A stretch of DNA of 64,000 nucleotides, taken from contig NZ_WNXX01000003.1 in assembly GCF_009733795.1 (NCBI RefSeq), forward strand, positions 124,001 to 188,000. Reading direction: 5' to 3'. The position numbers were made by a program, and so were the translations under genes. The notes beneath the pieces are model-generated. The model made no database searches. It was not told the origin of the DNA and saw nothing but the letters and a program-made list of their open reading frames with translations. Origin of the DNA: Actinotalea caeni. GTDB lineage: Bacteria; Actinomycetota; Actinomycetes; Actinomycetales; Beutenbergiaceae. This document shows, piece by piece, positions 1 to 64,000 of the stretch (position 1 is the stretch's first letter; each line of letters starts with the position of its first letter).

Positions 1-328
1 CACAGATCGCACCGACCGTCGCGATGGTGGCGTTCGCGGAGTTTCCGAGGCTCGCGAGTACCAGGGCTGCGGCAGCGCCCAGGAGAAGGGGGCCCATCAG
101 GCTCGAGGGCCGTCGGTCCCACGCGACGAGTCCAACCGTCACGTAGATCAGCACCATTGCGGGGAAAATGAGCACCCCGGCTCCGCTCGGGCCGTCTGGT
201 GGGACCGCGATGAGCATCATCCCAATGATGAGAAGTGCGCCGCAGAACTGGCCCACGAGTGACCTCTGCAGTGCACGGCGGAGCGGCGCTCGACGCGCAT
301 TTCGCGGAATCTTCACTGTGCGACTCAT
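1..328 (-). CDS. Partial small membrane protein, 5' end only
   Basis: An uninterrupted reading frame of 109 codons runs from an ATG at 326-328 off the left edge of the window. The product starts with a basic segment (MSRTVKIPRNARR) followed by three hydrophobic stretches at about residues 28-48, 52-75 and 84-100, with short basic or polar loops between them. This is the pattern of a multi-pass inner-membrane protein with a cytoplasmic N-terminus. I do not recognise the family. No convincing ribosome binding site precedes the ATG. The gene belongs to the lower-G+C island segment. Its C-terminus lies outside the window, so function cannot be inferred. Confidence 0.6.
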   Translation of the reverse strand, partial: MSRTVKIPRNARRAPLRRALQRSLVGQFCGALLIIGMMLIAVPPDGPSGAGVLIFPAMVLIYVTVGLVAWDRRPSSLMGPLLLGAAAALVLASLGNSANATIATVGAIC

Positions 329-547
329 CGCACCCAGCTAAACACAGCCTGTTGCTTGCTGAAAATGGTTCACTCGGAGATGAGGACCTGGGTCGCCAAG
401 GTGAGTGGTTGCATCCGCAACCCGGGTGGAGAAGTGCACTTTGTGGGTCACTAATGGCGATGGCTGGACTTTCGGGCCTTGTTGGCGATCTTTTCGCCAC
501 TTTTGCTAAATCCGGCAAGCAGATTAGAGCCTGCTCTTATCGTGGGT

Positions 548-928
548 TCAGGGGAGCCCGTCGCGGTAAAGGATGGCCGCGCTCGCACGGCGCTCGTTGT
601 TCAGTCCTGTTGACCGCAACTCTCCACCAGACCGTAGAACGAAGGCCGGAATCGTTCCGCGATGCACGCCGTACTTCACGGCGATGGTTCGGACGGGCAT
701 CCCAGCCTCATAGTCCGCGACCAGTTCCATGCGCTGCTCGATGATCAATCGTGTTTGAGACTTCGCCGGATTTTTCGCGACCGCGCCTCGCGAATCGTGC
801 CTCTTAGGGCTTCGTCCCCTCGGTACGCGCCGCTCGGAACCCCTGAGCACACAGGAAATCAACGGTCTCAGCGCCGGGCGCTTGTTTGAGAATCGCTTGG
901 GAAGGCCCACCCAAGCGACGATGCTCAA
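548..928 (-). pseudogene. Remnant of a recombinase-type helix-turn-helix protein
   Basis: The C-terminal half of this 126-codon frame reads like the DNA-binding tail of small HTH proteins and resolvases of mobile elements: a segment MELVADYEAGMPVRTIAVKY, then GVHRGTI, forms the helix-turn-helix. A second repeat begins with ILYRDGL, where related proteins usually continue with another HTH, but a stop codon follows at once. The first 60 residues are basic and unlike any domain I know, so the real start is uncertain and may lie inside the frame. I read it as a decayed or truncated fragment of an integration or regulatory gene. It could instead be a short functional HTH protein. Confidence 0.4.
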
Positions 929-997
929 ACCCGCGACGTGATCGGAGAGAGCGCCGATTGAGATGTGGAACCCACTCGGGTACCCAGCTCACATCGC

Positions 998-2782
998 TCA
1001 GCCGAGGCGTTCAGTAAGCTCGAACCATCGTTCCTCCAGCACCGCGGTTTCTTCCTGTGCCTCACGCAACTCATCATTCAGCTGGCCTAGGCCTGCATAA
1101 TCACCCTGATCGTGCTTAGCCATGCGCTCGTGGATGCTCACGACCCGCTCACCCAACCGTTCCAGCTTGCGCTCAGTAGCGCTGAGTTCCTTGCGCATGG
1201 CGCGTTCCTCCGCACCCGATAGCACCTGCTCCGATGCGTCGGACACGGCAGGAGCCACGGCAACGGACGGCGAGCTGGACTGCATCTCACGCAGTCGCAG
1301 ATACTCGTCCATCCCTCCCGGAAGATGACGCAGCCGGCCGTCGAGAATCGCGTACTGCTGATCCGTAATTCGCTCCACAAGGTAGCGGTCATGGCTGACG
1401 ACGATGAGCGTGCCAGGCCAGGAGTCGAACAGGTCCTCCATTGCGGCGAGCATGTCCGTATCCACGTCATTCGAAGGCTCGTCTAGAACGATCAGGTTAG
1501 GTTCCGAGAGCAGCACGAGAAGCAGTTGCAGCCGCCTCTTCTGCCCACCGGACAGCTCCCCGACACGAGCTGATAGGTGCTCACGCGAGAAGCCGAGACG
1601 TTCGAGGAGCTGTGCGGGGCTGAGTTCTTTGCCGTCGATGACGTAGCTCGTCTTAGCTCGGGCAAGGACATCCCTCACCCGGTCGTCTGCGATCTCCTCG
1701 AGCTCTTGGAACTGCTGATCGAGCACACCAAGCTTGACGGTCTTGCCTCGCTTGACCCGCCCTGTCGTAGCCTCGACCGTTCCCGCAATAAGACCCAGCA
1801 GCGTGGACTTTCCCGCACCATTAGCCCCAAGGATCGCCGCCCGCTCACCGGGTGCGATGCGCCACTCGATGTCGCGTAGCACCTCGCGACCATCGAACGA
1901 GACACCCGCGTCAAGCAAGTCGATCACGTCCTTGCCGAGCCGGGCAACGGCAAGCCGGTTCAGCTCGATCCGGTCGCGAAGCGGCGGCACATCCTCAATG
2001 AGCTGGTTCGCCGCCTCGATGCGGAACTTCGGCTTGGACGTGCGTGCCGGCGCCCCACGACGCAACCAAGCCAGTTCCTTCTTCATCAGGTTTTGCCTCT
2101 TGGCCTCGACCGCCGCGGCCTGCCGATCACGCTCGACCCGCTGGAGCACATAGGCGGCATACCCGCCTTCAAACGGCTCCACAATTCGATCGTGCACCTC
2201 CCATGTCACGGTGGCGACCTCATCGAGGAACCAGCGGTCGTGAGTCACGATCAACAGACCGCCCGCGTTCCTTGCCCACCGCGAGCGTAGATGCCCGGCA
2301 AGCCAGGTGATGCCCTCCACGTCGAGGTGGTTCGTCGGCTCGTCAAGCGCAACAACATCCCATTCGCCAGTCAGTAGCGACGCGAGGGCGACCCGGCGGC
2401 GCTGGCCGCCGGAAAGTGTTCCGATCTGCGCATCCCAGGGCAGGTCCGACACGAGGCCAGCGATCACGTCACGCACCTTCGCGTCGCTGGCCCACTCGTG
2501 CTCCGGCCGATCGCCGACGATAGCGTGTCCGACCGTTGCCGAGTCATCTAGTGTGTCGGCCTGATCCAGCACGCCCATCGTCACCCCGCCGCGTCGGGTA
2601 ACGCGGCCCGAGTCGGGTTCGATGCGACCTGACAGCATCCCGAGCAGACTGGACTTTCCGTCGCCGTTGCGACCAACGATCCCGATACGATCGCCCTCGT
2701 TCACGCCGATCGTCACCGAGTCGAACACGACGCGGGTCGGATATTCCAAGTGCAGGGCTTCGGCCCCCAGCAGATGCGCCAT
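998..2782 (-). CDS. ABC-F family ATPase, Uup-like
   Basis: The 594-residue protein has two ABC cassettes and no membrane segments. Cassette one has Walker A GRNGDGKSS at residues 37-45, LSGGQ at 123-127 and Walker B with DEPTNHLD at 147-154. A linker with an arginine/lysine-rich segment covers about 215-265. Cassette two has GANGAGKST at 319-327, LSGGQ at 409-413 and DEPSNDVD at 433-440. A charged, coiled-coil-like tail fills about 530-594, as in Uup. ABC-F proteins bind the ribosome and act on translation or antibiotic protection; which role applies here cannot be told. I chose the ATG at 2780-2782 because homology begins there; an upstream in-frame ATG would overlap the preceding gene. Only 7 nt separate it from the stop of the AAA ATPase gene, so the two are very likely co-transcribed. 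Confidence 0.85.
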   Translation of the reverse strand: MAHLLGAEALHLEYPTRVVFDSVTIGVNEGDRIGIVGRNGDGKSSLLGMLSGRIEPDSGRVTRRGGVTMGVLDQADTLDDSATVGHAIVGDRPEHEWASDAKVRDVIAGLVSDLPWDAQIGTLSGGQRRRVALASLLTGEWDVVALDEPTNHLDVEGITWLAGHLRSRWARNAGGLLIVTHDRWFLDEVATVTWEVHDRIVEPFEGGYAAYVLQRVERDRQAAAVEAKRQNLMKKELAWLRRGAPARTSKPKFRIEAANQLIEDVPPLRDRIELNRLAVARLGKDVIDLLDAGVSFDGREVLRDIEWRIAPGERAAILGANGAGKSTLLGLIAGTVEATTGRVKRGKTVKLGVLDQQFQELEEIADDRVRDVLARAKTSYVIDGKELSPAQLLERLGFSREHLSARVGELSGGQKRRLQLLLVLLSEPNLIVLDEPSNDVDTDMLAAMEDLFDSWPGTLIVVSHDRYLVERITDQQYAILDGRLRHLPGGMDEYLRLREMQSSSPSVAVAPAVSDASEQVLSGAEERAMRKELSATERKLERLGERVVSIHERMAKHDQGDYAGLGQLNDELREAQEETAVLEERWFELTERLG

Positions 2783-2789
2783 ACGTTGC

Positions 2790-4934
2790 TTACGCCGCCT
2801 CTGACCCTGCGACCAGCTCAGCGCACGCTGCGATGACGAACTCTGGCACCGCATCGAACTCGCGAGGGTTGAGTTGCATCACATACTCGTTCTCAATGTG
2901 GTAGGTCTCGTTCACGAACTTCGTGAAGACGTCGTCTCCACCCAACGAGTCCGGACTCAATGTAAGCATGATTCTGAAGAGTTGCACCTTTTCATATCCG
3001 ATGGTCGTCGCATCGAAACGAGCGCGGAGAGCGCCAGTCTCCTTTAGATCGGCAACCAACTGGTCATAATCAAAGTCTGCAATATGCTCCTTGACTTGTT
3101 TCAGCGCCTCCTCGACCTCTTCAGCACGGAGCGGCACCTGCTCTCCAGTGTCGAGCTTTCGGGTCGGTAGGTCGCGAGCATGAAGCGCACTCGACAACAA
3201 CTCATATGCTTCGCCGCGTGCCCCGTGCACCTCGAAACGCCGGCGTAAGTAGATGCACTGAACGACCTGATCCGTGGCGGATCGGATGTTGTCGTCGCAT
3301 ACCTGTGAGAAGGTCTGAATGTCGGCCGGTCGAATGACTTTCTCCGACAAGACGCCCGAACGCCCGCTCAGAAAGTGAACCACAGGCTTCGTAGCGACGA
3401 ACTGACCAGTGGTCCGCACGATGTCCACGGCAGGCTCAATATCGTGAGTGAGGAGGAGGGATGTGATCCCTCGGAGGCTGTTCTTCCCATGGAAGAGCTG
3501 ATGCAGGATCGCAAACTTCTTTGTCTTGTCGAAGCTGGAGACGGGATCGTCCAGAACGACCAATCCGGGCTGCTTATGCTGAACATCGTGCATGAATAGA
3601 ACCATCGCGAAAGCGTTCTTCTCGCCGTAACTGAGATGGGTAGCTGCGGTCTCCAAATGACCTGGAGCATCTTGGTGTTCGAGAAGCATCCGGTATGTGT
3701 CGTCGCTGGGCTCGATCCGAACTGTGTACCGATAACCTGCTGATTTCAGGAATGTGTTGATCGCGTTCTGGTTTACCCGAATCAGCTTTCCTACACGTGA
3801 CTTCTGCTCACCGATGCGCCGCCGAATGTCATTGATCTGAGATGCTACGTCGTCCAACTTCCCGTTGATGAGTCGCACGACGGACCGCGTTGCTTCGGAG
3901 CTCAGCGCCGGAAGATACTTGAGCTCGATTTTTAGGCCGTTGAGTATTTCGGCGATATTCTCTTCGTCTTTGAGGGCATGGAACGAAAGACTCTTGACAG
4001 CCGAGAGTTTGGTCAGCAATGTCTCAATCTGACTGCGAAGAGTGACGACGAAAGACTCCTGTTCAGGAGCGAGCCCCGTGATCGAAGTAGTCAGCTCCTC
4101 AAGGGTCTCGAGATCACGCTCGGCGATGTACCGCCCCAGCCGATCGATGACGTTTCGGAGTTGGCTCATGTTTCGGACGGCAGCGGAGTCATACTCCTCC
4201 GAGACCTTCGCAGCAGTCACCTTGTCTACGCTAGGAGTCGAGCAGAAGGGGCAGTTGTCTGAAAGCTCCAGGTACGCTTTACCCTTCGCTTGCCAGGTGA
4301 TCCAACCAGCCGGGTCGTCACTGTGTAGGAATCCTTCATAGCGCTGCAACTGTTCGGGGATATGCGCGAGCTTCCCCCCAACGCTGAGTCCCTTGAACCC
4401 TTTGCTGGTCTTCGCGATTGCGCCAGTCTTGGTGACGTTGAACGCATCGCGGAGCTCCGTGAATCCTGCGATAGCTTCGCTGAACTCTGGCTCATCCGCA
4501 AAAGTCTGCTTCAACGCCTCGAACTTAGACTCGATCTGCACGAGTCCCTCTCGGAACTCCTCCGTGTTGATGAAGATCTCGAAGCTGTTCTTCAGCACCT
4601 CGTCACGCTGAAAGACGAACTGTGAAACGTAGTCGTCGTTGAATGTCATGACGCTCTGAATGCTGTCCGCGCCCTCGACCGCGGGCCTGGGGCCGTCCTT
4701 CACCGTCTTGTACTTGAAGGGGGTGAGCTCGTCAAGGCTTCCATCGCCTTCCGTGCGCAGCGTGAGCGCGCGAGCGATGGTGCTCTTGCCGATGCCGTTG
4801 GGCCCGTACTTGATGTTGAGCGATCCTTCCCGCAGGGTGATGACCCCTTCCTCGATGCTGTTGCAGTCGCGGATCGTGATGCTAAGGTCTGGCGATGCAG
4901 ACCCCGTTACGGCCTGCTGGTCGGTGAGCGTCAT
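2790..4934 (-). CDS. AAA_13 family ATPase, PrrC/RloC-like, possible anticodon nuclease
   Basis: The 714-residue protein has Walker A GPNGIGKST at 44-52 and, shortly after, a segment MTFNDDYV like the FN..F/YV motif of PrrC-type AAA_13 ATPases. A CPFC pair sits at 228-231 between helical arms, resembling a zinc hook. The ABC-like signature LSYGEK is at 434-439, Walker B LVVLDDP at 458-464 and the H-loop LLLTHD at 493-498. About 200 residues follow, where PrrC and RloC carry their tRNA-cleaving domain. This part contains RRRFE (564-568), an R-x3-E arrangement, with histidines at 570 and 585, reminiscent of the R-E-H triad of those nucleases; that match is inference. The ATG at 4932-4934 is chosen for the AGGAG seven bases upstream. 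It is the first gene of a unit with the ABC-F gene. A role in phage defence is likely but unproven. Confidence 0.7.
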   Translation of the reverse strand: MTLTDQQAVTGSASPDLSITIRDCNSIEEGVITLREGSLNIKYGPNGIGKSTIARALTLRTEGDGSLDELTPFKYKTVKDGPRPAVEGADSIQSVMTFNDDYVSQFVFQRDEVLKNSFEIFINTEEFREGLVQIESKFEALKQTFADEPEFSEAIAGFTELRDAFNVTKTGAIAKTSKGFKGLSVGGKLAHIPEQLQRYEGFLHSDDPAGWITWQAKGKAYLELSDNCPFCSTPSVDKVTAAKVSEEYDSAAVRNMSQLRNVIDRLGRYIAERDLETLEELTTSITGLAPEQESFVVTLRSQIETLLTKLSAVKSLSFHALKDEENIAEILNGLKIELKYLPALSSEATRSVVRLINGKLDDVASQINDIRRRIGEQKSRVGKLIRVNQNAINTFLKSAGYRYTVRIEPSDDTYRMLLEHQDAPGHLETAATHLSYGEKNAFAMVLFMHDVQHKQPGLVVLDDPVSSFDKTKKFAILHQLFHGKNSLRGITSLLLTHDIEPAVDIVRTTGQFVATKPVVHFLSGRSGVLSEKVIRPADIQTFSQVCDDNIRSATDQVVQCIYLRRRFEVHGARGEAYELLSSALHARDLPTRKLDTGEQVPLRAEEVEEALKQVKEHIADFDYDQLVADLKETGALRARFDATTIGYEKVQLFRIMLTLSPDSLGGDDVFTKFVNETYHIENEYVMQLNPREFDAVPEFVIAACAELVAGSEAA

Positions 4935-5039
4935 CGCACACTCCTGTTCTGTGTCGTCCGGCGCGCCACGGTCCTCCGTGGCAGGGAAGATGTACGACGC
5001 ACCGCTACCGGGGTCGAGGCACACCGGCTCCGAGGCTTA

Positions 5040-5068
5040 CTTCTAGACCGAGAACCCCGTAGAATCAA
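5040..5068 (-). promoter_or_regulatory. Putative promoter of the AAA ATPase/ABC-F unit
   Basis: On the minus strand a TTGATT box (5063-5068) and a TAGAAG box (5040-5045) are 17 bp apart, each matching the sigma-70 consensus at four of six positions. It lies about 105 bp upstream of the AAA ATPase start and just inside the island end, so the unit would carry its own promoter. Confidence 0.35.
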
Positions 5069-5095
5069 GGAACAAGCCCAACCCGCCTTGGACAT

Positions 5096-5581
5096 GCTCG
5101 GTTCGTCGAAGATCAGCAGGTCCGGGTTCTTCAGCAGCGTCGCGGCGATCGCCAGCCGCTGCTTCATGCCGAGCGAGTAGCCGCGATACGGCTCGCCCGC
5201 CCGCTCCCGCATCGCGGTGCGCTCGAGCACGTCGTCGACGCTGCCGCGCGGCGCGTCGATCGCCTGGGCGAGCAGGTCGAGGTTGCGGCGGCCGCTGAAC
5301 GACGGCAGGAACTTCGGGGACTCGACGATCGCCCCGACCCGGTCGACGACCTCCGGCAGCGAGCGCGGCACCGACCTCCCGAAGATGCGCATCCTGCCGG
5401 AGTCCGCGCGGACCAGCCCGAGCAGCATCCGGATCGTCGTCGTCTTCCCGGACCCGTTCGGCCCCAGGAAGCCGTGCACGCCGCGGGCGGGCACCCGTAG
5501 GTCCAGGCCGTCGACGGCCGGTCGTCCCCGATAGGTCTTGCGCAGGTCGCGCGTCACGACCGCCCAGTCGCCGTCCGCCAT
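5096..5581 (-). pseudogene. ABC transporter ATP-binding protein, interrupted by island
   Basis: The first 161 residues are a normal ABC export-type ATPase: Walker A GPNGSGKTT at 40-48, a Q-loop region, the signature YSLGMKQ at 135-141 and LLIFDEP at 155-161. A family member would continue with a D-loop such as NGLDP and about 140 more residues. Here the sequence turns after DEPS into MSKAGWACS and about 50 unrelated residues before a stop at 4931. The ATG (5579-5581) has a GAGGAG upstream. The catalytic glutamate is present, but the D-loop, H-loop and C-terminal half are missing, so the product should be inactive. The missing 3' part, and perhaps a permease gene, may lie beyond the other end of the island. 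Confidence 0.75.
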
Positions 5582-5717
5582 GCCGCTCCTCGCCCCTCGG
5601 TTGCGCCGACACTAGCGGCGCGGCACGCTCCGGCGGGTCCGTCCGCAGGATGATCTCGGGGACCTCTCCCCCGGTCGGCCCGGCGGCGGCGACCCGCCCG
5701 GCACCTACCATGGCCGG

Positions 5718-6812
5718 GTGAGCGACAGACCAGCCGGCTGGTACCCGGACCCCGACGGCGAGAACCGCCAGCGGTACTGGGACGGCGACGGATGGACCGA
5801 GTACTACACGCCGCTCGCTCCCGAGAAGGCCGAGATCCACGGCGCCGCCACCGCGACCACCGACTACCCCTACCTCGCCTCGGCGCGCACGGGCTCGCAC
5901 CACGCTCCGATGGCCGGCCCGGGCAGGGGCGCGCCCGCCGGCGGCTGGCCCGCCGCCGCGCCCACCGGCGCCCCGGGCGAGACCCTGGAGTTCAGCGGCG
6001 CGGGGTCGCGCTCGAGCGCCGGACGCTGGGCGATGGTGGCCGCGAGCGTGCTGGTCGTCGGGCTCGTCGCCGCGCTGGGGTGGTGGGCCTTCGGCAGCCC
6101 GGGCGGGACACCGACGACCGGCCCGACGACGTCGAGCACCGCCGCGCCGACCGACGGCGAGACGGTGACCGGCGACGTCGCCATCGACGGCACGACCACG
6201 GCCGACCTCCCCGCCGGTGGCGCGTGGGTCGGCAGCCTGGACCTCGACGCCACGACCACGCTCCTGCTGGACGCGCGCGCCGGCGACGACCTCGCGGACC
6301 TGTGGATCACGGTCTCGGATGCCGGCGGCCAGCAGGTCGCCGGCAACGACGACCGCGGCGGCGCGCTCTCGGCGCTGGGCGGCAACGCCCTCAACCCGCT
6401 CCTCGTCGCGACCCTGGACGCGGGCAGCTACGACGTCTCGATCACCGACCGCAGCGGCGTGGCGACGGCGTTCGACCTCGCCGCCGCACGCGTGACGACC
6501 ACGCTCGAGCTGGGAACCCCGGTCGACGGCACGGCGCCGTCGGACGGCGTCTGGGCCGCCGTGCTCGAGGTCGAGACCGCGGGCGACTACCGCATCGACG
6601 TGACCGGGACCGGCGTCGACGGCAGCAGCGACCCCGACCCGCTGCTGGTCGCGTTCGGCCCCGACGAGCGGCAGCTGATCCAGGACGACCGCTCGCAGGA
6701 CGAGCGCGACCCGCTGCTCGAGGACGGCCTCGCCGAGGGCACGTGGGTGCTGCTCGTCAGCGACTACTTCGGGCGCGAGCTCGACCTGACCGTCGAGGTC
6801 ACCACCGCCTGA
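5718..6812 (+). CDS. DUF2510 domain membrane-anchored protein
   Basis: The 364-residue product starts with a DUF2510 motif, residues 6-32, with GWYPDPDG and RYWDGDGW, typical of actinobacterial envelope proteins. A proline/glycine/alanine-rich linker follows, then one transmembrane helix at about 104-125 (AMVAASVLVVGLVAAL). After a threonine/serine/proline stalk, the extracytoplasmic part (about 150-364) consists of two beta-rich segments that look like pre-peptidase C-terminal-type or cell-surface beta-sandwich repeats (LDAGSYDVSITD; ETAGDYRIDVTG). Start GTG at 5718 was chosen because the DUF2510 motif begins six residues later. It is followed 44 bp downstream by yggS on the same strand. The binding partner is unknown. 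Confidence 0.7.
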   Translation: MSDRPAGWYPDPDGENRQRYWDGDGWTEYYTPLAPEKAEIHGAATATTDYPYLASARTGSHHAPMAGPGRGAPAGGWPAAAPTGAPGETLEFSGAGSRSSAGRWAMVAASVLVVGLVAALGWWAFGSPGGTPTTGPTTSSTAAPTDGETVTGDVAIDGTTTADLPAGGAWVGSLDLDATTTLLLDARAGDDLADLWITVSDAGGQQVAGNDDRGGALSALGGNALNPLLVATLDAGSYDVSITDRSGVATAFDLAAARVTTTLELGTPVDGTAPSDGVWAAVLEVETAGDYRIDVTGTGVDGSSDPDPLLVAFGPDERQLIQDDRSQDERDPLLEDGLAEGTWVLLVSDYFGRELDLTVEVTTA

Positions 6813-6856
6813 CCCGCGGCACGCCCGCACCCGCGCCGGCCGCTAGTCTCGCGAGC

Positions 6857-7576
6857 GTGGGCGAGGACGTGCGCGAGGCGTTGAGCAGGGTGCGGCAGCG
6901 GGTGTCCGACGCCGCCGTCGCGGCGGGCCGCGACCCCGGCGAGGTGGCGCTGCTGCTCGCGATCAAGACCGTGCCCGCGGCCCGCGTGCGGCAGGCGATC
7001 GAGGCCGGCGCGACCCTGCTCGGCCAGAACCGCGCGCAGGAGCTCGTCGCCGTCGAGCCCGACCTCGCCGACCTGCCGCACAGCACCCACTTCATCGGCC
7101 ACCTGCAGTCCAACAAGGTCAACCAGGTGCTGCGCTGGGCGAGCTGCGTGCAGAGCGTCCACGCGCCGTCGCTCGCGCGCCGCCTCGACGCCGCACGGGG
7201 CCGCCAGGCGGGCGAGACCGAGGCCGGGCCGCTCGACGTCATGGTGCAGGTGAACACCTCCGACGAGCCGACGAAGTCGGGGGTCGCGCCCGACGCGGCC
7301 GCGGACCTGGCCGGGGAGGTCGCGGCGCTGCCGCACCTGCGGCTGCGCGGCTTCATGACGATCGGCGCCAACGACCCCGACCCCGGCGTCGTGCGGGCGT
7401 CCTACGACCGGCTGGCGGCGGTGCGGGAGGAGGTCCTCGCCTCCGGCACGCCGGGCACCGAGGACGCGCGCGAGCTGTCGATGGGGATGAGCAACGACCT
7501 GGAGATCGCGGTCGCCGCGGGCGCGACCATGGTGCGCGTCGGGTCCGCGGTCTTCGGCGCCCGCCCGCCGGCGTGA
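6857..7576 (+). CDS. yggS: YggS family pyridoxal phosphate homeostasis protein
   Basis: The 239-residue protein is a fold-type III PLP-binding protein. The PLP lysine is expected at K37 in LLLAIKTVP. Family blocks are clear: LGQNRAQEL, then HFIGHLQSNKVNQVL, VQVNTSDEPTKSGV, LRGFMTIGAND, and the C-terminal MGMSNDLEIAVAAGATMVRV plus GSAVFGARPP. YggS proteins buffer free PLP and affect vitamin B6 and amino acid balance; no enzyme activity is known. The start is a GTG at 6857, placed by homology of the N-terminus; an upstream frame is open but has no family similarity. In many actinobacteria yggS lies by cell-division genes, which is not the case here. Confidence 0.9.
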   Translation: MGEDVREALSRVRQRVSDAAVAAGRDPGEVALLLAIKTVPAARVRQAIEAGATLLGQNRAQELVAVEPDLADLPHSTHFIGHLQSNKVNQVLRWASCVQSVHAPSLARRLDAARGRQAGETEAGPLDVMVQVNTSDEPTKSGVAPDAAADLAGEVAALPHLRLRGFMTIGANDPDPGVVRASYDRLAAVREEVLASGTPGTEDARELSMGMSNDLEIAVAAGATMVRVGSAVFGARPPA

Positions 7577-7612
7577 CGCGCCGATCGGCCCCGTGAGCCG
7601 CGTCTCACCGCT

Positions 7613-7638
7613 GGAATAGCACCCCCACGGCGGTCGTT
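7613..7638 (+). promoter_or_regulatory. SigR/SigH-type promoter of the thioredoxin gene
   Basis: GGAAT (7613-7617) is followed after exactly 18 bases by GTT (7636-7638), which is the consensus of the disulfide-stress sigma factors SigR (Streptomyces) and SigH (Mycobacterium). It lies 37 bp before the GTG start of the thioredoxin gene, a classical target of these factors. Confidence 0.65.
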
Positions 7639-7674
7639 GAACACCGTGGACACCCGCACCGACCGAGGAGACAC

Positions 7675-8049
7675 GTGGCCACCGTCGACATCACCACCGA
7701 GACCTTCGCCGACACGATCGAGAAGAACGACATCGTGCTCGTCGACTTCTGGGCCACCTGGTGCCCGCCGTGCCGCGCCTTCGGCCCGGTGTTCGAGGAG
7801 GTCTCCGAGGCCAACCCGGACATCACGTTCGCGAAGGTCGACACCGACGCCGAGACCGAGCTCGCCGGTCAGGCCGGGATCACCTCGATCCCGACGCTGA
7901 TGGCGTTCCGCGAGGGCGTGCTCGTCTTCAACCAGGCCGGCGCCCTCCCTCGTGCGCAGCTGGTCAAGCTCGTCGAGGGCGTGCGCGGTCTCGACATGGC
8001 CCAGGTGCACGCCGAGGTCGCCAAGCAGAAGGCCGAGCAGGCGGGCTGA
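7675..8049 (+). CDS. trxA: Thioredoxin with a WCPPC active site
   Basis: The 124-residue protein is a single thioredoxin domain in the cytoplasm: VLVDFWATW leads into the redox motif CPPC (C30 and C33), and the cis-proline is in SIPT (P73). Most thioredoxins have CGPC; a proline at the second position usually changes redox potential or partner choice. The C-terminal 25 residues form a charged helix (MAQVHAEVAKQKAEQAG) that is not part of the core fold and is common in actinobacterial homologues. The start is GTG 7675 with GAGGAG seven bases upstream. The SigR-like promoter just upstream predicts induction by thiol oxidation. Downstream lies a convergent lipoate ligase gene. Confidence 0.9.
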   Translation: MATVDITTETFADTIEKNDIVLVDFWATWCPPCRAFGPVFEEVSEANPDITFAKVDTDAETELAGQAGITSIPTLMAFREGVLVFNQAGALPRAQLVKLVEGVRGLDMAQVHAEVAKQKAEQAG

Positions 8050-8062
8050 CCCGCCGCGGGGG

Positions 8063-9109
8063 CTACGGCACGCGCGTCAGCCACTCCGGCGTCGAGAACT
8101 TCTCGGCGACGAGCTGCTCGGCGCGCGCGAGCTCGGCCGCGGTGAGCTCGCCGTCGACGGTGTCGTAGCGACGCCGGAAGTGGTCGACCATCGCCTCGAT
8201 GACGGCGGCCCGGCTCATGCCGGTCTGCCGCCGCATCGGGTCGACACGCTTCTGCGCCGACCGGGTGCCCTTGTCGGAGAGCTTCTCGCGCCCGATCCGC
8301 AGCACCTGCAGCATCTTGTCCGCGTCGATGTCGTAGGACATCGTCGCGTGGTGCAGCACGGCGCCGCCCGCGAGCCGCTTCTGCGCGGCGCCGCCGATCT
8401 TGCCCTGCGGCGAGGCGATGTCGTTGAGCGGCTGGTACGTCGCGTCGACGCCCAGCTCCCGCAGGGCGCCGAGCACCCAGTCGTCGAGGAACGAGTAGGA
8501 CCGCTCGAACGACAGGCCGTCCACGAGCGAGCCGGGGACGTAGAGCGAGTACGTGATCGAGTTGCCGGGCTCGACGAACATCGCGCCGCCCCCGGAGATC
8601 CGGCGCACGACCTCGATGCCGTACCGCTCGGCGGCCTCGAGGTCCACCTCGTTGCGCAGCGACTGGAAGCTCCCGATGATCACCGCCGGGCCGGCCCACT
8701 CCCAGATCCGCAGCGTCGGGCGGCGACGGCCGGCGCCGACCTCCTCCAGCAGCACCTGGTCGAGCGCGAGGTGCGTCAGCGGCTTCAGCGGCTCCGGGTG
8801 CACGACCTCGAAGGTGTGGTCGTGCCAGGCCGTGGCCCGGCCCTGGGCGCGCCGCACCGCGATCGCCACGGCCTCGGGCGTGAAGCCGATCATCTGGGCG
8901 TCGCCGACGGCGTCGGTCACCACCTGCGTCATCGTCGCCACGTCGGCGTCGGCCGGCAGCGCGGAGAGCGCCCGGTCGAGCCGTTCCAGCGCGTCGTCCG
9001 GCTCGAGGAAGAAGTCGCCGCTGATGCGCACGTCGCGCATCACGCCGTCGGACACCTCGACCTCGGCCGCGACCAGCTTGCCGCCGGGGACCTTGTACTC
9101 GCCACGCAC
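8063..9109 (-). CDS. Lipoate-protein ligase family protein with fused accessory domain
   Basis: The 348-residue protein has two parts. Residues 1-85 start with GEYKVPGGKLV and match the small accessory domain (LplB-like) found in two-part lipoate ligases. The catalytic BPL/LplA domain follows, with RRISGGGAMFV and GNSITYSL in the substrate-binding loop and KIGGAAQKRL, whose lysine contacts the lipoyl-adenylate. Such enzymes attach lipoate to E2 subunits of oxo-acid dehydrogenases or to GcvH; octanoyl transfer is an alternative. The order accessory-catalytic within one chain is usual for actinobacterial members. The start is a GTG at 9107-9109. It is transcribed 53 bp after cimA on the same strand, but a functional link is not obvious. 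Confidence 0.8.
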   Translation of the reverse strand: MRGEYKVPGGKLVAAEVEVSDGVMRDVRISGDFFLEPDDALERLDRALSALPADADVATMTQVVTDAVGDAQMIGFTPEAVAIAVRRAQGRATAWHDHTFEVVHPEPLKPLTHLALDQVLLEEVGAGRRRPTLRIWEWAGPAVIIGSFQSLRNEVDLEAAERYGIEVVRRISGGGAMFVEPGNSITYSLYVPGSLVDGLSFERSYSFLDDWVLGALRELGVDATYQPLNDIASPQGKIGGAAQKRLAGGAVLHHATMSYDIDADKMLQVLRIGREKLSDKGTRSAQKRVDPMRRQTGMSRAAVIEAMVDHFRRRYDTVDGELTAAELARAEQLVAEKFSTPEWLTRVP

Positions 9110-9162
9110 GTGACCAGCCTAGGCGTGCGCCGGGTCGTCACCGCCCCGGTGGCGGCGTCGTC

Positions 9163-10779
9163 TCAGGCGGGTTCGACGCCGCGGTGCAGCAGCCCGTAGG
9201 TGATCGAGTCGACGAGGGCCTCCCAGGACGCCTCGAGGATGTTCGGCCCGACGCCGACCGTGTTCCAGGTGTGCTCGCCGTCGGTCATCTCGATGAGCAC
9301 GCGCGTGATCGCGTCGGTGCCGTGCGAGCTGTCGAGCAGCCGGACCTTGTAGTCGATGAGCTCGAAGTCCTCGATCTCGGGGTAGGTGACCGCCAGCGCC
9401 TGGCGCAGCGCGTGGTCGAGCGCGTTGACGGGGCCGTTGCCCTCCCCCGTGCTGACCGTGCGCCGGTCGCCGGTGCGGAGCTTGACCGTCGCCTCGGAGT
9501 TGACCTCGCCCCGGTGCGCGGTGTGCTCCACGATCGCCCGCCAGGACTCCACCTCGAAGTAGCGCGGTCGGCTGCCGTCCATCTCCTCGCGGAGCAGCAG
9601 CTCGAAGCTCGCGTCGGCCGCGTCGTAGGTGTAGCCGTTCGCCTCGGCGTCCTTGACCCGGTTGGTGACGCGGGCGAGCAGGTCGCCGCGACCGCTGAGG
9701 TCGAACCCGAGCTCGCGACCCTTGAGCTCGATCGAGGCCCGGCCGGCCATGTCGGAGACCAGCATCCGCATGTCGTTGCCGACCGCGCGGGGGTCGACGT
9801 GCTGGTAGAGGTCGGGGTCGATGCGGATCGCCGAGGCGTGCAGACCCGCCTTGTGCGCGAACGCGCTCGCACCGATGTAGGGCTGCCGCGCGAACGGGGC
9901 GATGTTCGTCAGCTCGCTGATCGCGTGCGCGATCCGGGTGATCTCGCTGAGGCCCTGACCGGGCAGCAGCTCCCGGCCGGTCTTGAGCTCGAGGTTCGCG
10001 ACGACCGAGAGCAGCTCGGCGTTGCCGGTCCGCTCGCCGTAGCCGTTGACGCAGCCCTGGACGTGGGCGGCGCCGGCCTCGACGGCGGCGATCGAGTTCG
10101 CGACGGCGCAGCCGGAGTCGTTGTGGGCGTGGATCCCGAGCCGGCCGTCGGTCTCGGCGCGGACAGCGGCGACGATCTCGTGCACCCAGCTCGGCAGCAT
10201 GCCGCCGTTGGTGTCGCACAGCGCGACGACCTCGGCCCCGGCCTCGAACGCCGTCGTGACGGCGCGCACGGCGTAGGAGGGGTCGAACCGGTAGCCGTCG
10301 AAGAAGTGCTCGGCGTCGACGAAGACCCGGCGGCCGGCGTCACGCAGGTAGCCGACCGTGTCGGCGATCATCGCGAGGTTCTCCTCCGCCGTCGTGCGCA
10401 GCGCGCGCTCGACGTGCCGGATGTCGCTCTTGGCGACCAGCGTGACGACCGGCGCCTGGGAGTCGACCAGCGCCCGCACCTGCGGGTCGTCGTGCGGCCG
10501 GGTGCCGGGCTTGCGGGTGGCGCCGAAGGCGGCGAGCACCGCGTGCCGCAGCTCCATCTCCTTCTCGACCCGCTGGAAGAACTCGGTGTCCTTCGGGATC
10601 GCGCCGGGCCAGCCGCCCTCGATGAACCCCACCCCGAGCTCGTCGAGGAGCGCAGCGATCGCGAGCTTGTCGCCGACCGAGAGGTTCATGCCCTCCTGCT
10701 GCGCGCCGTCGCGGAGGGTGGTGTCGTAGACGTGGACGTCGAGGTCCGCGCCGGTCGCTGGGACGGGGGTCGTGCTCAT
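9163..10779 (-). CDS. cimA: (R)-citramalate synthase
   Basis: The 538-residue enzyme condenses pyruvate and acetyl-CoA to citramalate, the first step of the threonine-independent isoleucine route. The N-terminal TIM barrel opens with DTTLRDGAQQEG and carries the metal-binding GIHAHNDSGC; a LeuA-type dimer regulatory domain occupies about 395-535 (STGEGNGPVNALDHAL). Citramalate synthases and homocitrate/isopropylmalate synthases are related, but the DTTLRDGAQQEG start, GARVFVDAEHFFDG-like block and length fit CimA. The ATG at 10777-10779 begins the homology. The 320-bp leader holds a short peptide rich in branched-chain codons and a terminator hairpin, so expression is probably set by attenuation, which supports the role in isoleucine synthesis. 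Confidence 0.9.
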   Translation of the reverse strand: MSTTPVPATGADLDVHVYDTTLRDGAQQEGMNLSVGDKLAIAALLDELGVGFIEGGWPGAIPKDTEFFQRVEKEMELRHAVLAAFGATRKPGTRPHDDPQVRALVDSQAPVVTLVAKSDIRHVERALRTTAEENLAMIADTVGYLRDAGRRVFVDAEHFFDGYRFDPSYAVRAVTTAFEAGAEVVALCDTNGGMLPSWVHEIVAAVRAETDGRLGIHAHNDSGCAVANSIAAVEAGAAHVQGCVNGYGERTGNAELLSVVANLELKTGRELLPGQGLSEITRIAHAISELTNIAPFARQPYIGASAFAHKAGLHASAIRIDPDLYQHVDPRAVGNDMRMLVSDMAGRASIELKGRELGFDLSGRGDLLARVTNRVKDAEANGYTYDAADASFELLLREEMDGSRPRYFEVESWRAIVEHTAHRGEVNSEATVKLRTGDRRTVSTGEGNGPVNALDHALRQALAVTYPEIEDFELIDYKVRLLDSSHGTDAITRVLIEMTDGEHTWNTVGVGPNILEASWEALVDSITYGLLHRGVEPA

Positions 10780-10897
10780 CGCTGCCTTCTTCCGGGCGGC
10801 TGCGCCGCCCGTGCCGGTCTGCCGTTGTCCTGCTCCGCGGGTGGGGTGCCGCCCGCGTCCATCATCCGCTGCCGCCGGGAGGGGTGGCCCCGGCAAC

Positions 10898-10924
10898 AAA
10901 AAGACCTCCCGGGATGGGGAGGTC
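10898..10924 (-). terminator. Attenuator hairpin in the cimA leader
   Basis: On the minus strand GACCTCC (10918-10924) pairs with GGAGGTC (10903-10909) around an 8-nt loop and is followed at once by five T (10898-10902). This is a textbook intrinsic terminator. It lies 27 bp after the leader peptide stop and about 120 bp before the cimA start, where an attenuator is expected. Confidence 0.8.
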
Positions 10925-10950
10925 TGCGCGCTCGGGGTGTCCCGGGCGCG

Positions 10951-10989
10951 CTAGCAGATAATGAGCTGCGTGTGCCAGTGGTGTGCCAC
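10951..10989 (-). CDS. cimA leader peptide with Leu-Ile-Ile codons
   Basis: A 12-codon frame starts with GTG (10987-10989), encodes (M)AHHWHTQLIIC and ends at TAG (10951-10953). The tract Leu-Ile-Ile lies just before the stop, and the attenuator hairpin of cimA follows 27 bp later. A -10-like CATGAT (10996-11001) ends 6 bp before the GTG, so the transcript may begin with the start codon itself (leaderless); no ribosome binding site is present. Ribosome stalling at the branched-chain codons would favour read-through into cimA. An in-frame GTG two codons upstream is an alternative start. Confidence 0.6.
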   Translation of the reverse strand: MAHHWHTQLIIC

Positions 10990-11103
10990 GCGCACATCAT
11001 GCCACAGGCGCACGGCGACGGCGTCCCGAGCCGCGGACGGCGCGTCTCACGCTGCGGGCACACGCCGACCGGTGCCGGCACCTGAGCGGCGCGCGTGACG
11101 GCG

Positions 11104-11826
11104 TCATGGCGTCGAGCCGTCCGCGACCGGCTCGACGACCTCGCCCGTGCGGGGCATCCCCGCGGCGACCGGCCCGCCGCCGGCGGGGTGCCGCACGCGG
11201 TAGCCGGTGAGGACGATCGGGACGCCGCGGGCACGGTCGGGGTCGAGGACGTCGGCGACGTGGAGGTGGACGTGCGGCTCGGTCGCGTTGCCCGAGCTGC
11301 CGCACTCCCCCAGCAGGTCACCTGCGACCACGCGATCGCCCACCACAGCCCGCACCGAGCCGCGGCGCAGGTGCACGAGCCACAGGTAGCCGCGGCCGCC
11401 GGCGAGCTCGACGACGACGTGGTTGCCCGCGACCGCCTCGATGCGCGCCCGGACCCGCTGCACCTGCGTCGCGGCGTAGCGCAGCCGCGCCAGCGGCGCA
11501 CGCCGGGCGGGACCGTCCGGCTCGCCGTCGTGCGCGGCGACGACGGTCCCGGCGGCGGGGGCACGCACGGGCTGCCCGAGGCCGACGAACCGGTCGGGCG
11601 GCTCCTCGCGCAGCCACGAGCGCAGGTCGCGACGTGCCGACCGGCCCCGAGCGTCCACCGGCACGAGGTCGACGGCGTGGCCGAGCCCGAACAGCTCGGT
11701 GCCGTGGCTCGGCACCCGGTCCGCGGGGCTGTTGACGACGCGCACCGGGCCCGGGAGCGGGAGCGCGAGCGGGACCGGAGCGCCGCCCGCGCCGCCCGCA
11801 CCGGTGCGCGCGGCGCGCCCGGTCAC
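11104..11826 (-). CDS. M23-type peptidase family protein
   Basis: The 240-residue protein has the zinc-ligand pattern of M23 (LytM-like) domains: SHGTELFGLGHAVDLVPVD supplies an early histidine and aspartate, and PHVHLHV near residues 195-201 gives the H-x-H pair. VRAPAAGTVVAAHDGEPDG is the typical strand before the metal site. M23 enzymes cut peptidoglycan cross-links, but no signal peptide is visible, which is unusual; it may act in the cytoplasm, or the true N-terminus may differ. The GTG start (11824-11826) overlaps the stop of the preceding sugar-binding protein gene in a GTGA, so translation is coupled. It is the last gene of the sugar transporter operon. Confidence 0.65.
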   Translation of the reverse strand: MTGRAARTGAGGAGGAPVPLALPLPGPVRVVNSPADRVPSHGTELFGLGHAVDLVPVDARGRSARRDLRSWLREEPPDRFVGLGQPVRAPAAGTVVAAHDGEPDGPARRAPLARLRYAATQVQRVRARIEAVAGNHVVVELAGGRGYLWLVHLRRGSVRAVVGDRVVAGDLLGECGSSGNATEPHVHLHVADVLDPDRARGVPIVLTGYRVRHPAGGGPVAAGMPRTGEVVEPVADGSTP

Positions 11827-13211
11827 CCGCCCGTGGAGCCGCTCGCGACGATCTCGTCGACCTGGTCGTTGAGGTCGGCGAGGGTGGCCGGGTCACGGCT
11901 GCCGATGTAGATCTCGTCCATGACCGGGGTGAGCAGCGCCGAGATCGCGCCGTAGCCGTCGGTCACCGGGAAGAAGAACGTGTACCCGTCGTCGACGAGG
12001 TCGGTGAACGGCTGCACGTCGACGCCCTGCTCCGCGAACGCCTCGACGGCCGCGTCGGTGCCGGCGGGCACGGCAGGGAACACGACCCCGTGCTCGCCCA
12101 CGATCACCTGGCAGTCCGCCGAGCCCAGGAACGCCACCAGCCGGGCGGCCTCCTCGGGGTGCTCGGTCTGGGCGCTGATCGAGTCGGCGAGCCCGTTGTA
12201 CATCGACATCGGGTGGCCGACCGGCCCGGCGGGCAGCGGCGCGACGCCGAGGTCGATGCCCTCCAGCGAGGTGTAGCTACGGATCATCCAGGACCCGTTC
12301 GAGGAGAGCACGGCACGCCCGGAGCCGAGCGCCTGGGTGGGGTTCGGGCTGCTCCCGACCTCCTCGTACGGGGCGAGGAAGCCCTTGTCGACGAGCCCGA
12401 AGTACCACGCGAGGCTCGCGTGGAGGTTCGGGTCGTCGAGGTTGTAGTGCGTGCCCCAGACCGGTTGGTCGGTGAACGTCCAGCCTGTCGAGGCGGCCAG
12501 CCACGACCACTGCGTCTGCCCCTCGGCGCCGCCGGAGCCGTTCGACGCGAGCCCGTACGTGACGACGTTGTCGGGGTCGAAGCCCTCCTCGTCGCCGCGG
12601 ACGCCGTTCGCGTCGACGCTCAGGTGGGCGATCACCTCCTCGAAGGTGCCGCCGTCCTCGGGGTTCCACGTCAGGCCCTCGAGGTCCTCGGGCGTCATCC
12701 CGGCCTCGGCGAGCGCGTTGACGTCGTAGAACAGCGCGATCGTGTCGAAGTCCTTCGGGAGCCCGTACCGGGCGCCGTCGGGCGTGACCCACAGATCGGC
12801 CAGACCCGGCTGGTAGTCGTCGGGGTCGACGGCGGCCGTCGCCTCGAGGCCGTCGAGGTCGAGCAGCAGGCCGCGCGCGGCGTACTCCGGGTACCTGGTG
12901 AGGTGGTCGGTGAACACGTCCGGCCCGGCGCCGGCGACGAACCCCGCGGTGAGCTTCTGCCAGTAGTCGTCCCAGCCGTACTGGCTGATCCGGACCTGGA
13001 TGTCGGGGTTCTCGGCCTCGAACGCCTCGACGCACGCCTGGTACGCGGGCAGCTGGTTGGCGTCCCAGAGCCAGTAGTCGAGCGCGACGCCGCCGCCGCT
13101 GCCCGGGCCGGCGCCGCACGCGGCGACGAGCCCGGCGGCGCCGGCCAGGACGGTGGTCGCCGCCAGCCGGCGTCCGGTCGTGCGGCGGCGGGAGGTGGTG
13201 GTGCGGTGCAT
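11823..13211 (-). CDS. Sugar ABC transporter substrate-binding lipoprotein
   Basis: The protein is an extracellular solute-binding protein of family 1. It has a basic N-terminus, a hydrophobic stretch and the lipobox LVAAC, whose cysteine is residue 32 with the start used here, so it is anchored as a lipoprotein. The mature part shows typical blocks: YWLWDANQLPAYQACVEAFE, PDVFTDHLTRYPEYA, YGLPKDFDTIALFYDVNAL and FPAVPAG near the C-terminus. I prefer the ATG at 13209-13211 because GAGGGG lies nine bases upstream; an ATG nine bases earlier touches that site directly. It is the third gene after two permeases and supplies the binding subunit. The substrate is probably a mono- or oligosaccharide and cannot be named from sequence. 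Confidence 0.9.
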   Translation of the reverse strand: MHRTTTSRRRTTGRRLAATTVLAGAAGLVAACGAGPGSGGGVALDYWLWDANQLPAYQACVEAFEAENPDIQVRISQYGWDDYWQKLTAGFVAGAGPDVFTDHLTRYPEYAARGLLLDLDGLEATAAVDPDDYQPGLADLWVTPDGARYGLPKDFDTIALFYDVNALAEAGMTPEDLEGLTWNPEDGGTFEEVIAHLSVDANGVRGDEEGFDPDNVVTYGLASNGSGGAEGQTQWSWLAASTGWTFTDQPVWGTHYNLDDPNLHASLAWYFGLVDKGFLAPYEEVGSSPNPTQALGSGRAVLSSNGSWMIRSYTSLEGIDLGVAPLPAGPVGHPMSMYNGLADSISAQTEHPEEAARLVAFLGSADCQVIVGEHGVVFPAVPAGTDAAVEAFAEQGVDVQPFTDLVDDGYTFFFPVTDGYGAISALLTPVMDEIYIGSRDPATLADLNDQVDEIVASGSTGG

Positions 13212-13224
13212 GGTCGTCATCCCC

Positions 13225-14193
13225 TCACTTGATCCCGCTGAAGCCGATCGAGCTGACCACGCGGCGCGCGAACGCCATGAACAGCACGAGCATCGGGAGC
13301 GCGGCCACGAGCGTCGCGGCCATGAGACCCGCCCAGTCCGGCCCGGTCTGCGGCGTCTGGGCGTTGAAGTTGCCGAGCGCGACCGTGAGCACGCGCGACT
13401 CGTCGGTGTAGGACACCATCAGCGGCCAGAAGTAGTCGTTCCACGAGCCGATGTAGGTGAGGATCGAGATCGTCGCGATCGGGCCCACCGTCATCGGCAG
13501 CGCGAGGTTGAAGAAGACGCGGACCTTGCTGGCCCCGTCGATGAGCGCCGCCTCCTCGACCTCGGTCGCGATGTTCGCGAGGAACTGGCGCAGGAAGAAG
13601 ATCGCGAACGGCGTCATGAACAGCCCAGGGAGCATGATGCCGAGCAGGGTGTCGATCAGCCCGAGCTGCCGCACCAGCAGGAAGTTCGGCAGCAGCGTGA
13701 AGATCGTCGGCACCATCAGCGACAGCAGGAACAGGCTGAAGACGGCGTCCCGGCCGCGCCAGCGCAGCCGCGAGAACGCGTAGGCAGCCATCGCCGAGAA
13801 GAACACCTGGCAGACGGTGACGACGGTCGCGACGACGACCGAGTTGCGCAGGTACAGCCAGAAGTCGATCGAGGCGCCCGAGCCGCCCTCGGCGATCGCC
13901 TCCTCGACCGACTGCATCCCGAAGACGCGGGCGAACGCGCCCCACCCGAACCCGACGGGGCCGGGCGAGGTGGGGTCGACGTACAGCGCGGCGTTGCTCG
14001 AGAGCGCGGTGCGCAGGATCCAGTAGAAGGGGAACAGCGTGACGAGCAGGATGACGACCATCGCCACCCAGGCCAGCACCCGTCCGGGGCTCAGCGGCCG
14101 CCGGCGACGGCCGGCCTTGGCGCCGGTCGCGCCGCTCGCCCGTGCCGCCCCGACGCCCTGTGCGGCCTGCGTGCTCCGTGCGGTCTGTGCCAT
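13225..14193 (-). CDS. Carbohydrate ABC transporter permease, MalG type
   Basis: The 322-residue membrane protein has a basic, low-complexity N-terminus and six predicted membrane helices. The cytoplasmic EAA loop reads EEAALIDGASKVRVFFNLAL with the conserved G, which contacts the ATPase. It pairs with the permease encoded upstream to form the transmembrane channel for the sugar taken up by the adjacent lipoprotein. The ATG at 14191-14193 is chosen because AGGAGG lies eight bases before it; a GTG nine bases earlier abuts that site. The stop is 13 bp from the binding-protein start. No ATPase gene is in this operon, so a shared MsmK/MsiK-type ATPase encoded elsewhere probably powers it. Confidence 0.9.
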   Translation of the reverse strand: MAQTARSTQAAQGVGAARASGATGAKAGRRRRPLSPGRVLAWVAMVVILLVTLFPFYWILRTALSSNAALYVDPTSPGPVGFGWGAFARVFGMQSVEEAIAEGGSGASIDFWLYLRNSVVVATVVTVCQVFFSAMAAYAFSRLRWRGRDAVFSLFLLSLMVPTIFTLLPNFLLVRQLGLIDTLLGIMLPGLFMTPFAIFFLRQFLANIATEVEEAALIDGASKVRVFFNLALPMTVGPIATISILTYIGSWNDYFWPLMVSYTDESRVLTVALGNFNAQTPQTGPDWAGLMAATLVAALPMLVLFMAFARRVVSSIGFSGIK

Positions 14194-14205
14194 CTGTGCC
14201 ACCTC

Positions 14206-15111
14206 CTAGCTCAGGTCCGTCTGGCCGGCCCGCGTGATGCGGTACTGCAGGAACGTGACGACCATGAGCATCAGCAGCAGCGCGACGCTCAGCGCCGAGG
14301 CGTAGCCGAAGTCGAACTGCGCGAAGGCCTTCTCGTAGATGTAGAGCTGCAGCACCCGGCTCGCGTCGACCGGCCCGCCGTTGGTCGTCACGGCGACGGT
14401 GTCGAACACCTGGAACGAGCCGATCACCGAGACGATGAGCACCAGGCCGAGGATCGGCCGCAGCAGCGGCATCGTGATCGAGAAGAAGGACCGCACCTCC
14501 GAGGCGCCGTCCACCCGGGCCGCCTCGTACATGGTGGGCGGGATCGTCAGCAGCCCCGCGAAGATCAGCAGCGCCGTGTAGCCCATGTGGCGCCACACGT
14601 TGACGAGCGCGATCGTCGGGATCACCCAGGTCTCGCTGGTGAAGAACCCGATCCGGTCCAGCCCCAGCCACTCCAGCGCGTTGTTGCCGATGCCGAGCTG
14701 GAAGTCCAGGATCCAGAGGAACACGAGCGCGGCGACGACGTTCGACACCAGGTACGGCGTGAGGATGAGCGAGCGCAGCAGGATCGAGCGGCTGAGCCGC
14801 TGCATGAGCACCGCGATGAGCAGGGCGACGACGGTCTGCACGCCGATGTTGATGACGACGTAGAGCGCGGTCACGCGGACGGCGTTCCAGAACACCGGGT
14901 CGCCGATCATCTCGACGTAGTTCTCCACGCCGACGAACCGCGCCGGCGTCAGCACGTCCCAGGACGTGAAGCTCAGCCAGACGCCGCGCAGCAGCGGCCA
15001 GAAGTAGAAGACCAGCAGCCCGAGCGTGGCCGGTGCGATGAACGCGAGCGCGAGTCGCGTGTCGTCGCGCCGTCGCCGGCGGGCTCCGGTCGGTGGGGCG
15101 GTGGTCGTCAT
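14206..15111 (-). CDS. Carbohydrate ABC transporter permease, MalF type
   Basis: The 301-residue protein has six predicted membrane helices, the first at about residues 22-45 (LAFIAPATLGLLVFYFWPLL). Its EAA loop is YEAARVDGASEVRSFFSITM. Such permeases form a heterodimer with the MalG-type subunit encoded 12 bp downstream. The ATG at 15109-15111 follows AGGAGG closely. It begins 27 bp after the ROK regulator stop, so regulator and transporter genes are likely one transcript. Confidence 0.9.
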   Translation of the reverse strand: MTTTAPPTGARRRRRDDTRLALAFIAPATLGLLVFYFWPLLRGVWLSFTSWDVLTPARFVGVENYVEMIGDPVFWNAVRVTALYVVINIGVQTVVALLIAVLMQRLSRSILLRSLILTPYLVSNVVAALVFLWILDFQLGIGNNALEWLGLDRIGFFTSETWVIPTIALVNVWRHMGYTALLIFAGLLTIPPTMYEAARVDGASEVRSFFSITMPLLRPILGLVLIVSVIGSFQVFDTVAVTTNGGPVDASRVLQLYIYEKAFAQFDFGYASALSVALLLMLMVVTFLQYRITRAGQTDLS

Positions 15112-15138
15112 CGATCCTCCTTGCGTCGTGGCACGGGG

Positions 15139-16356
15139 TCAGGCTCCCGCGCCCCTGCGGCTCGGCTCGTGCTGGTGGCGACGGGCCCACACCCGCCGTG
15201 CGCGCGCCGGTTCCAGCAGCACCCACTGGCTGGCGACGACGGCGGCGCCGCGCGCCCACTCGTCGAAGTCGGACATGAGGAAGCGGACCTCGGGCGGCTG
15301 CGCACCGGCGTCGAGGTGCTCGGCGAGCGAGCGCTCGAGCGCGTCGCGGGTCCGCACGACGGCGGGGATGCCGTCGCCGGCGAGGATGACGAGCGGCAGC
15401 TCGAGGAGGTCGACCAGCGACGCGACGACGACGCCGAGCGCGTGTCCGGCGTCGTCGAGCACGCGGCGTGCGACGCCGTCGCCCGCGTCGGCGAGCTCGC
15501 ACACCCGCTCCAGCGTCATCCCCGGCTCGCCGTGCGCGACGGCGACCGCGCCGGTGATGGCCGCGGTGGTGAGGTAGCTGCTGGCGCAGCCCCGGTGCCC
15601 CTGGTCGCAGACCGGACCGCCGGGGTCGACGCGGTGGTGGCCGATCATGCCCGCGCGGCCGCCGACGCCCGCGTGCGTGCGCCCCTCGACGACCAGCCCG
15701 AGCCCGAGGCCGACCCCGGTCGTGACGACGGCGAGGTCGTCGTGGCCACGGCCCGGGCCCGACCAGTGCACGCCCGCGGTGAGGGCGCGGACGTCGTTGC
15801 TCACGACCGTCGGCAGGCCGCACGCGCGCTCGACGGCGTCCGCCAGCGGCACGTCGTCCCAGCCCAGGTAGAGGCTGAGCCGCACCCGGTCGTCGAAGCG
15901 TGCCATCGCGCCGGCGAGACCGATGCCGACGGCCTCGACGGGCGCGTCCTCGGCCACTTCCTTCACCATCTCAATGATCTGGGCCACGACGGGGTCGACG
16001 TCGGTCGTCGTCAGCTCGGCGCGCGCGGTCCGCATGACGCACCCGAGGGCGTCGGTGCGCACGGCGTACACGCCGTCGCCGGTCACCTTCACGCCCACCA
16101 TCTGGTGGTCGGCGACCGCGACCTCCAGCGGGACCCCCGGGCGCCCGCCGGTGTCGGTTGCACCCTGCTCGGACGGCCGAATGGCGCCGCTCTCGAGCAG
16201 CTCCCGGGTCACCTTGGTGAGCGCGGCGGGCGAGAGCCGCAGCCGGCGCGCGAGCTCGGCGCGCGGCCTCGGCCCGTGCACGAGCAGGTCCCTCACCACG
16301 GCCCGGCCGGAGTGGCCGTGGGCCGCGAGAGGTCGGATCTCGGTGCGGCTCTGCAC
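15139..16356 (-). CDS. ROK family transcriptional regulator
   Basis: The 405-residue protein has an N-terminal winged helix-turn-helix (about 20-65, with AELARRLRLSPAALTKVTRE) followed by a ROK sugar-sensing domain as in NagC/XylR. The sugar-binding region holds SNDVRALTAG with the aspartate of the kinase-like site. The usual zinc motif CxCGxxGC is altered: it reads CDQGHRGCAS, so the second cysteine is a glutamine and the glutamate that normally follows is missing. The gene is first in the sugar transporter operon and probably represses it until the transported sugar or a derivative binds. The GTG start has no clear ribosome binding site and lies near the divergent polymerase gene, so a leaderless start is possible. 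Confidence 0.85.
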   Translation of the reverse strand: MQSRTEIRPLAAHGHSGRAVVRDLLVHGPRPRAELARRLRLSPAALTKVTRELLESGAIRPSEQGATDTGGRPGVPLEVAVADHQMVGVKVTGDGVYAVRTDALGCVMRTARAELTTTDVDPVVAQIIEMVKEVAEDAPVEAVGIGLAGAMARFDDRVRLSLYLGWDDVPLADAVERACGLPTVVSNDVRALTAGVHWSGPGRGHDDLAVVTTGVGLGLGLVVEGRTHAGVGGRAGMIGHHRVDPGGPVCDQGHRGCASSYLTTAAITGAVAVAHGEPGMTLERVCELADAGDGVARRVLDDAGHALGVVVASLVDLLELPLVILAGDGIPAVVRTRDALERSLAEHLDAGAQPPEVRFLMSDFDEWARGAAVVASQWVLLEPARARRVWARRHQHEPSRRGAGA

Positions 16357-16456
16357 CGTGCCAGTGTTGCCGGACTTTGTTCACCGCGTCAATACCTGTC
16401 CGCCGGCCGGTCGTGACGCGGCGGGCCGTGACGGTGGTCGGCCCTAGCGTGGGGCC

Positions 16457-18130
16457 GTGGACGTCGTCGCGGTGCCCCGGTCCGCCGACCTCGTCGTCGC
16501 CCTCCCGGACGCCGGCGGCGCCGCGCGCGAGACCCTGACCTGGGACGACGCCGCCCGCCTCGTGCGGGAGCGCCCCGACCTGCGCTGGGTGTGGCCGAGC
16601 ACGGCGTCGTGCTACCCGAGGCTCCTGGCGGCCGGTGCGCGACCGGCGCGGTGCCACGACCTGCGCCTCGCCGCACGGATCCTGCGCCTGGCGCGACCGG
16701 AGGCCGGGCCCGCGCCGGCGTGGCTCGAGGCCGGCACCTCCGTCGGCACCGAGGACACGCTGCTCGCCGAGCTCGCCCCCGCGCCGGACCTCGACAAGGT
16801 CGTGGCCGAGCACGAGCGGCAGCAGCGTGCGGTCGCCGAGGCGCCGGAGCCCGGCCGGCTGCGGCTGCTGCTGGCGGCGGAGTCGGCGGGTGCCCTCGTC
16901 GCCGCCGAGATGCACGCCGACGGGCTGCCGTGGTCGCGCGCACGGCACGAGGCGCTCCTCGAGCAGGCGCTGGGGCCGCGCCCGCCCGCGGGGTTCCGGC
17001 CCGTCGTCCTCGAGCGCCTGGCCGGTGAGATCGCCGGCCTGCTGGGGGCGCCACGCCTCAACCCGGACTCGCAGGTCGAGCTGCTGCGGGCGCTGCGCGC
17101 CGCCGGCCTCGACGTCACGTCGACGTCGAAGTGGGAGCTCGCCCGCTCGGACCACCCTGTCGTCGCACCGCTGCTGGAGTACAAGCGGCTCGCGCGGCTG
17201 CTCGCGGCCAACGGCTGGGCGTGGCTCGACACCTGGGTCGAGCCCGGGGTCGCGGGCCGCGCCGATCGCTTCCGCACCGACTACGTGCCGGGTGGCGTCG
17301 TCACCGGGCGCTGGGCGACCAGCGGCGGCGGTGCGCTGCAGATCCCGAAGGCGGTGCGCGGCGCGGTCGTCGCCGACCCCGGCTGGCGGCTCGTGGTGGC
17401 GGACGCGTCGCAGATCGAGCCGCGCGTGCTTGCCGCGATGGCGCGCGACACCGACCTCGCCGAGGCGGGCCGCGACCGCGACCTCTACGCGGGGCTCGTG
17501 GACGCGGGCGTCGTCGACAGCCGGCAGCGCGCCAAGGTCGGGATGCTGGGCGCGCTCTACGGCGGCACGACCGGGGAGTCGGGGCTGGTCCTCCCCCGGC
17601 TGCGGCAGGCGTACCCGCGCGCGCTCGGACTGGTCGACGACGCCGCGCGGACGGGCGAGCGGGGCGGCACCGTGCGCACCTGGCTGGGCCGCACCTCGCC
17701 GCCGCCGGGCGAGGGCTGGCGCGACGTGCAGCACCGGGCCGCCACGGTCGAGGCGAGCGCCGTCGACGAGCGCCGGGCACGCTCGCAGGCGCGCGACTGG
17801 GGTCGGTTCACCCGCAACTTCGTCGTGCAGGGCACGGCCGCGGAGTGGGCGCTGTGCTGGATGGCGGAGCTGCGCCGCCGGCTGCGCGCGATGCCGCCGG
17901 AGGCCACGGCGGGTGCCGAAGGCGCACCGGCTCCCGGGGAGGGCCGCCCGCACCTGGTGTTCTTCCTGCACGACGAGGTGGTGGTGCACAGCCCTGCCGA
18001 CCGGGCCGAGCAGGTCGCCGACGCGATCCGGGACGCCGCCGCCGCGGCCGGCCGGCTGCTGTTCGGGGACTTCCCGATCACGTTCCCGCTGGAGGTCTCC
18101 GTCGTCGAGACCTACGACGCCGCGGCGTGA
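16457..18130 (+). CDS. Family A DNA polymerase (bifunctional 3'-5' exonuclease/polymerase type)
   Basis: The 557-residue protein matches the short family A polymerases of actinobacteria that lack the 5'-nuclease domain. Polymerase motif A is VVADASQIEPRVLAAMA (about 314-330) with the catalytic aspartate. Motif B on the O-helix is RAKVGMLGALYGG (about 356-368), with arginine and lysine but leucine where Pol I usually has phenylalanine. Motif C is FLHDEVVVHS (about 500-509). Residues 1-150 correspond to a degenerate exonuclease-like region without clear DEDD residues. It may act in repair or translesion synthesis rather than replication; that is inference. The start is GTG 16457. It is divergent from the ROK gene and convergent with copA (18 bp gap). 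Confidence 0.85.
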   Translation: MDVVAVPRSADLVVALPDAGGAARETLTWDDAARLVRERPDLRWVWPSTASCYPRLLAAGARPARCHDLRLAARILRLARPEAGPAPAWLEAGTSVGTEDTLLAELAPAPDLDKVVAEHERQQRAVAEAPEPGRLRLLLAAESAGALVAAEMHADGLPWSRARHEALLEQALGPRPPAGFRPVVLERLAGEIAGLLGAPRLNPDSQVELLRALRAAGLDVTSTSKWELARSDHPVVAPLLEYKRLARLLAANGWAWLDTWVEPGVAGRADRFRTDYVPGGVVTGRWATSGGGALQIPKAVRGAVVADPGWRLVVADASQIEPRVLAAMARDTDLAEAGRDRDLYAGLVDAGVVDSRQRAKVGMLGALYGGTTGESGLVLPRLRQAYPRALGLVDDAARTGERGGTVRTWLGRTSPPPGEGWRDVQHRAATVEASAVDERRARSQARDWGRFTRNFVVQGTAAEWALCWMAELRRRLRAMPPEATAGAEGAPAPGEGRPHLVFFLHDEVVVHSPADRAEQVADAIRDAAAAAGRLLFGDFPITFPLEVSVVETYDAAA

Positions 18131-18148
18131 GCCGTGCGAGCCGTGTGC

Positions 18149-20437
18149 TCAGCGCACCGCCGAGCGGAAAGTGCGTAGCCGGAGGCTGTTGCTCACGACG
18201 AACACCGACGAGAACGCCATCGCAGCGCCGGCGAGCATCGGGTTGAGCAACCCGGCCGCGGCCAGCGGGATCGCGGCGACGTTGTAGGCGAACGCCCAGA
18301 ACAGGTTGCCCTTGATCGTGCCGAGCGTGCGGCGGGCGAGGCGGATGGCGTCCGCGGCGGACCGCAGGTCGCCCCGCACGAGCGTGATGTCGCTGGCCGC
18401 GATCGCGGCGTCGGTCCCCGTGCCCATCGACAGCCCGAGGTCGGCGGCCGCGAGCGCCGCCGCGTCGTTGACTCCGTCGCCCACCATCGCGACGACCTTG
18501 CCCTCGTGCCGCAGCCGGGTGACGACGTCGACCTTGTCCTTCGGGAGCACCTCGGCGACGACGCGGTCGATCCCCACCTCGGCGGCGATCGCGTCCGCGG
18601 CCCGCTGGTTGTCGCCCGTGAGCAGCACCGGGGTGAGACCGAGGTCGCGCAGCATCCGGACCGCCTCGGCGCTGGTGTCCTTCAGGCTGTCGCCGACCGC
18701 CAGCACGCCACGCGCACGACCGTCCCAGGCCAGCGCGACCGCGGTGCGGCCCGCACCTTCCGCGGCCTCCACCGCGGCCTCGAGATCCGGGCCGAGCGAC
18801 ACGCCCTCGGCGGCGAGCAGCGACCCCCGCCCGAGCAGCACGTCACGACCCTCGACGCGACCTCGCACGCCGCGGCCCTCCAGGTTCGCGAAGTCCACGA
18901 CCGCCGGCAGCGCCCCGGTCCGCTCCTCGGCGGCGGTCGCGACCGCACGCGCGATCGGGTGCTCGGACGCGTGCTCGACCGCGCCCGCGACGCGCAGCAC
19001 CTCCGCCGCGTCCTCGCCGTCGGCGGGCACGACGTCGAGCAGGGTCATCGCCCCCGTCGTCACGGTGCCGGTCTTGTCGAGCACGATCGTGTCGACCCGG
19101 CGGGTCGACTCGAGCACCTCGGGGCCCTTGATGAGGATGCCCAGCTGGGCGCCACGCCCCGTGCCGACGAGCAGCGCGGTGGGCGTCGCCAGCCCGAGCG
19201 CGCACGGGCAGGCGATGATCAGCACCGCGACCGCGGCGGTGAAGGCCGCCGACGCGGGGCTGCCGGTGCCGAGCCAGAAGCCGAACGCGGCCACCGCGAT
19301 GCCGATCGCAACCGGGACGAACACGCCCGAGATGCGGTCGGCGAGGCGCTGCACCTCGGCCTTGCCGTTCTGCGCCTCCTCGACCAGCGCCGCCATCTGC
19401 GCGAGCTGGGTCTGGGAGCCGACGCGCGTGGCCCGCACCACCAGCCGCCCGCCCGCGTTGAGCGTCGCACCGACGACGGCGCTGCCCGGCCCGACCTCGA
19501 CCGGCACCGACTCTCCGGTCAGCATGCTCTCGTCGACGGCGGAGGTACCCGAGATGACGACGCCGTCGGTCGCGACCTTCTCCCCCGGCCGCACCACGAA
19601 CTCCTGCCCGACCCCCAGCTCGGCGATCGGCACCCGCACCTCGGCGCCGTCGCGCAGCACCGCGACGTCCTTGGCGCCGAGGTCGAGCATGGCGCGGATC
19701 GCGGCACCCGCGCGACGGCGGGCGCGGAGCTCGAAGAAGCGGCCCATGAGCACGAACGTCGTGACGCCGGCCGCGACCTCGAGGTAGATGTCGGCCGAGG
19801 CGTCGCCGCGCGCGATCGTCAGCTCGAACGGGTGGGTCATCCCGGGCACGCCTGCGGTGCCGAGGAAGAGCGCGTAGAGCGACCACAGGAACGCCGCGCC
19901 GACCCCGACCGAGATCAGCGTGTCCATGGTCGCGGCGCCGTGGCGCAGGTTCGACCACGCGGCGCGATGGAACGGCAGCGCGCCCCACACGACGACGGGT
20001 GCGGCGAGCGCCAGCGACAGCCACTGCCAGTAGGTGATCTGCAGCGCCGGGATCATCGCCATCGCGACGACCGGGACCGCCAGCACCGCCGAGACGACGA
20101 CCCGGTCGCGCAGCGCACGCAGCTCGCGGTCGCGCTCGGCCTCCAGGGCGTCAGGCTGCGACGCGTCGGTCGGTGCGGGCTCGGGCCGGATCTCGGTGGC
20201 CGCGTATCCCGCGGCGACGACCTGCTCGATGAGGTCGGCCGTCGAGAGCGTCGCGGCCGGGAACAGCACGCGCGCCTTCTCGGTCGCGTAGTTGACCGAG
20301 GCGGTCACGCCGTCGACCTTGTTGAGCCGCTTCTCGATGCGGGCGGCGCAGGAGGCACAGGTCATGCCGGAGATGGCCAGCTCCACGCGGGCGCGGTCGT
20401 CCGCGAGGCCGGTGCTGTCGGTGGTCGGGGCGATCAT
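18149..20437 (-). CDS. copA: Copper-exporting P1B-type ATPase
   Basis: The 762-residue pump moves Cu(I) out of the cytoplasm. It has one N-terminal metal-binding domain with GMTCASC (C27, C30), then eight predicted membrane helices. The actuator motif TGES is at 307-310, the intramembrane CPC at 410-412, the phosphorylation motif DKTGT at 454-458 and the HP motif in EHPIARAV. N and Y residues in the last membrane helices ([26 protein letters not shown]) are those of the copper class. The gene follows a secreted His-rich protein gene by 10 bp and a CopZ-like chaperone gene, all on one strand, downstream of two CsoR-like boxes; so copper induction is expected. Confidence 0.93.
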
Positions 20438-20447
20438 CGCTCGCTCC

Positions 20448-21407
20448 TCAGTGCTCGTGCGCGCCGACGACGACGGTGAAGGCGGCCGTGCGCACCTCGC
20501 CGCCGTGCGAGAAGTCCAGGAACAGCCGGTAGGTGCCGGGGCTCGGCGCCGCCACCGAGAACTCGATGTCCGGGCCGGCGGGCACCGTCCCCACCTCGCC
20601 CTCGGGGTGCACGTGCAGGTAGGCGAGGTCGCCGACCCGGATCGCCACCAGGTGGCCGTACGCCCCCAGGTAGGGGTCGAGGTCCGTGACGTCCGCGCCG
20701 TCGTGCGCGACGCTCAGCGTCACCACGCCGCCGGAGGTGGTCAGGTCGCCGGCGAGGGAGACCCTGTAGCCGTCCACCTCCGCGACGCGGGACTCCTCCG
20801 GCAGCGCCTCGACGACGACGTCGCCGGGAACCGTGACGTCCTGCGCGAGCGTCAGGCCCTGCTCGGCGCCCGCGGGGAGGACGTCGGCGTAGACGCGGTA
20901 GGAGCCCGCGCGCGGCCACGTCCAGTCGACGCTCCACGTCCCGTCGGCGGCCATGACCGGGTGCTCGTGGAAGAACTCGGTCGTGTCCTGCGACACGACC
21001 ACCAGGTGCAGGTCCTTCTCGTGCTGCGTCTCGTAGTCGGTGACGGCGTGCCCGTCCGGGCCGAGGATCCGGAAGGTGATCGCGCCGCGCTCGCCCGCGG
21101 CCTGCGGCACCGCCAGGTCGCTCAGCGTGTAGCCGTCCGCCGAGACCACCACACCCGCGGGCAGCTCACCGCCGTGCGAGCCGTTGCCGTGGGAGCCGCC
21201 GTCGTCGTGACCGGTCTCGGCGTCGTCGTGACCGGTCCCGGTGGCGTCGTCGTCGGTCGCGCCGTCGCCGTGGCCGCCCTCTGCCTCGTGGGTCGGCGTC
21301 GGTGCGGGCGTCAGGTCCAGCCCGCTCGCGGAGCCGATCGCGAACGCGACGCCGAACAGCGCGGCGAGCGCGACGACGAACAGGCTCAGCCTGGCGGGTG
21401 GCTTCAT
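20448..21407 (-). CDS. Secreted or membrane-anchored His/Asp-rich protein of the copper cluster
   Basis: The 319-residue protein begins with a signal anchor (about 7-30, [20 protein letters not shown]). A linker rich in His, Asp and Gly follows (about 40-80, with repeats like [14 protein letters not shown]). The rest is beta-rich, with [29 protein letters not shown] and a histidine-ending C-terminus. The many exposed histidines and the position between copZ and copA suggest an extracytoplasmic copper-binding role; similar proteins occur with copA in other actinobacteria. No named domain is certain to me. It lies 61 bp after the copZ-like gene and 10 bp before copA, so the three are probably one operon. 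Confidence 0.75.
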
Positions 21408-21468
21408 GACTCTCCCTCAGCGGTGCGGATCGGCGTCGCCCCGCGGACGTGCCGCGCGGCGACGGGGC

Positions 21469-21678
21469 TCAGACGCGGCTCGCCGCGTAGCCTGCCTCCT
21501 CGACGGCGCCGAGCACGGCGGCGTCGTCGATGCCCTGCTCGCTGCCGACCTCGAGGCGGCCGGTGTCGAGGTCGACGCTCACCGCGGTGACGCCCGGCAC
21601 CTTCTGGACCTCGGACGTCACCGAGCCGACGCAGTGGCTGCAGGTCATGCCCGTGACCTCGTAGGTGGCTGTGCTCAT
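21469..21678 (-). CDS. CopZ-like heavy-metal chaperone
   Basis: The 69-residue protein is a single HMA (heavy-metal-associated) domain. The metal site GMTCSHC holds two cysteines in CxxC; further family features are VTAVSVDLDTG and VEEAGYAA. It should bind Cu(I) in the cytoplasm and pass it to CopA. I start it at the ATG 21676-21678, where the domain begins; longer frames run through the CsoR-like box region, which cannot be coding if the box is an operator. It is the first gene of the copper operon. Confidence 0.88.
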   Translation of the reverse strand: MSTATYEVTGMTCSHCVGSVTSEVQKVPGVTAVSVDLDTGRLEVGSEQGIDDAAVLGAVEEAGYAASRV

Positions 21679-21714
21679 CGTCGCTCCTCTCACGGGCCCG
21701 TCGGTTCGCTCTGG

Positions 21715-21731
21715 ATACCGCCGGGGGGTAT
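21715..21731. promoter_or_regulatory. CsoR-like copper operator, proximal
   Basis: The sequence ATACCGCCGGGGGGTAT is close to the CsoR box consensus (ATACCCC...GGGGTAT) with a G-rich centre. It lies 37 bp upstream of the copZ-like start and 31 bp from a better second box, so two CsoR tetramers could bind side by side. Confidence 0.6.
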
Positions 21732-21745
21732 CGGTCGAGTGCGAC

Positions 21746-21763
21746 ATTACCCCCAGGGGGTAT
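21746..21763. promoter_or_regulatory. CsoR-like copper operator, distal
   Basis: The core TACCCCCAGGGGGTA is a near-perfect palindrome and the standard form of a CsoR operator in actinobacteria. CsoR proteins leave the DNA when they bind Cu(I). No csoR gene is seen in the window, so the regulator must be encoded elsewhere. Confidence 0.75.
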
Positions 21764-21856
21764 CCCGTGCAAGACGGCCGCGCACGGCATCGCGCCCGGG
21801 AGCGTTCGGCGGCGTGGCATCCTCGCCGACCGGGTCACGACCCGTGCTCGATGCGC

Positions 21857-22840
21857 TCAGCGGTGCACCGATCCCTCGTGGTGCTCGTGCCCCACCGGCT
21901 CGAGCTGGAACGTGCAGTGGTCGACGTCGAAGTGCCCGCGCAGGCACGCCGCGAGAGCATCGAGCGTCGTGCACTCCAGCTCGTGGTCGAGCCGGTCCGC
22001 GGCGAGCACCACGTGCGCCGACAGCACGGGCACGCCGCTGGTGATCGTCCAGGCGTGCAGGTCGTGGACGTCGACGACGCCGGGCACCGACCTGATGTGC
22101 TCGCGCACGCGCGCGAGATCGACGTCGCGCGGGGTCGCCTCCATGAGCACGTCGGCGACGTCGCGCAGCAGCATCACCGCGCGGGGCACGATCAGCAGCC
22201 CGATCACCAGCGAGGCCACGGCGTCGGCGCGCACCCACCCGGTGGTCATCACCACCACCGCCGCGACGACGACCGCCACCGACCCCAGCAGGTCACCGAG
22301 CACCTCGAGGTAGGCGCCGCGCATGTTGAGGCTCTCCCCCGCCGCGCGCGCGAGCAGGACGAGGCACACGGCGTTTGCGAGCCCGCCGGCGATCGCGACG
22401 CCGAGCATGAGGCCGTCCTCGATCTCGGGCTGCGCGTCCCACCGCAGGAACGCCTCCCGGACGACCAGCACACCGACGGCGGCGAGCACGGTCGCGTTGA
22501 CCAGCGCGGCCAGGATCTCGGCCCGCTGCCAGCCGAAGGTGCGCCGGTCCGTGGCGGGCCGGGCGGCGAGGTTGACCGCCAGCAGCGCGATGAGCAGGCC
22601 GGTCGCGTCGGTCAGCATGTGCCCCGCGTCGGCGAGCAGGGCCAGCGACCCCGACAGCAGCGCGCCCACCACCTGCAGCACCATCACCGATGCGGTGATG
22701 CACAGCACCACCACGAGGGTCGACCGGTGCCGACCGGCCGCCGTCAGCCCGTGCCCGTGGTCGTGCGGACGCCGCGGCCCGCGCCCGGCGCCTCGCTCCT
22801 CCGGCTCGCCGGCTCCGGCCGGGTCCTCGGGGGTGGTCAC
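21857..22840 (-). CDS. Cation diffusion facilitator (CDF) family transporter
   Basis: The 327-residue protein has a His-rich N-terminus (PHDHGHG), six predicted membrane helices and a soluble ferredoxin-like C-terminal domain. The first metal-site pair is HMLTD in helix 2 and the second is EVLGDLLGS in helix 5, as in zinc exporters ZitB/CzcD. The C-terminal domain has VVDVHDLHAWTITSG and ends with His residues (GHEHHEGSVHR). It probably exports Zn(II), Co(II) or Cd(II) in exchange for protons. The gene lies next to the copper operon but beyond its operators and on the same strand, so it is likely a separate transcription unit with its own control, which I cannot see. Confidence 0.88.
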   Translation of the reverse strand: MTTPEDPAGAGEPEERGAGRGPRRPHDHGHGLTAAGRHRSTLVVVLCITASVMVLQVVGALLSGSLALLADAGHMLTDATGLLIALLAVNLAARPATDRRTFGWQRAEILAALVNATVLAAVGVLVVREAFLRWDAQPEIEDGLMLGVAIAGGLANAVCLVLLARAAGESLNMRGAYLEVLGDLLGSVAVVVAAVVVMTTGWVRADAVASLVIGLLIVPRAVMLLRDVADVLMEATPRDVDLARVREHIRSVPGVVDVHDLHAWTITSGVPVLSAHVVLAADRLDHELECTTLDALAACLRGHFDVDHCTFQLEPVGHEHHEGSVHR

Positions 22841-22882
22841 GGTGCCACCAGCGCCGGCGCGCCGCTCACCGGAGCACCCGGT

Positions 22883-23977
22883 TCAGACCAGCCGGCTCAT
22901 CCAGCCGTGGGCGTCCTCGCGACGCCCGTACTGGATGTCGGTGATCGTCTCGTAGAGCTCGGTCGTCACGGGGCCGGCCTGGCCGTCGCCGATCGTGACG
23001 TCGAAGTCGGTGCCCTTGAGCCGCCCGATCGGGGTGATGACGGCGGCGGTGCCGCACGCGAACACCTCGGTGACCTCGCCGGCCCGGATGCCCTCGAGCA
23101 GCTCGGTCAGCGCGATCCGGGACTCCTCGACCGGACGCCCGCCCTCGCGGCACAGCTGCAGGATCGAGTCGCGGGTGACGCCCTCGAGGATCGTGCCGAG
23201 CGCGGGCGTGCGCACCGACCCGTCCTTCATGACGAGGAAGACGTTCATGCCGCCCAGCTCCTCGAGGTAGGTGCCGGTCGCGGCGTCGAGGAAGCAGACC
23301 TGGTCGCAGCCCTCCTTGTACGCCTGCGCCTGCGGCAGCAGGCTCGCGGCGTAGTTGCCGCCGCACTTGGCCGCGCCGGTCCCGCCGGGCCCGGCGCGGT
23401 TGTACTCGGCGTCGACCCAGATCGACAGCGGCTGGAAGCCGTTGGTGAAGTACGGGCCGACGGGCGAGGCGATCACCAGGTAGTCGACCCGACGGGCGGG
23501 CCGGACACCCAGGAACGCCTCGGAGGCGAACATGAACGGCCGCAGGTACAGCGAGGAGCCGGGCACCGAGGGCACCCACTCGGCGTCGGTGGCGACCAGG
23601 GCCTGGATCGAGGCGTGGAAGTCGGCCTCGCTCAGCACCGGCAGCGCGAGCCGCTCGGCGGAGCGGGCGAGCCGCTGCGCGTTGCGGTCGGGGCGGAACG
23701 CCCAGATCGAGCCGTCGGCGTGCCGGTAGGCCTTGAGGCCCTCGAAGATCTCCTGCGCGTAGTGCAGGACGGCGGCGGCCGGGTCGAGGCTGAGCGGTGC
23801 GTAGGCCTCGATGCGGCGGTCGTGCCAGCCCTCGTCGTCGGTCCACGTGGCGCGTGCCATGTGGTCGGTGAAGACGACCCCGAACTTGAGGTCGGCGAGC
23901 GCGGCGGTGCGCTCCGCGAGGCTGCGCGGGTGCGAGCTGGGCCGCACCTCGAAGGTCGTGGCGTCTGTGCTGGTCAT
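22883..23977 (-). CDS. ilvE: Branched-chain amino acid aminotransferase
   Basis: The 364-residue class IV PLP enzyme transaminates Leu, Ile and Val with 2-oxoglutarate. Family blocks are LHYAQEIFEGLKAYR, WAFRPDRNAQR, the PLP lysine in AAKCGGNYAASLL, and FACGTAAVITPIG. The length fits the larger actinobacterial and eukaryotic type. The ATG at 23975-23977 has GGAG eight bases upstream; a GTG four codons earlier would overlap that site. A terminator-like hairpin between leuB and this gene, both on the minus strand, suggests separate transcription. It completes the branched-chain pathway with ilvB, N, C and D in the same window. Confidence 0.93.
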   Translation of the reverse strand: MTSTDATTFEVRPSSHPRSLAERTAALADLKFGVVFTDHMARATWTDDEGWHDRRIEAYAPLSLDPAAAVLHYAQEIFEGLKAYRHADGSIWAFRPDRNAQRLARSAERLALPVLSEADFHASIQALVATDAEWVPSVPGSSLYLRPFMFASEAFLGVRPARRVDYLVIASPVGPYFTNGFQPLSIWVDAEYNRAGPGGTGAAKCGGNYAASLLPQAQAYKEGCDQVCFLDAATGTYLEELGGMNVFLVMKDGSVRTPALGTILEGVTRDSILQLCREGGRPVEESRIALTELLEGIRAGEVTEVFACGTAAVITPIGRLKGTDFDVTIGDGQAGPVTTELYETITDIQYGRREDAHGWMSRLV

Positions 23978-24016
23978 GATGGGCTCCACCGTAATGTCGC
24001 TGACGAGGACATGGTG

Positions 24017-24043
24017 CCCGTTCCCGCGCGAGGCGGGAACGGG
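24017..24043 (-). terminator. Hairpin downstream of leuB
   Basis: An 11-bp perfect stem (CCCGTTCCCGC paired with GCGGGAACGGG) around a 5-nt loop lies 45 bp after the leuB stop. No T-run follows, as is common in high-G+C genomes. It probably ends leuB transcription before ilvE. Confidence 0.55.
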
Positions 24044-24087
24044 TGCGAGCGAGCCCGGGCCGCCCTCGGGGCGGCCGCGAGACCCGC

Positions 24088-25143
24088 TCAGCCCGCTACT
24101 CGTGCCGCGATCTCGTCGCCGATCTCGGTGGTCGTGCGCGAGGCGGCCGCGCGCCGGTCGGCGCGGTCGGCGATGTCCTTCTCGACGGCGTCGCTCACCC
24201 GGGCGGCCTCCTCGGCCAGGCCGAGGTGGTCCAGCAGCAGCGAGACCGACAGGATCGCCGCCGTGGGGTCGGCCTTGCCCTGGCCGGCGATGTCGGGCGC
24301 GGAGCCGTGGACCGGCTCGAACATCGAGGGGTGCTCACCGGTGGGGTTGACGTTGCCGGACGCGGCGAGCCCGATGCCGCCGGTGATCGCGGCGGCGAGG
24401 TCGGTGAGGATGTCGCCGAACAGGTTGTCGGTGACGATGACGTCGTACTGCGAGGGGTTCGTCGTCAGGTAGATCGTCGCGGCGTCGACGTGCTGGTAGC
24501 CGACCTCGACGTCGGGGTACTCGGCCGCGACGGCCTCGACCGTGCGGCGCCAGAGGTGGCCGGCGTGCACGAGGACGTTGTGCTTGTGCACGAGCGTGAG
24601 CTTCTTGCGGGGTCGTGCCTGCGCGCGCGCGAACGCGTCGCGGACGACCCGCTCGACGCCGTGCGCGGTGTTGACGCTGACCTCGGTGGCGATCTCGTGC
24701 GGGGTGCCGACGCGCAGCGCGCCACCGTTGCCCACGTAGGGGCCCTCGGTGCCCTCGCGCACGACGACGAAGTCGACGTCGCCCGGGTTCGCGAGCGGGC
24801 TCGGCACGCCCGGGTAGAGCTTCGACGGCCGCAGGTTGACGTAGTGGTCCAGGGCGAACCGCAGCTTGAGGAGCAGCCCGCGCTCCAGCACGCCGGACGG
24901 CACGCTCGGGTCGCCGACGGCGCCCAGCAGGATCGCGTCGTGCTCTTTGATCGCCTCGAGATCGGCGTCGGTGAGGGTCTCCCCCGTGCGGTGCCACCGT
25001 GCGGCGCCCAGGTCGAAGCGCGTCTGCTCGACCGTGACGTCGCTCCCGGCGAGGGCGGCGTCGAGGACCTTGAGGCCCTCGGCCACGACCTCGGTGCCGA
25101 TACCGTCACCCGGGATCACTGCGAGCCTGATCGTCCGTGCCAT
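24088..25143 (-). CDS. leuB: 3-isopropylmalate dehydrogenase
   Basis: The 351-residue enzyme oxidises and decarboxylates 3-isopropylmalate with NAD in leucine synthesis. Motifs: [12 protein letters not shown] at the N-terminus, the substrate arginines in [35 protein letters not shown], and the metal aspartates in [19 protein letters not shown]. The C-terminal [20 protein letters not shown] marks the NAD site. This is the actinobacterial subtype with low length and the tag [18 protein letters not shown]. The ATG at 25141-25143 begins the homology. A palindrome 20 bp upstream may be an operator. leuA, leuC and leuD are not in the window. Confidence 0.93.
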
Positions 25144-25162
25144 GCGCGCCACCCTACGACGC

Positions 25163-25179
25163 ATCCCAGTGCGTGGGAT
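25163..25179. promoter_or_regulatory. Palindrome upstream of leuB, possible operator
   Basis: ATCCCA and TGGGAT form a perfect inverted repeat around a 5-bp centre, 19 bp before the leuB ATG. It could be a repressor site or the base of a leader hairpin. No regulator can be assigned. Confidence 0.3.
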
Positions 25180-25334
25180 TCGTGTCTCACATCTTGACTA
25201 GGCCGAGAGGTCGACCGGGACCGCGGTCGCGCCCCTGCGACACGCCCCGACGACGGCGTGCAGAAGGTCCCGCACGCCCGAGCCCGTCCTCACCGTCGGC
25301 CTGCGCGGCCGGCCTCGACCCGCTCCCGACCGCC

Positions 25335-25886
25335 TCACTCGGCGCACGAGCGGACGAGCGCGCCCAGGTCGTCGCGCAGGTCGCCCGTGTCGCCGAAGAC
25401 CAGCCGGTGCAGGATCGCGCCGTCGAGGTAGGTGAGGACGCGGCGCGCGGCCGCGAACGGCCGGGGCACGCCGATGCCCTCCAGGGTCTGGGCCGTCCAC
25501 ATCTCGATGCCCTCGCGCGCCCGGGCGAGCGTCGCGCGCACGTGCGGGTCGTGCACACCCTCGGCGAAGAACGCGTACCGGGCCGCGGCGAGCCCGCGGT
25601 GCGGCCCCGAGGCAGCCGCGACGACGCCGGCCAGCGCCTCGACCAGCTCCTCCGAGGTCGCCGGCGCGCCGGCGGGCGCGAAGGCACGGCGCTCCTCCTG
25701 CGCGAGCTGGTCGACGGTCGCGTGCAGCAGCGCGGACCGCGTGCGGAAGTGGTTGGAGGTCGAGCCCGCGGGGAGGCCGGCAACGGCGTCCACGCGCCCG
25801 TGCGTGAGCGCACGGATCCCCTGCTCCCCCGCGATCTCGAGCGCGGCGCGCAGCGCGCGCTCCCGGTTCCCACCGGCGCGTGCCAT
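25335..25886 (-). CDS. TetR family transcriptional regulator
   Basis: The 183-residue protein has an N-terminal TetR helix-turn-helix (about 9-52): RALRAALEIAGEQGIRALTH leads in, then VDAVAGLPAGSTSNHFRTR forms the recognition part. The C-terminal half is a helical ligand-binding domain with no recognisable effector signature. The ATG at 25884-25886 begins the homology. The gene lies 40 bp after the FAD monooxygenase on the same strand, so it may regulate that gene or be co-transcribed with it. The ligand is unknown, perhaps the substrate of the oxidoreductase. Confidence 0.85.
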   Translation of the reverse strand: MARAGGNRERALRAALEIAGEQGIRALTHGRVDAVAGLPAGSTSNHFRTRSALLHATVDQLAQEERRAFAPAGAPATSEELVEALAGVVAAASGPHRGLAAARYAFFAEGVHDPHVRATLARAREGIEMWTAQTLEGIGVPRPFAAARRVLTYLDGAILHRLVFGDTGDLRDDLGALVRSCAE

Positions 25887-25926
25887 GGCGCACCTCCCAC
25901 TGGTCGACCCGTCGGCTCGTACCGTC

Positions 25927-26964
25927 TCAGGCGGCGCGGGCCAGCGCACCCATGACGCGCCGCCGGGCGCCGTCGAGACGCCGTCCGGTCGAGAGCCTGT
26001 TGAGGGCGCGCGACAGCCGGGCGGTGCGGCGACCGGCCGCGAGACGGGCGCGGTCGAAGGCGCGCAGCCCTTCCGGGACGGACCGCGCGTGGCGGAGCGC
26101 GTCCGCGAGCGCGACCGCGTCGATCAGGGCCTCGCAGGCACCGCGACCGGCGTTGGGAGCCATCGCGTGCGCCGCGTCGCCGATGACGGCGGCGTTGCCG
26201 CGCACCATCGAGCTCAGCGGCGCGGCGTCGTAGAGCGTGCGACGGTCGACGCCGCCCTCCCGCGCGACCGCGCGCACGACCTCGGCGACGCCGTCGTGCC
26301 AGTCGCCGAACAGGTCGTGCAAGGTCTCGACATCGGAGGTGGCTCCCGCGCGCTCGGCGAGCAGGTCCTCGCGCACGCACGCGAACCAGTTGGTGGTGCG
26401 CGCATCCTGCGGCGTGATCCCGAACAGCCGCCCGCGGCCCCAGGTCTCGGTGACGGCGTCGACACCGCCGGGCACGACGCCGCGGAAGGCGACCGTGCCG
26501 AGCGGCCGCGGGACGTTCGGACCTCCGGTGACGCGCTCGCGCACACGGCTGCGCAGGCCGTCGGCCCCGACGACCAGGTCCGCCTGCGGCAGGTCGGCGA
26601 GGTCGTCCACACGGCTCCCCCACTCGACGACGTCCTCCAGCGCGTCGCGGTAGAGCAGCTCGTGGAGGGCGGGCCGCGACACGAGGTGCGCAGGCTCGTC
26701 GGGCACCACGCGGCCGAACGGGGTGCCGTCGGGCCGCAGGAACGTCGCCCCGTGCTGGCGCACACCGCGCTCGCGCACGAGGTCCGCGACACCCAGCCGC
26801 GCCAGGGCTGCCATCGCCTCCGGCCACATGCCGAGCGCCGTGCCGGTCCTCGGCAGCCCCGGCTCACGCTCCAGGAGGCGCACTCGCCACCCGTCCTGGC
26901 GCAGCGCCCGCCCCACGGCGAGCCCACCGATCCCTGCTCCGACGACGACCGCTTCTCCTCGCAT
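25927..26964 (-). CDS. FAD-dependent monooxygenase (PHBH/UbiH type)
   Basis: The 345-residue flavoprotein has the three motifs of group A monooxygenases: GAGIGGLAVG at the N-terminus for ADP binding, VVGADGLRSRVRE (about 132-144) for FAD and NAD(P)H, and GDAAHAMAPNAGRGACEAL (about 261-279) for the ribityl chain. Such enzymes hydroxylate aromatic or polyketide-like substrates. The substrate here is unknown. It is followed by a TetR gene. Its upstream region has an AT-richer ACTA-N6-TAGT repeat (about 26,978-26,993) that could be a TetR site. Alternative roles such as antibiotic inactivation (rifampicin- or tetracycline-type) cannot be excluded, since these families are related. Confidence 0.82.
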   Translation of the reverse strand: MRGEAVVVGAGIGGLAVGRALRQDGWRVRLLEREPGLPRTGTALGMWPEAMAALARLGVADLVRERGVRQHGATFLRPDGTPFGRVVPDEPAHLVSRPALHELLYRDALEDVVEWGSRVDDLADLPQADLVVGADGLRSRVRERVTGGPNVPRPLGTVAFRGVVPGGVDAVTETWGRGRLFGITPQDARTTNWFACVREDLLAERAGATSDVETLHDLFGDWHDGVAEVVRAVAREGGVDRRTLYDAAPLSSMVRGNAAVIGDAAHAMAPNAGRGACEALIDAVALADALRHARSVPEGLRAFDRARLAAGRRTARLSRALNRLSTGRRLDGARRRVMGALARAA

Positions 26965-27059
26965 GCCGCCATGATAACTATGTTTCTAGTGGCTGTCGAC
27001 TATCGAACCAGTGGCGCTGTCGAGGCACGGCAGGAGGTGCCCGCCACGACGACCGGCGG

Positions 27060-27755
27060 TCACCAGCGCTCGACCGACGCGGCGACCGTGCGCCAGTCGG
27101 ACGCGGGCGGTGCCGCGACCACGCGCCGCCGGGCGGCACGCCGCAGGTCCGTCAGCCACGGGTCGTCCAGCTCGGTCCCGACCAGCTCCTCGACCGCGGC
27201 CGCGACCAGCGGGCCGTCGACCGCCGCGCCACCCTCGCGCAGCACGCCCGGCTCGGCGTGCAGGACGAGCAGCAGCATCCCCGGGACCGGCTCGGCGCCC
27301 GCGCGGATCGGGGCCTGCACGTACGGGAGGTCGAGCACCCGCGCGCCGCGGCGCGCGTAGAACCGCACCCGCGCCGCCGGGTCGCCGTGCTGCGCCGACC
27401 CGGCGTGCCGGTCCGGCCGCTCGACCTCGGCCAGCAGCAACCGCGTGCCGTCGCCACGCGCCTCCTCGAGGACGCTGTCGAGCAGCCGTGACCCCACGCC
27501 GGTCCCCCGCTGGTCGGGGGCCACCGCCAGGTAGCTGAGCAGCCGGGCACCGGGGACCAGCTCCTCGGTCACCGCCGCGCCCACCGGTCTGCCGTCGGCG
27601 ACCGCGGAGACGACGTGCGCGCGCCCGCGCGCCACGCCGTCCAGCAACCAGGAGAGGCCGACGAGCTCCGAGGCCGGGAAGCTCGGGACGAGGAGACCGT
27701 CGTAGATCCGCCGCAGCTCGGCGTCGTCCACGACCTGACGCAACCCGGCGGTCAC
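27060..27755 (-). CDS. GNAT family N-acetyltransferase
   Basis: The 231-residue protein contains a GNAT fold in its first 165 residues. The acetyl-CoA loop is DQRGTGVGSRLLDSVLEEA (motif A, R/Q-x-x-G-x-G), and RVRFYARRGARVL is the motif B strand. About 65 further residues form a tail without known domain. The substrate is unknown. The GTG start (27753-27755) overlaps the stop of the upstream gene as GTGA, so the two are translated in a coupled way, and a functional link with the large membrane protein upstream is plausible. Confidence 0.78.
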   Translation of the reverse strand: MTAGLRQVVDDAELRRIYDGLLVPSFPASELVGLSWLLDGVARGRAHVVSAVADGRPVGAAVTEELVPGARLLSYLAVAPDQRGTGVGSRLLDSVLEEARGDGTRLLLAEVERPDRHAGSAQHGDPAARVRFYARRGARVLDLPYVQAPIRAGAEPVPGMLLLVLHAEPGVLREGGAAVDGPLVAAAVEELVGTELDDPWLTDLRRAARRRVVAAPPASDWRTVAASVERW

Positions 27756-30007
27756 CCGGACCCGCCGCCCTCTGCCCCACGTCCCGACCGCCGCCGCTCG
27801 CGACGCCCGACCTCGCTGCGGTAGCTGACGACGCCGACCGCGGCCGCGACCACCAGCACCAGCGCGACCAGCGAGGCCGACCCCCACCCGGTGACGGCGA
27901 ACCCGTCCTGCACCATCGCGAGCACGCCGGAGATCCCGATCCCCGCCAGCACCGCGAGCAGCGTGTTGACGAGCAGGCGGTTGCGCTTCTCCAACCGCTC
28001 CTCCTTGCGCCGCGACCAGCTCTCGATGAGGTCGGTCACGCGGTCGGTGAGGGCCTGTCCCGCGTTGTCGGTGAACTCCGCGCGCTGCTGCCAGACGGCG
28101 CTGAGCGCGAGCAGGTCGGTGACCGTGCGTCGCATCACCGGCGACGTCACGAGCGCCGGAGCAGCGATGAAGAGCAGGTTGACGCGCGCCGACGTCAGGA
28201 ACTGCCGCAGGCGCAGCTGTCGCTGCTGGAGGTCGGACAGGATGCCCTGGAGCGCCTCGAGGTCCGGGTCGTCGTCCGCCGCGTCGAGCCGTTGCAGGTG
28301 CGGGCGCAGCCCGAGGTAGAAGTCGCTCAGCTCGTCCTGCCAGGCGGCGAACATGCCCTCGAGGCTGACGACGAACTCCACCGCCTGGGCGACGGTCGCG
28401 ACCATGTAGTCCGCCGAGGCGAACGAGGCCAGCAGCGTGTGGTTCTCGGTGACCAGCACGACGTCGTCCGTGAGGCCCTCGCAGTGCAGCAGCGTCCCGC
28501 TCGGGGCGTGGTAGCGCGCCCACGGAGCGACCGAGCCCAGACCGGCCGGCAGCGGGTGGCACAGCGGTTGTGCACCGAACAGGCCGGGGAGCTCGCGGGC
28601 GTTCTCGACCGGTCGGGCGAGCTCGGGCCTGCCACCCGGCAGCGCCGAGGCCCGCCGGACCGTCGTGACCACGTGGAACATGCCGGGACGCCAGCTGAGC
28701 TCGACCCGCCCCACCTCGGTCGTCGCGAGGCGCGCCGCGAGGTCCTCGAGCACGTCCTTGGCGAAGGCCGTCAGCCGCGGCCACCCGTCGGGCGGCCCGC
28801 CCCCGTCGACGTAGCGCAGCGGGCGACCGAGCTCGCCCAGGTGCCCGTGCTCGGGTGCGGCCGACCAGACGCGGGCCGCGACGTCGTGCGGCAGTGCGGA
28901 GGCGAGCGGGATCTCGACGCGCAGGCAGTGGTTGCCGAGCTGCGAGATCAGGAGCGTCACGCGCGCCGCCGTCGCCTGCTCTCCGAGATCGGGCAGCTGC
29001 AGCTCGGGCAGGTCGAGCTGCGTCCCGTCGTAGCGTCGCTGCAGCGGGTCGTCGCCGCGCCAGCAGTCGTCGACGAGAAGCAGGCTGGTGGGTCGGTTGT
29101 CGAGCGTGCGGCCGCCGAGGCTCCACCCGGCGGCGTGCGCCTTGACCGCCTGGACGATCGCGGTCTGCTCGGCGTGGCGCAACCCGAACGGGAACACGCA
29201 GACGATCGCCCCCTCGTCGACCCGCAGCCACTCCCGGTCGGTCGACGCCAGCAGCTCCTGCGCAGCTGCCCGGTGGGCACGGATCTCGCTGGCGGACGCG
29301 TGGTCGTCGACCTCGGTGACGAAGAACCTCTCGGTCGCGAGGAGCTCCGCCAGGACGCCGTCGTGCTCGGCGGCCAGGACCCCGGTGCGTCCCGTCGCCA
29401 GCCCGACGGACGCCGCGAGCTCGACCGCGGCGGCGTAGCGACGTCGGGCCTCGATCAGGCTCGCGAGGTGTGCCGCCACCTCCGACTCCTCGAGCGCGGC
29501 GGCGTCGACGGCGAGCCCGGACAGGACGTCGGCGAGGCCGCGTGCGTGCGCCACGACCACCTCGAGGTCACCGGTGCTGCACGCCGACTCGAGACCGAGC
29601 TCGCCCCGCAGGGCGAGCATCACACCCACCGCGAGGCGCTCCTCGTCCCCGAGGGCGGTGACGGTCCTCGACCACGTCCGCTCCGCCACCGCCAGCAGGT
29701 GGAGCAGAGGGCCGTGGTCCCACGTCAGGTCCCAGGCGGCCTCGCACACGAGACGCACGTAGAGCGCGAGCGGTGCAGCCGCGTCCGTCCCCGCCGCCAC
29801 CCCGACTGCCCGCTCCACGACGGCGGCGGAGGTCTCGGTCCCGCCGTCGGTCCGCGAGCTCCACCAGACGCCTTCGATCAGCTCGCGCAGCACGAGCCGG
29901 GTCGGCCGGTCGAGGCCGCGCTGCGCGAGCAGCTCGTCGAGCGCGCGACCGACGAGATCGACGCGCTCCTCGCGCAGCGGCGTGAGCCAGTCGGTGGTGA
30001 GCGGCAC
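27752..30007 (-). CDS. Large hypothetical protein with two C-terminal membrane helices
   Basis: I do not recognise this 751-residue protein. Residues 1-540 are soluble and alternate alpha and beta segments; one stretch reads VCVFPFGLRHAEQTAIVQAV. From about 540 the chain is mainly helical with heptad-like repeats (LQGILSDLQQRQLRLRQFL). Two hydrophobic helices follow at about 678-697 (LLVNTLLAVLAGIGISGVLA) and 707-727, then a basic tail. A long soluble part, a coiled coil and a C-terminal helix pair resemble the layout of CorA-type channels, but the GMN motif is absent, so this is only topological likeness. The gene overlaps a GNAT gene by 4 bp. Confidence 0.65.
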   Translation of the reverse strand: MPLTTDWLTPLREERVDLVGRALDELLAQRGLDRPTRLVLRELIEGVWWSSRTDGGTETSAAVVERAVGVAAGTDAAAPLALYVRLVCEAAWDLTWDHGPLLHLLAVAERTWSRTVTALGDEERLAVGVMLALRGELGLESACSTGDLEVVVAHARGLADVLSGLAVDAAALEESEVAAHLASLIEARRRYAAAVELAASVGLATGRTGVLAAEHDGVLAELLATERFFVTEVDDHASASEIRAHRAAAQELLASTDREWLRVDEGAIVCVFPFGLRHAEQTAIVQAVKAHAAGWSLGGRTLDNRPTSLLLVDDCWRGDDPLQRRYDGTQLDLPELQLPDLGEQATAARVTLLISQLGNHCLRVEIPLASALPHDVAARVWSAAPEHGHLGELGRPLRYVDGGGPPDGWPRLTAFAKDVLEDLAARLATTEVGRVELSWRPGMFHVVTTVRRASALPGGRPELARPVENARELPGLFGAQPLCHPLPAGLGSVAPWARYHAPSGTLLHCEGLTDDVVLVTENHTLLASFASADYMVATVAQAVEFVVSLEGMFAAWQDELSDFYLGLRPHLQRLDAADDDPDLEALQGILSDLQQRQLRLRQFLTSARVNLLFIAAPALVTSPVMRRTVTDLLALSAVWQQRAEFTDNAGQALTDRVTDLIESWSRRKEERLEKRNRLLVNTLLAVLAGIGISGVLAMVQDGFAVTGWGSASLVALVLVVAAAVGVVSYRSEVGRRERRRSGRGAEGGGSG

Positions 30008-30138
30008 GGCCGACCTCCTCGCGCCCTGTCCGCGTCGGTGCGGTGCCGGGCAGGGACATCATCGCGCAGCGACGGCTCGGGCGCGGGCGGATGAGGAGCG
30101 GGACGGAGGCGCACCACCGGCCTCGCGGCCGGTCGGGC

Positions 30139-30621
30139 TCAGACGCGCTCCGCCGCCGCCGTGAAACACCCCGCCACCGGGTGGTGCAGGTGCACCCGGC
30201 GCACCCGAGGGTCGGCGAGCACGCGCTCGACGTGCGCCGCCAGGTCCTCCTCGGCACCGACGACCCGGTTGAGGTCGTAGACCTGGGTGCGCGTGCGCCC
30301 GGCGTCGTCGCCGTAGGCGCGCAGCACGCGGGGTCGGCCCGCCAGCCCTACCGGGAACCCGCCGTCGTGCCCCGGGCAGCCGTCGAGGTCGGCGTGCACG
30401 ACGACCGGCCCGCTCTCACGGAACGGGCCGTGCCACGGGAAGGCCGAGAAGCCGATGATCGCGAGGGTGTCGCCCGGGCGCGAGTGGGCGAGGCAGCACC
30501 GCAGCCACCACCCGCCCTCGGCATCGACGAACGGGTCGACGGCGTTGCCGAGGTCGTCGACGCCGTCGCGCAGGACGACGCTCAGGTGAGGACGGGAGAC
30601 TCCGGACCAACGTGTGCTCAT
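30139..30621 (-). CDS. DUF1203 family protein
   Basis: The 160-residue cytoplasmic protein has the DUF1203 pattern: WWLRCCLAHSRPGDTLAIIG with two cysteines, PWHGPFRESGPVVVHADLDG, then RVLRAYGDD and a C-terminal VHLHHPVAGCFTAAAE. The family has no established role. The start is ATG 30619-30621. It lies 42 bp after a membrane protein gene on the same strand and 131 bp before the large hypothetical gene. Confidence 0.75.
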   Translation of the reverse strand: MSTRWSGVSRPHLSVVLRDGVDDLGNAVDPFVDAEGGWWLRCCLAHSRPGDTLAIIGFSAFPWHGPFRESGPVVVHADLDGCPGHDGGFPVGLAGRPRVLRAYGDDAGRTRTQVYDLNRVVGAEEDLAAHVERVLADPRVRRVHLHHPVAGCFTAAAERV

Positions 30622-30663
30622 GCCCCGCAGACGCGGGCGGCGGCACGGGTGTGAGGTCAGGCG

Positions 30664-31293
30664 TCAGAACCAGCCGGCGAGCCTCGCGCCGGCCACGGCC
30701 GGGACCAGCACCCAGCCGACGAGACCGCCCCACGTGACGACCTGGGCCAGCAGCCAGGTGGTGCCGACCTCCGGCGGCACGAACCAGCGGGCGCGCTCGA
30801 ACGAGCCCACGTGCTCGGTGACGTCGAGACGCCGCAGCAGCCGCCACAGCGCGCGGGCGCGGGAGGCGGCGCGCAGCCCGCCCTCCCGGGCGGTGACCTC
30901 CGACAGGTCGGCGAGCGCCGCCGTCGTCACCGCCTGGAGGTCGACGAGGCCGAGCAGCTCGTCGGCGAGCGCGTCGGCGTCGCGGCTCGCTCGCCACGTG
31001 CTGCGCACGCGCAGCGCGAGCAGCACCGTGGCGACCAGGCCGACGACGGCCACCGCCAGCACGAGCCACCGCACGACGGTGCTCCCGCCGGCGAGCGCCG
31101 TGGCCGCCAGCACCGCGACCACGAGGAACGCGACCGCCGCTCCCGCCGCCACGAGCGTGGCCGGCACCGCCAGCGCGGTCGTGGCGGTGCGCAGCCCGGC
31201 CGCCACCGTGCGTGCCTCGGGGCGCCACCTGCGCAGCGCACCGGGCTGGTCCTCGCCGTCGTCGATCGTCTCGGAGCTGTGCGTCACGGCCAC
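30664..31293 (-). CDS. Hypothetical membrane protein
   Basis: The 209-residue product has two adjacent hydrophobic helices at about 42-68 and 72-95, a soluble helical section of about 80 residues, and a third hydrophobic segment at the C-terminus (LLAQVVTWGGLVGWVLVPAV). I find no domain I can name. The GTG start at 31291-31293 is uncertain because no good ribosome binding site is present. It is divergent from a DUF4870 gene across 157 bp. Confidence 0.6.
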   Translation of the reverse strand: MAVTHSSETIDDGEDQPGALRRWRPEARTVAAGLRTATTALAVPATLVAAGAAVAFLVVAVLAATALAGGSTVVRWLVLAVAVVGLVATVLLALRVRSTWRASRDADALADELLGLVDLQAVTTAALADLSEVTAREGGLRAASRARALWRLLRRLDVTEHVGSFERARWFVPPEVGTTWLLAQVVTWGGLVGWVLVPAVAGARLAGWF

Positions 31294-31450
31294 ATCATCG
31301 CTGCTCGACGGCGACCGGGTGACCTCGGTGGGGAGTTCTCACCGGGGGCTGCCCGCCCCCGGCCAGCCCGCTCGACAACGCGTGCCCACGACCGCGAGAC
31401 TGGCGGCATCCGGCAGCCGCCGGGCACCACGCACGACAGAGGACGCCCAC

Positions 31451-31891
31451 GTGACGTACCCACCGAACGAATCCCAGCCCGAGTGGGGGACCCCCCAGGA
31501 GCCGAGCGGGCAGCGACGCGTCGACCCGAGCGCGGGCGGCGACGACCGCGCGCTCGCCGTGGTGGCGCACCTCTCCCCCGTCATCGCCGCGATCGTCAGC
31601 GCCGGCTGGCTCAGCTTCGTCGGCCCGCTGGTCATCTGGTTCATCTACAAGGACCGCAACGCGCTCGTGCGCAACGCCGCGGCCAGCTCCTTCAACTTCC
31701 ACATCACGATCTGGATCGCCTGGATGCTGGCGTGGGTCTTCTTCATCACGCTCATCGGCATCCCGATCGCGATCCTGCTGTGGGTCGTGCCCGCGATCGC
31801 CCAGGTCGTGCTCTCGATCATCGGGGCTCTGCGAGCGTGGAACGGCGAGATCTACAGCTACCCCTTCCAGATCCCGATCCTGCGGACCTGA
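31451..31891 (+). CDS. DUF4870 domain membrane protein
   Basis: The 146-residue protein has a polar proline-rich start and then the DUF4870 (Tic20-like) domain: ALAVVAHLSPVIAAIVSAGW, a cytoplasmic loop IYKDRNALVRNAAASSFNF and two further hydrophobic helices, ending YPFQIPILR. The family is widespread and its role unknown. The GTG at 31451 gives the start right before MTYPPNE; GAGGAC lies nine bases before. It is monocistronic, followed by a hairpin at 31942. Confidence 0.8.
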   Translation: MTYPPNESQPEWGTPQEPSGQRRVDPSAGGDDRALAVVAHLSPVIAAIVSAGWLSFVGPLVIWFIYKDRNALVRNAAASSFNFHITIWIAWMLAWVFFITLIGIPIAILLWVVPAIAQVVLSIIGALRAWNGEIYSYPFQIPILRT

Positions 31892-31941
31892 CGCCCCGCA
31901 CGACCTGCTCGCAGCCGCGAGCTCGCACCGTCCGGCCGAGG

Positions 31942-31961
31942 TCGCACCGTGCGCGGTGCGA
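31942..31961 (+). terminator. Hairpin after the DUF4870 gene
   Basis: TCGCACCG and CGGTGCGA form a perfect 8-bp stem with a 4-nt loop, 50 bp after the stop codon. It lacks a T-run. It may end transcription of the DUF4870 gene. Confidence 0.4.
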
Positions 31962-32036
31962 ATCGGGCGGGAGGGTGCGAACTCGGCGCACGACGCCCGT
32001 GGGAAGGGATCTCGCCGCCCGCCTCCTCCGGCGGGC

Positions 32037-32079
32037 GCACGACGAGGGCCCGGGTGCATCGCACCCGGGCCCGTCGTGC
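32037..32079 (-). terminator. Strong hairpin downstream of ilvC
   Basis: A 19-bp stem with a 2-nt bulge (GCACGACG and GGCCCGGGTGC with their complements) closes on a 3-nt loop, 12 bp after the ilvC stop. It sits between convergent genes and can serve ilvC, and perhaps the DUF4870 gene from the other side. Confidence 0.65.
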
Positions 32080-32090
32080 TCCCACCTCCG

Positions 32091-33122
<1,032 letters not shown>

Positions 33123-33169
33123 TCAATCTCCTTCGTGCTTGCGGTTGCTTGCGGTGGTGCGGTCTGGGG

Positions 33170-33694
33170 TCAGGCGGAGCGGGAGATCCGCTCCAGGGCC
33201 CGGTCGGTCATGGAGCGGCTGCCGCGCGCGATGGCGACGGCACCGGACTGCACGATCTCGCGGATCCCGTAGGGCTGCAGCGCGGTGAGCAGGGCCTGCA
33301 GCTTGTCCTCGCCGCCGGTCGCCTCGATCGTCACGGCCTCCGGCGACACGTCGACGACGTGCGCGCGGAACAGCTCGACGACCTGCAGCACCGCGGTGCG
33401 GGAGGCGTCGTCGGCCTTGACCTTGACCAGCAGCAGCTCGCGCTGCACCGAGGCGGACGGCGTCAGCTCGACGATCTTGATGACGTTGACCAGCTTGTTG
33501 AGCTGCTTCGTCACCTGCTCGAGCGGGTTGGTGTCGACGTCGACCACCACGGTGATCCGGGAGATCTCCGGGTGCTCGGTCGGGCCGACGGCGAGCGAGT
33601 GGATGTTGAACGCGCGGCGCGCGAACAGCGCGGCGACCCGGGTGAGGACACCCGGCTTGTTCTCGACCAGCACCGAGAGTGTGTGTCGGCTCAT
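33170..33694 (-). CDS. ilvN: Acetolactate synthase small (regulatory) subunit
   Basis: The 174-residue protein starts with an ACT domain (LSVLVENKPGVLTRVAALFA, then FNIHSLAVGPTEHPEISR), which binds valine for feedback inhibition, and has the C-terminal ALS_ss_C domain (LLLVKVKADD). It activates and regulates the IlvB catalytic subunit. The ATG at 33692-33694 is two bases after the ilvB stop, so translation is probably coupled. Confidence 0.95.
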   Translation of the reverse strand: MSRHTLSVLVENKPGVLTRVAALFARRAFNIHSLAVGPTEHPEISRITVVVDVDTNPLEQVTKQLNKLVNVIKIVELTPSASVQRELLLVKVKADDASRTAVLQVVELFRAHVVDVSPEAVTIEATGGEDKLQALLTALQPYGIREIVQSGAVAIARGSRSMTDRALERISRSA

Positions 33695-33696
33695 GC

Positions 33697-35538
33697 TCAC
33701 TCGTCCCGCTCGAAGTCCGGGGTGATGTCCCGGGCGTACTTGATCTCGTCGTTGGACACACCGGCGGCGACCATCGGCCACACCATCGCGTCCCGGCTCA
33801 CGACGAAGTCGATGACGACCGGGCGGTCGTCGATCTCCTGCGCCTTCTTGATCGTCGCGTCGACGTCCTTCGCGGACTCGCACCGCAGCCCCACGCAGCC
33901 GTAGGCCTCCGCCAGCCTGACGAAGTCCGGGATCCGCGCGGTCTGGTGACCGGTGTTGAGGTCGGTGTTGGAGTAGCGCTCGCCGTAGAACAGCGTCTGC
34001 CACTGGCGCACCATGCCCAGCGAGGAGTTGTTGATGAGGGCGGTCTTGATCGGGATGCCCTCGAGCGCGCAGGTCGCGAGCTCCTGGTTGGTCATCTGGA
34101 AGCAGCCGTCGCCGTCGATCGCCCAGACCTCGCGGTCGGGCTCGGCGACCTTGGCGCCCATCGCCGCCGGGATCGCGTACCCCATCGTGCCGAGGCCGCC
34201 CGAGTTCAGCCAGGTGCGCGGCCGCTCGTAGCGGATGAACTGCGCCGCCCACATCTGGTGCTGCCCCACCCCGGCCGCGTAGATCGCGTCCGGGCCGGCC
34301 AGCTCGCCGAGCCGCGAGATCACGTGCTGCGGGGCCAGCAGGCCGTCGGCGGTGGGCGTCCAGCCGAGCGGGTAGCGCTCGCGCAGGTCGTCCAGCTGCG
34401 TCCACCAGCCCTGCAGGTCCGGCGTCCCGTGCTGGGTGTGCTCACGCTTGAGCTCGCCGGCCAGGTCGCGCAGCACCTCGCGCAGGTCGCCCACGATCGG
34501 CACGTCGGCGAGGCGGTTCTTGCCGATCTCGGCGGGGTCGATGTCGGCGTGCACGATCGTCGCGTTCGGCGCGAACGAGTCCAGCCGTCCGGTCACGCGG
34601 TCGTCGAACCGCGCACCGAGCGCCACGATGAGGTCGGCCTTCTGGAGGGCCGCGACCGCGGCCACGCTGCCGTGCATGCCGGGCATGCCCAGGTGCTGCG
34701 GGTGGCTGTCGGGCAGCGCACCGCGTGCCATCAGGGTCGTGACGACCGGCGAGCCGGACAGGTCGACCAGCGCGCGCAGCTCGGCTGCGGCGTTGGCGCG
34801 GATCGCGCCGCCGCCGACGAGCAGGACGGGCTTGCGCGACGTCGCCAGCAGCCGGGCCGCCTCCCGCACCTGCTTGACGTGCGGCTTGGTGATCGGCCGG
34901 TAGCCGGGGATGTCGGGCTCGGCAGGCCACGTGAACCGGGTCTCGGCCTGCATGGCGCTCTTGGCGATGTCCACGAGCACGGGCCCCGGGCGACCGGTGG
35001 AGGCGATGTGGAACGCCTCGGCGATGCGCGCGGGGATCTCGTCGGCGTCGGTGACGAGGAAGCTGTGCTTGGTGATCGGCATCGTGATGCCGACGATGTC
35101 CGCCTCCTGGAAGGCGTCGGTCCCGATCATCGACTGCGAGACCTGGCCGGTGATCGCGACCACCGGCACGGAGTCCATGTGCGCGTCGGCCAGCGGCGTG
35201 ACCAGGTTGGTGGCACCCGGGCCCGACGTCGCCATGCAGACGCCGACCCGGCCCGACGCCGCGGCGTAGCCGGTGGCGGCGTGACCGGCGCCCTGCTCGT
35301 GCCGCACGAGGATGTGCCGCATCGAGGAGTCGAAGAGCGGGTCGTAGACCGGGAGGATCGCGCCGCCGGGGATGCCGAAGATGACGTCGGTGCCGACCGC
35401 CTCGAGGGCGCGTACGACCGACGCCGCGCCCGACATGGGCTCGCCGGCCGTGGCCGGCTCTCTGGTCGCGGCGACGGGCCGCGTCTGCGCCGGCGGCGTG
35501 GGCCGCGGCGGCGCCGGGTGCGGGACCGGGGTCGTCAT
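33697..35538 (-). CDS. ilvB: Acetolactate synthase large (catalytic) subunit
   Basis: The 613-residue ThDP enzyme joins two pyruvates, or pyruvate and 2-oxobutyrate. The catalytic glutamate is in [15 protein letters not shown], and the ThDP-Mg motif is [15 protein letters not shown] followed by [12 protein letters not shown]. The first 38 residues are proline-rich and outside the conserved fold. I keep the ATG at 35536-35538 because AGGAGGAG lies just upstream. A promoter, a leader peptide and an attenuator precede the gene, so expression of ilvBNC should follow branched-chain aminoacyl-tRNA charging. Confidence 0.95.
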
Positions 35539-35587
35539 CGCTCCTCCTCCTGGGCCCGAGCGGTGCTCGAGACGTTGTCGGACATGG

Positions 35588-35621
35588 AAAACCCCTCGGC
35601 CCGGGGTGGGCGATCGAGGGG
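35588..35621 (-). terminator. Attenuator hairpin in the ilvB leader
   Basis: CCCCTCG (35615-35621 on the minus strand) pairs with CGAGGGG (35592-35598), followed by TTTT at 35588-35591. It lies 26 bp after the leader peptide stop and 50 bp before the ilvB ATG. The loop contains C/G-rich segments that may form the competing antiterminator. Confidence 0.75.
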
Positions 35622-35646
35622 CGCGCGCTCAGCGAGGGGACGTCGG

Positions 35647-35712
35647 TCAGACCGTCGCGCTGGCGCGCTCGGTAAGTACGACGACGATCAGGGTGCTGTG
35701 CACGATCGTCAC
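35647..35712 (-). CDS. ilvB leader peptide
   Basis: The frame from GTG 35710-35712 encodes (M)TIVHSTLIVVVLTERASATV, with Leu-Ile-Val-Val-Val-Leu codons in a row, then TGA. This is the expected stalling tract for branched-chain attenuation. A promoter with -10 TACAGT overlaps this first GTG, and the predicted transcript start falls on the next in-frame GTG (35701-35703). So the real peptide may start there as a leaderless 18-residue product, (M)HSTLIVVVLTERASATV. Confidence 0.75.
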   Translation of the reverse strand: MTIVHSTLIVVVLTERASATV

Positions 35713-35739
35713 TGTAGACCTGCCGCGCGCTCGCGCCAA
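35711..35739 (-). promoter_or_regulatory. Promoter of the ilvBNC operon
   Basis: TTGGCG (35734-35739) and TACAGT (35711-35716) on the minus strand are 17 bp apart. The start predicted seven bases after the -10 box coincides with the GTG that opens the branched-chain leader peptide, which supports a leaderless leader. Confidence 0.55.
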
Positions 35740-35791
35740 CTTCCCGACCTGCGCGTCTCGCATCGTGGATCACCGTCCCGGATAGCGGACG

Positions 35792-36439
35792 CTAGTCGCG
35801 TCCCGCCGAGGTCGACAGGCACGCCTCGTTGCCCTCCGGGTCGGCGAGCACCCAGAAGGCCGGGGCGCTGCTCGCGCTCACCAGCACGCCACCGGCGTCG
35901 AGCGCCGCGGCGAGCCGACCCTCGACCACCTCGAGCGGCACGTCGATGTCGACGTGCAGCCGGTTGCGCTGCGGGCGCGGCGCGTCCATCTGCTGGAACC
36001 ACAGCGACCCCGAGCCGGTGGTGGTGTCGACCAGGTTCCCGGCCTCGTCGACGTCGAAACCGGTGACCGCCTCCCAGAACGGCCGGACGGCGTCGATGTC
36101 GAGGGCGTCGACGCAGACCTCGAGGACCTGACGCACCTCGGGCTCGGCACGGAGGCCGAGTCCGGCTGCGATGTCGGAGATCGTGCGGGCCATCTCGACG
36201 TCCTTGAGGGTCAGTCCGCCCGCGTCGTGGGTGACGAGGTCGACCAGCACCCGGCTGTAGCGGACCCCGAGGTCGGGGTGGTGGTTCGCCTCGTTCGCGG
36301 CCTCGACGACCCTGCGGACGAGCTCCGCGCCCGCGCTCATGTCGGGCGTGGCGAAGGAGGTGCGCAGCGCCCCGCGGACGACCCGCCAGTCCTCGAGCCC
36401 GGCCTGCCCGGCGATCTGTGCAGCGGTCAGCGTCTCCAT
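35792..36439 (-). CDS. Pterin-4a-carbinolamine dehydratase fused to a VOC/glyoxalase-like domain
   Basis: Residues 1-95 are a PCD/DCoH domain with its signature EANHHPDLGVRYSRVLVDLV and the THDAGGLT segment. This enzyme dehydrates 4a-hydroxytetrahydropterin and is needed where aromatic amino acid hydroxylases work. Residues 105-215 form a glyoxalase/bleomycin-resistance-type domain: DIDAVRPFWEAVTGFDVDE, NRLHVDIDVPLEVVEGRLAA and FWVLADPEGNEACL. The fusion is seen in several actinobacteria, and the second domain's substrate is unknown. ATG 36437-36439. It stands alone between the ilvB leader and a divergent surface-protein gene; no phenylalanine hydroxylase gene is nearby. Confidence 0.85.
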   Translation of the reverse strand: METLTAAQIAGQAGLEDWRVVRGALRTSFATPDMSAGAELVRRVVEAANEANHHPDLGVRYSRVLVDLVTHDAGGLTLKDVEMARTISDIAAGLGLRAEPEVRQVLEVCVDALDIDAVRPFWEAVTGFDVDEAGNLVDTTTGSGSLWFQQMDAPRPQRNRLHVDIDVPLEVVEGRLAAALDAGGVLVSASSAPAFWVLADPEGNEACLSTSAGRD

Positions 36440-36658
36440 GGACCCACGGTAGGCCCGCGCGGTCCGACGGCGGGCGGAACCGTCGCGTCAGCCCCCCTGC
36501 ATCTTTGTCGACAGTGCGTCGGGAAGTGCGCGACATCACACCGTCCTGGCTTACCGAATCGCGTTCGGTTTCTGTACGTTCGAGGTGCACGCAGGGGCTG
36601 TCGTGCGGCGCGCCGTCTCGGTGCGCCTTCTCACATCCGTACAAGGGGATTCACGCGC

Positions 36659-38293
36659 ATGGTCATGCGTTTCTACAGTCGCGCCCGCGCGCGGCTGGCC
36701 GGCAGCGGCACCGCGCTGCTCGTCGCCGCCGCGGTGCTCGCCGCACCGGCCGGCGGCGCTGCCGCCGAGCCGGTCAGCATCAACCCGTTCGACGCGCTCG
36801 GCGGGTTCACGGTCCTCGCGCAGGGCGACGCCGTGCTCAACAGCTCGGAGATCGAGGGCTCGATCGCCGTCTTCGGCAGCGTGCGCAGCGGCAACCAGAA
36901 CGGTTTCCCGATGGTGCACGAGGTCGCCGGCGTCGGTGACTACACGCTCCCGACGGTCGACGGTCGCGCCGTCCGGATCCTGGCCGGCTCGTTCGTCGGG
37001 CCGGGCGCCTTCGACGTCTCGAACCGCGCGGCGCGCACCGACGCCGATCTCAACGCCGGCGTCAAGCTGGTCGACGTCACGGGACTCGTGGGCTCGGCCC
37101 GTGGCGGCGGGGTCGGCGCGGCCGCTGGCAAGGACTTCCTGCGGGTGACCAACCCCGCCGGGGGCGTGCTCGACCTCAAGGCGTACCCCTACGCCACGTC
37201 GTCGGTGGCCGACCTCGCGACGGCGCAGCCGTCGGTCGCGAGCTACCTGCCGGACCTGGCGTCGGCCGTGGCGCGCACCGACACGTGCCTCGACGCGATG
37301 GCTGGCGACGCCACGCTCGCGAACCGGGTGACCGTCCAGACGCAGGGCGAGATGGTGTTCGTCAGCGGCTTCTCGACCACGATGCCCAACGTCGTCGACT
37401 ACTCCGAGCTCGCCAACCGCACGATCAAGCTCGACCGCGCGGGCGGCTACGTCCCGACCGCTCAGGCACCCCTGGTCGTGCGGGTGGCACCGGGCACGAC
37501 GACGGTGGGTCGCCTCGGCTTCGAGGGCTGGTCGGCGGGCGCCGGGCAGCAGCAGGCCTACGCCCGCTCGATCCTGCTCGACGCCTCGCAGGTCACCGGG
37601 ACGCTGACGATCGACGGCTTCGAGATGGGCGGCGTCTGGGCACCTCACGCCGATCTCGCCTTCAGCTCGAACATCACGACGAACGGCCAGTGGATCGCTC
37701 AGAACGTGACGACCTCGGGCGCCGGCGAGATCCACCACCACACCTTCGCGGGCCGGCTGCTGTGCGGCGTCGAGGAGAGCACCGACCCCGGCGAGAGCAC
37801 CGACCCCGGCGACGGGACCGACCCCGGCGAGAGCACCGACCCCGGCGACGGCACCGACCCCGGCGAGACCACCGACCCCGGCGACGGCACCGACCCCGGC
37901 GAGACCACCGACCCCGGCGACGGCACCGACCCCGGCGAGACCACCGAACCCGGCGACGGGACCGACCCCGGCGAGACCACCGAACCCGGCGACGGGACCG
38001 ACCCCGGTGACGCCACACACCCGGGCGAGGACACCGACTCGGTCGACCCCGGTGACGAGGTCCAGACCCCTGCGGAGGAGACCTCCACGTCGGAGATCGA
38101 CGGCGCTGTGGGCGGTGCGACGCACGGGCCGTCGGCGGAGCACGAGCGCGCTCCGGTGGGCACCGGCGTGGCGGGCACGCTGCTGGCCGGCACCGGGCTC
38201 GACGCGCCAGCAGCCGCGGCGCTGCTGGCGGTCGCCCTGCTGCTGACCGGTGCGGCGCTCCTCGCGGTGCGCCGCCGCCGAGCGATGCGCTGA
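36659..38293 (+). CDS. Choice-of-anchor A surface protein with sortase motif
   Basis: The 544-residue protein has a signal peptide (residues 1 to about 37, ending AGGAAAEP). The choice-of-anchor A domain follows (NPFDALGGFTVLAQGDAVLN, then SEIEGSIAVFGSV), to about residue 370 with a Cys near its end. Fourteen hexapeptide repeats of the type xxTDPG form an acidic, proline-rich stalk at about 373-456. The C-terminus is a cell-wall sorting signal: LAGTG, then the hydrophobic stretch AAAALLAVALLLTGAALLAV and RRRR. LAxTG is the sortase E-type variant common in high-G+C actinobacteria. I choose the ATG at 36659, ten bases after AAGGGG; another ATG is two codons in. Role is probably structural or adhesive. 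Confidence 0.85.
   Translation: MVMRFYSRARARLAGSGTALLVAAAVLAAPAGGAAAEPVSINPFDALGGFTVLAQGDAVLNSSEIEGSIAVFGSVRSGNQNGFPMVHEVAGVGDYTLPTVDGRAVRILAGSFVGPGAFDVSNRAARTDADLNAGVKLVDVTGLVGSARGGGVGAAAGKDFLRVTNPAGGVLDLKAYPYATSSVADLATAQPSVASYLPDLASAVARTDTCLDAMAGDATLANRVTVQTQGEMVFVSGFSTTMPNVVDYSELANRTIKLDRAGGYVPTAQAPLVVRVAPGTTTVGRLGFEGWSAGAGQQQAYARSILLDASQVTGTLTIDGFEMGGVWAPHADLAFSSNITTNGQWIAQNVTTSGAGEIHHHTFAGRLLCGVEESTDPGESTDPGDGTDPGESTDPGDGTDPGETTDPGDGTDPGETTDPGDGTDPGETTEPGDGTDPGETTEPGDGTDPGDATHPGEDTDSVDPGDEVQTPAEETSTSEIDGAVGGATHGPSAEHERAPVGTGVAGTLLAGTGLDAPAAAALLAVALLLTGAALLAVRRRRAMR
37775..38026 (+). repeat. 18-bp coding tandem repeats (xxTDPG stalk)
   Basis: Fourteen consecutive 18-bp units encode ESTDPG, DGTDPG, ETTDPG, ETTEPG and a final DATHPG, mostly alternating in pairs. 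The array is in frame and likely to vary in copy number between strains by slippage. Confidence 0.85.
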
Positions 38294-38358
38294 GCCGACC
38301 GCCCACGACGGGCCGTCCGGAGCGATCCGGGCGGCCCGTCCGCGCATCACCGGGGCGA

Positions 38359-38595
38359 TGGGTCTCGTCGTCCACCACCGTGGCGCTGCTGCGCCTGAAC
38401 GAGCTCTGCGAGCAGGTCGGGATCACCGTGGCCAACCTCAACAACGTCACGACCGGCACGGCGCGGTCGATCCGGTTCTCCACGCTCGCGGCGGTCTGTC
38501 AGGTGTTCGACTGCCCGCCAGCGACCTGCTCCGGTACGTCCCCGACACCCCCGCGACCCGACGACCGCGGCTCGGCGTCAGGTCCCCTAGGCTGA
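38359..38595 (+). pseudogene. Frameshifted Cro/C1-type (XRE) regulator
   Basis: One frame reads ALLRLNELCEQVGITVANLN followed by NVTTGTARSIRFSTLAAVC, which is the HTH of the small XRE regulators whose usual end is a Cys-x-Pro-x-Asp-Leu-Leu block. Here the ending ASDLLRYVPDTP is present, but in another frame, beginning directly after the codons FDC; a single-base loss explains the shift. The usual N-terminal segment is also displaced: the preceding codons in a different frame give MGLVVHHR. Two lesions in 240 bp indicate a decayed gene. It ends 60 bp before the GH172 gene. Expression of the shifted 71-residue product is not excluded. Confidence 0.6.
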
Positions 38596-38652
38596 GTAAT
38601 CGTTTGCTGCCGGTCGTCACCGGCCCCTCCCACGATCCCGAGGACGCGATCC

Positions 38653-39726
38653 ATGCCGCACCACGACATCGCCACGCTGCGCGACATCGAGACCCGATCG
38701 ATCAGCCCGGAGAACTTCACCGGCGCCAAGGGCGGCGGAGGCCGCGCCACCGAGGGCACCGGCGCCGGACCGGCGCGCGACCTGGGCCAGGGCTGGAAGA
38801 TCTCCCCCAGCGTCGAGATCGCGGCCGGCGAGACCTTCGACCTCGCGAGCATCGAGGGCTCCGGCCGGATCACCCACGTCTGGCTGACGACCCACACCGA
38901 CAACTGGCGCCGGCTGCTGCTGCGCGCCTACTGGGACGGCGCCGCCGAGCCCGCGGTCGAGGTGCCGGTCGGCGACTTCTTCGGGCAGGGCTGGGGCCGC
39001 TTCGCCCAGCTGAGCTCGGCCATGGTCGCCGTCAACCCGCACGGCGGGTTCAACTCCTACTGGCCGATGCCGTTCTCCGACGGCGCCCGGCTCACGATCG
39101 AGAACCTGGCCCCCGAACCCGTCGTCGTCTACTACCAGGTGACCTATGAGACCGGCCCGGACGCCGCCGTCGGCACCGGTCGGCTGCACGCCCAGTGGCG
39201 CCGCAGCAACCCGCTGCAGGCCGGCACCACGCACGTGCTGCTCGACGACGTCCGCGGCAGCGGCCAGTACGTCGGCACCTACCTCGCGTGGGGCGTCAAC
39301 TCCACCGGCTGGTGGGGCGAGGGCGAGATCAAGTTCTACATGGACGGCGACGCCCACGCCGCCGAGCGGTTCCCGACGATCGCGGGCACCGGCACCGAGG
39401 ACTACGTCGGCGGCGCGTGGAACTTCGACGTTCCCGGCCAGGGCTACACCACCTACTCGACCCCCTACCTCGGGATGCACCAGGTGATCCGGCCCGACGG
39501 TCTGTACGCCTCGCAGCAGCGGTTCGGGATGTACCGCTGGCACGTGCCCGACCCGATCAGGTTCCGCACCGATCTCACGGTCGACATCCAGGCGCTGGGC
39601 TGGCGCAGCGGCCACCGTTACCTCCCGCTGCACGACGACATCGCCTCGACGGCGTTCTTCTACCTCGACGCCCCAAGCACCAACCGCCCCGCGACCCCCT
39701 CGCTCGACGACCTCGAGATCCTCTGA
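38653..39726 (+). CDS. Glycoside hydrolase family 172 (DUF2961) protein
   Basis: The 357-residue protein matches GH172, whose characterised members act on alpha-linked fructofuranosides or arabinofuranosides (difructose dianhydride I synthase/hydrolase, alpha-D-arabinofuranosidase). Diagnostic blocks are ITHVWLTTHTDNWRRLLLRA, GDFFGQGWGRFAQLSSAM and WPMPFSDGARLTIEN. GWWGEGEIKFYMDGD and GTGTEDYVGGAWNFD hold the glutamates expected to be catalytic. No signal peptide is seen, so it is cytoplasmic and would need imported substrate. No transporter lies next to it; the sugar ABC operon at 11-16 kb is far off. The ATG at 38653 was chosen by homology. Confidence 0.85.
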   Translation: MPHHDIATLRDIETRSISPENFTGAKGGGGRATEGTGAGPARDLGQGWKISPSVEIAAGETFDLASIEGSGRITHVWLTTHTDNWRRLLLRAYWDGAAEPAVEVPVGDFFGQGWGRFAQLSSAMVAVNPHGGFNSYWPMPFSDGARLTIENLAPEPVVVYYQVTYETGPDAAVGTGRLHAQWRRSNPLQAGTTHVLLDDVRGSGQYVGTYLAWGVNSTGWWGEGEIKFYMDGDAHAAERFPTIAGTGTEDYVGGAWNFDVPGQGYTTYSTPYLGMHQVIRPDGLYASQQRFGMYRWHVPDPIRFRTDLTVDIQALGWRSGHRYLPLHDDIASTAFFYLDAPSTNRPATPSLDDLEIL

Positions 39727-39758
39727 CCCCGCGCTCCCCCGACGCCTAGCATCGGCGG

Positions 39759-40265
39759 GTGACCGCGATCGCCGTGCGCGCCCCGTCGCAGGCGGACGTC
39801 CCGGCGATGGCACGGGTCGTCGTCACCTCGTGGCGCGAGACCTACCGCGGCCTCATGCGTGACGACGTCCTCGACGACCCCGGCATGCTGGCTTGGCGAG
39901 AACGGTTCTGGACGGCGGCGCTCACCGAGCCGCGCTATGCCGCGAACCGTGTCGCCGTGGCCGAGGCGGCGACACCCGGCGGTGACCGCGAGGTCGTCGG
40001 TGTCGCCATGTCGGGCCCACCGCTGGACGACGCGCCCCCGGCGCCGCTGCAGCTCTACGTGCTCTACGTGCTGGCCGAGCACCACGGCTCGGGAGCCGGC
40101 GCCGGGCTGCTCGACGCCGTCGTCCCGGCGGGCGTCCCGGCCTACCTGTGGGTCGCCGACCCCAACCCCCGGGCGCAGGCCCTCTACCGCAAGCACGGGT
40201 TCGTCCCCGACGGCGTGACGCAGGTCGACGACGGCGTCCCGGAGATCCGGATGGTCAGGGGCTGA
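39759..40265 (+). CDS. GNAT family N-acetyltransferase
   Basis: The 168-residue protein is a single GNAT domain. It opens IAVRAPSQADVPAMARVVV; the acetyl-CoA loop is in LAEHHGSGAGAGLLDAV, and the C-terminal block is NPRAQALYRKHGFVPDG. The R/Q-x-x-G-x-G/A motif is degenerate (HGSGAGAG). It resembles the YitI/MSMEG-type acetyltransferases acting on small amines or peptides; the substrate is unknown. GTG start, 32 bp after the GH172 gene on the same strand and convergent with ilvD. Confidence 0.8.
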   Translation: MTAIAVRAPSQADVPAMARVVVTSWRETYRGLMRDDVLDDPGMLAWRERFWTAALTEPRYAANRVAVAEAATPGGDREVVGVAMSGPPLDDAPPAPLQLYVLYVLAEHHGSGAGAGLLDAVVPAGVPAYLWVADPNPRAQALYRKHGFVPDGVTQVDDGVPEIRMVRG

Positions 40266-40290
40266 GCCGCCGCTGGCGGCCGCCCGCCGG

Positions 40291-42000
40291 TCAGACGAGC
40301 ACGGCGCCCTTGCTGGCCGACTGCACGAGCTTGGTGTACTTCGCGAGCACCCCGCGCGTGTAGACCGGCGGCAGCGGCTGCCAGCCCTCGCGGCGGCGCG
40401 CCAGCTCCTCCGGCTCGACCAGCAGGTCGAGGGTCTTGCGGGCGACGTCGAGCCGGATCCGGTCGCCGTCGCGCACGAGCGCGATCGGGCCGCCGTCGAC
40501 CGCCTCGGGCGCGACGTGCCCGACGCACAGGCCGGTGGTGCCGCCCGAGAACCGGCCGTCGGTGAGCAGCAGCACCGACTTGCCGAGCCCCGCGCCCTTG
40601 ATCGCGCCGGTGATCGCGAGCATCTCCCGCATCCCCGGCCCACCCTTCGGGCCCTCGTACCGGATGACGACGACGTCGCCGTCGGTGATCGTGCCGTCCT
40701 CGAGCGCGTCCATCGCAGCGCGCTCCCGGTCGAACACACGGGCGGTGCCCTCGAAGGTGGAGGAGTCGAACCCTGCCGACTTCACGACCGCGCCCTCGGG
40801 CGCGAGCGACCCGTGCAGGATCGTGATGCCGCCGGTCGGGTGGATCGGGTCCGACAGCGCCCGCAGGATCTTGCCGTCCGGGTCGGGCGGGTCGATGTCG
40901 GCCAGGTTCTCCGCGAGCGTCCGCCCGGTGACCGTGAGGCAGTCGCCGTGCAGCAGCCCGGCGTCGAGCAGGGCCTTCATGACGACCGGGACGCCGCCGA
41001 TGCGGTCGACGTCGTTCATCACGTAGGCGCCGAACGGCTTGAGGTCGCCCAGGTGCGGCACACGGTCCGCGATCCGGGAGAAGTCGTCGAGCGTGAGGTC
41101 GACCTCCGCCTCGTGGGCGATCGCGAGCAGGTGCAGGACGGCGTTGGTCGAGCCGCCGAAGGCCATCACGACGGCGATCGCGTTCTCGAACGCCTCCTTC
41201 GTCATGATGTCGCGGGCGGTGATGCCCCGCCGCAGCAGCTCCACGACCGCCTCGCCGGATCGGTGCGCGAAGGTGTCGCGACGCCGGTCGGCGGACGGCG
41301 GAGCCGCCGACCCCGGGACCGACATCCCGATCGCCTCGGCGACCGAGGCCATCGTGTTCGCGGTGTACATGCCGCCGCAGGCGCCCTCGCCCGGGCAGAT
41401 CGCACGCTCGATCGCGTCGACGTCCTCACGGCTCATCAGCCCCCGGGCGCACGCGCCGACGGCCTCGAAGGCGTCGATGATCGTGACGTCCTTCTCCGTG
41501 CCGTCGCTCAGCCGGACCCAGCCGGGCATGATCGAGCCCGCGTAGAGGAACACCGAGGCGAGGTCGAGCCGCGCGGCCGCCATCAGCATGCCGGGCAGGG
41601 ACTTGTCGCACCCGGCGAGCAGCACCGAGCCGTCGAGCCGCTCGGCCTGCATCACCGTCTCGACCGAGTCGGCGATGACGTCCCGCGAGACCAGCGAGAA
41701 GTGCATGCCCTCGTGCCCCATCGAGATGCCGTCGGAGACCGAGATGGTGCCGAACTCCAGCGGGTAGCCGCCCGCCGCGTGCACGCCCTGCTTGACCGCC
41801 TGCGCGAGCCGGTCCAGCGAGAGGTTGCACGGCGTGATCTCGTTCCAGGAGCTCGCAACGCCGATCTGGGGCTTGGCGAAGTCCTCGTCGCCCATGCCGA
41901 CGGCGCGCAGCATGCCGCGCGCCGCGGTGGCCTCCAACCCGTCCGTCACCACCCGGCTGCGGGGCTTGATGTCGTGCCTGGCGCCGTCGCTGACCGTCAT
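40291..42000 (-). CDS. ilvD: Dihydroxy-acid dehydratase
   Basis: The 569-residue iron-sulfur enzyme dehydrates 2,3-dihydroxy acids to the 2-oxo acids of valine and isoleucine. Cluster and metal residues lie in [30 protein letters not shown] and [18 protein letters not shown]. The C-terminal blocks [14 protein letters not shown] and [19 protein letters not shown] are diagnostic. ATG 41998-42000. It is monocistronic and convergent with a GNAT gene; unlike ilvBNC and cimA I find no leader peptide in the 167 bp upstream. Confidence 0.95.
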
Positions 42001-42167
42001 GGCCGGAGTCTAGGCCGCGCCGCTGTGACGCAGCCGACGCATCGCGCCCGCGACACGACCCCGATCCGGGACCTCGGACCCAGGACGCGGCGGTCGCGGG
42101 CCGCAAGACTGATCCCGCAAGACCCGCTCAGAACTTCCCAGCAACGACCCAGTCCAGGAGGGACACC

Positions 42168-42701
42168 GTGTCCACCTCAGCCCGTCCTCGTCTCGCCAGC
42201 TCCGCCGGCGTCATCGCCGTCATCGCAGGCATCGTCTTCGCCATCGCCGGCATCGCCGTCTGGGTGCTCGTGAGCACCCAGCTCTCCGCGCAGCGCATCA
42301 CCGTCGGCGAGGACGTCGGCGAGGCCGTCCCCGCTCTCTCGTGGACCGAGGGCCGCACCGTCGCCGACCCGTTCACCGCCTACGCGCAGGCCGAGATCAT
42401 CGACATGCACGCCTCCGCGATCGCGGGCGGCAACACCTACGCCGAGCTCGGCGCGCTGGTGTCCGAGGCGCAGGAGGCGGGCGACGAGGACCTCGCCGCC
42501 GAGCTGCAGGCGCAGCGCACCACGGTCATGAACGCGTCGTTCCTCCGGGCCTCGCTGTTCACCTCGGTCGTCTCCTACGGCGTCGCCGCCATGGCCGTCG
42601 TCCTCGGCGTCCTGCTCATCCTGGGCGGGCTGGGTCTGCGGCAGGTCGCCGCGGCCGTCGGAGCCGAGCCGCGCGCCGCGAAGGAGACCGATCTCGAGTA
42701 G
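42168..42701 (+). CDS. Hypothetical membrane protein
   Basis: The 177-residue protein has two membrane helices at about 12-36 (AGVIAVIAGIVFAIAGIAVW) and 131-156, joined by a polar loop with charged helices (about 40-125) outside the membrane. A short charged tail ends the protein. Related actinobacterial genes are common and often carry an uninformative name (aromatic ring-opening dioxygenase LigA) that the sequence does not support. The GTG at 42168 follows GGAGGG by six bases. A strong hairpin follows the stop, so it is a single-gene unit. Confidence 0.7.
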   Translation: MSTSARPRLASSAGVIAVIAGIVFAIAGIAVWVLVSTQLSAQRITVGEDVGEAVPALSWTEGRTVADPFTAYAQAEIIDMHASAIAGGNTYAELGALVSEAQEAGDEDLAAELQAQRTTVMNASFLRASLFTSVVSYGVAAMAVVLGVLLILGGLGLRQVAAAVGAEPRAAKETDLE

Positions 42702-42722
42702 GGACCTCCCACCGAGATCAGG

Positions 42723-42748
42723 GCCGGCCACCCCGAGGGGTGGCCGGC
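42723..42748 (+). terminator. Hairpin after the membrane protein gene
   Basis: GCCGGCCACCCC pairs with GGGGTGGCCGGC over a 2-nt gap (a 4-nt loop if the last pair opens), followed by TCTCT. It lies 22 bp after the stop and is a likely intrinsic terminator. Confidence 0.7.
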
Positions 42749-42812
42749 TCTCTGCGTGCCGGGCCTAGCCTGGTCGCAGCCACCGAGACACGGACCGATC
42801 CAGGAGACCCGC

Positions 42813-43421
42813 GTGCCCGACCTCGTCGACACCCCGCACGGCCCTGCGTCGGTCGAGGTCGCCGCCGGCGCCGTGGGCACCGTGGTGCTCGGGCACGGCG
42901 CCGGCGGCGGCACCCACGCGCCCGACCTGCGGGCCGCCGCCGCCGTCGCGACCTCCCTGGGCTGGGGTGCCGTGCTCGTCGAGCAGCCCTACCGGGTGGC
43001 GGGCCGGCGGGCCCCCGCCCCCGCGCCGCAGCTCGACGCGGCGTGGCTGGCGGTGCTGGCGCACCTGCGCGGCTCCGGCGTCGTCGGCGCCGGACCGCTG
43101 GTCGTCGGCGGCCGGTCCTCGGGGGCCCGGGTGGCGTGCCGCACGGCCGCCGCCGGCGGGGCGGACGGCGTGCTGTGCCTCGCCTTCCCGCTGCACCCGC
43201 CGGGCAAGGCCGACGACCCGACGAGGTCGCGGCTGCCGGAGCTCGCCGGCGTCACGGTGCCGGCGCTGGTCGTGCAGGGCGTCTCCGACCCGTTCGGCAT
43301 GCCCCCGGACGGGCCGGGCCGAGAGGTGGTGCGGCTGCGCGGGAACCACGCGCTGCGGTCGGACATGCCGGGCCTGCGCACCGCCGTCGAGCGGTGGCTC
43401 ACCGACCTGGCGGCCGGCTGA
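42813..43421 (+). CDS. Alpha/beta hydrolase family protein
   Basis: The 202-residue protein has the core of an alpha/beta hydrolase: TVVLGHGAGGGTHAPDL forms the oxyanion region, GGRSSGARVAC holds the nucleophile serine in G-x-S-x-G, VVQGVSDPFGMP the aspartate and LRGNHAL the histidine. It resembles the KANL3/Tex30-type dienelactone hydrolase-like proteins, whose substrates are unknown. The GTG at 42813 follows GGAGAC; a longer frame upstream has no family likeness. Cytoplasmic, monocistronic, convergent with the DUF4097 gene. Confidence 0.8.
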   Translation: MPDLVDTPHGPASVEVAAGAVGTVVLGHGAGGGTHAPDLRAAAAVATSLGWGAVLVEQPYRVAGRRAPAPAPQLDAAWLAVLAHLRGSGVVGAGPLVVGGRSSGARVACRTAAAGGADGVLCLAFPLHPPGKADDPTRSRLPELAGVTVPALVVQGVSDPFGMPPDGPGREVVRLRGNHALRSDMPGLRTAVERWLTDLAAG

Positions 43422-43456
43422 GGGGACGACGGCGCGGCCACCGCCCCGGGCCCGGG

Positions 43457-44290
43457 TCAGCCGCGCTGCACCCGGACGTCGCCGGACACGCTGCGCAACC
43501 GCAGCACGACGTGCTTCTCGTCCTCGGTGGGCGCGTCGCCCGAGGCGAGGTCGGTGGTGACCCGACCGCTCACCGAGCTGCAGTCCAGCAGCGCGGCGGT
43601 GCCCGCGGCGACACCGACGACGACGTCGCCCGAGGCCGCCTTGGCCTGGACCTCGCCCTGCGCGACGCGGCGCAGCAGCACGTCGCCCGAGCCGGTGGTG
43701 ATCGTCACCTGGCCGTCGGCGTCGTCGACGACGACGTCCCCGGAGCCGGTGACGGCGGAGAGGTCGGCCGCCTGCCCGAGGGAGATGTCGCCGGAACCGG
43801 TCCGCACCTCGGCGGAGACGGTGGCTCGGCCGACGCGGACGTCGCCGGAGCCCGATCCTGCCCGCACGGTGGCGCCGTGCTCGACGACCAGGTCGCCCGA
43901 GCCGGCCGAGACCCGCACCTCCTCGGCCTGGTCGATCGCGACGTCGCCCGAGCCGCTCTTCACCTCGGCCCGCGCCAGCGGGCCGTGGGTGCGCAGCGCG
44001 CCCGAGCCGGTGTCGACCTCGAGGGAGCTGCCGAGCGGCACGGTCGCGGTGACGAGCACAGAGCCGGACGGACGGAAGATCGACGCGCTCGACTTCGGCA
44101 CGACGATCTCCAGGCGGTCGCCGACGAGCTCGACCCGGGTCTGGGCCGCGATGTCCTCACCGCCTCGCTGGGGGTGGACGTCGACGACCACCTGGGACGC
44201 CTCCTCCTGGCTCACGGAGACCACGAGCGCGCTGGAGCGCATCTTCGCGGCCACGGTGACCGGGCCGGTCGTCTCGAGCTCGTGCCTCAC
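43457..44290 (-). CDS. DUF4097 family beta-strand repeat protein
   Basis: The 277-residue protein is built of short beta repeats of the type GSGDV (SGSGDVAIDQ, SAGSGDLVVEHG, RAGSGSGDVRVG, TGSGDISLGQ, TGSGDVVVDDADG). They form a right-handed beta-helix as in DUF4097/DUF4098 proteins. No signal peptide or membrane segment is present. The function of the family is unknown; in bacteria it often sits with envelope-stress or antitoxin-like regulators. Its ATG overlaps the stop of a 48-codon gene (ATGA), which in turn follows a ribbon-helix-helix gene by 26 bp; the three form an operon. Confidence 0.8.
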   Translation of the reverse strand: MRHELETTGPVTVAAKMRSSALVVSVSQEEASQVVVDVHPQRGGEDIAAQTRVELVGDRLEIVVPKSSASIFRPSGSVLVTATVPLGSSLEVDTGSGALRTHGPLARAEVKSGSGDVAIDQAEEVRVSAGSGDLVVEHGATVRAGSGSGDVRVGRATVSAEVRTGSGDISLGQAADLSAVTGSGDVVVDDADGQVTITTGSGDVLLRRVAQGEVQAKAASGDVVVGVAAGTAALLDCSSVSGRVTTDLASGDAPTEDEKHVVLRLRSVSGDVRVQRG

Positions 44291-44433
44291 AGCTGGCCTC
44301 CCCGGTTGACCGAGGGGCGGAACGTGGTGCTGAGGGAGCGACGGCGCCGCGGGCGGGTGACCCGCGAGATCTCGTCGTCGAGCGGGGAGCTCATGCGCTG
44401 CGCGCGGATGGCCTCGCTGGCGGTGCTGTACAT
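44287..44433 (-). CDS. Small basic protein between RHH regulator and DUF4097 gene
   Basis: A 48-codon frame begins with ATG 44431-44433, has AGAGGA eight bases upstream, and ends in an ATGA overlap with the DUF4097 start. The product starts MYSTASEAIRAQRMSSPLDD and has an Arg-rich middle (RVTRPRRRRS). Good initiation signals and coupling on the 3' side support it as a gene. I do not know the family; by position it may be a small partner of the DUF4097 protein. Confidence 0.6.
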   Translation of the reverse strand: MYSTASEAIRAQRMSSPLDDEISRVTRPRRRRSLSTTFRPSVNRGGQL

Positions 44434-44459
44434 GGTGCGTCCTCTCTGGTCGTGCGTGG

Positions 44460-44990
44460 TCAGCGGACCCAGCCGGTCACCGAGCGCCCGATGCGCACGC
44501 GACCGCCGGGGGTGGAGATGTCGATGCCGGACTGCGGCGTGAGCGCCTGCTGCACGGCGCGGATGAGCCAGGTGTTCACCGAGACGCCCTCGGCGGCGGC
44601 GGAGTCGTCGACCTGGCTCTTCAGGTAGTCGGGCAGTCGCAGCGAGATGCGCGACATGCCGCCGTCGTCGTCGACCGGGGGCTGCGGCGGCACCGGCGGT
44701 GCCGGCGGCTCCGGCGGGAACGGCGGGGTGGGCTCCTCGTCGGCGCGGCTGTGCCGGTCGACGACGATCTCGGGGTTGCCGCCCCGGAGCCTGACGTCGA
44801 CGACGTCGCCGTCGAGGCGGGCGGTCACCTCGGCGGCCATGTCCGACGCCATCTCCATGAACGTGAGACGGACGGCGGGCTCCATGCCCTGGGCCAGCCG
44901 CTCGGCGGCCTCGCGGACCTCCGGGGTGGAGGTCTGCGCGGTCGCGACGAGCGCGGAGCTGAGGTTCGCGACATACGGGTTGAGGTCCAT
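44460..44990 (-). CDS. Ribbon-helix-helix (Arc/HicB-type) regulator
   Basis: The 176-residue protein has a C-terminal ribbon-helix-helix domain (about 111-150): SRISLRLPDYLKSQVDD is the strand and first helix, and GVSVNTWLIRAVQQAL the second helix. The N-terminal 85 residues are helical (MDLNPYVANLSSALVATAQT); a proline-rich linker (FPPEPPAPPVPPQPP) joins the two. RHH proteins bind DNA as dimers through the strand pair, often in antitoxins. The upstream 110 bp have repeated TGA(C/T)GTCA-like elements that may be its operator, which would make it autoregulated. Confidence 0.75.
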   Translation of the reverse strand: MDLNPYVANLSSALVATAQTSTPEVREAAERLAQGMEPAVRLTFMEMASDMAAEVTARLDGDVVDVRLRGGNPEIVVDRHSRADEEPTPPFPPEPPAPPVPPQPPVDDDGGMSRISLRLPDYLKSQVDDSAAAEGVSVNTWLIRAVQQALTPQSGIDISTPGGRVRIGRSVTGWVR

Positions 44991-45000
44991 GACGCCATGA

Positions 45001-45104
45001 TGGCATCACTGTGATGTCACGTCAACACCATCACGACGTCACTTTGTGCCACGGTGGCGCCGTGGCGACATCATGCCGTCGCACCATTGACGTCACGGTG
45101 ACGC
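45001..45104. promoter_or_regulatory. Cluster of TGACGTCA-like repeats, likely RHH operator
   Basis: Upstream of the RHH gene lie TGATGTCACGTCA (45012-45024), ATCACGACGTCAC (45030-45042), GACATCATG (45067-45075) and TTGACGTCACGGTGACG (45088-45104). The repeated TGAYGTCA/ACGTCA steps suit cooperative RHH dimers. The region is also markedly less G+C-rich than its surroundings and must hold the promoter. Confidence 0.5.
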
Positions 45105-45116
45105 CGAGAACGCGTC

Positions 45117-45938
45117 CTACGCCCGCAGACGCAGCGGCGCGTGGCGGTTGACGTCCTTGTAGAGCAGGTAGCGGAACGGCCCGGGACCGCCCGCGTAGCA
45201 GGCCTGCGGGCAGAACGCCCGCAGCCACATGAAGTCGCCCTCCTGCACCTCGACCCAGTCGGTGTTGAGCAGGTAGACGGCCTTGCCCTCGAGCACGTAC
45301 AGGCCGTGCTCCATCACGTGGGTCTCGGGGAACGTGATCGCTCCCCCGGGCTGGAAGGTGACGATGTTGACGTGCATGTCGTGCCGGACGTCGGCCGGGT
45401 CGACGAACCGCTGCGTGCGCCACGCCCCGTCGGTGTCGGGCATCTCGACCGCGTCGACCTCGCGCTCGTGCGTGACGAAGGACGGCGGCGGCGCGTAGCC
45501 CTCGACCGGCTCGTAGGCCTTGCGGATCCAGTGGAACGTCGCGGTGGCCTCGGAGCGGTTGCGCAGCGTCCACCCCACCGCGGGCGCGAGGTAGGCGTAG
45601 CTGCCCGCGACCAGCGTGTGCGTCGTGCCGTGCAGCACGAGCTCGACCTCGCCGTCGACCACGAACAGCACGCCCTCGGCGCCCCGGTCCGGCTCCGGGC
45701 GGTTGCTGCCGCCGCCCGGGCCGACCTCGACCACGTACTGGGCGAACGTCTCGGCGAAGCCGCTGAGCGGGCGGGCGAGCACCCAGGCGCGGGTGTGGTC
45801 CCAGTGCGGCAGCACGCTCGTGGTGATGTCGCTCATCGTGCGTCTCGGCAGCACCGCATAGGCCTCGGTGAACACCGCGCGCTCGGTGGTCAGCTCGGTC
45901 TGGGGCGGCAGCCCGCCGCGTGGGACGTAGTAGCTCAT
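45117..45938 (-). CDS. allE: (S)-ureidoglycine aminohydrolase, bicupin
   Basis: The 273-residue bicupin releases ammonia from (S)-ureidoglycine to give (S)-ureidoglycolate in allantoin degradation. It starts [20 protein letters not shown] as E. coli YlbA-type proteins do. Cupin 1 covers about 60-130 ([20 protein letters not shown]) and cupin 2 about 180-260 ([20 protein letters not shown], with the histidine, glutamate and glutamine-type Mn ligands), then [20 protein letters not shown]. The ATG overlaps the allantoinase stop (ATGA). It is the last gene of the hyi-to-allE operon. Confidence 0.9.
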
Positions 45939-47275
45939 GACCTTCCCCTCCACAGGAGCCTGCCGGCCGGCTGGTCCAGGTCGACGTCGACGCCCGCCAG
46001 CACGGTACGGCGCACGACGCCGGAGAGGGTGCGGTCCGCGTAGGCGGTGATCGCGTTGCGGTGCTCCAGCTCCTCCGGGCGCACGACGAACGCGTCGTCG
46101 GGGGCGAACACCACGAGGTCCGCGGCGCGGCCGACGGCGATCGTGCCCTTGTCGCGCAGACCCGCGAGCGCGGCCGGTCGCTCGGACATCCAGCGCACCA
46201 CCTGCTCGAGCGGGACGCCGCGCGTGCGGGCGGCGGTCCAGACCACCGACAGGCCGAGCTGCAGCGACGCGACCCCGCCCCACGCGGTGCCGAAGTCGCC
46301 GGTGTCGAGGTTCTTGAGGTCCGGCGTCGACGGCGAGTGGTCGGTGACCACGCAGTCGATCGTGCCGTCGAGCAGACCCTGCCAGAGCAGGTCGCGGTTG
46401 CCGGCCTCGCGGATCGGCGGGCAGCACTTGAAGACGGTGGCGCCGTCGGGGACGTCCTCGGCGGCGAGCGCGAGGTAGTGGGGGCAGGTCTCGACGGTGA
46501 TCCGGACGCCGTCGCGCTTGGCGGTCGCGATCATCGGGAGCGCGTCGGAGGAGGACAGGTGCAGCACGTGCGCGCGCGCCCCGGTCCACCGGGCCCGCTC
46601 GATCACCTCGGCGATCGCGAGGTTCTCCGCGCCACGAGGCCGGGAGCCGAGGAAGCGCTCGTAGCGGTCGCCCTCGGCGTGCGGCGCGCGGTCGATCGCG
46701 CGGGAGTCCTCGGCGTGCACCAGCATGAGGCCGTCGAAGGTCGCGAGCTCGCGCAGGTAGTCCTCGAGCTCGTCGGGCTCCAGGTGCCCGAACTCCTCGA
46801 CGCCCGAGTGCAGCAGGAAGCACTTGAAGCCGAGCACGCCCGCGTCGTGGAGGGCGCGCAGCTCGTCCTTGTTGCCGGGCACCGCCCCGCCCCAGAAGCC
46901 GACGTCGACGTGACGCTTGCCCTCGGTCGCCTCGACCTTGCGCTGCAGCGCCTCGACCGACGTGGTGGGCGGGATCGAGTTCAGCGGCATGTCGACGATC
47001 GTGGTGACGCCGCCGCGCGCGGCGGCGCGCGTCGCGGTCTCGAAGCCCTCCCACTCGGTGCGGCCGGGCTCGTTGACGTGGACGTGGGTGTCGACGAGCC
47101 CCGGCAGCAGCACCTCGTCCGGGGCCAGGTCGAGCTCGCGGTCGGCGCTCAGGCCGCTGCCCAGCGGCACGAGCGCCTCGACGCGGCCGTCGCGCACACC
47201 GACCTCGCGCGGCTGGAAGCCCGCGGTCGTGAGCACCCGCTCGCCGCGGACGACCAGGTCGTAGCGCTCGGTCAT
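45935..47275 (-). CDS. allB: Allantoinase
   Basis: The 446-residue cyclic amidohydrolase opens allantoin to allantoate. Metal ligands: [17 protein letters not shown] at about 60, the carbamylated lysine in [10 protein letters not shown] (about 149), [10 protein letters not shown], and the aspartate in VVTDHSPS. These blocks distinguish allantoinase from dihydropyrimidinase and dihydroorotase. The ATG 47273-47275 overlaps the glycerate kinase stop and its own stop overlaps the allE start, so all three are translationally coupled. Confidence 0.93.
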
Positions 47276-48438
47276 CGCAGCGCGTCCTGCCGGTCGGGCT
47301 GCAGGTGGTCCTCGGCGATCGCCTCTGCGAGCGTCTCCAGCAGCCGCCCGGCCTCCGCGATCGACACCGCCACGTCGGGCTCGATGTCGCTCAGCACGTA
47401 GCGCCCGGCGATGCCGTGGCGTGCCAGCTCCTCCGCCGGCAGCGGGCTGCGGCCGGCGACCGCGACGGTCGGCACGCCGGCGCGGGCGGCGGCCGCGGCC
47501 ACCCCGACGGGCGTCTTGCCGAACAGGCTCTGCTCGTCGAGCGAGCCCTCGCCGGTGACGACGAGCGCGGCGCCCGCGACGGCGTCGTCGAAGCCGGTCA
47601 GGTCCAGCACGACGTCGACGCCGCGGCGGCGGGTGGCGCCCAGCAGCAGCGCGCCGAAGCCGACGCCACCGGCGGCGCCCGCCCCGCGTGCGGCCGCGAT
47701 CTCGCGGGCCGTGGCGGCGCCGGCCTCGACCAACGCCTCCACCCAGCGGGCCAGCCCGGCCTCGAGATCGGCGACGGCCGCCTCGTCCGCGCCCTTCTGC
47801 GGGCCGTAGACGGCCGCGGCGCCGTCCGGTCCGAGCAGCGGGTTCTCGACGTCGGCCGCGAGGACCAGCTCGGTGTCGGCGAGCCGCGGGTCGAGCCCGG
47901 AGAGGTCGACCCGGGCCAGCCGGCGCAGCGCGTCGCCGCCGCCGGGCAGCGGTGCGCCCGCGTCGTCGAGCAGCCGCACGCCGAGCGCCGCGAGCATGCC
48001 CGCGCCGCCGTCGGTCGAGGCGCTGCCGCCGACACCGAGCACGACCCGGCGCGCACCGGCGTCGAGCGCGTCGGCGACCAGCTGCCCGGTCCCGATCGAG
48101 GAGGAGTCTCGCGCCGCACCGTCGTCCGCCGGGGTGAGGGCGAGCCCGGAGGCCAGCGCCATCTCGAGCACCGCCGTCGGCCCGTGGTCGGCATCGTCGA
48201 GGAGCGCGTACCGCGCCGTCACGGGCTCGCCCAGCGGGCCGGTGACGGCGACGCGGCGCTCGCGACCGCCGGCCGCGAGCGCCGCGTCGACCGTGCCCTC
48301 CCCGCCATCGGCCATCGGGACCTCGAGCACCCGCAGCCCGGGGCGCGCGCGCCGCAGCCCGGCGGCGACGTGCGCGGCGACCTCGGCGGCGGTGAGCGAG
48401 CCCTTGAACTTGTCGGCGGCGACGACCACGTGACTCAT
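47272..48438 (-). CDS. glxK: Glycerate kinase (GlxK/GarK family)
   Basis: The 388-residue enzyme phosphorylates D-glycerate to 2-phosphoglycerate, the last step of the glyoxylate branch. Typical blocks are [55 protein letters not shown] and [20 protein letters not shown]. The type is the bacterial class II (2-phosphorylating) kinase. It begins 26 bp after gcl and overlaps allB by 4 bp. Confidence 0.93.
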
Positions 48439-48464
48439 GGCGCACAGTCTCCCGGGTCCGGCGC

Positions 48465-50240
48465 TCAGTCGAGGGCGGCGATCGCCGTCGGCGCGTCCGC
48501 GGCGGAGATCGCGAGGTCCTCGAACTCGTTCACGCCGGCGAGCTCGGCCCCCATCGCGATGTTGGTGACGCGCTCGAGGATCACCTCGACGACGACCGGC
48601 ACCCGGTGCTCGGCCGCGAGCGCCTGCGCCTTCGCGAACGTGGTCGCCAGCTCCTCGGGGTCGCGCACGCGCAGCGCCTTGCACCCCAGCCCCTCGGCGA
48701 CCTTGACGTGGTCGACGCCGTAGCCGCCCATGTCGGGCGAGTTCAGGTTCTCGAAGCCCAGCTGCACGTGAAAGTCCATGTCGAACGCCCGCTGGGACTG
48801 CCGGATGAGGCCGAGGTAGGAGTTGTTCACGGCGACGTGCACGTAGGGGATGTTGAACTGCGCGCCGACCGCGAGCTCCTCGATCATGAACTGGAAGTCG
48901 TAGTCCCCCGAGAGCGCCACGACCTGCTCGTCGGGAGCCGCGGTCGCGACGCCGAGCGCGGCGGGCCCGGTCCAGCCCAGCGGCCCGGCCTGGCCGGCGT
49001 TGATCCAGTGGCGCGGCTCGTAGACGTGCAGGAACTGCGCACCGGCGATCTGCGACAGACCGATCGTGGTGACGTAGCGCGTGTCCCGGTCGAACGCCTT
49101 GTTCATCTCCTCGTAGACGCGCTGCGGCTTGATCGGGACATCGGTGAAGTGCGTCTTGCGGAGCATCGTGCGCTTGCGCTCGGCGCACTCCGCCGCCCAG
49201 CCGGACCAGTCGGGGACCGCGCCGGCGGCCAGCCGCTCGCGCGCGACCTCGGTGAACAGCGTCAGCGCGGCGCGTGCGTCGGAGACGATCCCGTAGTCGG
49301 GGGCGAACACGCGACCGATCTGGGTCGGCTCGATGTCGACGTGCACGAACGTGCGGCCCTCGGTGTAGGCCGCGACCGACCCGGTGTGCCGGTTGGCCCA
49401 CCGGTTGCCGACACCCAGCACGAAGTCCGACGCCAGCAGCGTCGCGTTGCCGTACCGGTGGGAGGTCTGCAGCCCCACCATCCCCGCCATCAGCGGGTGG
49501 TCGTCCGGGATCACGCCCCACGCCATCAGCGTCGGCACCACCGGGACGCGGAGGGTCTCCGCGAGCTCCCGCAGCTCGGCCTCGGCGGAGGCACTCAGCA
49601 CGCCGCCGCCCGCGACGAGCAGCGGCCGCTCGGCGGCGAGCAGCATGTCGATCGCCCGCTCCGCCTGCGCGCGCGTCGCCGTGGGGCGGTGGACCGGCAG
49701 CGGCTCGTAGGTGTCGGGGTCGAAGTCGATCTCGGCCGTCTGGACGTCGATCGGCAGGTCGATCAGCACCGGCCCCGGGCGTCCCGAGCGCATGAGGTGG
49801 AACGCCTGCTGGAAGACCTGCGGCACCTGGCCCGCCTCGAGCACGGTCTTGGCCATCTTCGTGACCGGTGCGGCGATCGAGGCGATGTCGACCGCCTGGA
49901 AGTCCTCCTTGTCGAGCTTGGCCACCGGCGCCTGGCCGGTGATGCAGAGCATCGGCACGGAGTCGGCCCACGCGGTGTACAGACCCGTGATCATGTCGGT
50001 GCCGGCGGGGCCGGAGTTGCCGATGCAGATCCCGATGTTGCCCGGCCGGGTGCGGGAGTAGCCGTCCGCCATGTGCGAGGCGCCCTCGACGTGCCGGGCG
50101 AGCACGTGGCGGATGCCGCCGTGGTCGCGCATCGCGGAGTAGAACGGGTTGATGGCGGCTCCCGGCAGGCCGAAGGCCTGGGTGGCGCCCTCCTTGGCCA
50201 GGATGGCCACGGCGGCGTCGACGGCACGCATGCGAGGCAT
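48465..50240 (-). CDS. gcl: Glyoxylate carboligase (tartronate-semialdehyde synthase)
   Basis: The 591-residue ThDP enzyme condenses two glyoxylates to tartronate semialdehyde and CO2. In the place where acetolactate synthases have a catalytic glutamate, it reads [14 protein letters not shown] with valine, the known hallmark of Gcl. The ThDP motif is [15 protein letters not shown] followed by [15 protein letters not shown]. The N-terminus [17 protein letters not shown] is typical. ATG 50238-50240. It lies 110 bp after the reductase gene, the widest gap in the operon; an internal promoter is possible. Confidence 0.95.
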
Positions 50241-50350
50241 GGCGGCCTCCTTCTGAGGTTCAGGGACGTGAGTTTCTGGGGGTCGTCGGCGTCGACGACC
50301 CGAGCGGCGCGCGGTGGGTGGGCGCGCAGCGGGTGGGACGGGGGGGCGCG

Positions 50351-51235
50351 TCAGCGCTGGTGGTGGATCCCGGAGAGCCGGGCGACACCCCGGTAGAGGG
50401 CGGAGTGGTCGAGCCCGCCGTCGCCGTTGGCACGGGCGGAGCCCATCAGCTGGGCGACGACCGCTGCGGCCGGGATCGCGACGCCGGCCTCGCGGGCCGC
50501 CGAGGTGACGATCCCCAGATCCTTGTGGTGCAGGTCGATGCGGAACCCGGGGTCGAAGTCGTGGTCGAGCATCTTGCGGGCCTTCTGGTCGAGCACGGCG
50601 GATCCCGCCAGGCCGCCGCCGAGGACCTCGACGGCGGCGTCGAGGTCGACCCCGTAGGCCTGCAGGAACACGATCGCCTCGGCGAGCGCCTCGATGTTGA
50701 CGGCGACGATCAGCTGGTTCGCGGCCTTGACGGTCTGGCCGGCGCCGTGCGGGCCGACGTGGACGATCGTCCTGCCGACCGCCTCGAAGATGCCGCGGGC
50801 CGCCTCGACGTCCTCGGCGTCGCCGCCGACCATGATGGACAGCGTGGCGTCGACGGCGCCCGGCTCGCCGCCGGAGACCGGCGCGTCGAGCATGCGCAGC
50901 CCGCGCTCGCGCGCCTCGGCGGCGAGCTCGGCGCTGACGTCGGGGCGGATCGAGGAGAAGTCGATGACCAGGGTCCCCGGAGCGGCCTTCTCGAACACGC
51001 CGTCCTCGCGCAGCACCTGCGCGACGTCGGGCGAGTCCGGGACCATGATCGCGACGACGTCGGCGCCCTCGACGGCCTCCGCCGTCGACCCGGCGGCGCG
51101 ACCGCCGGCGGCGACGAGCGCCTCGGTGCGCGACGGCGTCGGGTTGTAGCCGACGACGTCGAACCCCGCCTGCTGCAGGTGGACGGCCATCGGGGAGCCC
51201 ATGATGCCGAGGCCGATGAACGCGATGGTGGTCAT
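50351..51235 (-). CDS. garR: 2-hydroxy-3-oxopropionate (tartronate semialdehyde) reductase
   Basis: The 294-residue beta-hydroxyacid dehydrogenase reduces tartronate semialdehyde to D-glycerate. NAD(P) binding: [19 protein letters not shown]. Substrate motif: [17 protein letters not shown]. The catalytic lysine is in [15 protein letters not shown]. The family also contains 3-hydroxyisobutyrate dehydrogenases, but the location between hyi and gcl makes the tartronate role clear. ATG 51233-51235, 36 bp after hyi. Confidence 0.92.
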
Positions 51236-51271
51236 GTCCGTGGTCCTTCCGGTGGTGCGGGTCGGGGTGGG

Positions 51272-52081
51272 TCAGGCGCGACGGTCGCGCGGCAGCCAGC
51301 CGAAGGGGTCGGCCTGGGACGCGGGGCTCGCAGGCTTGTACTCGAGCCCGACCCAGCCGTCGTAGCCGCCGGCCTCGAGGTCGTCGAGCCAGACGCCGAT
51401 CGGCAGCTCGCCGGTACCGGGCTGGTCGCGGCCGGGCGCGTCGGCGATCTGCACGTGCGCGACGCGGTCGCGGTGGTGCGTGATGGCGGCCTCGACGTCG
51501 TCGCCGTTGACGGCGAGGTGGTAGACGTCGAGCAGCAGCCCGACGTTGGTGGGACCGTGCTCGCTCGCGACCCGGTCGAGGACCGCGACCGCGTCGTCGG
51601 CGGTCCTGAGCGGGTAGGCGTCGACGCCGCTGACCGGCTCGACGAGCACGGTGCCACCGATGCGCGCCACGGCCCGGGCGGCCGCCGCGAGGTTGCGGGC
51701 CGCCAGGTCGTCCTGCGCGGCGGGGTCGGCGTCGGGCCGACGGTTGCCGTAGAGGGCGTTGAACGCGCGGCAGCCGGTGCGCTCCCCGATCGCGGTGACG
51801 ACGTCGAGGTTGGCGAGGAAGTCGGCCTCGCGCCCGGGCCACGACACCAGCCCGCGGTCACCGGCGGGCATGTCGCCGGCCGCGAAGTTCAGCCCGGTGA
51901 GCTGCACGCCCGCGTCCTGCAGAGCCCCGACCAGCGCGTCGACGTCGTCGGCCTCCGGGGTCGCGGTGGCGAAGGGCCACCACAGCTCGACGGCCTCGAA
52001 CCCCGCCGCCCGGACCGCCGCCGGTCGCTCGAGCAGCGGCAGCTCCGTCAGCAGGATCGACCCGTTGACCGTGAACCTCAT
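51272..52081 (-). CDS. hyi: Hydroxypyruvate isomerase
   Basis: The 269-residue TIM-barrel protein interconverts hydroxypyruvate and tartronate semialdehyde. Motifs: the N-terminal [56 protein letters not shown] (metal glutamate), [14 protein letters not shown] and VGLEYKPAS near the end. It is the first gene of the six-gene minus-strand operon hyi-garR-gcl-glxK-allB-allE and has two IclR-type boxes upstream. ATG 52079-52081. Confidence 0.9.
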
Positions 52082-52106
52082 CACGCTCTCCCGCCATCTC
52101 CATTGA

Positions 52107-52142
52107 TTCCATATCGTGGAAGCGTTCTTCCCGATAGTGGAA
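52107..52142. promoter_or_regulatory. Paired IclR-type operator upstream of hyi operon
   Basis: TTCCATATCGTGGAA (52107-52121) and TTCCCGATAGTGGAA (52128-52142) are 15-bp palindromes of the form TTCCR/C-N5-YGGAA, 21 bp apart centre to centre (two helical turns). The same pair, with the same spacing, occurs before iclR/malic enzyme, the urate operon and aceB, which points to control by the IclR protein of this cluster. Confidence 0.7.
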
Positions 52143-52209
52143 GTGTAGGGAACGGCCGTCAGGACGTCAACACCCACCCACGGCCGCCGTCGCACTCCCG
52201 CCCCGACAC

Positions 52210-52481
52210 TTTCAACCCACTTCCGCCCGAAGACCGGTTTCAACCCACTTCTGCCCCCAGGAACGGTTTCAACCCACTTCTGCCCCGGAGCAGTTGCAAC
52301 CCACTGATGCCCGGGCGCGCGTTCGGTGCGTGTCGTCGCGAGCGCACAAGGCGACAGTGGGTTCGGATCCGGGAGGGGCGAAAGTGGGTTGAAACCCCAG
52401 GAGGGGGCAGAAGTGGGTTGAAACCCCACGAGGGGGCGAAAGTGGGTTGAAACCCCACGAGGGAGCAGACGTGGGTTGAGA
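52210..52481. repeat. Inverted array of 29-bp repeats
   Basis: Nine copies of a 14-bp core surround a centre near 52,330. The left arm has four copies of TTTCAACCCACTTC (starts 52210, 52238, 52267, 52294), and the right arm five copies of its complement, GAAGTGGGTTGAAA (starts 52354, 52381, 52410, 52439, 52468). The four right-hand units are exactly 29 bp apart; the left and central spacings are 27-29 bp. Between cores are related C- or G-rich stretches. The two arms can fold into one long cruciform or hairpin. The array ends 2 bp before the stop of the DUF6986 gene, between two minus-strand genes. It does not look like coding DNA (29 is not a multiple of 3) or CRISPR. Confidence 0.85.
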
Positions 52482-52483
52482 CC

Positions 52484-53722
52484 TCAGCGGGCGGTGAGGA
52501 GGGAGCGCAGACGGGCGGCGTCGAACGGGATCTCGTCGTCGTGCACGGCGCCGCAGTCGAGGCCGCGCACGAGGAAGGACGCCATCGCGCGCGCGGTCGC
52601 GGGCTCGTCCATGACGTCGCCGTCGCGCCGCTCCAGATAGGCCTCGAGACGCCGGACGACGTCGCCCAGGCCGGTGCGGAAGTACGCGTAGGTGGCGGCG
52701 AAGCGGCTGGGCAGCTGTGCGGGGTGCAGGTCCCAGCCCTGGTAGAAGCCGCGACGCAACGAGCGGGTGACGAGCCGGCCGTGCAGCGCCCAGGCCGCGT
52801 CGACGGCGGCCGGCTCCCCCACCGGGAGCACGTTGGTCGAGCCGTCGGACAGCCGCACTCCGGTGCCTGCCGCGGCGACCTGCATGACCGCCTTGGCGTG
52901 GTCGGCGGCCGGGTGCTCCATGCTCTGGTCCCCCGCGGCGATGCCGAGCGAGGCCGAGTAGTCGTAGGTCCCGTAGGGCATCCCGGTGACGCGGCCGCGC
53001 CCGGCGGTGATCATCGCGGGCAGCAGCGAGGTGCCGTCGGGTCCGAGCACCGACTGCGGTGTCTCGACCTGGATCTCGAACCCCAGCCGCCCCGGCTCGA
53101 GCGCGAGGTCGCTCTCGAGCGCCTCGAGCAGCAGCACCATCGCCTCGACCTGCGCGACCGACGTCACCTTGGGCAGCGTCAGCACCAGCCCCTCGGGCAG
53201 CCGGGCGCGGTCGTGGAGACCGGTGACGAACCGCTGCAGCGTCCGGATGCCGCGCGCCCGCGTGGGCGGCTCGAAGCACTTGAACCGGATGCCGACGAAC
53301 GGTGGCAGCGCACCGTCGCCGTCGAGGTCGGCGAGCGCGGCCACCGCCGCGTCGACGGCGGCGTCCTCCGCCTCGTCCCCCACGTCGCCGAAGCCGTCCT
53401 CGAGGTCGACGCGCAGGTCCTCGATCGGCTCGCGACGCAGCTTCGCCACGACGAGCTCGCCGATGCGGTCACGCTCCTCCCCCGGCGGCACCAGGCCGTG
53501 CACCTCGAGCAGGTGGGCCGCGCCACCGGCCCGGTCGAGCGCGTCGAGGGCGGCGCTGCCCCAGTCGGTGATCGTGGCAGCGTCGAACCGGTGCGCGGGT
53601 ACGTAGACCGAGTGCACCGGCTGCCGCGTCGCCGGCGCCCCCGGGTAGCGCTCGGCGAGCTGCGCGTCCGGGCCGGCCAGCAGCGCCTCGACGCGCGCGA
53701 GCGCTGCCTCCCCGGCGCTCAC
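52484..53722 (-). CDS. DUF6986 family protein, CitE/HpcH aldolase-like
   Basis: The 412-residue protein belongs to the aldolase/citrate-lyase beta superfamily. Residues [20 protein letters not shown] give the acidic loop seen in CitE-like enzymes, [16 protein letters not shown] the metal-binding glutamate, and [12 protein letters not shown] a conserved active-site strand. [20 protein letters not shown] near the C-terminus is characteristic of the DUF6986 group. Its reaction is not established; members occur in actinobacterial urate and malate-synthase neighbourhoods. The GTG start (53720-53722) overlaps the malic enzyme stop as GTGA, so it works in the same operon, perhaps cleaving or making a C4-C5 acid from glyoxylate. 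Confidence 0.75.
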
Positions 53723-55170
53723 CCGTGACCGCCGAGGCCGAGCGGGATGGCCCCGGTGGCCGGCATCTCCTCGCCGCGCTCCTGCCGCTCGGTGCGCACG
53801 ACGTCGACGACGGCGCGCGCCACCGACTCGGCGACCTCGGGGTCGAACACGCTCGGCACGATGAAGTTGGCGTTGCGCTCGGCGTCGCTGACGACGTCGG
53901 CGATCGCGATCGCGGCCGCGCGCATGACGTCGTCGGAGATGCTGACGGCGCGCGCGTCCAGCAGCCCGCGGAAGATGCCGGGGAACGCGAGCACGTTGTT
54001 GATCTGGTTCGGGTAGTCGCTGCGCCCGGTCGCCACCACGGCGGCGTGCTCGGCGGCCTCGAGCGGGTCGACCTCCGGGGTCGGGTTCGCGAGCGCGAAC
54101 ACGATCGCGTCGTCGGCCATCGTGGCGATGTCCGCACCGGTGAGGATGTCGGCGGCCGAGACCCCGATGAACACGTCGGCGCCGGCCAGCCCCTCGCGCA
54201 GCGTGTTGTCGACCGCCTCGTCGTTGGTGTGCTCGGCGATCCACGCCCAGTTCTCGTCGGGCGCGGGCTTGGCGCGGCAGACCGCGCCGTTGATGTCGTA
54301 GCCCACGATGTGCCGCGCACCCTGCTTGAGCAGCAGCCGGATGATCGCCGACCCGGCGGCGCCGACGCCGGAGACGACGATGCGGACGTCGGCCATGCGC
54401 TTGCCGACGACCTTCAGGGCGTTGACGAGCGCGGCCAGCACGACGATGGCGGTGCCGTGCTGGTCGTCGTGGAAGACCGGGATGTCGAGCTCCTCGCGCA
54501 GCCGCCGCTCGATCTCGAAGCAGCGGGGCGCCGAGATGTCCTCGAGGTTGACGCCGCCGTACGCCGGCGCGATCGCCTTGACGATCCGGATGATCTCCTC
54601 GGTGTCCTTGGTGTCGAGCACGACCGGCCACGCGTCGACGTCGCCGAACTGCTTGAAGAGCGCCGCCTTGCCCTCCATGACCGGCATCGCGGCGGCCGCG
54701 CCGATGTCGCCGAGCCCGAGCACCGCGGTGCCGTCGGTGACGACGGCGACCGTGTTGCGCTTGATCGTCAGGCGGCGCGCGTCCTCGGGCCGGGCCGCGA
54801 TCGCCAGGCACACCCGTGCGACGCCCGGGGTGTAGGCGCGCGACAGGTCGTCGCGGTGCCGGAGGTTGACCTTGGGCCGGACCTCGAGCTTGCCGCCCAG
54901 GTGCATGAGGAAGGTGGCGTCGGAGATGTTGCGGACGCTGAAGCCGTCCATCGAGGAGATCCGCGCGCGCATCTCCTCCACGTGCGCCTCGTCGCGCGCG
55001 TTGGCCGAGACGTCGACGACCATGCCGTCGCCGGTCGACTCGACGACGTCGATGCCGGTGACGGCGGCGCCGGTGTCGCCGACCGCCGCGACGAGGGCGG
55101 TCGTCGTGCGGGGGCCGGACGGGGACTCGACACGGATCGTGATCGAGTAGCTGGGGCTGGGGATCGCCAT
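53719..55170 (-). CDS. NAD(P)-dependent malic enzyme with N-terminal ACT domain
   Basis: The 483-residue enzyme decarboxylates malate to pyruvate. Residues 1-80 are an ACT domain ([32 protein letters not shown]). The catalytic part has [29 protein letters not shown], the metal-binding [15 protein letters not shown] and the NAD site [19 protein letters not shown]. It uses malate from malate synthase and so links glyoxylate to pyruvate. ATG 55168-55170 with GGCGG upstream. It is divergent from iclR over 178 bp containing a paired operator, and its stop overlaps the DUF6986 start. Confidence 0.92.
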
Positions 55171-55296
55171 CAGGTTCCGCCTAAGGTCTGAGCTGCGCGC
55201 TCGGGGAAGGGTGCTGATCGTTGGTATCACGCCACGGCACCGACGTCCTCCCCTCGCGGACGGCGTGCCGCGCGCGCGACGCCGATCCTGCCATTC

Positions 55297-55332
55297 TTCC
55301 GTGACACGGAGTAGTGTTTCCGCGAGTCGGAA
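55297..55332. promoter_or_regulatory. Paired IclR-type operator between malic enzyme gene and iclR
   Basis: TTCCGTGACACGGAG (55297-55311) and TTCCGCGAGTCGGAA (55318-55332) repeat the TTCC-N7-GGAA plan with 21-bp spacing. They lie 16 bp upstream of the regulator's ATG, which fits autoregulation, and 127 bp upstream of the divergent malic enzyme gene. Confidence 0.7.
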
Positions 55333-55348
55333 CACGGGAAGGGTGGCG

Positions 55349-56104
55349 ATGGCAGAGGCACGCACCGGGTCGGTGCAGTCGGTCGAGCGGGCCGCGGAGC
55401 TGCTGGAGCTGCTGGCCGACGCCGGCGGCGAGGCCGCGCTCAGCGAGCTGGCGGCCACCACGGGGCTCCCGCTGCCCACGATCCACCGGCTGATGCGGAC
55501 GCTGCTCGCGCTCGGCTACGTACGGCAGCTGCCCAGCCGCCGCTACGCGCTCGGCCCGCGCCTCATCCGCCTCGGCGAGAGCGCCGGCCGCCAGCTCGGC
55601 AACGCCGCGCGACCCTACCTCGCCCAGATCGCGGCCGAGCTCGGCGAGAGCGCCAACCTCGCGATGATCGACCGGGACATGGCGGTCTACGTCGCGCAGG
55701 CCTCCTCCGGCCAGTCGATGCGGATGTTCACCGAGGTGGGCCGCCGCGTGTACACCCACTGCACCGGCGTCGGGAAGGCCGTGCTGGCCCAGCTCGACGA
55801 CGGCACGGTCCGCGAGATCGTGCGCCGCGTCGGCATGCCGGCGATGACCGAGCACTCGATCACCGACGTCGAGACCCTGCTCGCCGAGCTCGCGACGATC
55901 CGCGAGCGCGGCTACGCGATCGACGAGGGCGAGCAGGAGATCGGGGTGCGCTGCTACGCGGTCCCGGTGCCCGAGGCGCCCACGCCGACCGCGCTGTCGG
56001 TCTCCGGGCCGGACTCGCGCGTCACCGACGCCTTCGGCGAGCGCGCCGTGCCGCTGCTGCAGCGGCGCGCCGCCGAGATCAGCGCGGCACTGCTGCACGA
56101 CTGA
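55349..56104 (+). CDS. IclR family regulator of the purine/glyoxylate cluster
   Basis: The 251-residue protein has an IclR winged HTH at about 8-65 (SVQSVERAAELLELLADAGG, LSELAATTGLPLPTIHRLMR) and the effector domain after it (ANLAMIDRDMAVYVAQASSG, RVYTHCTGVGKAVLAQL, GYAIDEGEQEIGVRCYAVPV). The blocks resemble AllR, which binds glyoxylate and allantoin derivatives in E. coli; the effector here is inferred. ATG 55349 follows GAAGGG. The gene is surrounded by its presumed targets, and the conserved paired boxes are in their promoters. It is convergent with the permease gene (8 bp gap). Confidence 0.9.
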   Translation: MAEARTGSVQSVERAAELLELLADAGGEAALSELAATTGLPLPTIHRLMRTLLALGYVRQLPSRRYALGPRLIRLGESAGRQLGNAARPYLAQIAAELGESANLAMIDRDMAVYVAQASSGQSMRMFTEVGRRVYTHCTGVGKAVLAQLDDGTVREIVRRVGMPAMTEHSITDVETLLAELATIRERGYAIDEGEQEIGVRCYAVPVPEAPTPTALSVSGPDSRVTDAFGERAVPLLQRRAAEISAALLHD

Positions 56105-56112
56105 GCGCCGCA

Positions 56113-57672
56113 TCAGTCGGCACCGTGGGCGGCACCGCCCGCGTCGGCGACCAGCCGCCGGACGTCCTCGCACGAGGCGCACTCGCCGCGCTGGATCGCC
56201 TCGCGCACGCGCTCGACGACCTCCGGCGGCGCGACCGGGACCTCCTCGCCGTCGGCGTCGAGGACCCGACCGCCGCGCACGGTGTCGCCCTCGCGCAGGT
56301 CCCGCACCTGCTCCGAGGCGAGCACGCGTGTGGTGCCCTCGACGAACACCGACGGCTTCTCCGGCGTCCCCGTCGTCCAGACGTTGAAGACGAGGTTGAG
56401 CAGCACCGCCATCACGGCCGCCGAGCTGATGCCCGAGTGGAAGATCGTGGCGAACCACTCCGGGAAGTGGTCGTAGATCGGCGGCGCGACGACGGGCAGC
56501 ATCCCGAAGCTCAGCGCGACCGCGACGAGCACGAGGTTCATCGTGCCCTCGTAGCGCACGGTCGACAGGGTGCGGATGCCGGCAGCCGCCACCGTGCCGA
56601 ACAGCACGATCCCCGCGCCGCCCAGCACCGGGTACGGCACCGCCGCGATCACCCGCCCGACGACCGGGAACAGCCCGAGCACCAGCAGGATCGCGCCGCC
56701 GGCCGTGACGACGAACCGTGACCGGACCCCGCTGATCGCCACCAGGCCGACGTTCTGGGCGAAGGCCGACTGCGGGAACGAGCTGAACACCGGCGCGACC
56801 GCCGACGAGAGCATGTCGGCCCGCAGCCCGTCGGCGATCCGGCGGGAGTCGACCTTGGTGCCGATCACCTCGCCGACGGCGATGATGTCCGCCGTCGTCT
56901 CGGTCATGATCACGAGGATCACGATGAACATCGAGACGATCGCGGCGACGCCGAAGGTCGGCGCGCCGAAGTGGAACGGCGTCGGCAGCGCGACGACCGG
57001 GCCGGAGCCCACCTGGGAGAAGTCCGCCATCCCCAGCGCGGCCGCGACCGCGGTGCCCACGACGATCGCGAGGAGGATCGAGAGCCGGGAGAGGAACCCG
57101 ACGCCGACCTTCGAGAGCACGACGACGACCAGCAGCGTGAACGCGGCCAGCCCGATGTCTGCGGGCTGCCCGAAGGTGGGGTCGTCGAACTGCTTGTTGC
57201 CGCCGGCCCAGCGCGCCGCGACCGGGAGCAGGCTGAGCCCGATCGTCGTGATGATGACGCCGGTGACGACCGGCGGGAAGAACCGCACGATGCGGGCGAA
57301 GAACGGCGCGACGAGCAGGCCGAGCACGGCGGCGCCGATCACCGAGCCGAAGACGGCCGGGAGCCCGCCGCCGGAGGCGATCGCGCCCATCGTCGCGACG
57401 CTCGCGAACGAGACCCCCTGCACGAGCGGTAGCTGGGAGCCGAAGAACGGCACGCCGACCGACTGCAGGATCGTCGAGAGGCCGCCGATGAACAGGCAGG
57501 ACGCGACGAGGATCGCGATCTCCGACGGCGGCAGGCCGGCGGCGCCGCCCATGATGAGCGGGACGGCGATGATGCCGCCGTACATCGTGAGCACGTGCTG
57601 GAGCCCGAACGCGAGGTAGGAGCCGAACGGCAGCCGTTCGTCCTCGGGTCGGAGCCGGGCGGTGGTGGCCAT
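56113..57672 (-). CDS. NCS2 family nucleobase (urate/xanthine) permease
   Basis: The 519-residue protein has about 12-14 predicted membrane helices. The N-terminus LAFGLQHVLTMYGGIIAVPL and the NCS2 signature QNVGLVAISGVRSR are clear; the substrate-site glutamate is in IMTETTADIIAVGEVIGTK. The group (UacT, PucJ/K, UapA) imports urate or xanthine with protons. The context (uricase operon next door) favours urate. A hydrophilic C-terminal tail of about 75 residues with ECASCEDVRRLV is unusual and contains a CxxC pair. ATG 57670-57672. A hairpin separates it from the uricase operon, so it has its own promoter or depends on read-through. Confidence 0.88.
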   Translation of the reverse strand: MATTARLRPEDERLPFGSYLAFGLQHVLTMYGGIIAVPLIMGGAAGLPPSEIAILVASCLFIGGLSTILQSVGVPFFGSQLPLVQGVSFASVATMGAIASGGGLPAVFGSVIGAAVLGLLVAPFFARIVRFFPPVVTGVIITTIGLSLLPVAARWAGGNKQFDDPTFGQPADIGLAAFTLLVVVVLSKVGVGFLSRLSILLAIVVGTAVAAALGMADFSQVGSGPVVALPTPFHFGAPTFGVAAIVSMFIVILVIMTETTADIIAVGEVIGTKVDSRRIADGLRADMLSSAVAPVFSSFPQSAFAQNVGLVAISGVRSRFVVTAGGAILLVLGLFPVVGRVIAAVPYPVLGGAGIVLFGTVAAAGIRTLSTVRYEGTMNLVLVAVALSFGMLPVVAPPIYDHFPEWFATIFHSGISSAAVMAVLLNLVFNVWTTGTPEKPSVFVEGTTRVLASEQVRDLREGDTVRGGRVLDADGEEVPVAPPEVVERVREAIQRGECASCEDVRRLVADAGGAAHGAD

Positions 57673-57736
57673 GGAGTCCTCCGGAGCGCAGGGCTCGGCA
57701 GCGACGACGCTGTCGGGCGAGGAGTCTCGGGGCCGG

Positions 57737-57764
57737 CGCCCGCGCCCACCGTCGGGCGCGGGCG
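57737..57764 (-). terminator. Hairpin after the uricase operon
   Basis: CGCCCGCGCCC pairs perfectly with GGGCGCGGGCG around a 6-nt loop, 16 bp after the uricase stop. It should end or reduce transcription before the permease gene. Confidence 0.6.
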
Positions 57765-57779
57765 CGGGGCCCGGATCGG

Positions 57780-58724
57780 TCAGATGAAGGCGGGCACGCT
57801 GTCCCAGGCTCGCGGCTCGCTCGGCACGCCCTTGCGCACGATGCTGGCCTCGATGAGCCCGTAGGGGCGGTCCGCCGCGTAGAAGACGACGTTGGGGTTG
57901 TCCTGGCCGAACGGGCTCAGGTCGACCACGAAGTGGTGGTTGTTCGGGCAGGAGAACCGGATCTCGTTGATCTCCTCGTGCTCCTCGATGACGCGCACGG
58001 CCATCGCCCACAGCGTCTGCTGCAGCGCCAGCGAGTGCAGCTCGGCGAACTCGGTGAGGATGATGCGCCGCACGGAGGCGTAGACGGCGTCGTGGTCGAC
58101 GTCGCGGACCCGCGCGGGGTCGTAGTGCCACCACGCGGTGACGTCGGTCGACATGATCCGGTCGGTCGCGTCGGCGAGCGTGCGGTACTTGTCGGTGACG
58201 AACCCGACGAAGGCCGACCCCGAGGACTTCAGCACCGTGAGGTCGACGACGCCGGAGACGACGAACAGCTCGTCGCCGTCGCGCTGCACGACGGTGCGTC
58301 GCACCTCCTCGCCGCCCCGCACGAACGAGTGGTCGTGCGGCCCGTCGTCGGTGACGATGCGCTCCCAGCTGCGCTGGTCGACCTGCCAGCGGCCGCCGGT
58401 CACCCACGCGTAGGTCGACGTGAAGTGGTCCGAGAGCCGGATCGCGAACTCCTCAGGGGTCGAGACGCCGTCGCGGGCGAGCGAGAAGATCGTGTTCTTC
58501 TGGCTGTCGGTGGCGACGCAGTGCGCGTTGTCGCCGTGCGTGTGCACGCGGGCGAAGTCGCCGCGCAGCTGCGAGGAGACGGTGAAGTCGGTGATCTCGT
58601 GGACGTCCCCGTCACGCCGGACGTGCACGAGGTGGTTCTCGGCCTTGCCGTACTGGTTGAAGCCCAGCTCGGCGACCTCGCTGGCGATCTCGTAGGGCTC
58701 GGTGGACGGCGTTGTCGCACTCAT
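57780..58724 (-). CDS. Urate oxidase (uricase)
   Basis: The 314-residue cofactor-free oxidase converts urate to 5-hydroxyisourate. Blocks: GFNQYGKAENHLVHVRRDGD with the catalytic lysine, AHCVATDSQKNTIFSLARDG with the catalytic threonine, VLKSSGSAFVGFVTDKYRTL, and the C-terminal RFSCPNNHHFVVDLSPFGQD plus NPNVVFYAADRPYG. It is a two-T-fold protein forming tetramers. ATG 58722-58724. It is the third gene of the uraD-uraH-uricase operon, 5 bp after uraH. Confidence 0.95.
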   Translation of the reverse strand: MSATTPSTEPYEIASEVAELGFNQYGKAENHLVHVRRDGDVHEITDFTVSSQLRGDFARVHTHGDNAHCVATDSQKNTIFSLARDGVSTPEEFAIRLSDHFTSTYAWVTGGRWQVDQRSWERIVTDDGPHDHSFVRGGEEVRRTVVQRDGDELFVVSGVVDLTVLKSSGSAFVGFVTDKYRTLADATDRIMSTDVTAWWHYDPARVRDVDHDAVYASVRRIILTEFAELHSLALQQTLWAMAVRVIEEHEEINEIRFSCPNNHHFVVDLSPFGQDNPNVVFYAADRPYGLIEASIVRKGVPSEPRAWDSVPAFI

Positions 58725-58729
58725 CGGTG

Positions 58730-59068
58730 TCAGCTCCCTCGGTAGGTGGAGTAGGCGAACGGGCTGAGCAGGATCGGCACGTGGTAATGCTCCTGCTCGC
58801 CGTCGATCCGGCAGGTCACGGCGACCTCCGGGTAGAACGTCTCGGTGCCGGCAGCGGCGAAGTAGTCGCCGACGGCGAAGGTCAGCCGGTAGGTGCCGCT
58901 CGGCAACGCATCGGGGCCGAGGTCGCGGATGCGGCCGTCGTCGTCGGTGACACCGGTGCCGACGGCGTGCCAGCCGTCGTCCTCCAGGCGCTCGAGGGTG
59001 ACGGCGACGCCCGCGGCGGGGACGCCGCGGGCGGCGTCGAGCACGTGGGTGGTGACGAACGAGGTCAT
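58730..59068 (-). CDS. uraH: 5-hydroxyisourate hydrolase (transthyretin-like)
   Basis: The 112-residue protein hydrolyses 5-hydroxyisourate to OHCU. It begins with the HIU motif THVLDAARGVPAAGVAVTLE (catalytic histidine), has the middle arginine and histidine block VTCRIDGEQEHYHVPILLSP, and ends with YRGS, the C-terminal signature that separates HIU hydrolase from transthyretin. Its ATG overlaps the uraD stop by 4 bp. Confidence 0.95.
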   Translation of the reverse strand: MTSFVTTHVLDAARGVPAAGVAVTLERLEDDGWHAVGTGVTDDDGRIRDLGPDALPSGTYRLTFAVGDYFAAAGTETFYPEVAVTCRIDGEQEHYHVPILLSPFAYSTYRGS

Positions 59069-59559
59069 GACAGCAGCCCTTCCAGCCGCAGCGCGGCGAT
59101 CTCACGGAGGTTGGCGGCGGCGTTGGCGCGCTCCTGCTCGGAGGTGTTGCGCAGCCGCTGCTGCAGCTGGGCGAGGATCTCCTCGGCGCTGCGCCCGGCG
59201 GCGCGGATGAGGAACACGTGCCCGAAGCGCTCCTCGTAGGCGCGGTTCCCCTCGGCGATGCGGGCGCGCACCTCGGCGTCGGCGTCGGCGACCTGCGCCT
59301 GCTCCGTGCGCGACAGCGCGGCGTCGGTGCCCGCGCCGCGGGCGCGGTCGCCGATGCGCGGGTGACGGGCCAGGGCGGCGTCGATCTCCGCGTCGGTCCA
59401 TGGGTCCGCGGCCGTGCGGGCCGCGGCGACGACGTCAGCGACGCTCGCATACGGCCTGCCGGCCACGATCTCGTCCACCCAGCGCTCGACATCGGCGCAC
59501 GCCCTCACGAGCGCGGCCGCCTCGTCGGCACCGACGGTGTTGAAGTCCTTCAGCTGCAT
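59065..59559 (-). CDS. uraD: OHCU decarboxylase
   Basis: The 164-residue helical enzyme decarboxylates OHCU to (S)-allantoin. Motifs: ALARHPRIGDRARG with the catalytic histidine, LSRTEQAQVADAD, and FLIRAAGRSAEEILAQLQQR. It is the first gene of the urate operon; an IclR-type box lies 85 bp upstream. ATG 59557-59559. Confidence 0.93.
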   Translation of the reverse strand: MQLKDFNTVGADEAAALVRACADVERWVDEIVAGRPYASVADVVAAARTAADPWTDAEIDAALARHPRIGDRARGAGTDAALSRTEQAQVADADAEVRARIAEGNRAYEERFGHVFLIRAAGRSAEEILAQLQQRLRNTSEQERANAAANLREIAALRLEGLLS

Positions 59560-59643
59560 CGCTGCTTCCTCGTCCTGGCGGCCTCACGGAAGGACGCCGA
59601 TCACGTCCCCCTGAATCGTGCTACAACGGCCAGGCCGAAGAGT

Positions 59644-59679
59644 TTCCGTCAGATGGAAAACAACTTCTACGATGCAAGA
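59644..59679. promoter_or_regulatory. IclR-type operator upstream of the urate operon
   Basis: TTCCGTCAGATGGAA (59644-59658) matches the TTCCR-N5-YGGAA pattern. A weaker partner, TTCTACGATGCAAGA, lies exactly 21 bp away (59665-59679), as in the other three regions. Confidence 0.6.
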
Positions 59680-59774
59680 CGCTACGCCGGGTCACTGCGG
59701 CTGTCAACCCCTCCGGGGGACGAGATCGCGACGATCGCCGGGAGGTCAGGAGCCCGCCGGCGACGGCCGGACCA

Positions 59775-59806
59775 CGCCGGGACGGGCGACGTCGTCCGTC
59801 CCGGCG
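59775..59806 (-). terminator. Hairpin after aceB
   Basis: CGCCGGGACGG pairs perfectly with CCGTCCCGGCG around a 10-nt loop, 9 bp after the malate synthase stop. It should end aceB transcription before the urate operon promoter. Confidence 0.6.
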
Positions 59807-59815
59807 GCCCCGACG

Positions 59816-61402
59816 TCAGGGCATCCGCTCGTACGCGGGCGTGGTGAGGAAGTCGGCGTAGTCGTCGGAGACCGCGACCTCGAGGAAGAGCTGACGGGCC
59901 TCGTCGTAGTCGGACGGCTCCCCCGGCAGCGTCTGCACGGCCTCGTCGACCAGCTGCTCCACGAGCTGCCTGGTGACCCGACGGCCGGTGTCGCTCAGCT
60001 CGATGTCGTTGTGCAGCCACTGCCAGATCTGCGAGCGCGAGATCTCGGCGGTCGCCGCGTCCTCCATGAGGTTGTGGATGGCGACCGCACCCTGGCCGCC
60101 GAGCCACGCGCGCAGGTACTGCAGCGCGACGTCGATGTTCGAGCGCAGCCCGGCCTCGGTGACCTGGCCGCCCGCGGAGGCGATGTCGAGCAGCTGCTCC
60201 GCGGTCACGTGCACGTCGTCGCGGGTGTTGTCGATCTGGTTCGGCCGCTCGCCCAGCACCTCGTCGAAGACCTCCCGGCAGGTCTCGACCATGCCCGGGT
60301 GCGCCACCCAGGAGCCGTCGAACCCGTCGCCGGCCTCGCGCCGCTTGTCCGCGCGGACCTTCTCGAACGCCGCCGCGTTGATCTCCTCGTCGCGGCTCGG
60401 GATGAACGCGGCCATGCCCCCGATCGCGTGCGCGCCGCGCCGGTGGCAGGTGCGCACGAGCAGCTCGGTGTAGGCGCGCATGAAAGGCGCCGTCATCGTG
60501 ATCGCGTTGCGGTCCGGCAGCAGGAACTCGGTGCCGCGGCTGCGGAAGCTCTTGACGATCGAGAACAGGTAGTCCCAGCGCCCTGCGTTGAGGCCCGCGG
60601 AGTGCTCGCGCAGCTCGTAGAGGATCTCCTCCATCTGGAACGCCGCCGGGATCGTCTCGACGAGGCAGGTCGCCCGGATGGTCCCACGCGGGAAGCCGAG
60701 GTGCTCGGAGGCGATGACGAAGGCGTCGTTCCACAGCCGCGCCTCGAGGTGGTGCTCCATCTTCGGCAGGTAGAAGTACGGGCCGAGACCCTTCTCGATC
60801 TGCCGCACGCCCGCCGTCGAGACGTACAGCGCGAAGTCGAGGAGCGATCCGGAGACCGGTTCGCCGTCGACGAGCACGTGCTTCTCGGTCATGTGCCAGC
60901 CGCGCGGCCGCACGACGATCGTCGCGAGCTCCTCGTCCTGCTTGAGCGCGTAGCTCTTGCCGGTGTCGGCGGTGAAGTCGATGCGGCGCTCGACCGCGTC
61001 GAGGAGGTTGAGCTGGCCACCGATGACCGACTCCCAGTGCGGCGTGTTCGCGTCCTCGAGATCGGCGAGCCACACCTTGGCGCCGGAGTTGAGCGCGTTG
61101 ATCGTCATCTTGCGATCGGTCGGGCCGGTGATCTCGACCCGTCGGTCGACCAGCCCCGGCGCCGGGTCGGCGACGCGCCAGCCGTCGTCGTCGCGCACGT
61201 GCGCGGTCTCCGGCAGGAAGTCGAGGGTGCCGCCCGCGGCCAGCGAGGCGACGACCTGCGCGCGCGCCTCCAGGCGCTCGCGACGGCGCGCACCGAGCTC
61301 GCGGTGCAGCCGGACGAGCAGCTCCAGCGCGGCCGGCGTCAGCACCTCCTCGGCACGCTCGGGCAGCGGTGCGGTGATGCTGAGTCCGGCAGGCAGGTCC
61401 AT
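59816..61402 (-). CDS. aceB: Malate synthase A
   Basis: The 528-residue enzyme condenses glyoxylate and acetyl-CoA to malate. Blocks: DRRVEITGPTDRKMTINALN, WLADLEDANTPHWESVIGGQ (metal glutamate and aspartate region), VVRPRGWHMTEKHVLVDGEP, IRATCLVETIPAAFQMEEIL, and the signature KSFRSRGTEFLLPDR. Length fits the A isoform (about 530 residues, without the G-isoform insertion). It provides the second exit for glyoxylate from urate. ATG 61400-61402. A degenerate pair of IclR-type boxes lies about 50 bp upstream. No isocitrate lyase gene is in the window. Confidence 0.95.
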   Translation of the reverse strand: MDLPAGLSITAPLPERAEEVLTPAALELLVRLHRELGARRRERLEARAQVVASLAAGGTLDFLPETAHVRDDDGWRVADPAPGLVDRRVEITGPTDRKMTINALNSGAKVWLADLEDANTPHWESVIGGQLNLLDAVERRIDFTADTGKSYALKQDEELATIVVRPRGWHMTEKHVLVDGEPVSGSLLDFALYVSTAGVRQIEKGLGPYFYLPKMEHHLEARLWNDAFVIASEHLGFPRGTIRATCLVETIPAAFQMEEILYELREHSAGLNAGRWDYLFSIVKSFRSRGTEFLLPDRNAITMTAPFMRAYTELLVRTCHRRGAHAIGGMAAFIPSRDEEINAAAFEKVRADKRREAGDGFDGSWVAHPGMVETCREVFDEVLGERPNQIDNTRDDVHVTAEQLLDIASAGGQVTEAGLRSNIDVALQYLRAWLGGQGAVAIHNLMEDAATAEISRSQIWQWLHNDIELSDTGRRVTRQLVEQLVDEAVQTLPGEPSDYDEARQLFLEVAVSDDYADFLTTPAYERMP

Positions 61403-61450
61403 CAGGGCTCCTCGGGTGCGACGACGGCGTCGGCGGCCCGCTCGCGTGAC

Positions 61451-61486
61451 TTTCGCGATGCGGTATCGACCTTCCGCATCCTATCG
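61451..61486. promoter_or_regulatory. Degenerate IclR-type operator pair upstream of aceB
   Basis: TTTCGCGATGCGGTA (61451-61465) and TTCCGCATCCTATCG (61472-61486) fit the TTCCR-N5-YGGAA plan with mismatches and keep the 21-bp spacing seen elsewhere. Alternatively the ATGCGG/CCGCAT repeat across them (61458-61479) is the functional palindrome. Confidence 0.4.
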
Positions 61487-61549
61487 CCGACGAGCGGGCT
61501 TCGGACCACCTGGCGGCGCCCTCGGGCGGACATGGTCGATCATGGGGCC

Positions 61550-62068
61550 ATGGACACCAGCGGCTCCGGCACGGAGCACACCCGCAGCCGGACCGTGACC
61601 TACGTCGACCCGGCGGCGACCGCGCAGGTCGGCCGCTCGATGAGCGGCCTGGAGTTCCTGCGCGGCATGGCCGACGGCACCGTGCCGCCCCCGCCGATCG
61701 CGGTGCTGATGTCGATGGACATCGTCTCGGTCGAGCCGGGTCACGTGGTCTTCGGTGCGGTGCCCGACGCCTCGCACCACAACCCGATCGGGATGGTGCA
61801 CGGCGGCTTCGCGGCCACGCTGCTCGACACGGTCTGCGGCTGCGCGGTGCACAGCACGCTCCCGGCCGGCACCGCCTACAGCACGATCGAGATCAAGGTC
61901 AGCTACCTGCGCCCGGTGCAGGCGGGTGCCCGGCTGGTGGCGACCGGCACGGTCACGAGGTCCGGCTCGCGCGTCGCGTTCGCGGAGGCGCAGCTGACGA
62001 CCGAGGACGGGACGCTCGTGGCGACGGCGTCGAGCAGCCTGCTGGTCATCGAGCCCCGCACCGCATGA
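61550..62068 (+). CDS. PaaI family hotdog thioesterase
   Basis: The 172-residue protein is a hotdog-fold acyl-CoA thioesterase of PaaI type. The signature ASHHNPIGMVHGGFAATLLD contains the HGG motif with the aspartate after it; YSTIEIKVSYLRPVQAGARL is the central strand. The substrate is an acyl- or aryl-CoA that I cannot specify. The ATG at 61550 is chosen from two near candidates since the conserved part begins later. Its stop overlaps the next gene (ATGA). Confidence 0.85.
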   Translation: MDTSGSGTEHTRSRTVTYVDPAATAQVGRSMSGLEFLRGMADGTVPPPPIAVLMSMDIVSVEPGHVVFGAVPDASHHNPIGMVHGGFAATLLDTVCGCAVHSTLPAGTAYSTIEIKVSYLRPVQAGARLVATGTVTRSGSRVAFAEAQLTTEDGTLVATASSSLLVIEPRTA

Positions 62069-63558
62069 CCTCACCGACCGGCGGCTACCACAGGGCACCC
62101 GACCCCTACGTCGGGTTCGACGGCACCGACCGCTCCACCGCACCGAGGAGCGCGGACAGGCGGGGGGCGCCGGTCACGGACGCACCCGTCTCACCGAGCC
62201 ACGCTCCCCCGGTCGCGACCGCGCCCTCGCCCTACCTGGTGCCGTCCGGCCCGCCGACGACCTGGAGCCCGTCCGGCGCGCCGGCCCGGCGAGCAGGGGC
62301 GGGGGCCGGCTGCGTCGTCGTGGTGGCGGTCGTGGTCGTGCTCGTGGCGGTGGTCGGCGTCCTCGCCCGGCTGGTCGCCGGTGGCGGCAGCAGCAGTGGT
62401 GCTGGTGGCAGCGGCGGCTCGGACCTGGAGGTCCGCTGGTCGGTGGAGCCCCGCGCCCTCGCCGACGACTGGGGCTACTTCGAGTCGGTCGACGGCGCCC
62501 AGCCCGGGCTGCTGCCGACCGCCGGCGGCTGGGTGGCGATGGTCGACGCCTCGACGGTCGACGCCGTGCTCGGCGCGATCGACCCCGACGACGGCAGCGT
62601 CCGCTGGTCGATCGAGCTGCCGGAGAGCCGGTGCACCCGCACCGGCGACGACCCCGCCGCGCCGCTGACCTGCCTCACCCGGGACGACCCGGGCGACCCG
62701 TTCCAGGTCGTCTCGATCGACCCGGTCACCGGCGACCGTGTCGGCGACCCCCTCGCGACGACGCTCACCGAGGTCCCGGTCCTCCTCGCGCCGCTCGCGG
62801 ACGGTCTGCTCGCGCTGTCGGCCGCCGGCTCGCTCACCGCGCTCGACGCGGACGGCACCGTGCTGTGGCACGAGCCGGTCGGCATCGCCGACCTCGACAC
62901 CTCCTACCTGGAGGCCGACCTCGGCCGCTACGACGACGCCGTCCTCCTCCACCTCGGCTGGTACCGCGGCACGGTGCACGCGACCGTCGACGGCTTCACG
63001 GTCCGCACCTGCCGCGCGCTCGTCGTCACCGCCGAGGCGTGGGTGTGCGAGAGCAACGACGACGACGAGACGGCCGGCTACGCGCCCGACGGCGAGATGC
63101 TATGGAGCGGCGACTGGTCCGACTACTACCTCGTCGACCAGTACAACCGGATCACGCCGGTCGCCATCGCCGACAACTGGGACGGGTCGGTCTCGGCCGT
63201 GGACCCGACCACGGGCGAGAAGGGCGACCCCGTGCAGGTCGGCGACGGCAGGGACAACCTCGCCTTCTTCGGGGACGCCGAGCACCCGCTCGTGGCGACC
63301 GACGACGCCGTCGCGCTGCTGGAGCCCGATCTCACCGGGCTCCGCTGGCAGACCGCCATCACCGACGAGTACCTCAACATCGCCAACGGCGGCCTCGTGG
63401 GCGACACGATCGTCGTCGACGGCGAGCACTCCTACGGCCTGGACGTCGGCACCGGGGACGTGCGGTGGGAGCGCGACTTCCTCGGCGGTGACGCGGCCGT
63501 CGTCGAGGACGCGTGGATCGTGCTGCAGTCCCACGAGCTGCGCCGGTTCGAGGTCTAG
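62065..63558 (+). CDS. Membrane-anchored PQQ-like beta-propeller protein
   Basis: The 497-residue protein has a disordered, proline-rich cytoplasmic N-terminus (1-75), one membrane helix at about 82-107 (GCVVVVAVVVVLVAVVGVLA) and a Gly/Ser spacer. The external part has repeats of PQQ/quinoprotein-like blades: GAIDPDDGSVRWSIEL, SLTALDADGTVLWHEPV, AVDPTTGEKGDPVQVG and YGLDVGTGDVRWERDF. It lacks the residues for PQQ binding, so it probably serves as a scaffold or binding protein at the cell surface. Its ATG overlaps the thioesterase stop; the functional link is unclear. Confidence 0.75.
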   Translation: MTSPTGGYHRAPDPYVGFDGTDRSTAPRSADRRGAPVTDAPVSPSHAPPVATAPSPYLVPSGPPTTWSPSGAPARRAGAGAGCVVVVAVVVVLVAVVGVLARLVAGGGSSSGAGGSGGSDLEVRWSVEPRALADDWGYFESVDGAQPGLLPTAGGWVAMVDASTVDAVLGAIDPDDGSVRWSIELPESRCTRTGDDPAAPLTCLTRDDPGDPFQVVSIDPVTGDRVGDPLATTLTEVPVLLAPLADGLLALSAAGSLTALDADGTVLWHEPVGIADLDTSYLEADLGRYDDAVLLHLGWYRGTVHATVDGFTVRTCRALVVTAEAWVCESNDDDETAGYAPDGEMLWSGDWSDYYLVDQYNRITPVAIADNWDGSVSAVDPTTGEKGDPVQVGDGRDNLAFFGDAEHPLVATDDAVALLEPDLTGLRWQTAITDEYLNIANGGLVGDTIVVDGEHSYGLDVGTGDVRWERDFLGGDAAVVEDAWIVLQSHELRRFEV

Positions 63559-63564
63559 CGCCGG

Positions 63565-63783
63565 CTAGCCCCGACCGCCGTCGGGGCGCGGCACGACCGG
63601 TACCGACTGCGCCGTGGGCGCCTGCTCGCCCGGGTCGACGGCGGGGCCCACCTCACCGGTCGACATGAGCGCCGCGACGAGCAGCCCGGCCGCGGCGACC
63701 ACCACGACGACGGCGAGCGCCAGCCAGGACACGACGAACGCAGGGCTCCGCCCGGGACCGGTGGCCGCCTCGCGCACGCTCAT
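63565..63783 (-). CDS. Small hypothetical membrane protein
   Basis: A 72-residue frame starting with ATG 63781-63783 gives a polar N-terminus, one strong membrane helix at about 16-40 (VVSWLALAVVVVVAAAGLLV) and a proline-rich outer tail. It is convergent with the propeller gene (6 bp). Family unknown. Hydrophobic pattern and position downstream of gatB support it. Confidence 0.5.
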   Translation of the reverse strand: MSVREAATGPGRSPAFVVSWLALAVVVVVAAAGLLVAALMSTGEVGPAVDPGEQAPTAQSVPVVPRPDGGRG

Positions 63784-63865
63784 ACCCTGTACATGTCCGG
63801 ACGGGCCGGATCATGACATCGCCGCTGCGACGACCTCGCGATCGCCCAGGGGACTCGCGGAGGCG

Positions 63866-64000
63866 TCAGCCCTGCACGCGCTCCATGACGAGCTCGCGCA
63901 CGCGCCCGGCGTCCGCCTGGCCGCGCGTCGCCTTCATGACCGCGCCGATGATGACGCCCATCGGGCCCAGGTTGCCGCCGCGGATCTTCTCCGCGATGTC
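63866..64000 (-). CDS. gatB: Glu-tRNA(Gln)/Asp-tRNA(Asn) amidotransferase subunit B, C-terminal end
   Basis: The last 44 codons of a gene entering from the right edge encode [20 protein letters not shown], then [20 protein letters not shown] and RVQG. This is the C-terminal tail (YqeY/GatB tail domain) of GatB, which helps bind the tRNA during transamidation. The rest of the gene, and probably gatA and gatC, lie beyond the window. Confidence 0.85.

Follow-up and report, generated by a model that had tools for sequence, protein, structure and literature searches.

REPINs are doublets of REP sequences arranged as inverted repeats and tied to specific RAYTs (PMC3116915), and the TnpAREP proteins are HUH enzymes that have co-evolved with their own REPs (PMC8266576); RAYT-like genes flanked by families of terminal inverted repeats (TIRs) are also described (PMC3733652). 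The inverted array studied here lies in a 64,000-nucleotide stretch of DNA (the window) from a genome of the genus Pseudactinotalea. It belongs to a system that resembles the REP/REPIN-RAYT arrangement in several respects: the repeats are short, extragenic and present in high copy, inverted pairs are usual, several types occur in one genome, and a nuclease gene is flanked by its own repeat type. There are also differences. The likely partner enzyme is an AbiEi-DUF559 protein (hereafter X) with a Vsr-like PD-(D/E)XK domain, not an HUH enzyme; the arms are tandem arrays of 28-29-bp units rather than single palindromes; the consensus units carry neither the GTAG nor the CGTC tag; and the arrays stand right behind stop codons. 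Moreover, inverted doublets are not better conserved than singlets, as a comparison of two-arm and one-arm loci (L043 left out) gave no advantage to the former (p = 0.63 and 0.12). Because enzyme and tag differ and the doublet-conservation sign is absent, we do not regard the system as a member of the REP/REPIN-RAYT class.

Unit coordinates within the window bear out the description given in the initial annotation, namely nine units in two opposed arms with a 29-bp period (Table 1). The left arm contains four units spaced by 28, 29 and 27 bp, while the four units of the right arm are exactly 29 bp apart. With up to three mismatches allowed, the 14-mer core has eight matches in the 64-kb window, all of them within the array, compared with 0.60 on average and a maximum of 4 in 100 shuffles of the window. 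The contact with the stop codon of the DUF6986 gene was likewise read correctly, and the name hyi proposed for the left-hand gene fits its PF01261 (xylose-isomerase-like) match. The junction is one of two genes in the same direction, with the right arm against a stop codon and the left arm 123 nt from the start codon of the PF01261 gene. Upstream of this start, TTCCATATCGTGGAAGCGT is present twice in imperfect form at a distance of 21 bp, and the pair has the appearance of an operator (52107-52146; about 60 nt from the left arm), and a promoter-like site is found on the minus strand at 52142-52170.

Table 1. Features of the array and its neighbouring genes (positions in the window).
Feature	Position	Strand	Remarks
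Sugar isomerase-like gene (PF01261; hyi of the initial annotation)	51272-52084	-	Same direction as the DUF6986 gene
Left arm	52208-52307	+	C-rich strand on +; the fourth unit has decayed; in the sense direction the family's consensus is GGTTTCAACCCACTTCTGCCCC
Central region between the arms	52308-52380		Holds a ninth, decayed unit at 52350-52363 (GGCGACAGTGGGTT)
Right arm	52381-52483	-	C-rich strand on -; outermost unit directly behind the DUF6986 stop codon
DUF6986 gene, 412 aa	52484-53722	-	PF22484, E = 5.9e-157; stop codon adjoins the array

Folded as RNA, both arms of the window array together reach -175 kcal/mol, as against -115 kcal/mol in shuffles (z = -12), and because the fold is so stable an effect on transcripts is possible. 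The earlier suggestion of a transcription barrier may therefore survive as a side function, although no intrinsic terminator, that is, a stem followed by a T run (U tract in the RNA), was found between 51900 and 52700.

The window array is one representative of a dispersed family. The core AGTGGGTTGAAAC is present in 59 exact copies in the 4.0-Mb genome and a sister core, TTCACCGCACTT, in at least 103, with no match for the reversed pattern in either case; the array is therefore no local accident, which is how it would have been read had it been unique in the genome and absent from all relatives. Arms were called with an array finder of our own and genes with a self-trained codon log-odds caller. 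This procedure found 99 arms in 62 of 63 fetched regions (L213 has none, and L043 consists of two places); the 62 loci come from listed core matches, and the family may hold further loci. Each of the 62 locus entries belongs to one family only; the unit period seen most often is 29 for family 0 and 28 for family 1. A single arm of the 99 falls inside a called gene.

Among the 98 arms with a gene called on the relevant side, 68 follow a stop codon and 30 face a start codon; the distance is at most 5 nt for 36 of the former and one of the latter, and at most 30 nt for 55 and 4. Stop-side arms that begin within 5 nt of the stop are 29 of 36 in family 0 and 7 of 32 in family 1. The C-rich strand mostly runs from the gene end into the gap; this sense strand is 47% C and 15% G in family 0 and 35% C and 19% G in family 1. 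Two or more arms are present at 37 of the 62 entries, and at 35 of these they point inward, the exceptions being L043, with its two separate places, and L035, where they point outward. The remaining 25 entries have one arm, on the stop side in 20 cases. Junctions holding arrays comprise 34 same-direction, 21 convergent and 6 divergent gene pairs, compared with 44, 7 and 7 called in the window.

Some loci depart from this pattern or add to it. Outward arms are found at L035 (3928-4111) and at L054 (3849-4005), where the second arm becomes visible only with weaker units. Another short repeat, CTCGTACG ... CTCGTACGGTGCACGCTACGAG, is found twice inside and beside the array of L057 (3940-4330). In the sister family (L187-L215), 22 of 44 outermost units and 15 of 117 inner units start with ACTTTC, a bias that hints at defined element ends.

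The 7-nt spacers of family 0 offer a view of how the arms arise. Their identity is 0.736 within an arm (46 pairs), 0.365 between the arms of a locus (43 pairs) and 0.441 between loci; spacers of opposed arms compared with the reverse complement reach 0.233 identity, which is about chance and signifies no pairing. Judging from these comparisons, each arm seems to lengthen on its own through tandem duplication, with no selection to maintain an unbroken hairpin.

Several familiar categories were considered and set aside. A CRISPR array is contradicted by the spacers, which are about 7 nt long and often alike within an arm (0.74 in family 0) rather than unique and at least ~20 nt long. No match was found for the array in plasmids or phages, nor for the tandem pattern in viral contigs, and the search for known RNA families gave a single sub-threshold match (16.1 bits versus 58.6). 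The sister unit contains AAGTGCGGT, the Haemophilus uptake core; this match is probably due to chance, since about 100 copies in arrays are unlike an uptake sequence.

The repeats are confined to close relatives in the searches made. The core AGTGGGTTGAAAC was present in 2 of 59 genomes searched, our own and G039 (a single match). A 20-letter pattern with one two-way position, specific to our own species, gave no match in the whole collection. A looser tandem pattern, which accommodates the two families as well as the variant of P. suaedae, was then run against one genome per species for 84,980 species, a collection that may not include our own genome, and yielded 29 stretches, 24 in P. suaedae and 5 in P. 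terrae. Among the matches listed for a single-unit pattern in 297 genomes of the order, units were numerous only in the three genomes of the genus (at least 64, at least 106 and at least 20), and one genome outside the genus had a single match. Unit types differ between species in the matches listed: P. suaedae has CAACGC and CACCGC, often mixed, whereas our genome has CAACCC or CACCGC, unmixed.

For 11 of our loci, the orthologues of both flanking genes surround an array in P. suaedae or in the third genome; these loci were drawn from array-bearing loci only and do not give a rate. At the six with CAACCC units in our genome, the other species has CAACGC or CACCGC in every case; at the five with CACCGC units, it has CACCGC alone (one) or mixed with CAACGC (four). 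In 400 kb of P. suaedae, orthologues of one or both flanks are present for six of our loci, and arrays accompany two of these six and are missing from four. Of the four array-less junctions, both neighbours are unchanged only at L060; in the other three, neighbours have changed or a single flank was matched. Array places are thus partly shared and partly not, and units are alike within a species.

The L060 junction reads ...CCGCTGA/GGTTTCAACCC ... GTTGAAACC/GGGAGACCGATG... in our genome, with 109 nt between stop and start, whereas the two genes overlap in P. suaedae, sharing ATGA, and have no array, indicating that the element comes or goes cleanly. Insertion is the simpler reading; loss in P. 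suaedae is possible, the comparison being a single clean case between two species. No target-site duplication was evident by eye in the flanks of the 35 inward two-arm loci. At one convergent junction, our genome has a GC hairpin (L055, 5147-5207) and P. suaedae an array (L169, 7004-7158), as if hairpin and array were interchangeable.

Of the initial annotation's proposal that the array is a REP/BIME-like element, the dispersal, the tie to gene ends and the presence in relatives hold, while the linked RAYT-type transposase that it suggested looking for was not found in the three genomes of the genus. A profile search for the RAYT domain (Y1_Tnp, PF01797) gave no match in the three Pseudactinotalea genomes, although it worked elsewhere (two matches in G003; 5 of 14 control genomes). 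A different nuclease is linked to the repeats instead. Between far-apart arms, among ordinary genes, AbiEi-DUF559 genes were present at two loci. DUF559 (PF04480) has ten matches in the three genomes of the genus, two in our own, six in P. suaedae (one below cut-off) and two in G001. Four of these ten genes form subfamily X, and all four lie between inward arms, whereas none of the six others has arms within about 1.5 kb on either side. Conversely, among 356 called P. suaedae genes exactly one lies between inward arms, an X gene, and at our own array loci four genes do so, two of which are X. The repeat type varies with the gene: in our genome the X gene of C22 sits in family-0 (29-bp) arms, that of C45 in family-1 (28-bp) arms, and one P. 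suaedae X gene is flanked by a third unit type, GGTTTCAACACGATTCCG. One junction is known in both states, with X in our genome (L045) and as an array without X in P. suaedae (L170), and G001 has arrays and no X. Ordered by similarity to the consensus, the arms at X loci come no higher than 10th of 34 and 4th of 28.

The X protein combines two domains. In an alignment of 18 proteins, chosen by hand from 51 matches, the N-terminal head is AbiEi-like (AbiEi_4 in 14 of 18, the PADLOC AbiEi model in 18 of 18), the C-terminal part is DUF559 in all 18, and residues D228, E239, D241 and G242 of X are invariant. A profile of X matched the solved structures 3hrl (4.4e-11), 3r3p, a mobile-intron protein (0.0055), and, only weakly, Vsr (0.16-0.23); 3r3p is the homing nuclease I-Bth0305I. 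Single-sequence structure prediction of X had a mean pLDDT of 38.5, too low for use. Related proteins have been described in other contexts: a Caulobacter DUF559 protein has been presented as Vsr-like (PMC12907096), and binding of inverted repeats has been reported for an AbiEi antitoxin (PMC7319586). The head of X resembles the antitoxins of AbiE type IV toxin-antitoxin systems (AbiEi), from which X differs in carrying a nuclease domain.

With a match cut-off of 1e-10, X or a relative of X is present in 31 of the 297 genomes surveyed from the order, our own and that of P. suaedae among them. At 54 loci, the 500 nt on either side of the gene were compared with each other for exact inverted repeats of 14 nt or more; six loci with short flanks and seven without a match to the query were dropped, leaving 41, or 38 distinct places after removal of three second copies. 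Such repeats were found at 14 of 38 places, comprising 4 of 4 in the genus and 10 of 34 in other genera, and 24 places have none. The corresponding figures are 0 of 25 for other genes at the same loci, which is the best-matched control and a small one, and 4 of 286 P. suaedae contig genes and 2 of 52 window genes, two controls that come from the genus itself. Fisher tests against 4 of 286 gave p = 1.8e-11 for 14 of 38 and p = 3.6e-8 for 10 of 34, values not corrected for relatedness. The contrast is weaker at 12 nt or more (22 of 41 versus 2 of 25, 33 of 286 and 12 of 52). Counts of any 12-mer in the flanks of X relatives (G137, G267) were discarded because frequent words dominated them, the control medians being 16 and 14.

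Some of these flanking repeats are themselves dispersed, as seen for two of them in selected whole genomes. The two genomes that carry TCGATAGCCGATC contain it 48 and 51 times. It is absent from 12 further genomes of the family, among them three with their own X relative. No called gene contains any of the 30 copies examined, which are distributed over convergent (21) and same-direction (7) junctions, with 2 unassigned. CGTCGAWYTGGYTRC, the repeat of G016 and G019, has 24 and 19 copies in these two genomes with X, and 2 of 25 copies examined are in called genes. It also has 10 and 6 copies in G020 and G021, which lack an X match at 1e-10, and 0-3 copies in eight others; G010 has an X match and no copy. 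In 400-kb samples, one additional place was found for each of two more flanking repeats and none for that of L253 (G137). Several X genes of one genome can differ in their repeats, as in G137 (L253 and L291) and G119 (L285 and L286, with a 13-nt pair at L284). In G137 (L356-L375), CGGACGGCATACCGG occurs 18 times in 400 kb with at most one mismatch, 13 of them in called genes, and also near one X relative.

Starting from dispersal, orientation, stop adjacency, the one clean presence/absence site, the species-specific units and the linkage to X, all of which are documented at the level of sequence, we infer with slightly better than even confidence that X moves or spreads the repeats, in a system that parallels REPINs and RAYTs but uses an unrelated nuclease. 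The array would then be a short non-autonomous dispersed element, made of two inward arms of tandem 28-29-bp units around a short centre, with a preference for the site directly behind stop codons, where it would do least harm. As the putative partner of the repeats, X would read the unit through its AbiEi-type head and cut or nick at the arms or at the target through its Vsr-like PD-(D/E)XK domain, and repair may then copy the arms to new gene ends and homogenise them. The autonomous form would be an X gene between arms, and loci with an array alone, such as the one in the window, would be non-autonomous, as with RAYTs and REPINs. A similar division, between a gene-bearing form that looks autonomous and numerous forms lacking a gene, is seen in TIR elements and MITEs (including TIRYT families), which also share inward terminal repeats and a clean empty site in a relative, here a single one. 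Unlike those elements, the present one has no target-site duplication that we could find and no known transposase between the arms examined, its ends are tandemly multiplied, and its position is tied to stop codons. A broader proposal extends to several families of one order, each nuclease lineage having a cognate repeat: X proteins would form a second, independently evolved class of repeat and nuclease, spreading and homogenising their own families of tandem-armed inverted repeats at gene ends. We advance this tentatively, at somewhat less than an even chance.

The main rival to spread driven by X is that X is a homing-type parasite inserted into pre-existing arrays, which serve as its target and themselves spread by gene conversion, slippage or some other enzyme. 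The Vsr-type nuclease domain of X, with its conserved putative active-site residues, is related to that of the mobile-intron nuclease 3r3p and, weakly, to Vsr; presence and absence of X at the same junction, and the arrays of G001 without X, are also as expected of a homing endonuclease. On the other hand, the nuclease domain of X comes with an AbiEi-type head and is linked to a family of dispersed repeats, no intron or intein came to notice, and the relatives of X elsewhere have repeats of their own that can differ from gene to gene (G137, G119), whereas a target-seeker need not show cognate pairs. We consider this reading unlikely.

Somewhat less credible still is the notion that the arrays are host devices at gene ends, directional C-rich loading sites of the Rho type or long hairpin terminators, maintained by selection and only incidentally linked to X. 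The C-rich strand is indeed the sense strand behind stops, the RNA fold of the window array is strong, and P. suaedae has an array where our genome has an ordinary GC hairpin. However, there are only about 60 such places, restricted to the genus in the searches made; the opposed-arm spacers of family 0 are unpaired, the window array has no U tract, a start codon lies ahead of 30 of the 98 arms, and the four X genes would be left unexplained.

It is very unlikely that the units are binding sites of X, or of another AbiEi-headed regulator or chromosome organiser, and that nothing moves. The fixed 28- or 29-bp period and the inverted-repeat binding reported for AbiEi antitoxins (PMC7319586) would suit such a role; against it, arrays are absent from four of six comparable P. 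suaedae junctions, cleanly so at L060, and lie mostly behind stops and not in promoters. A classical REP/RAYT family with an HUH transposase, which has the architecture alone in its favour, is extremely improbable in view of the missing PF01797 matches in the three genomes of the genus and the lack of a GTAG tag in the consensus units, unless a transposase slipped past the profile.

Spread of the repeats by X, the reading we prefer, has no counterpart in the literature searched. The open-access literature, a corpus outside which most subscription papers and bioRxiv lie, held nothing linking DUF559 to inverted repeats, AbiEi to DUF559, or AbiEi and an endonuclease to repetitive extragenic elements, and nothing on REP elements together with Actinobacteria, palindromic repeats and an endonuclease. 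Judging by titles, none of the DUF559 and Pseudactinotalea literature concerns such repeats, and none of the best matches listed for REPIN with homing endonuclease was on point.

If the proposed partnership is correct, the arrangement of a repeat with a dedicated nuclease, of which RAYT/REPIN is the standard example, would have arisen more than once, and part of DUF559, a Pfam protein of unknown function, would acquire a role. The X genes and their repeats would also offer small natural pairs for studying the sequence-specific spread of short repeats, and they bear on the question of how the bases immediately following a stop codon can be taken up by repeats.
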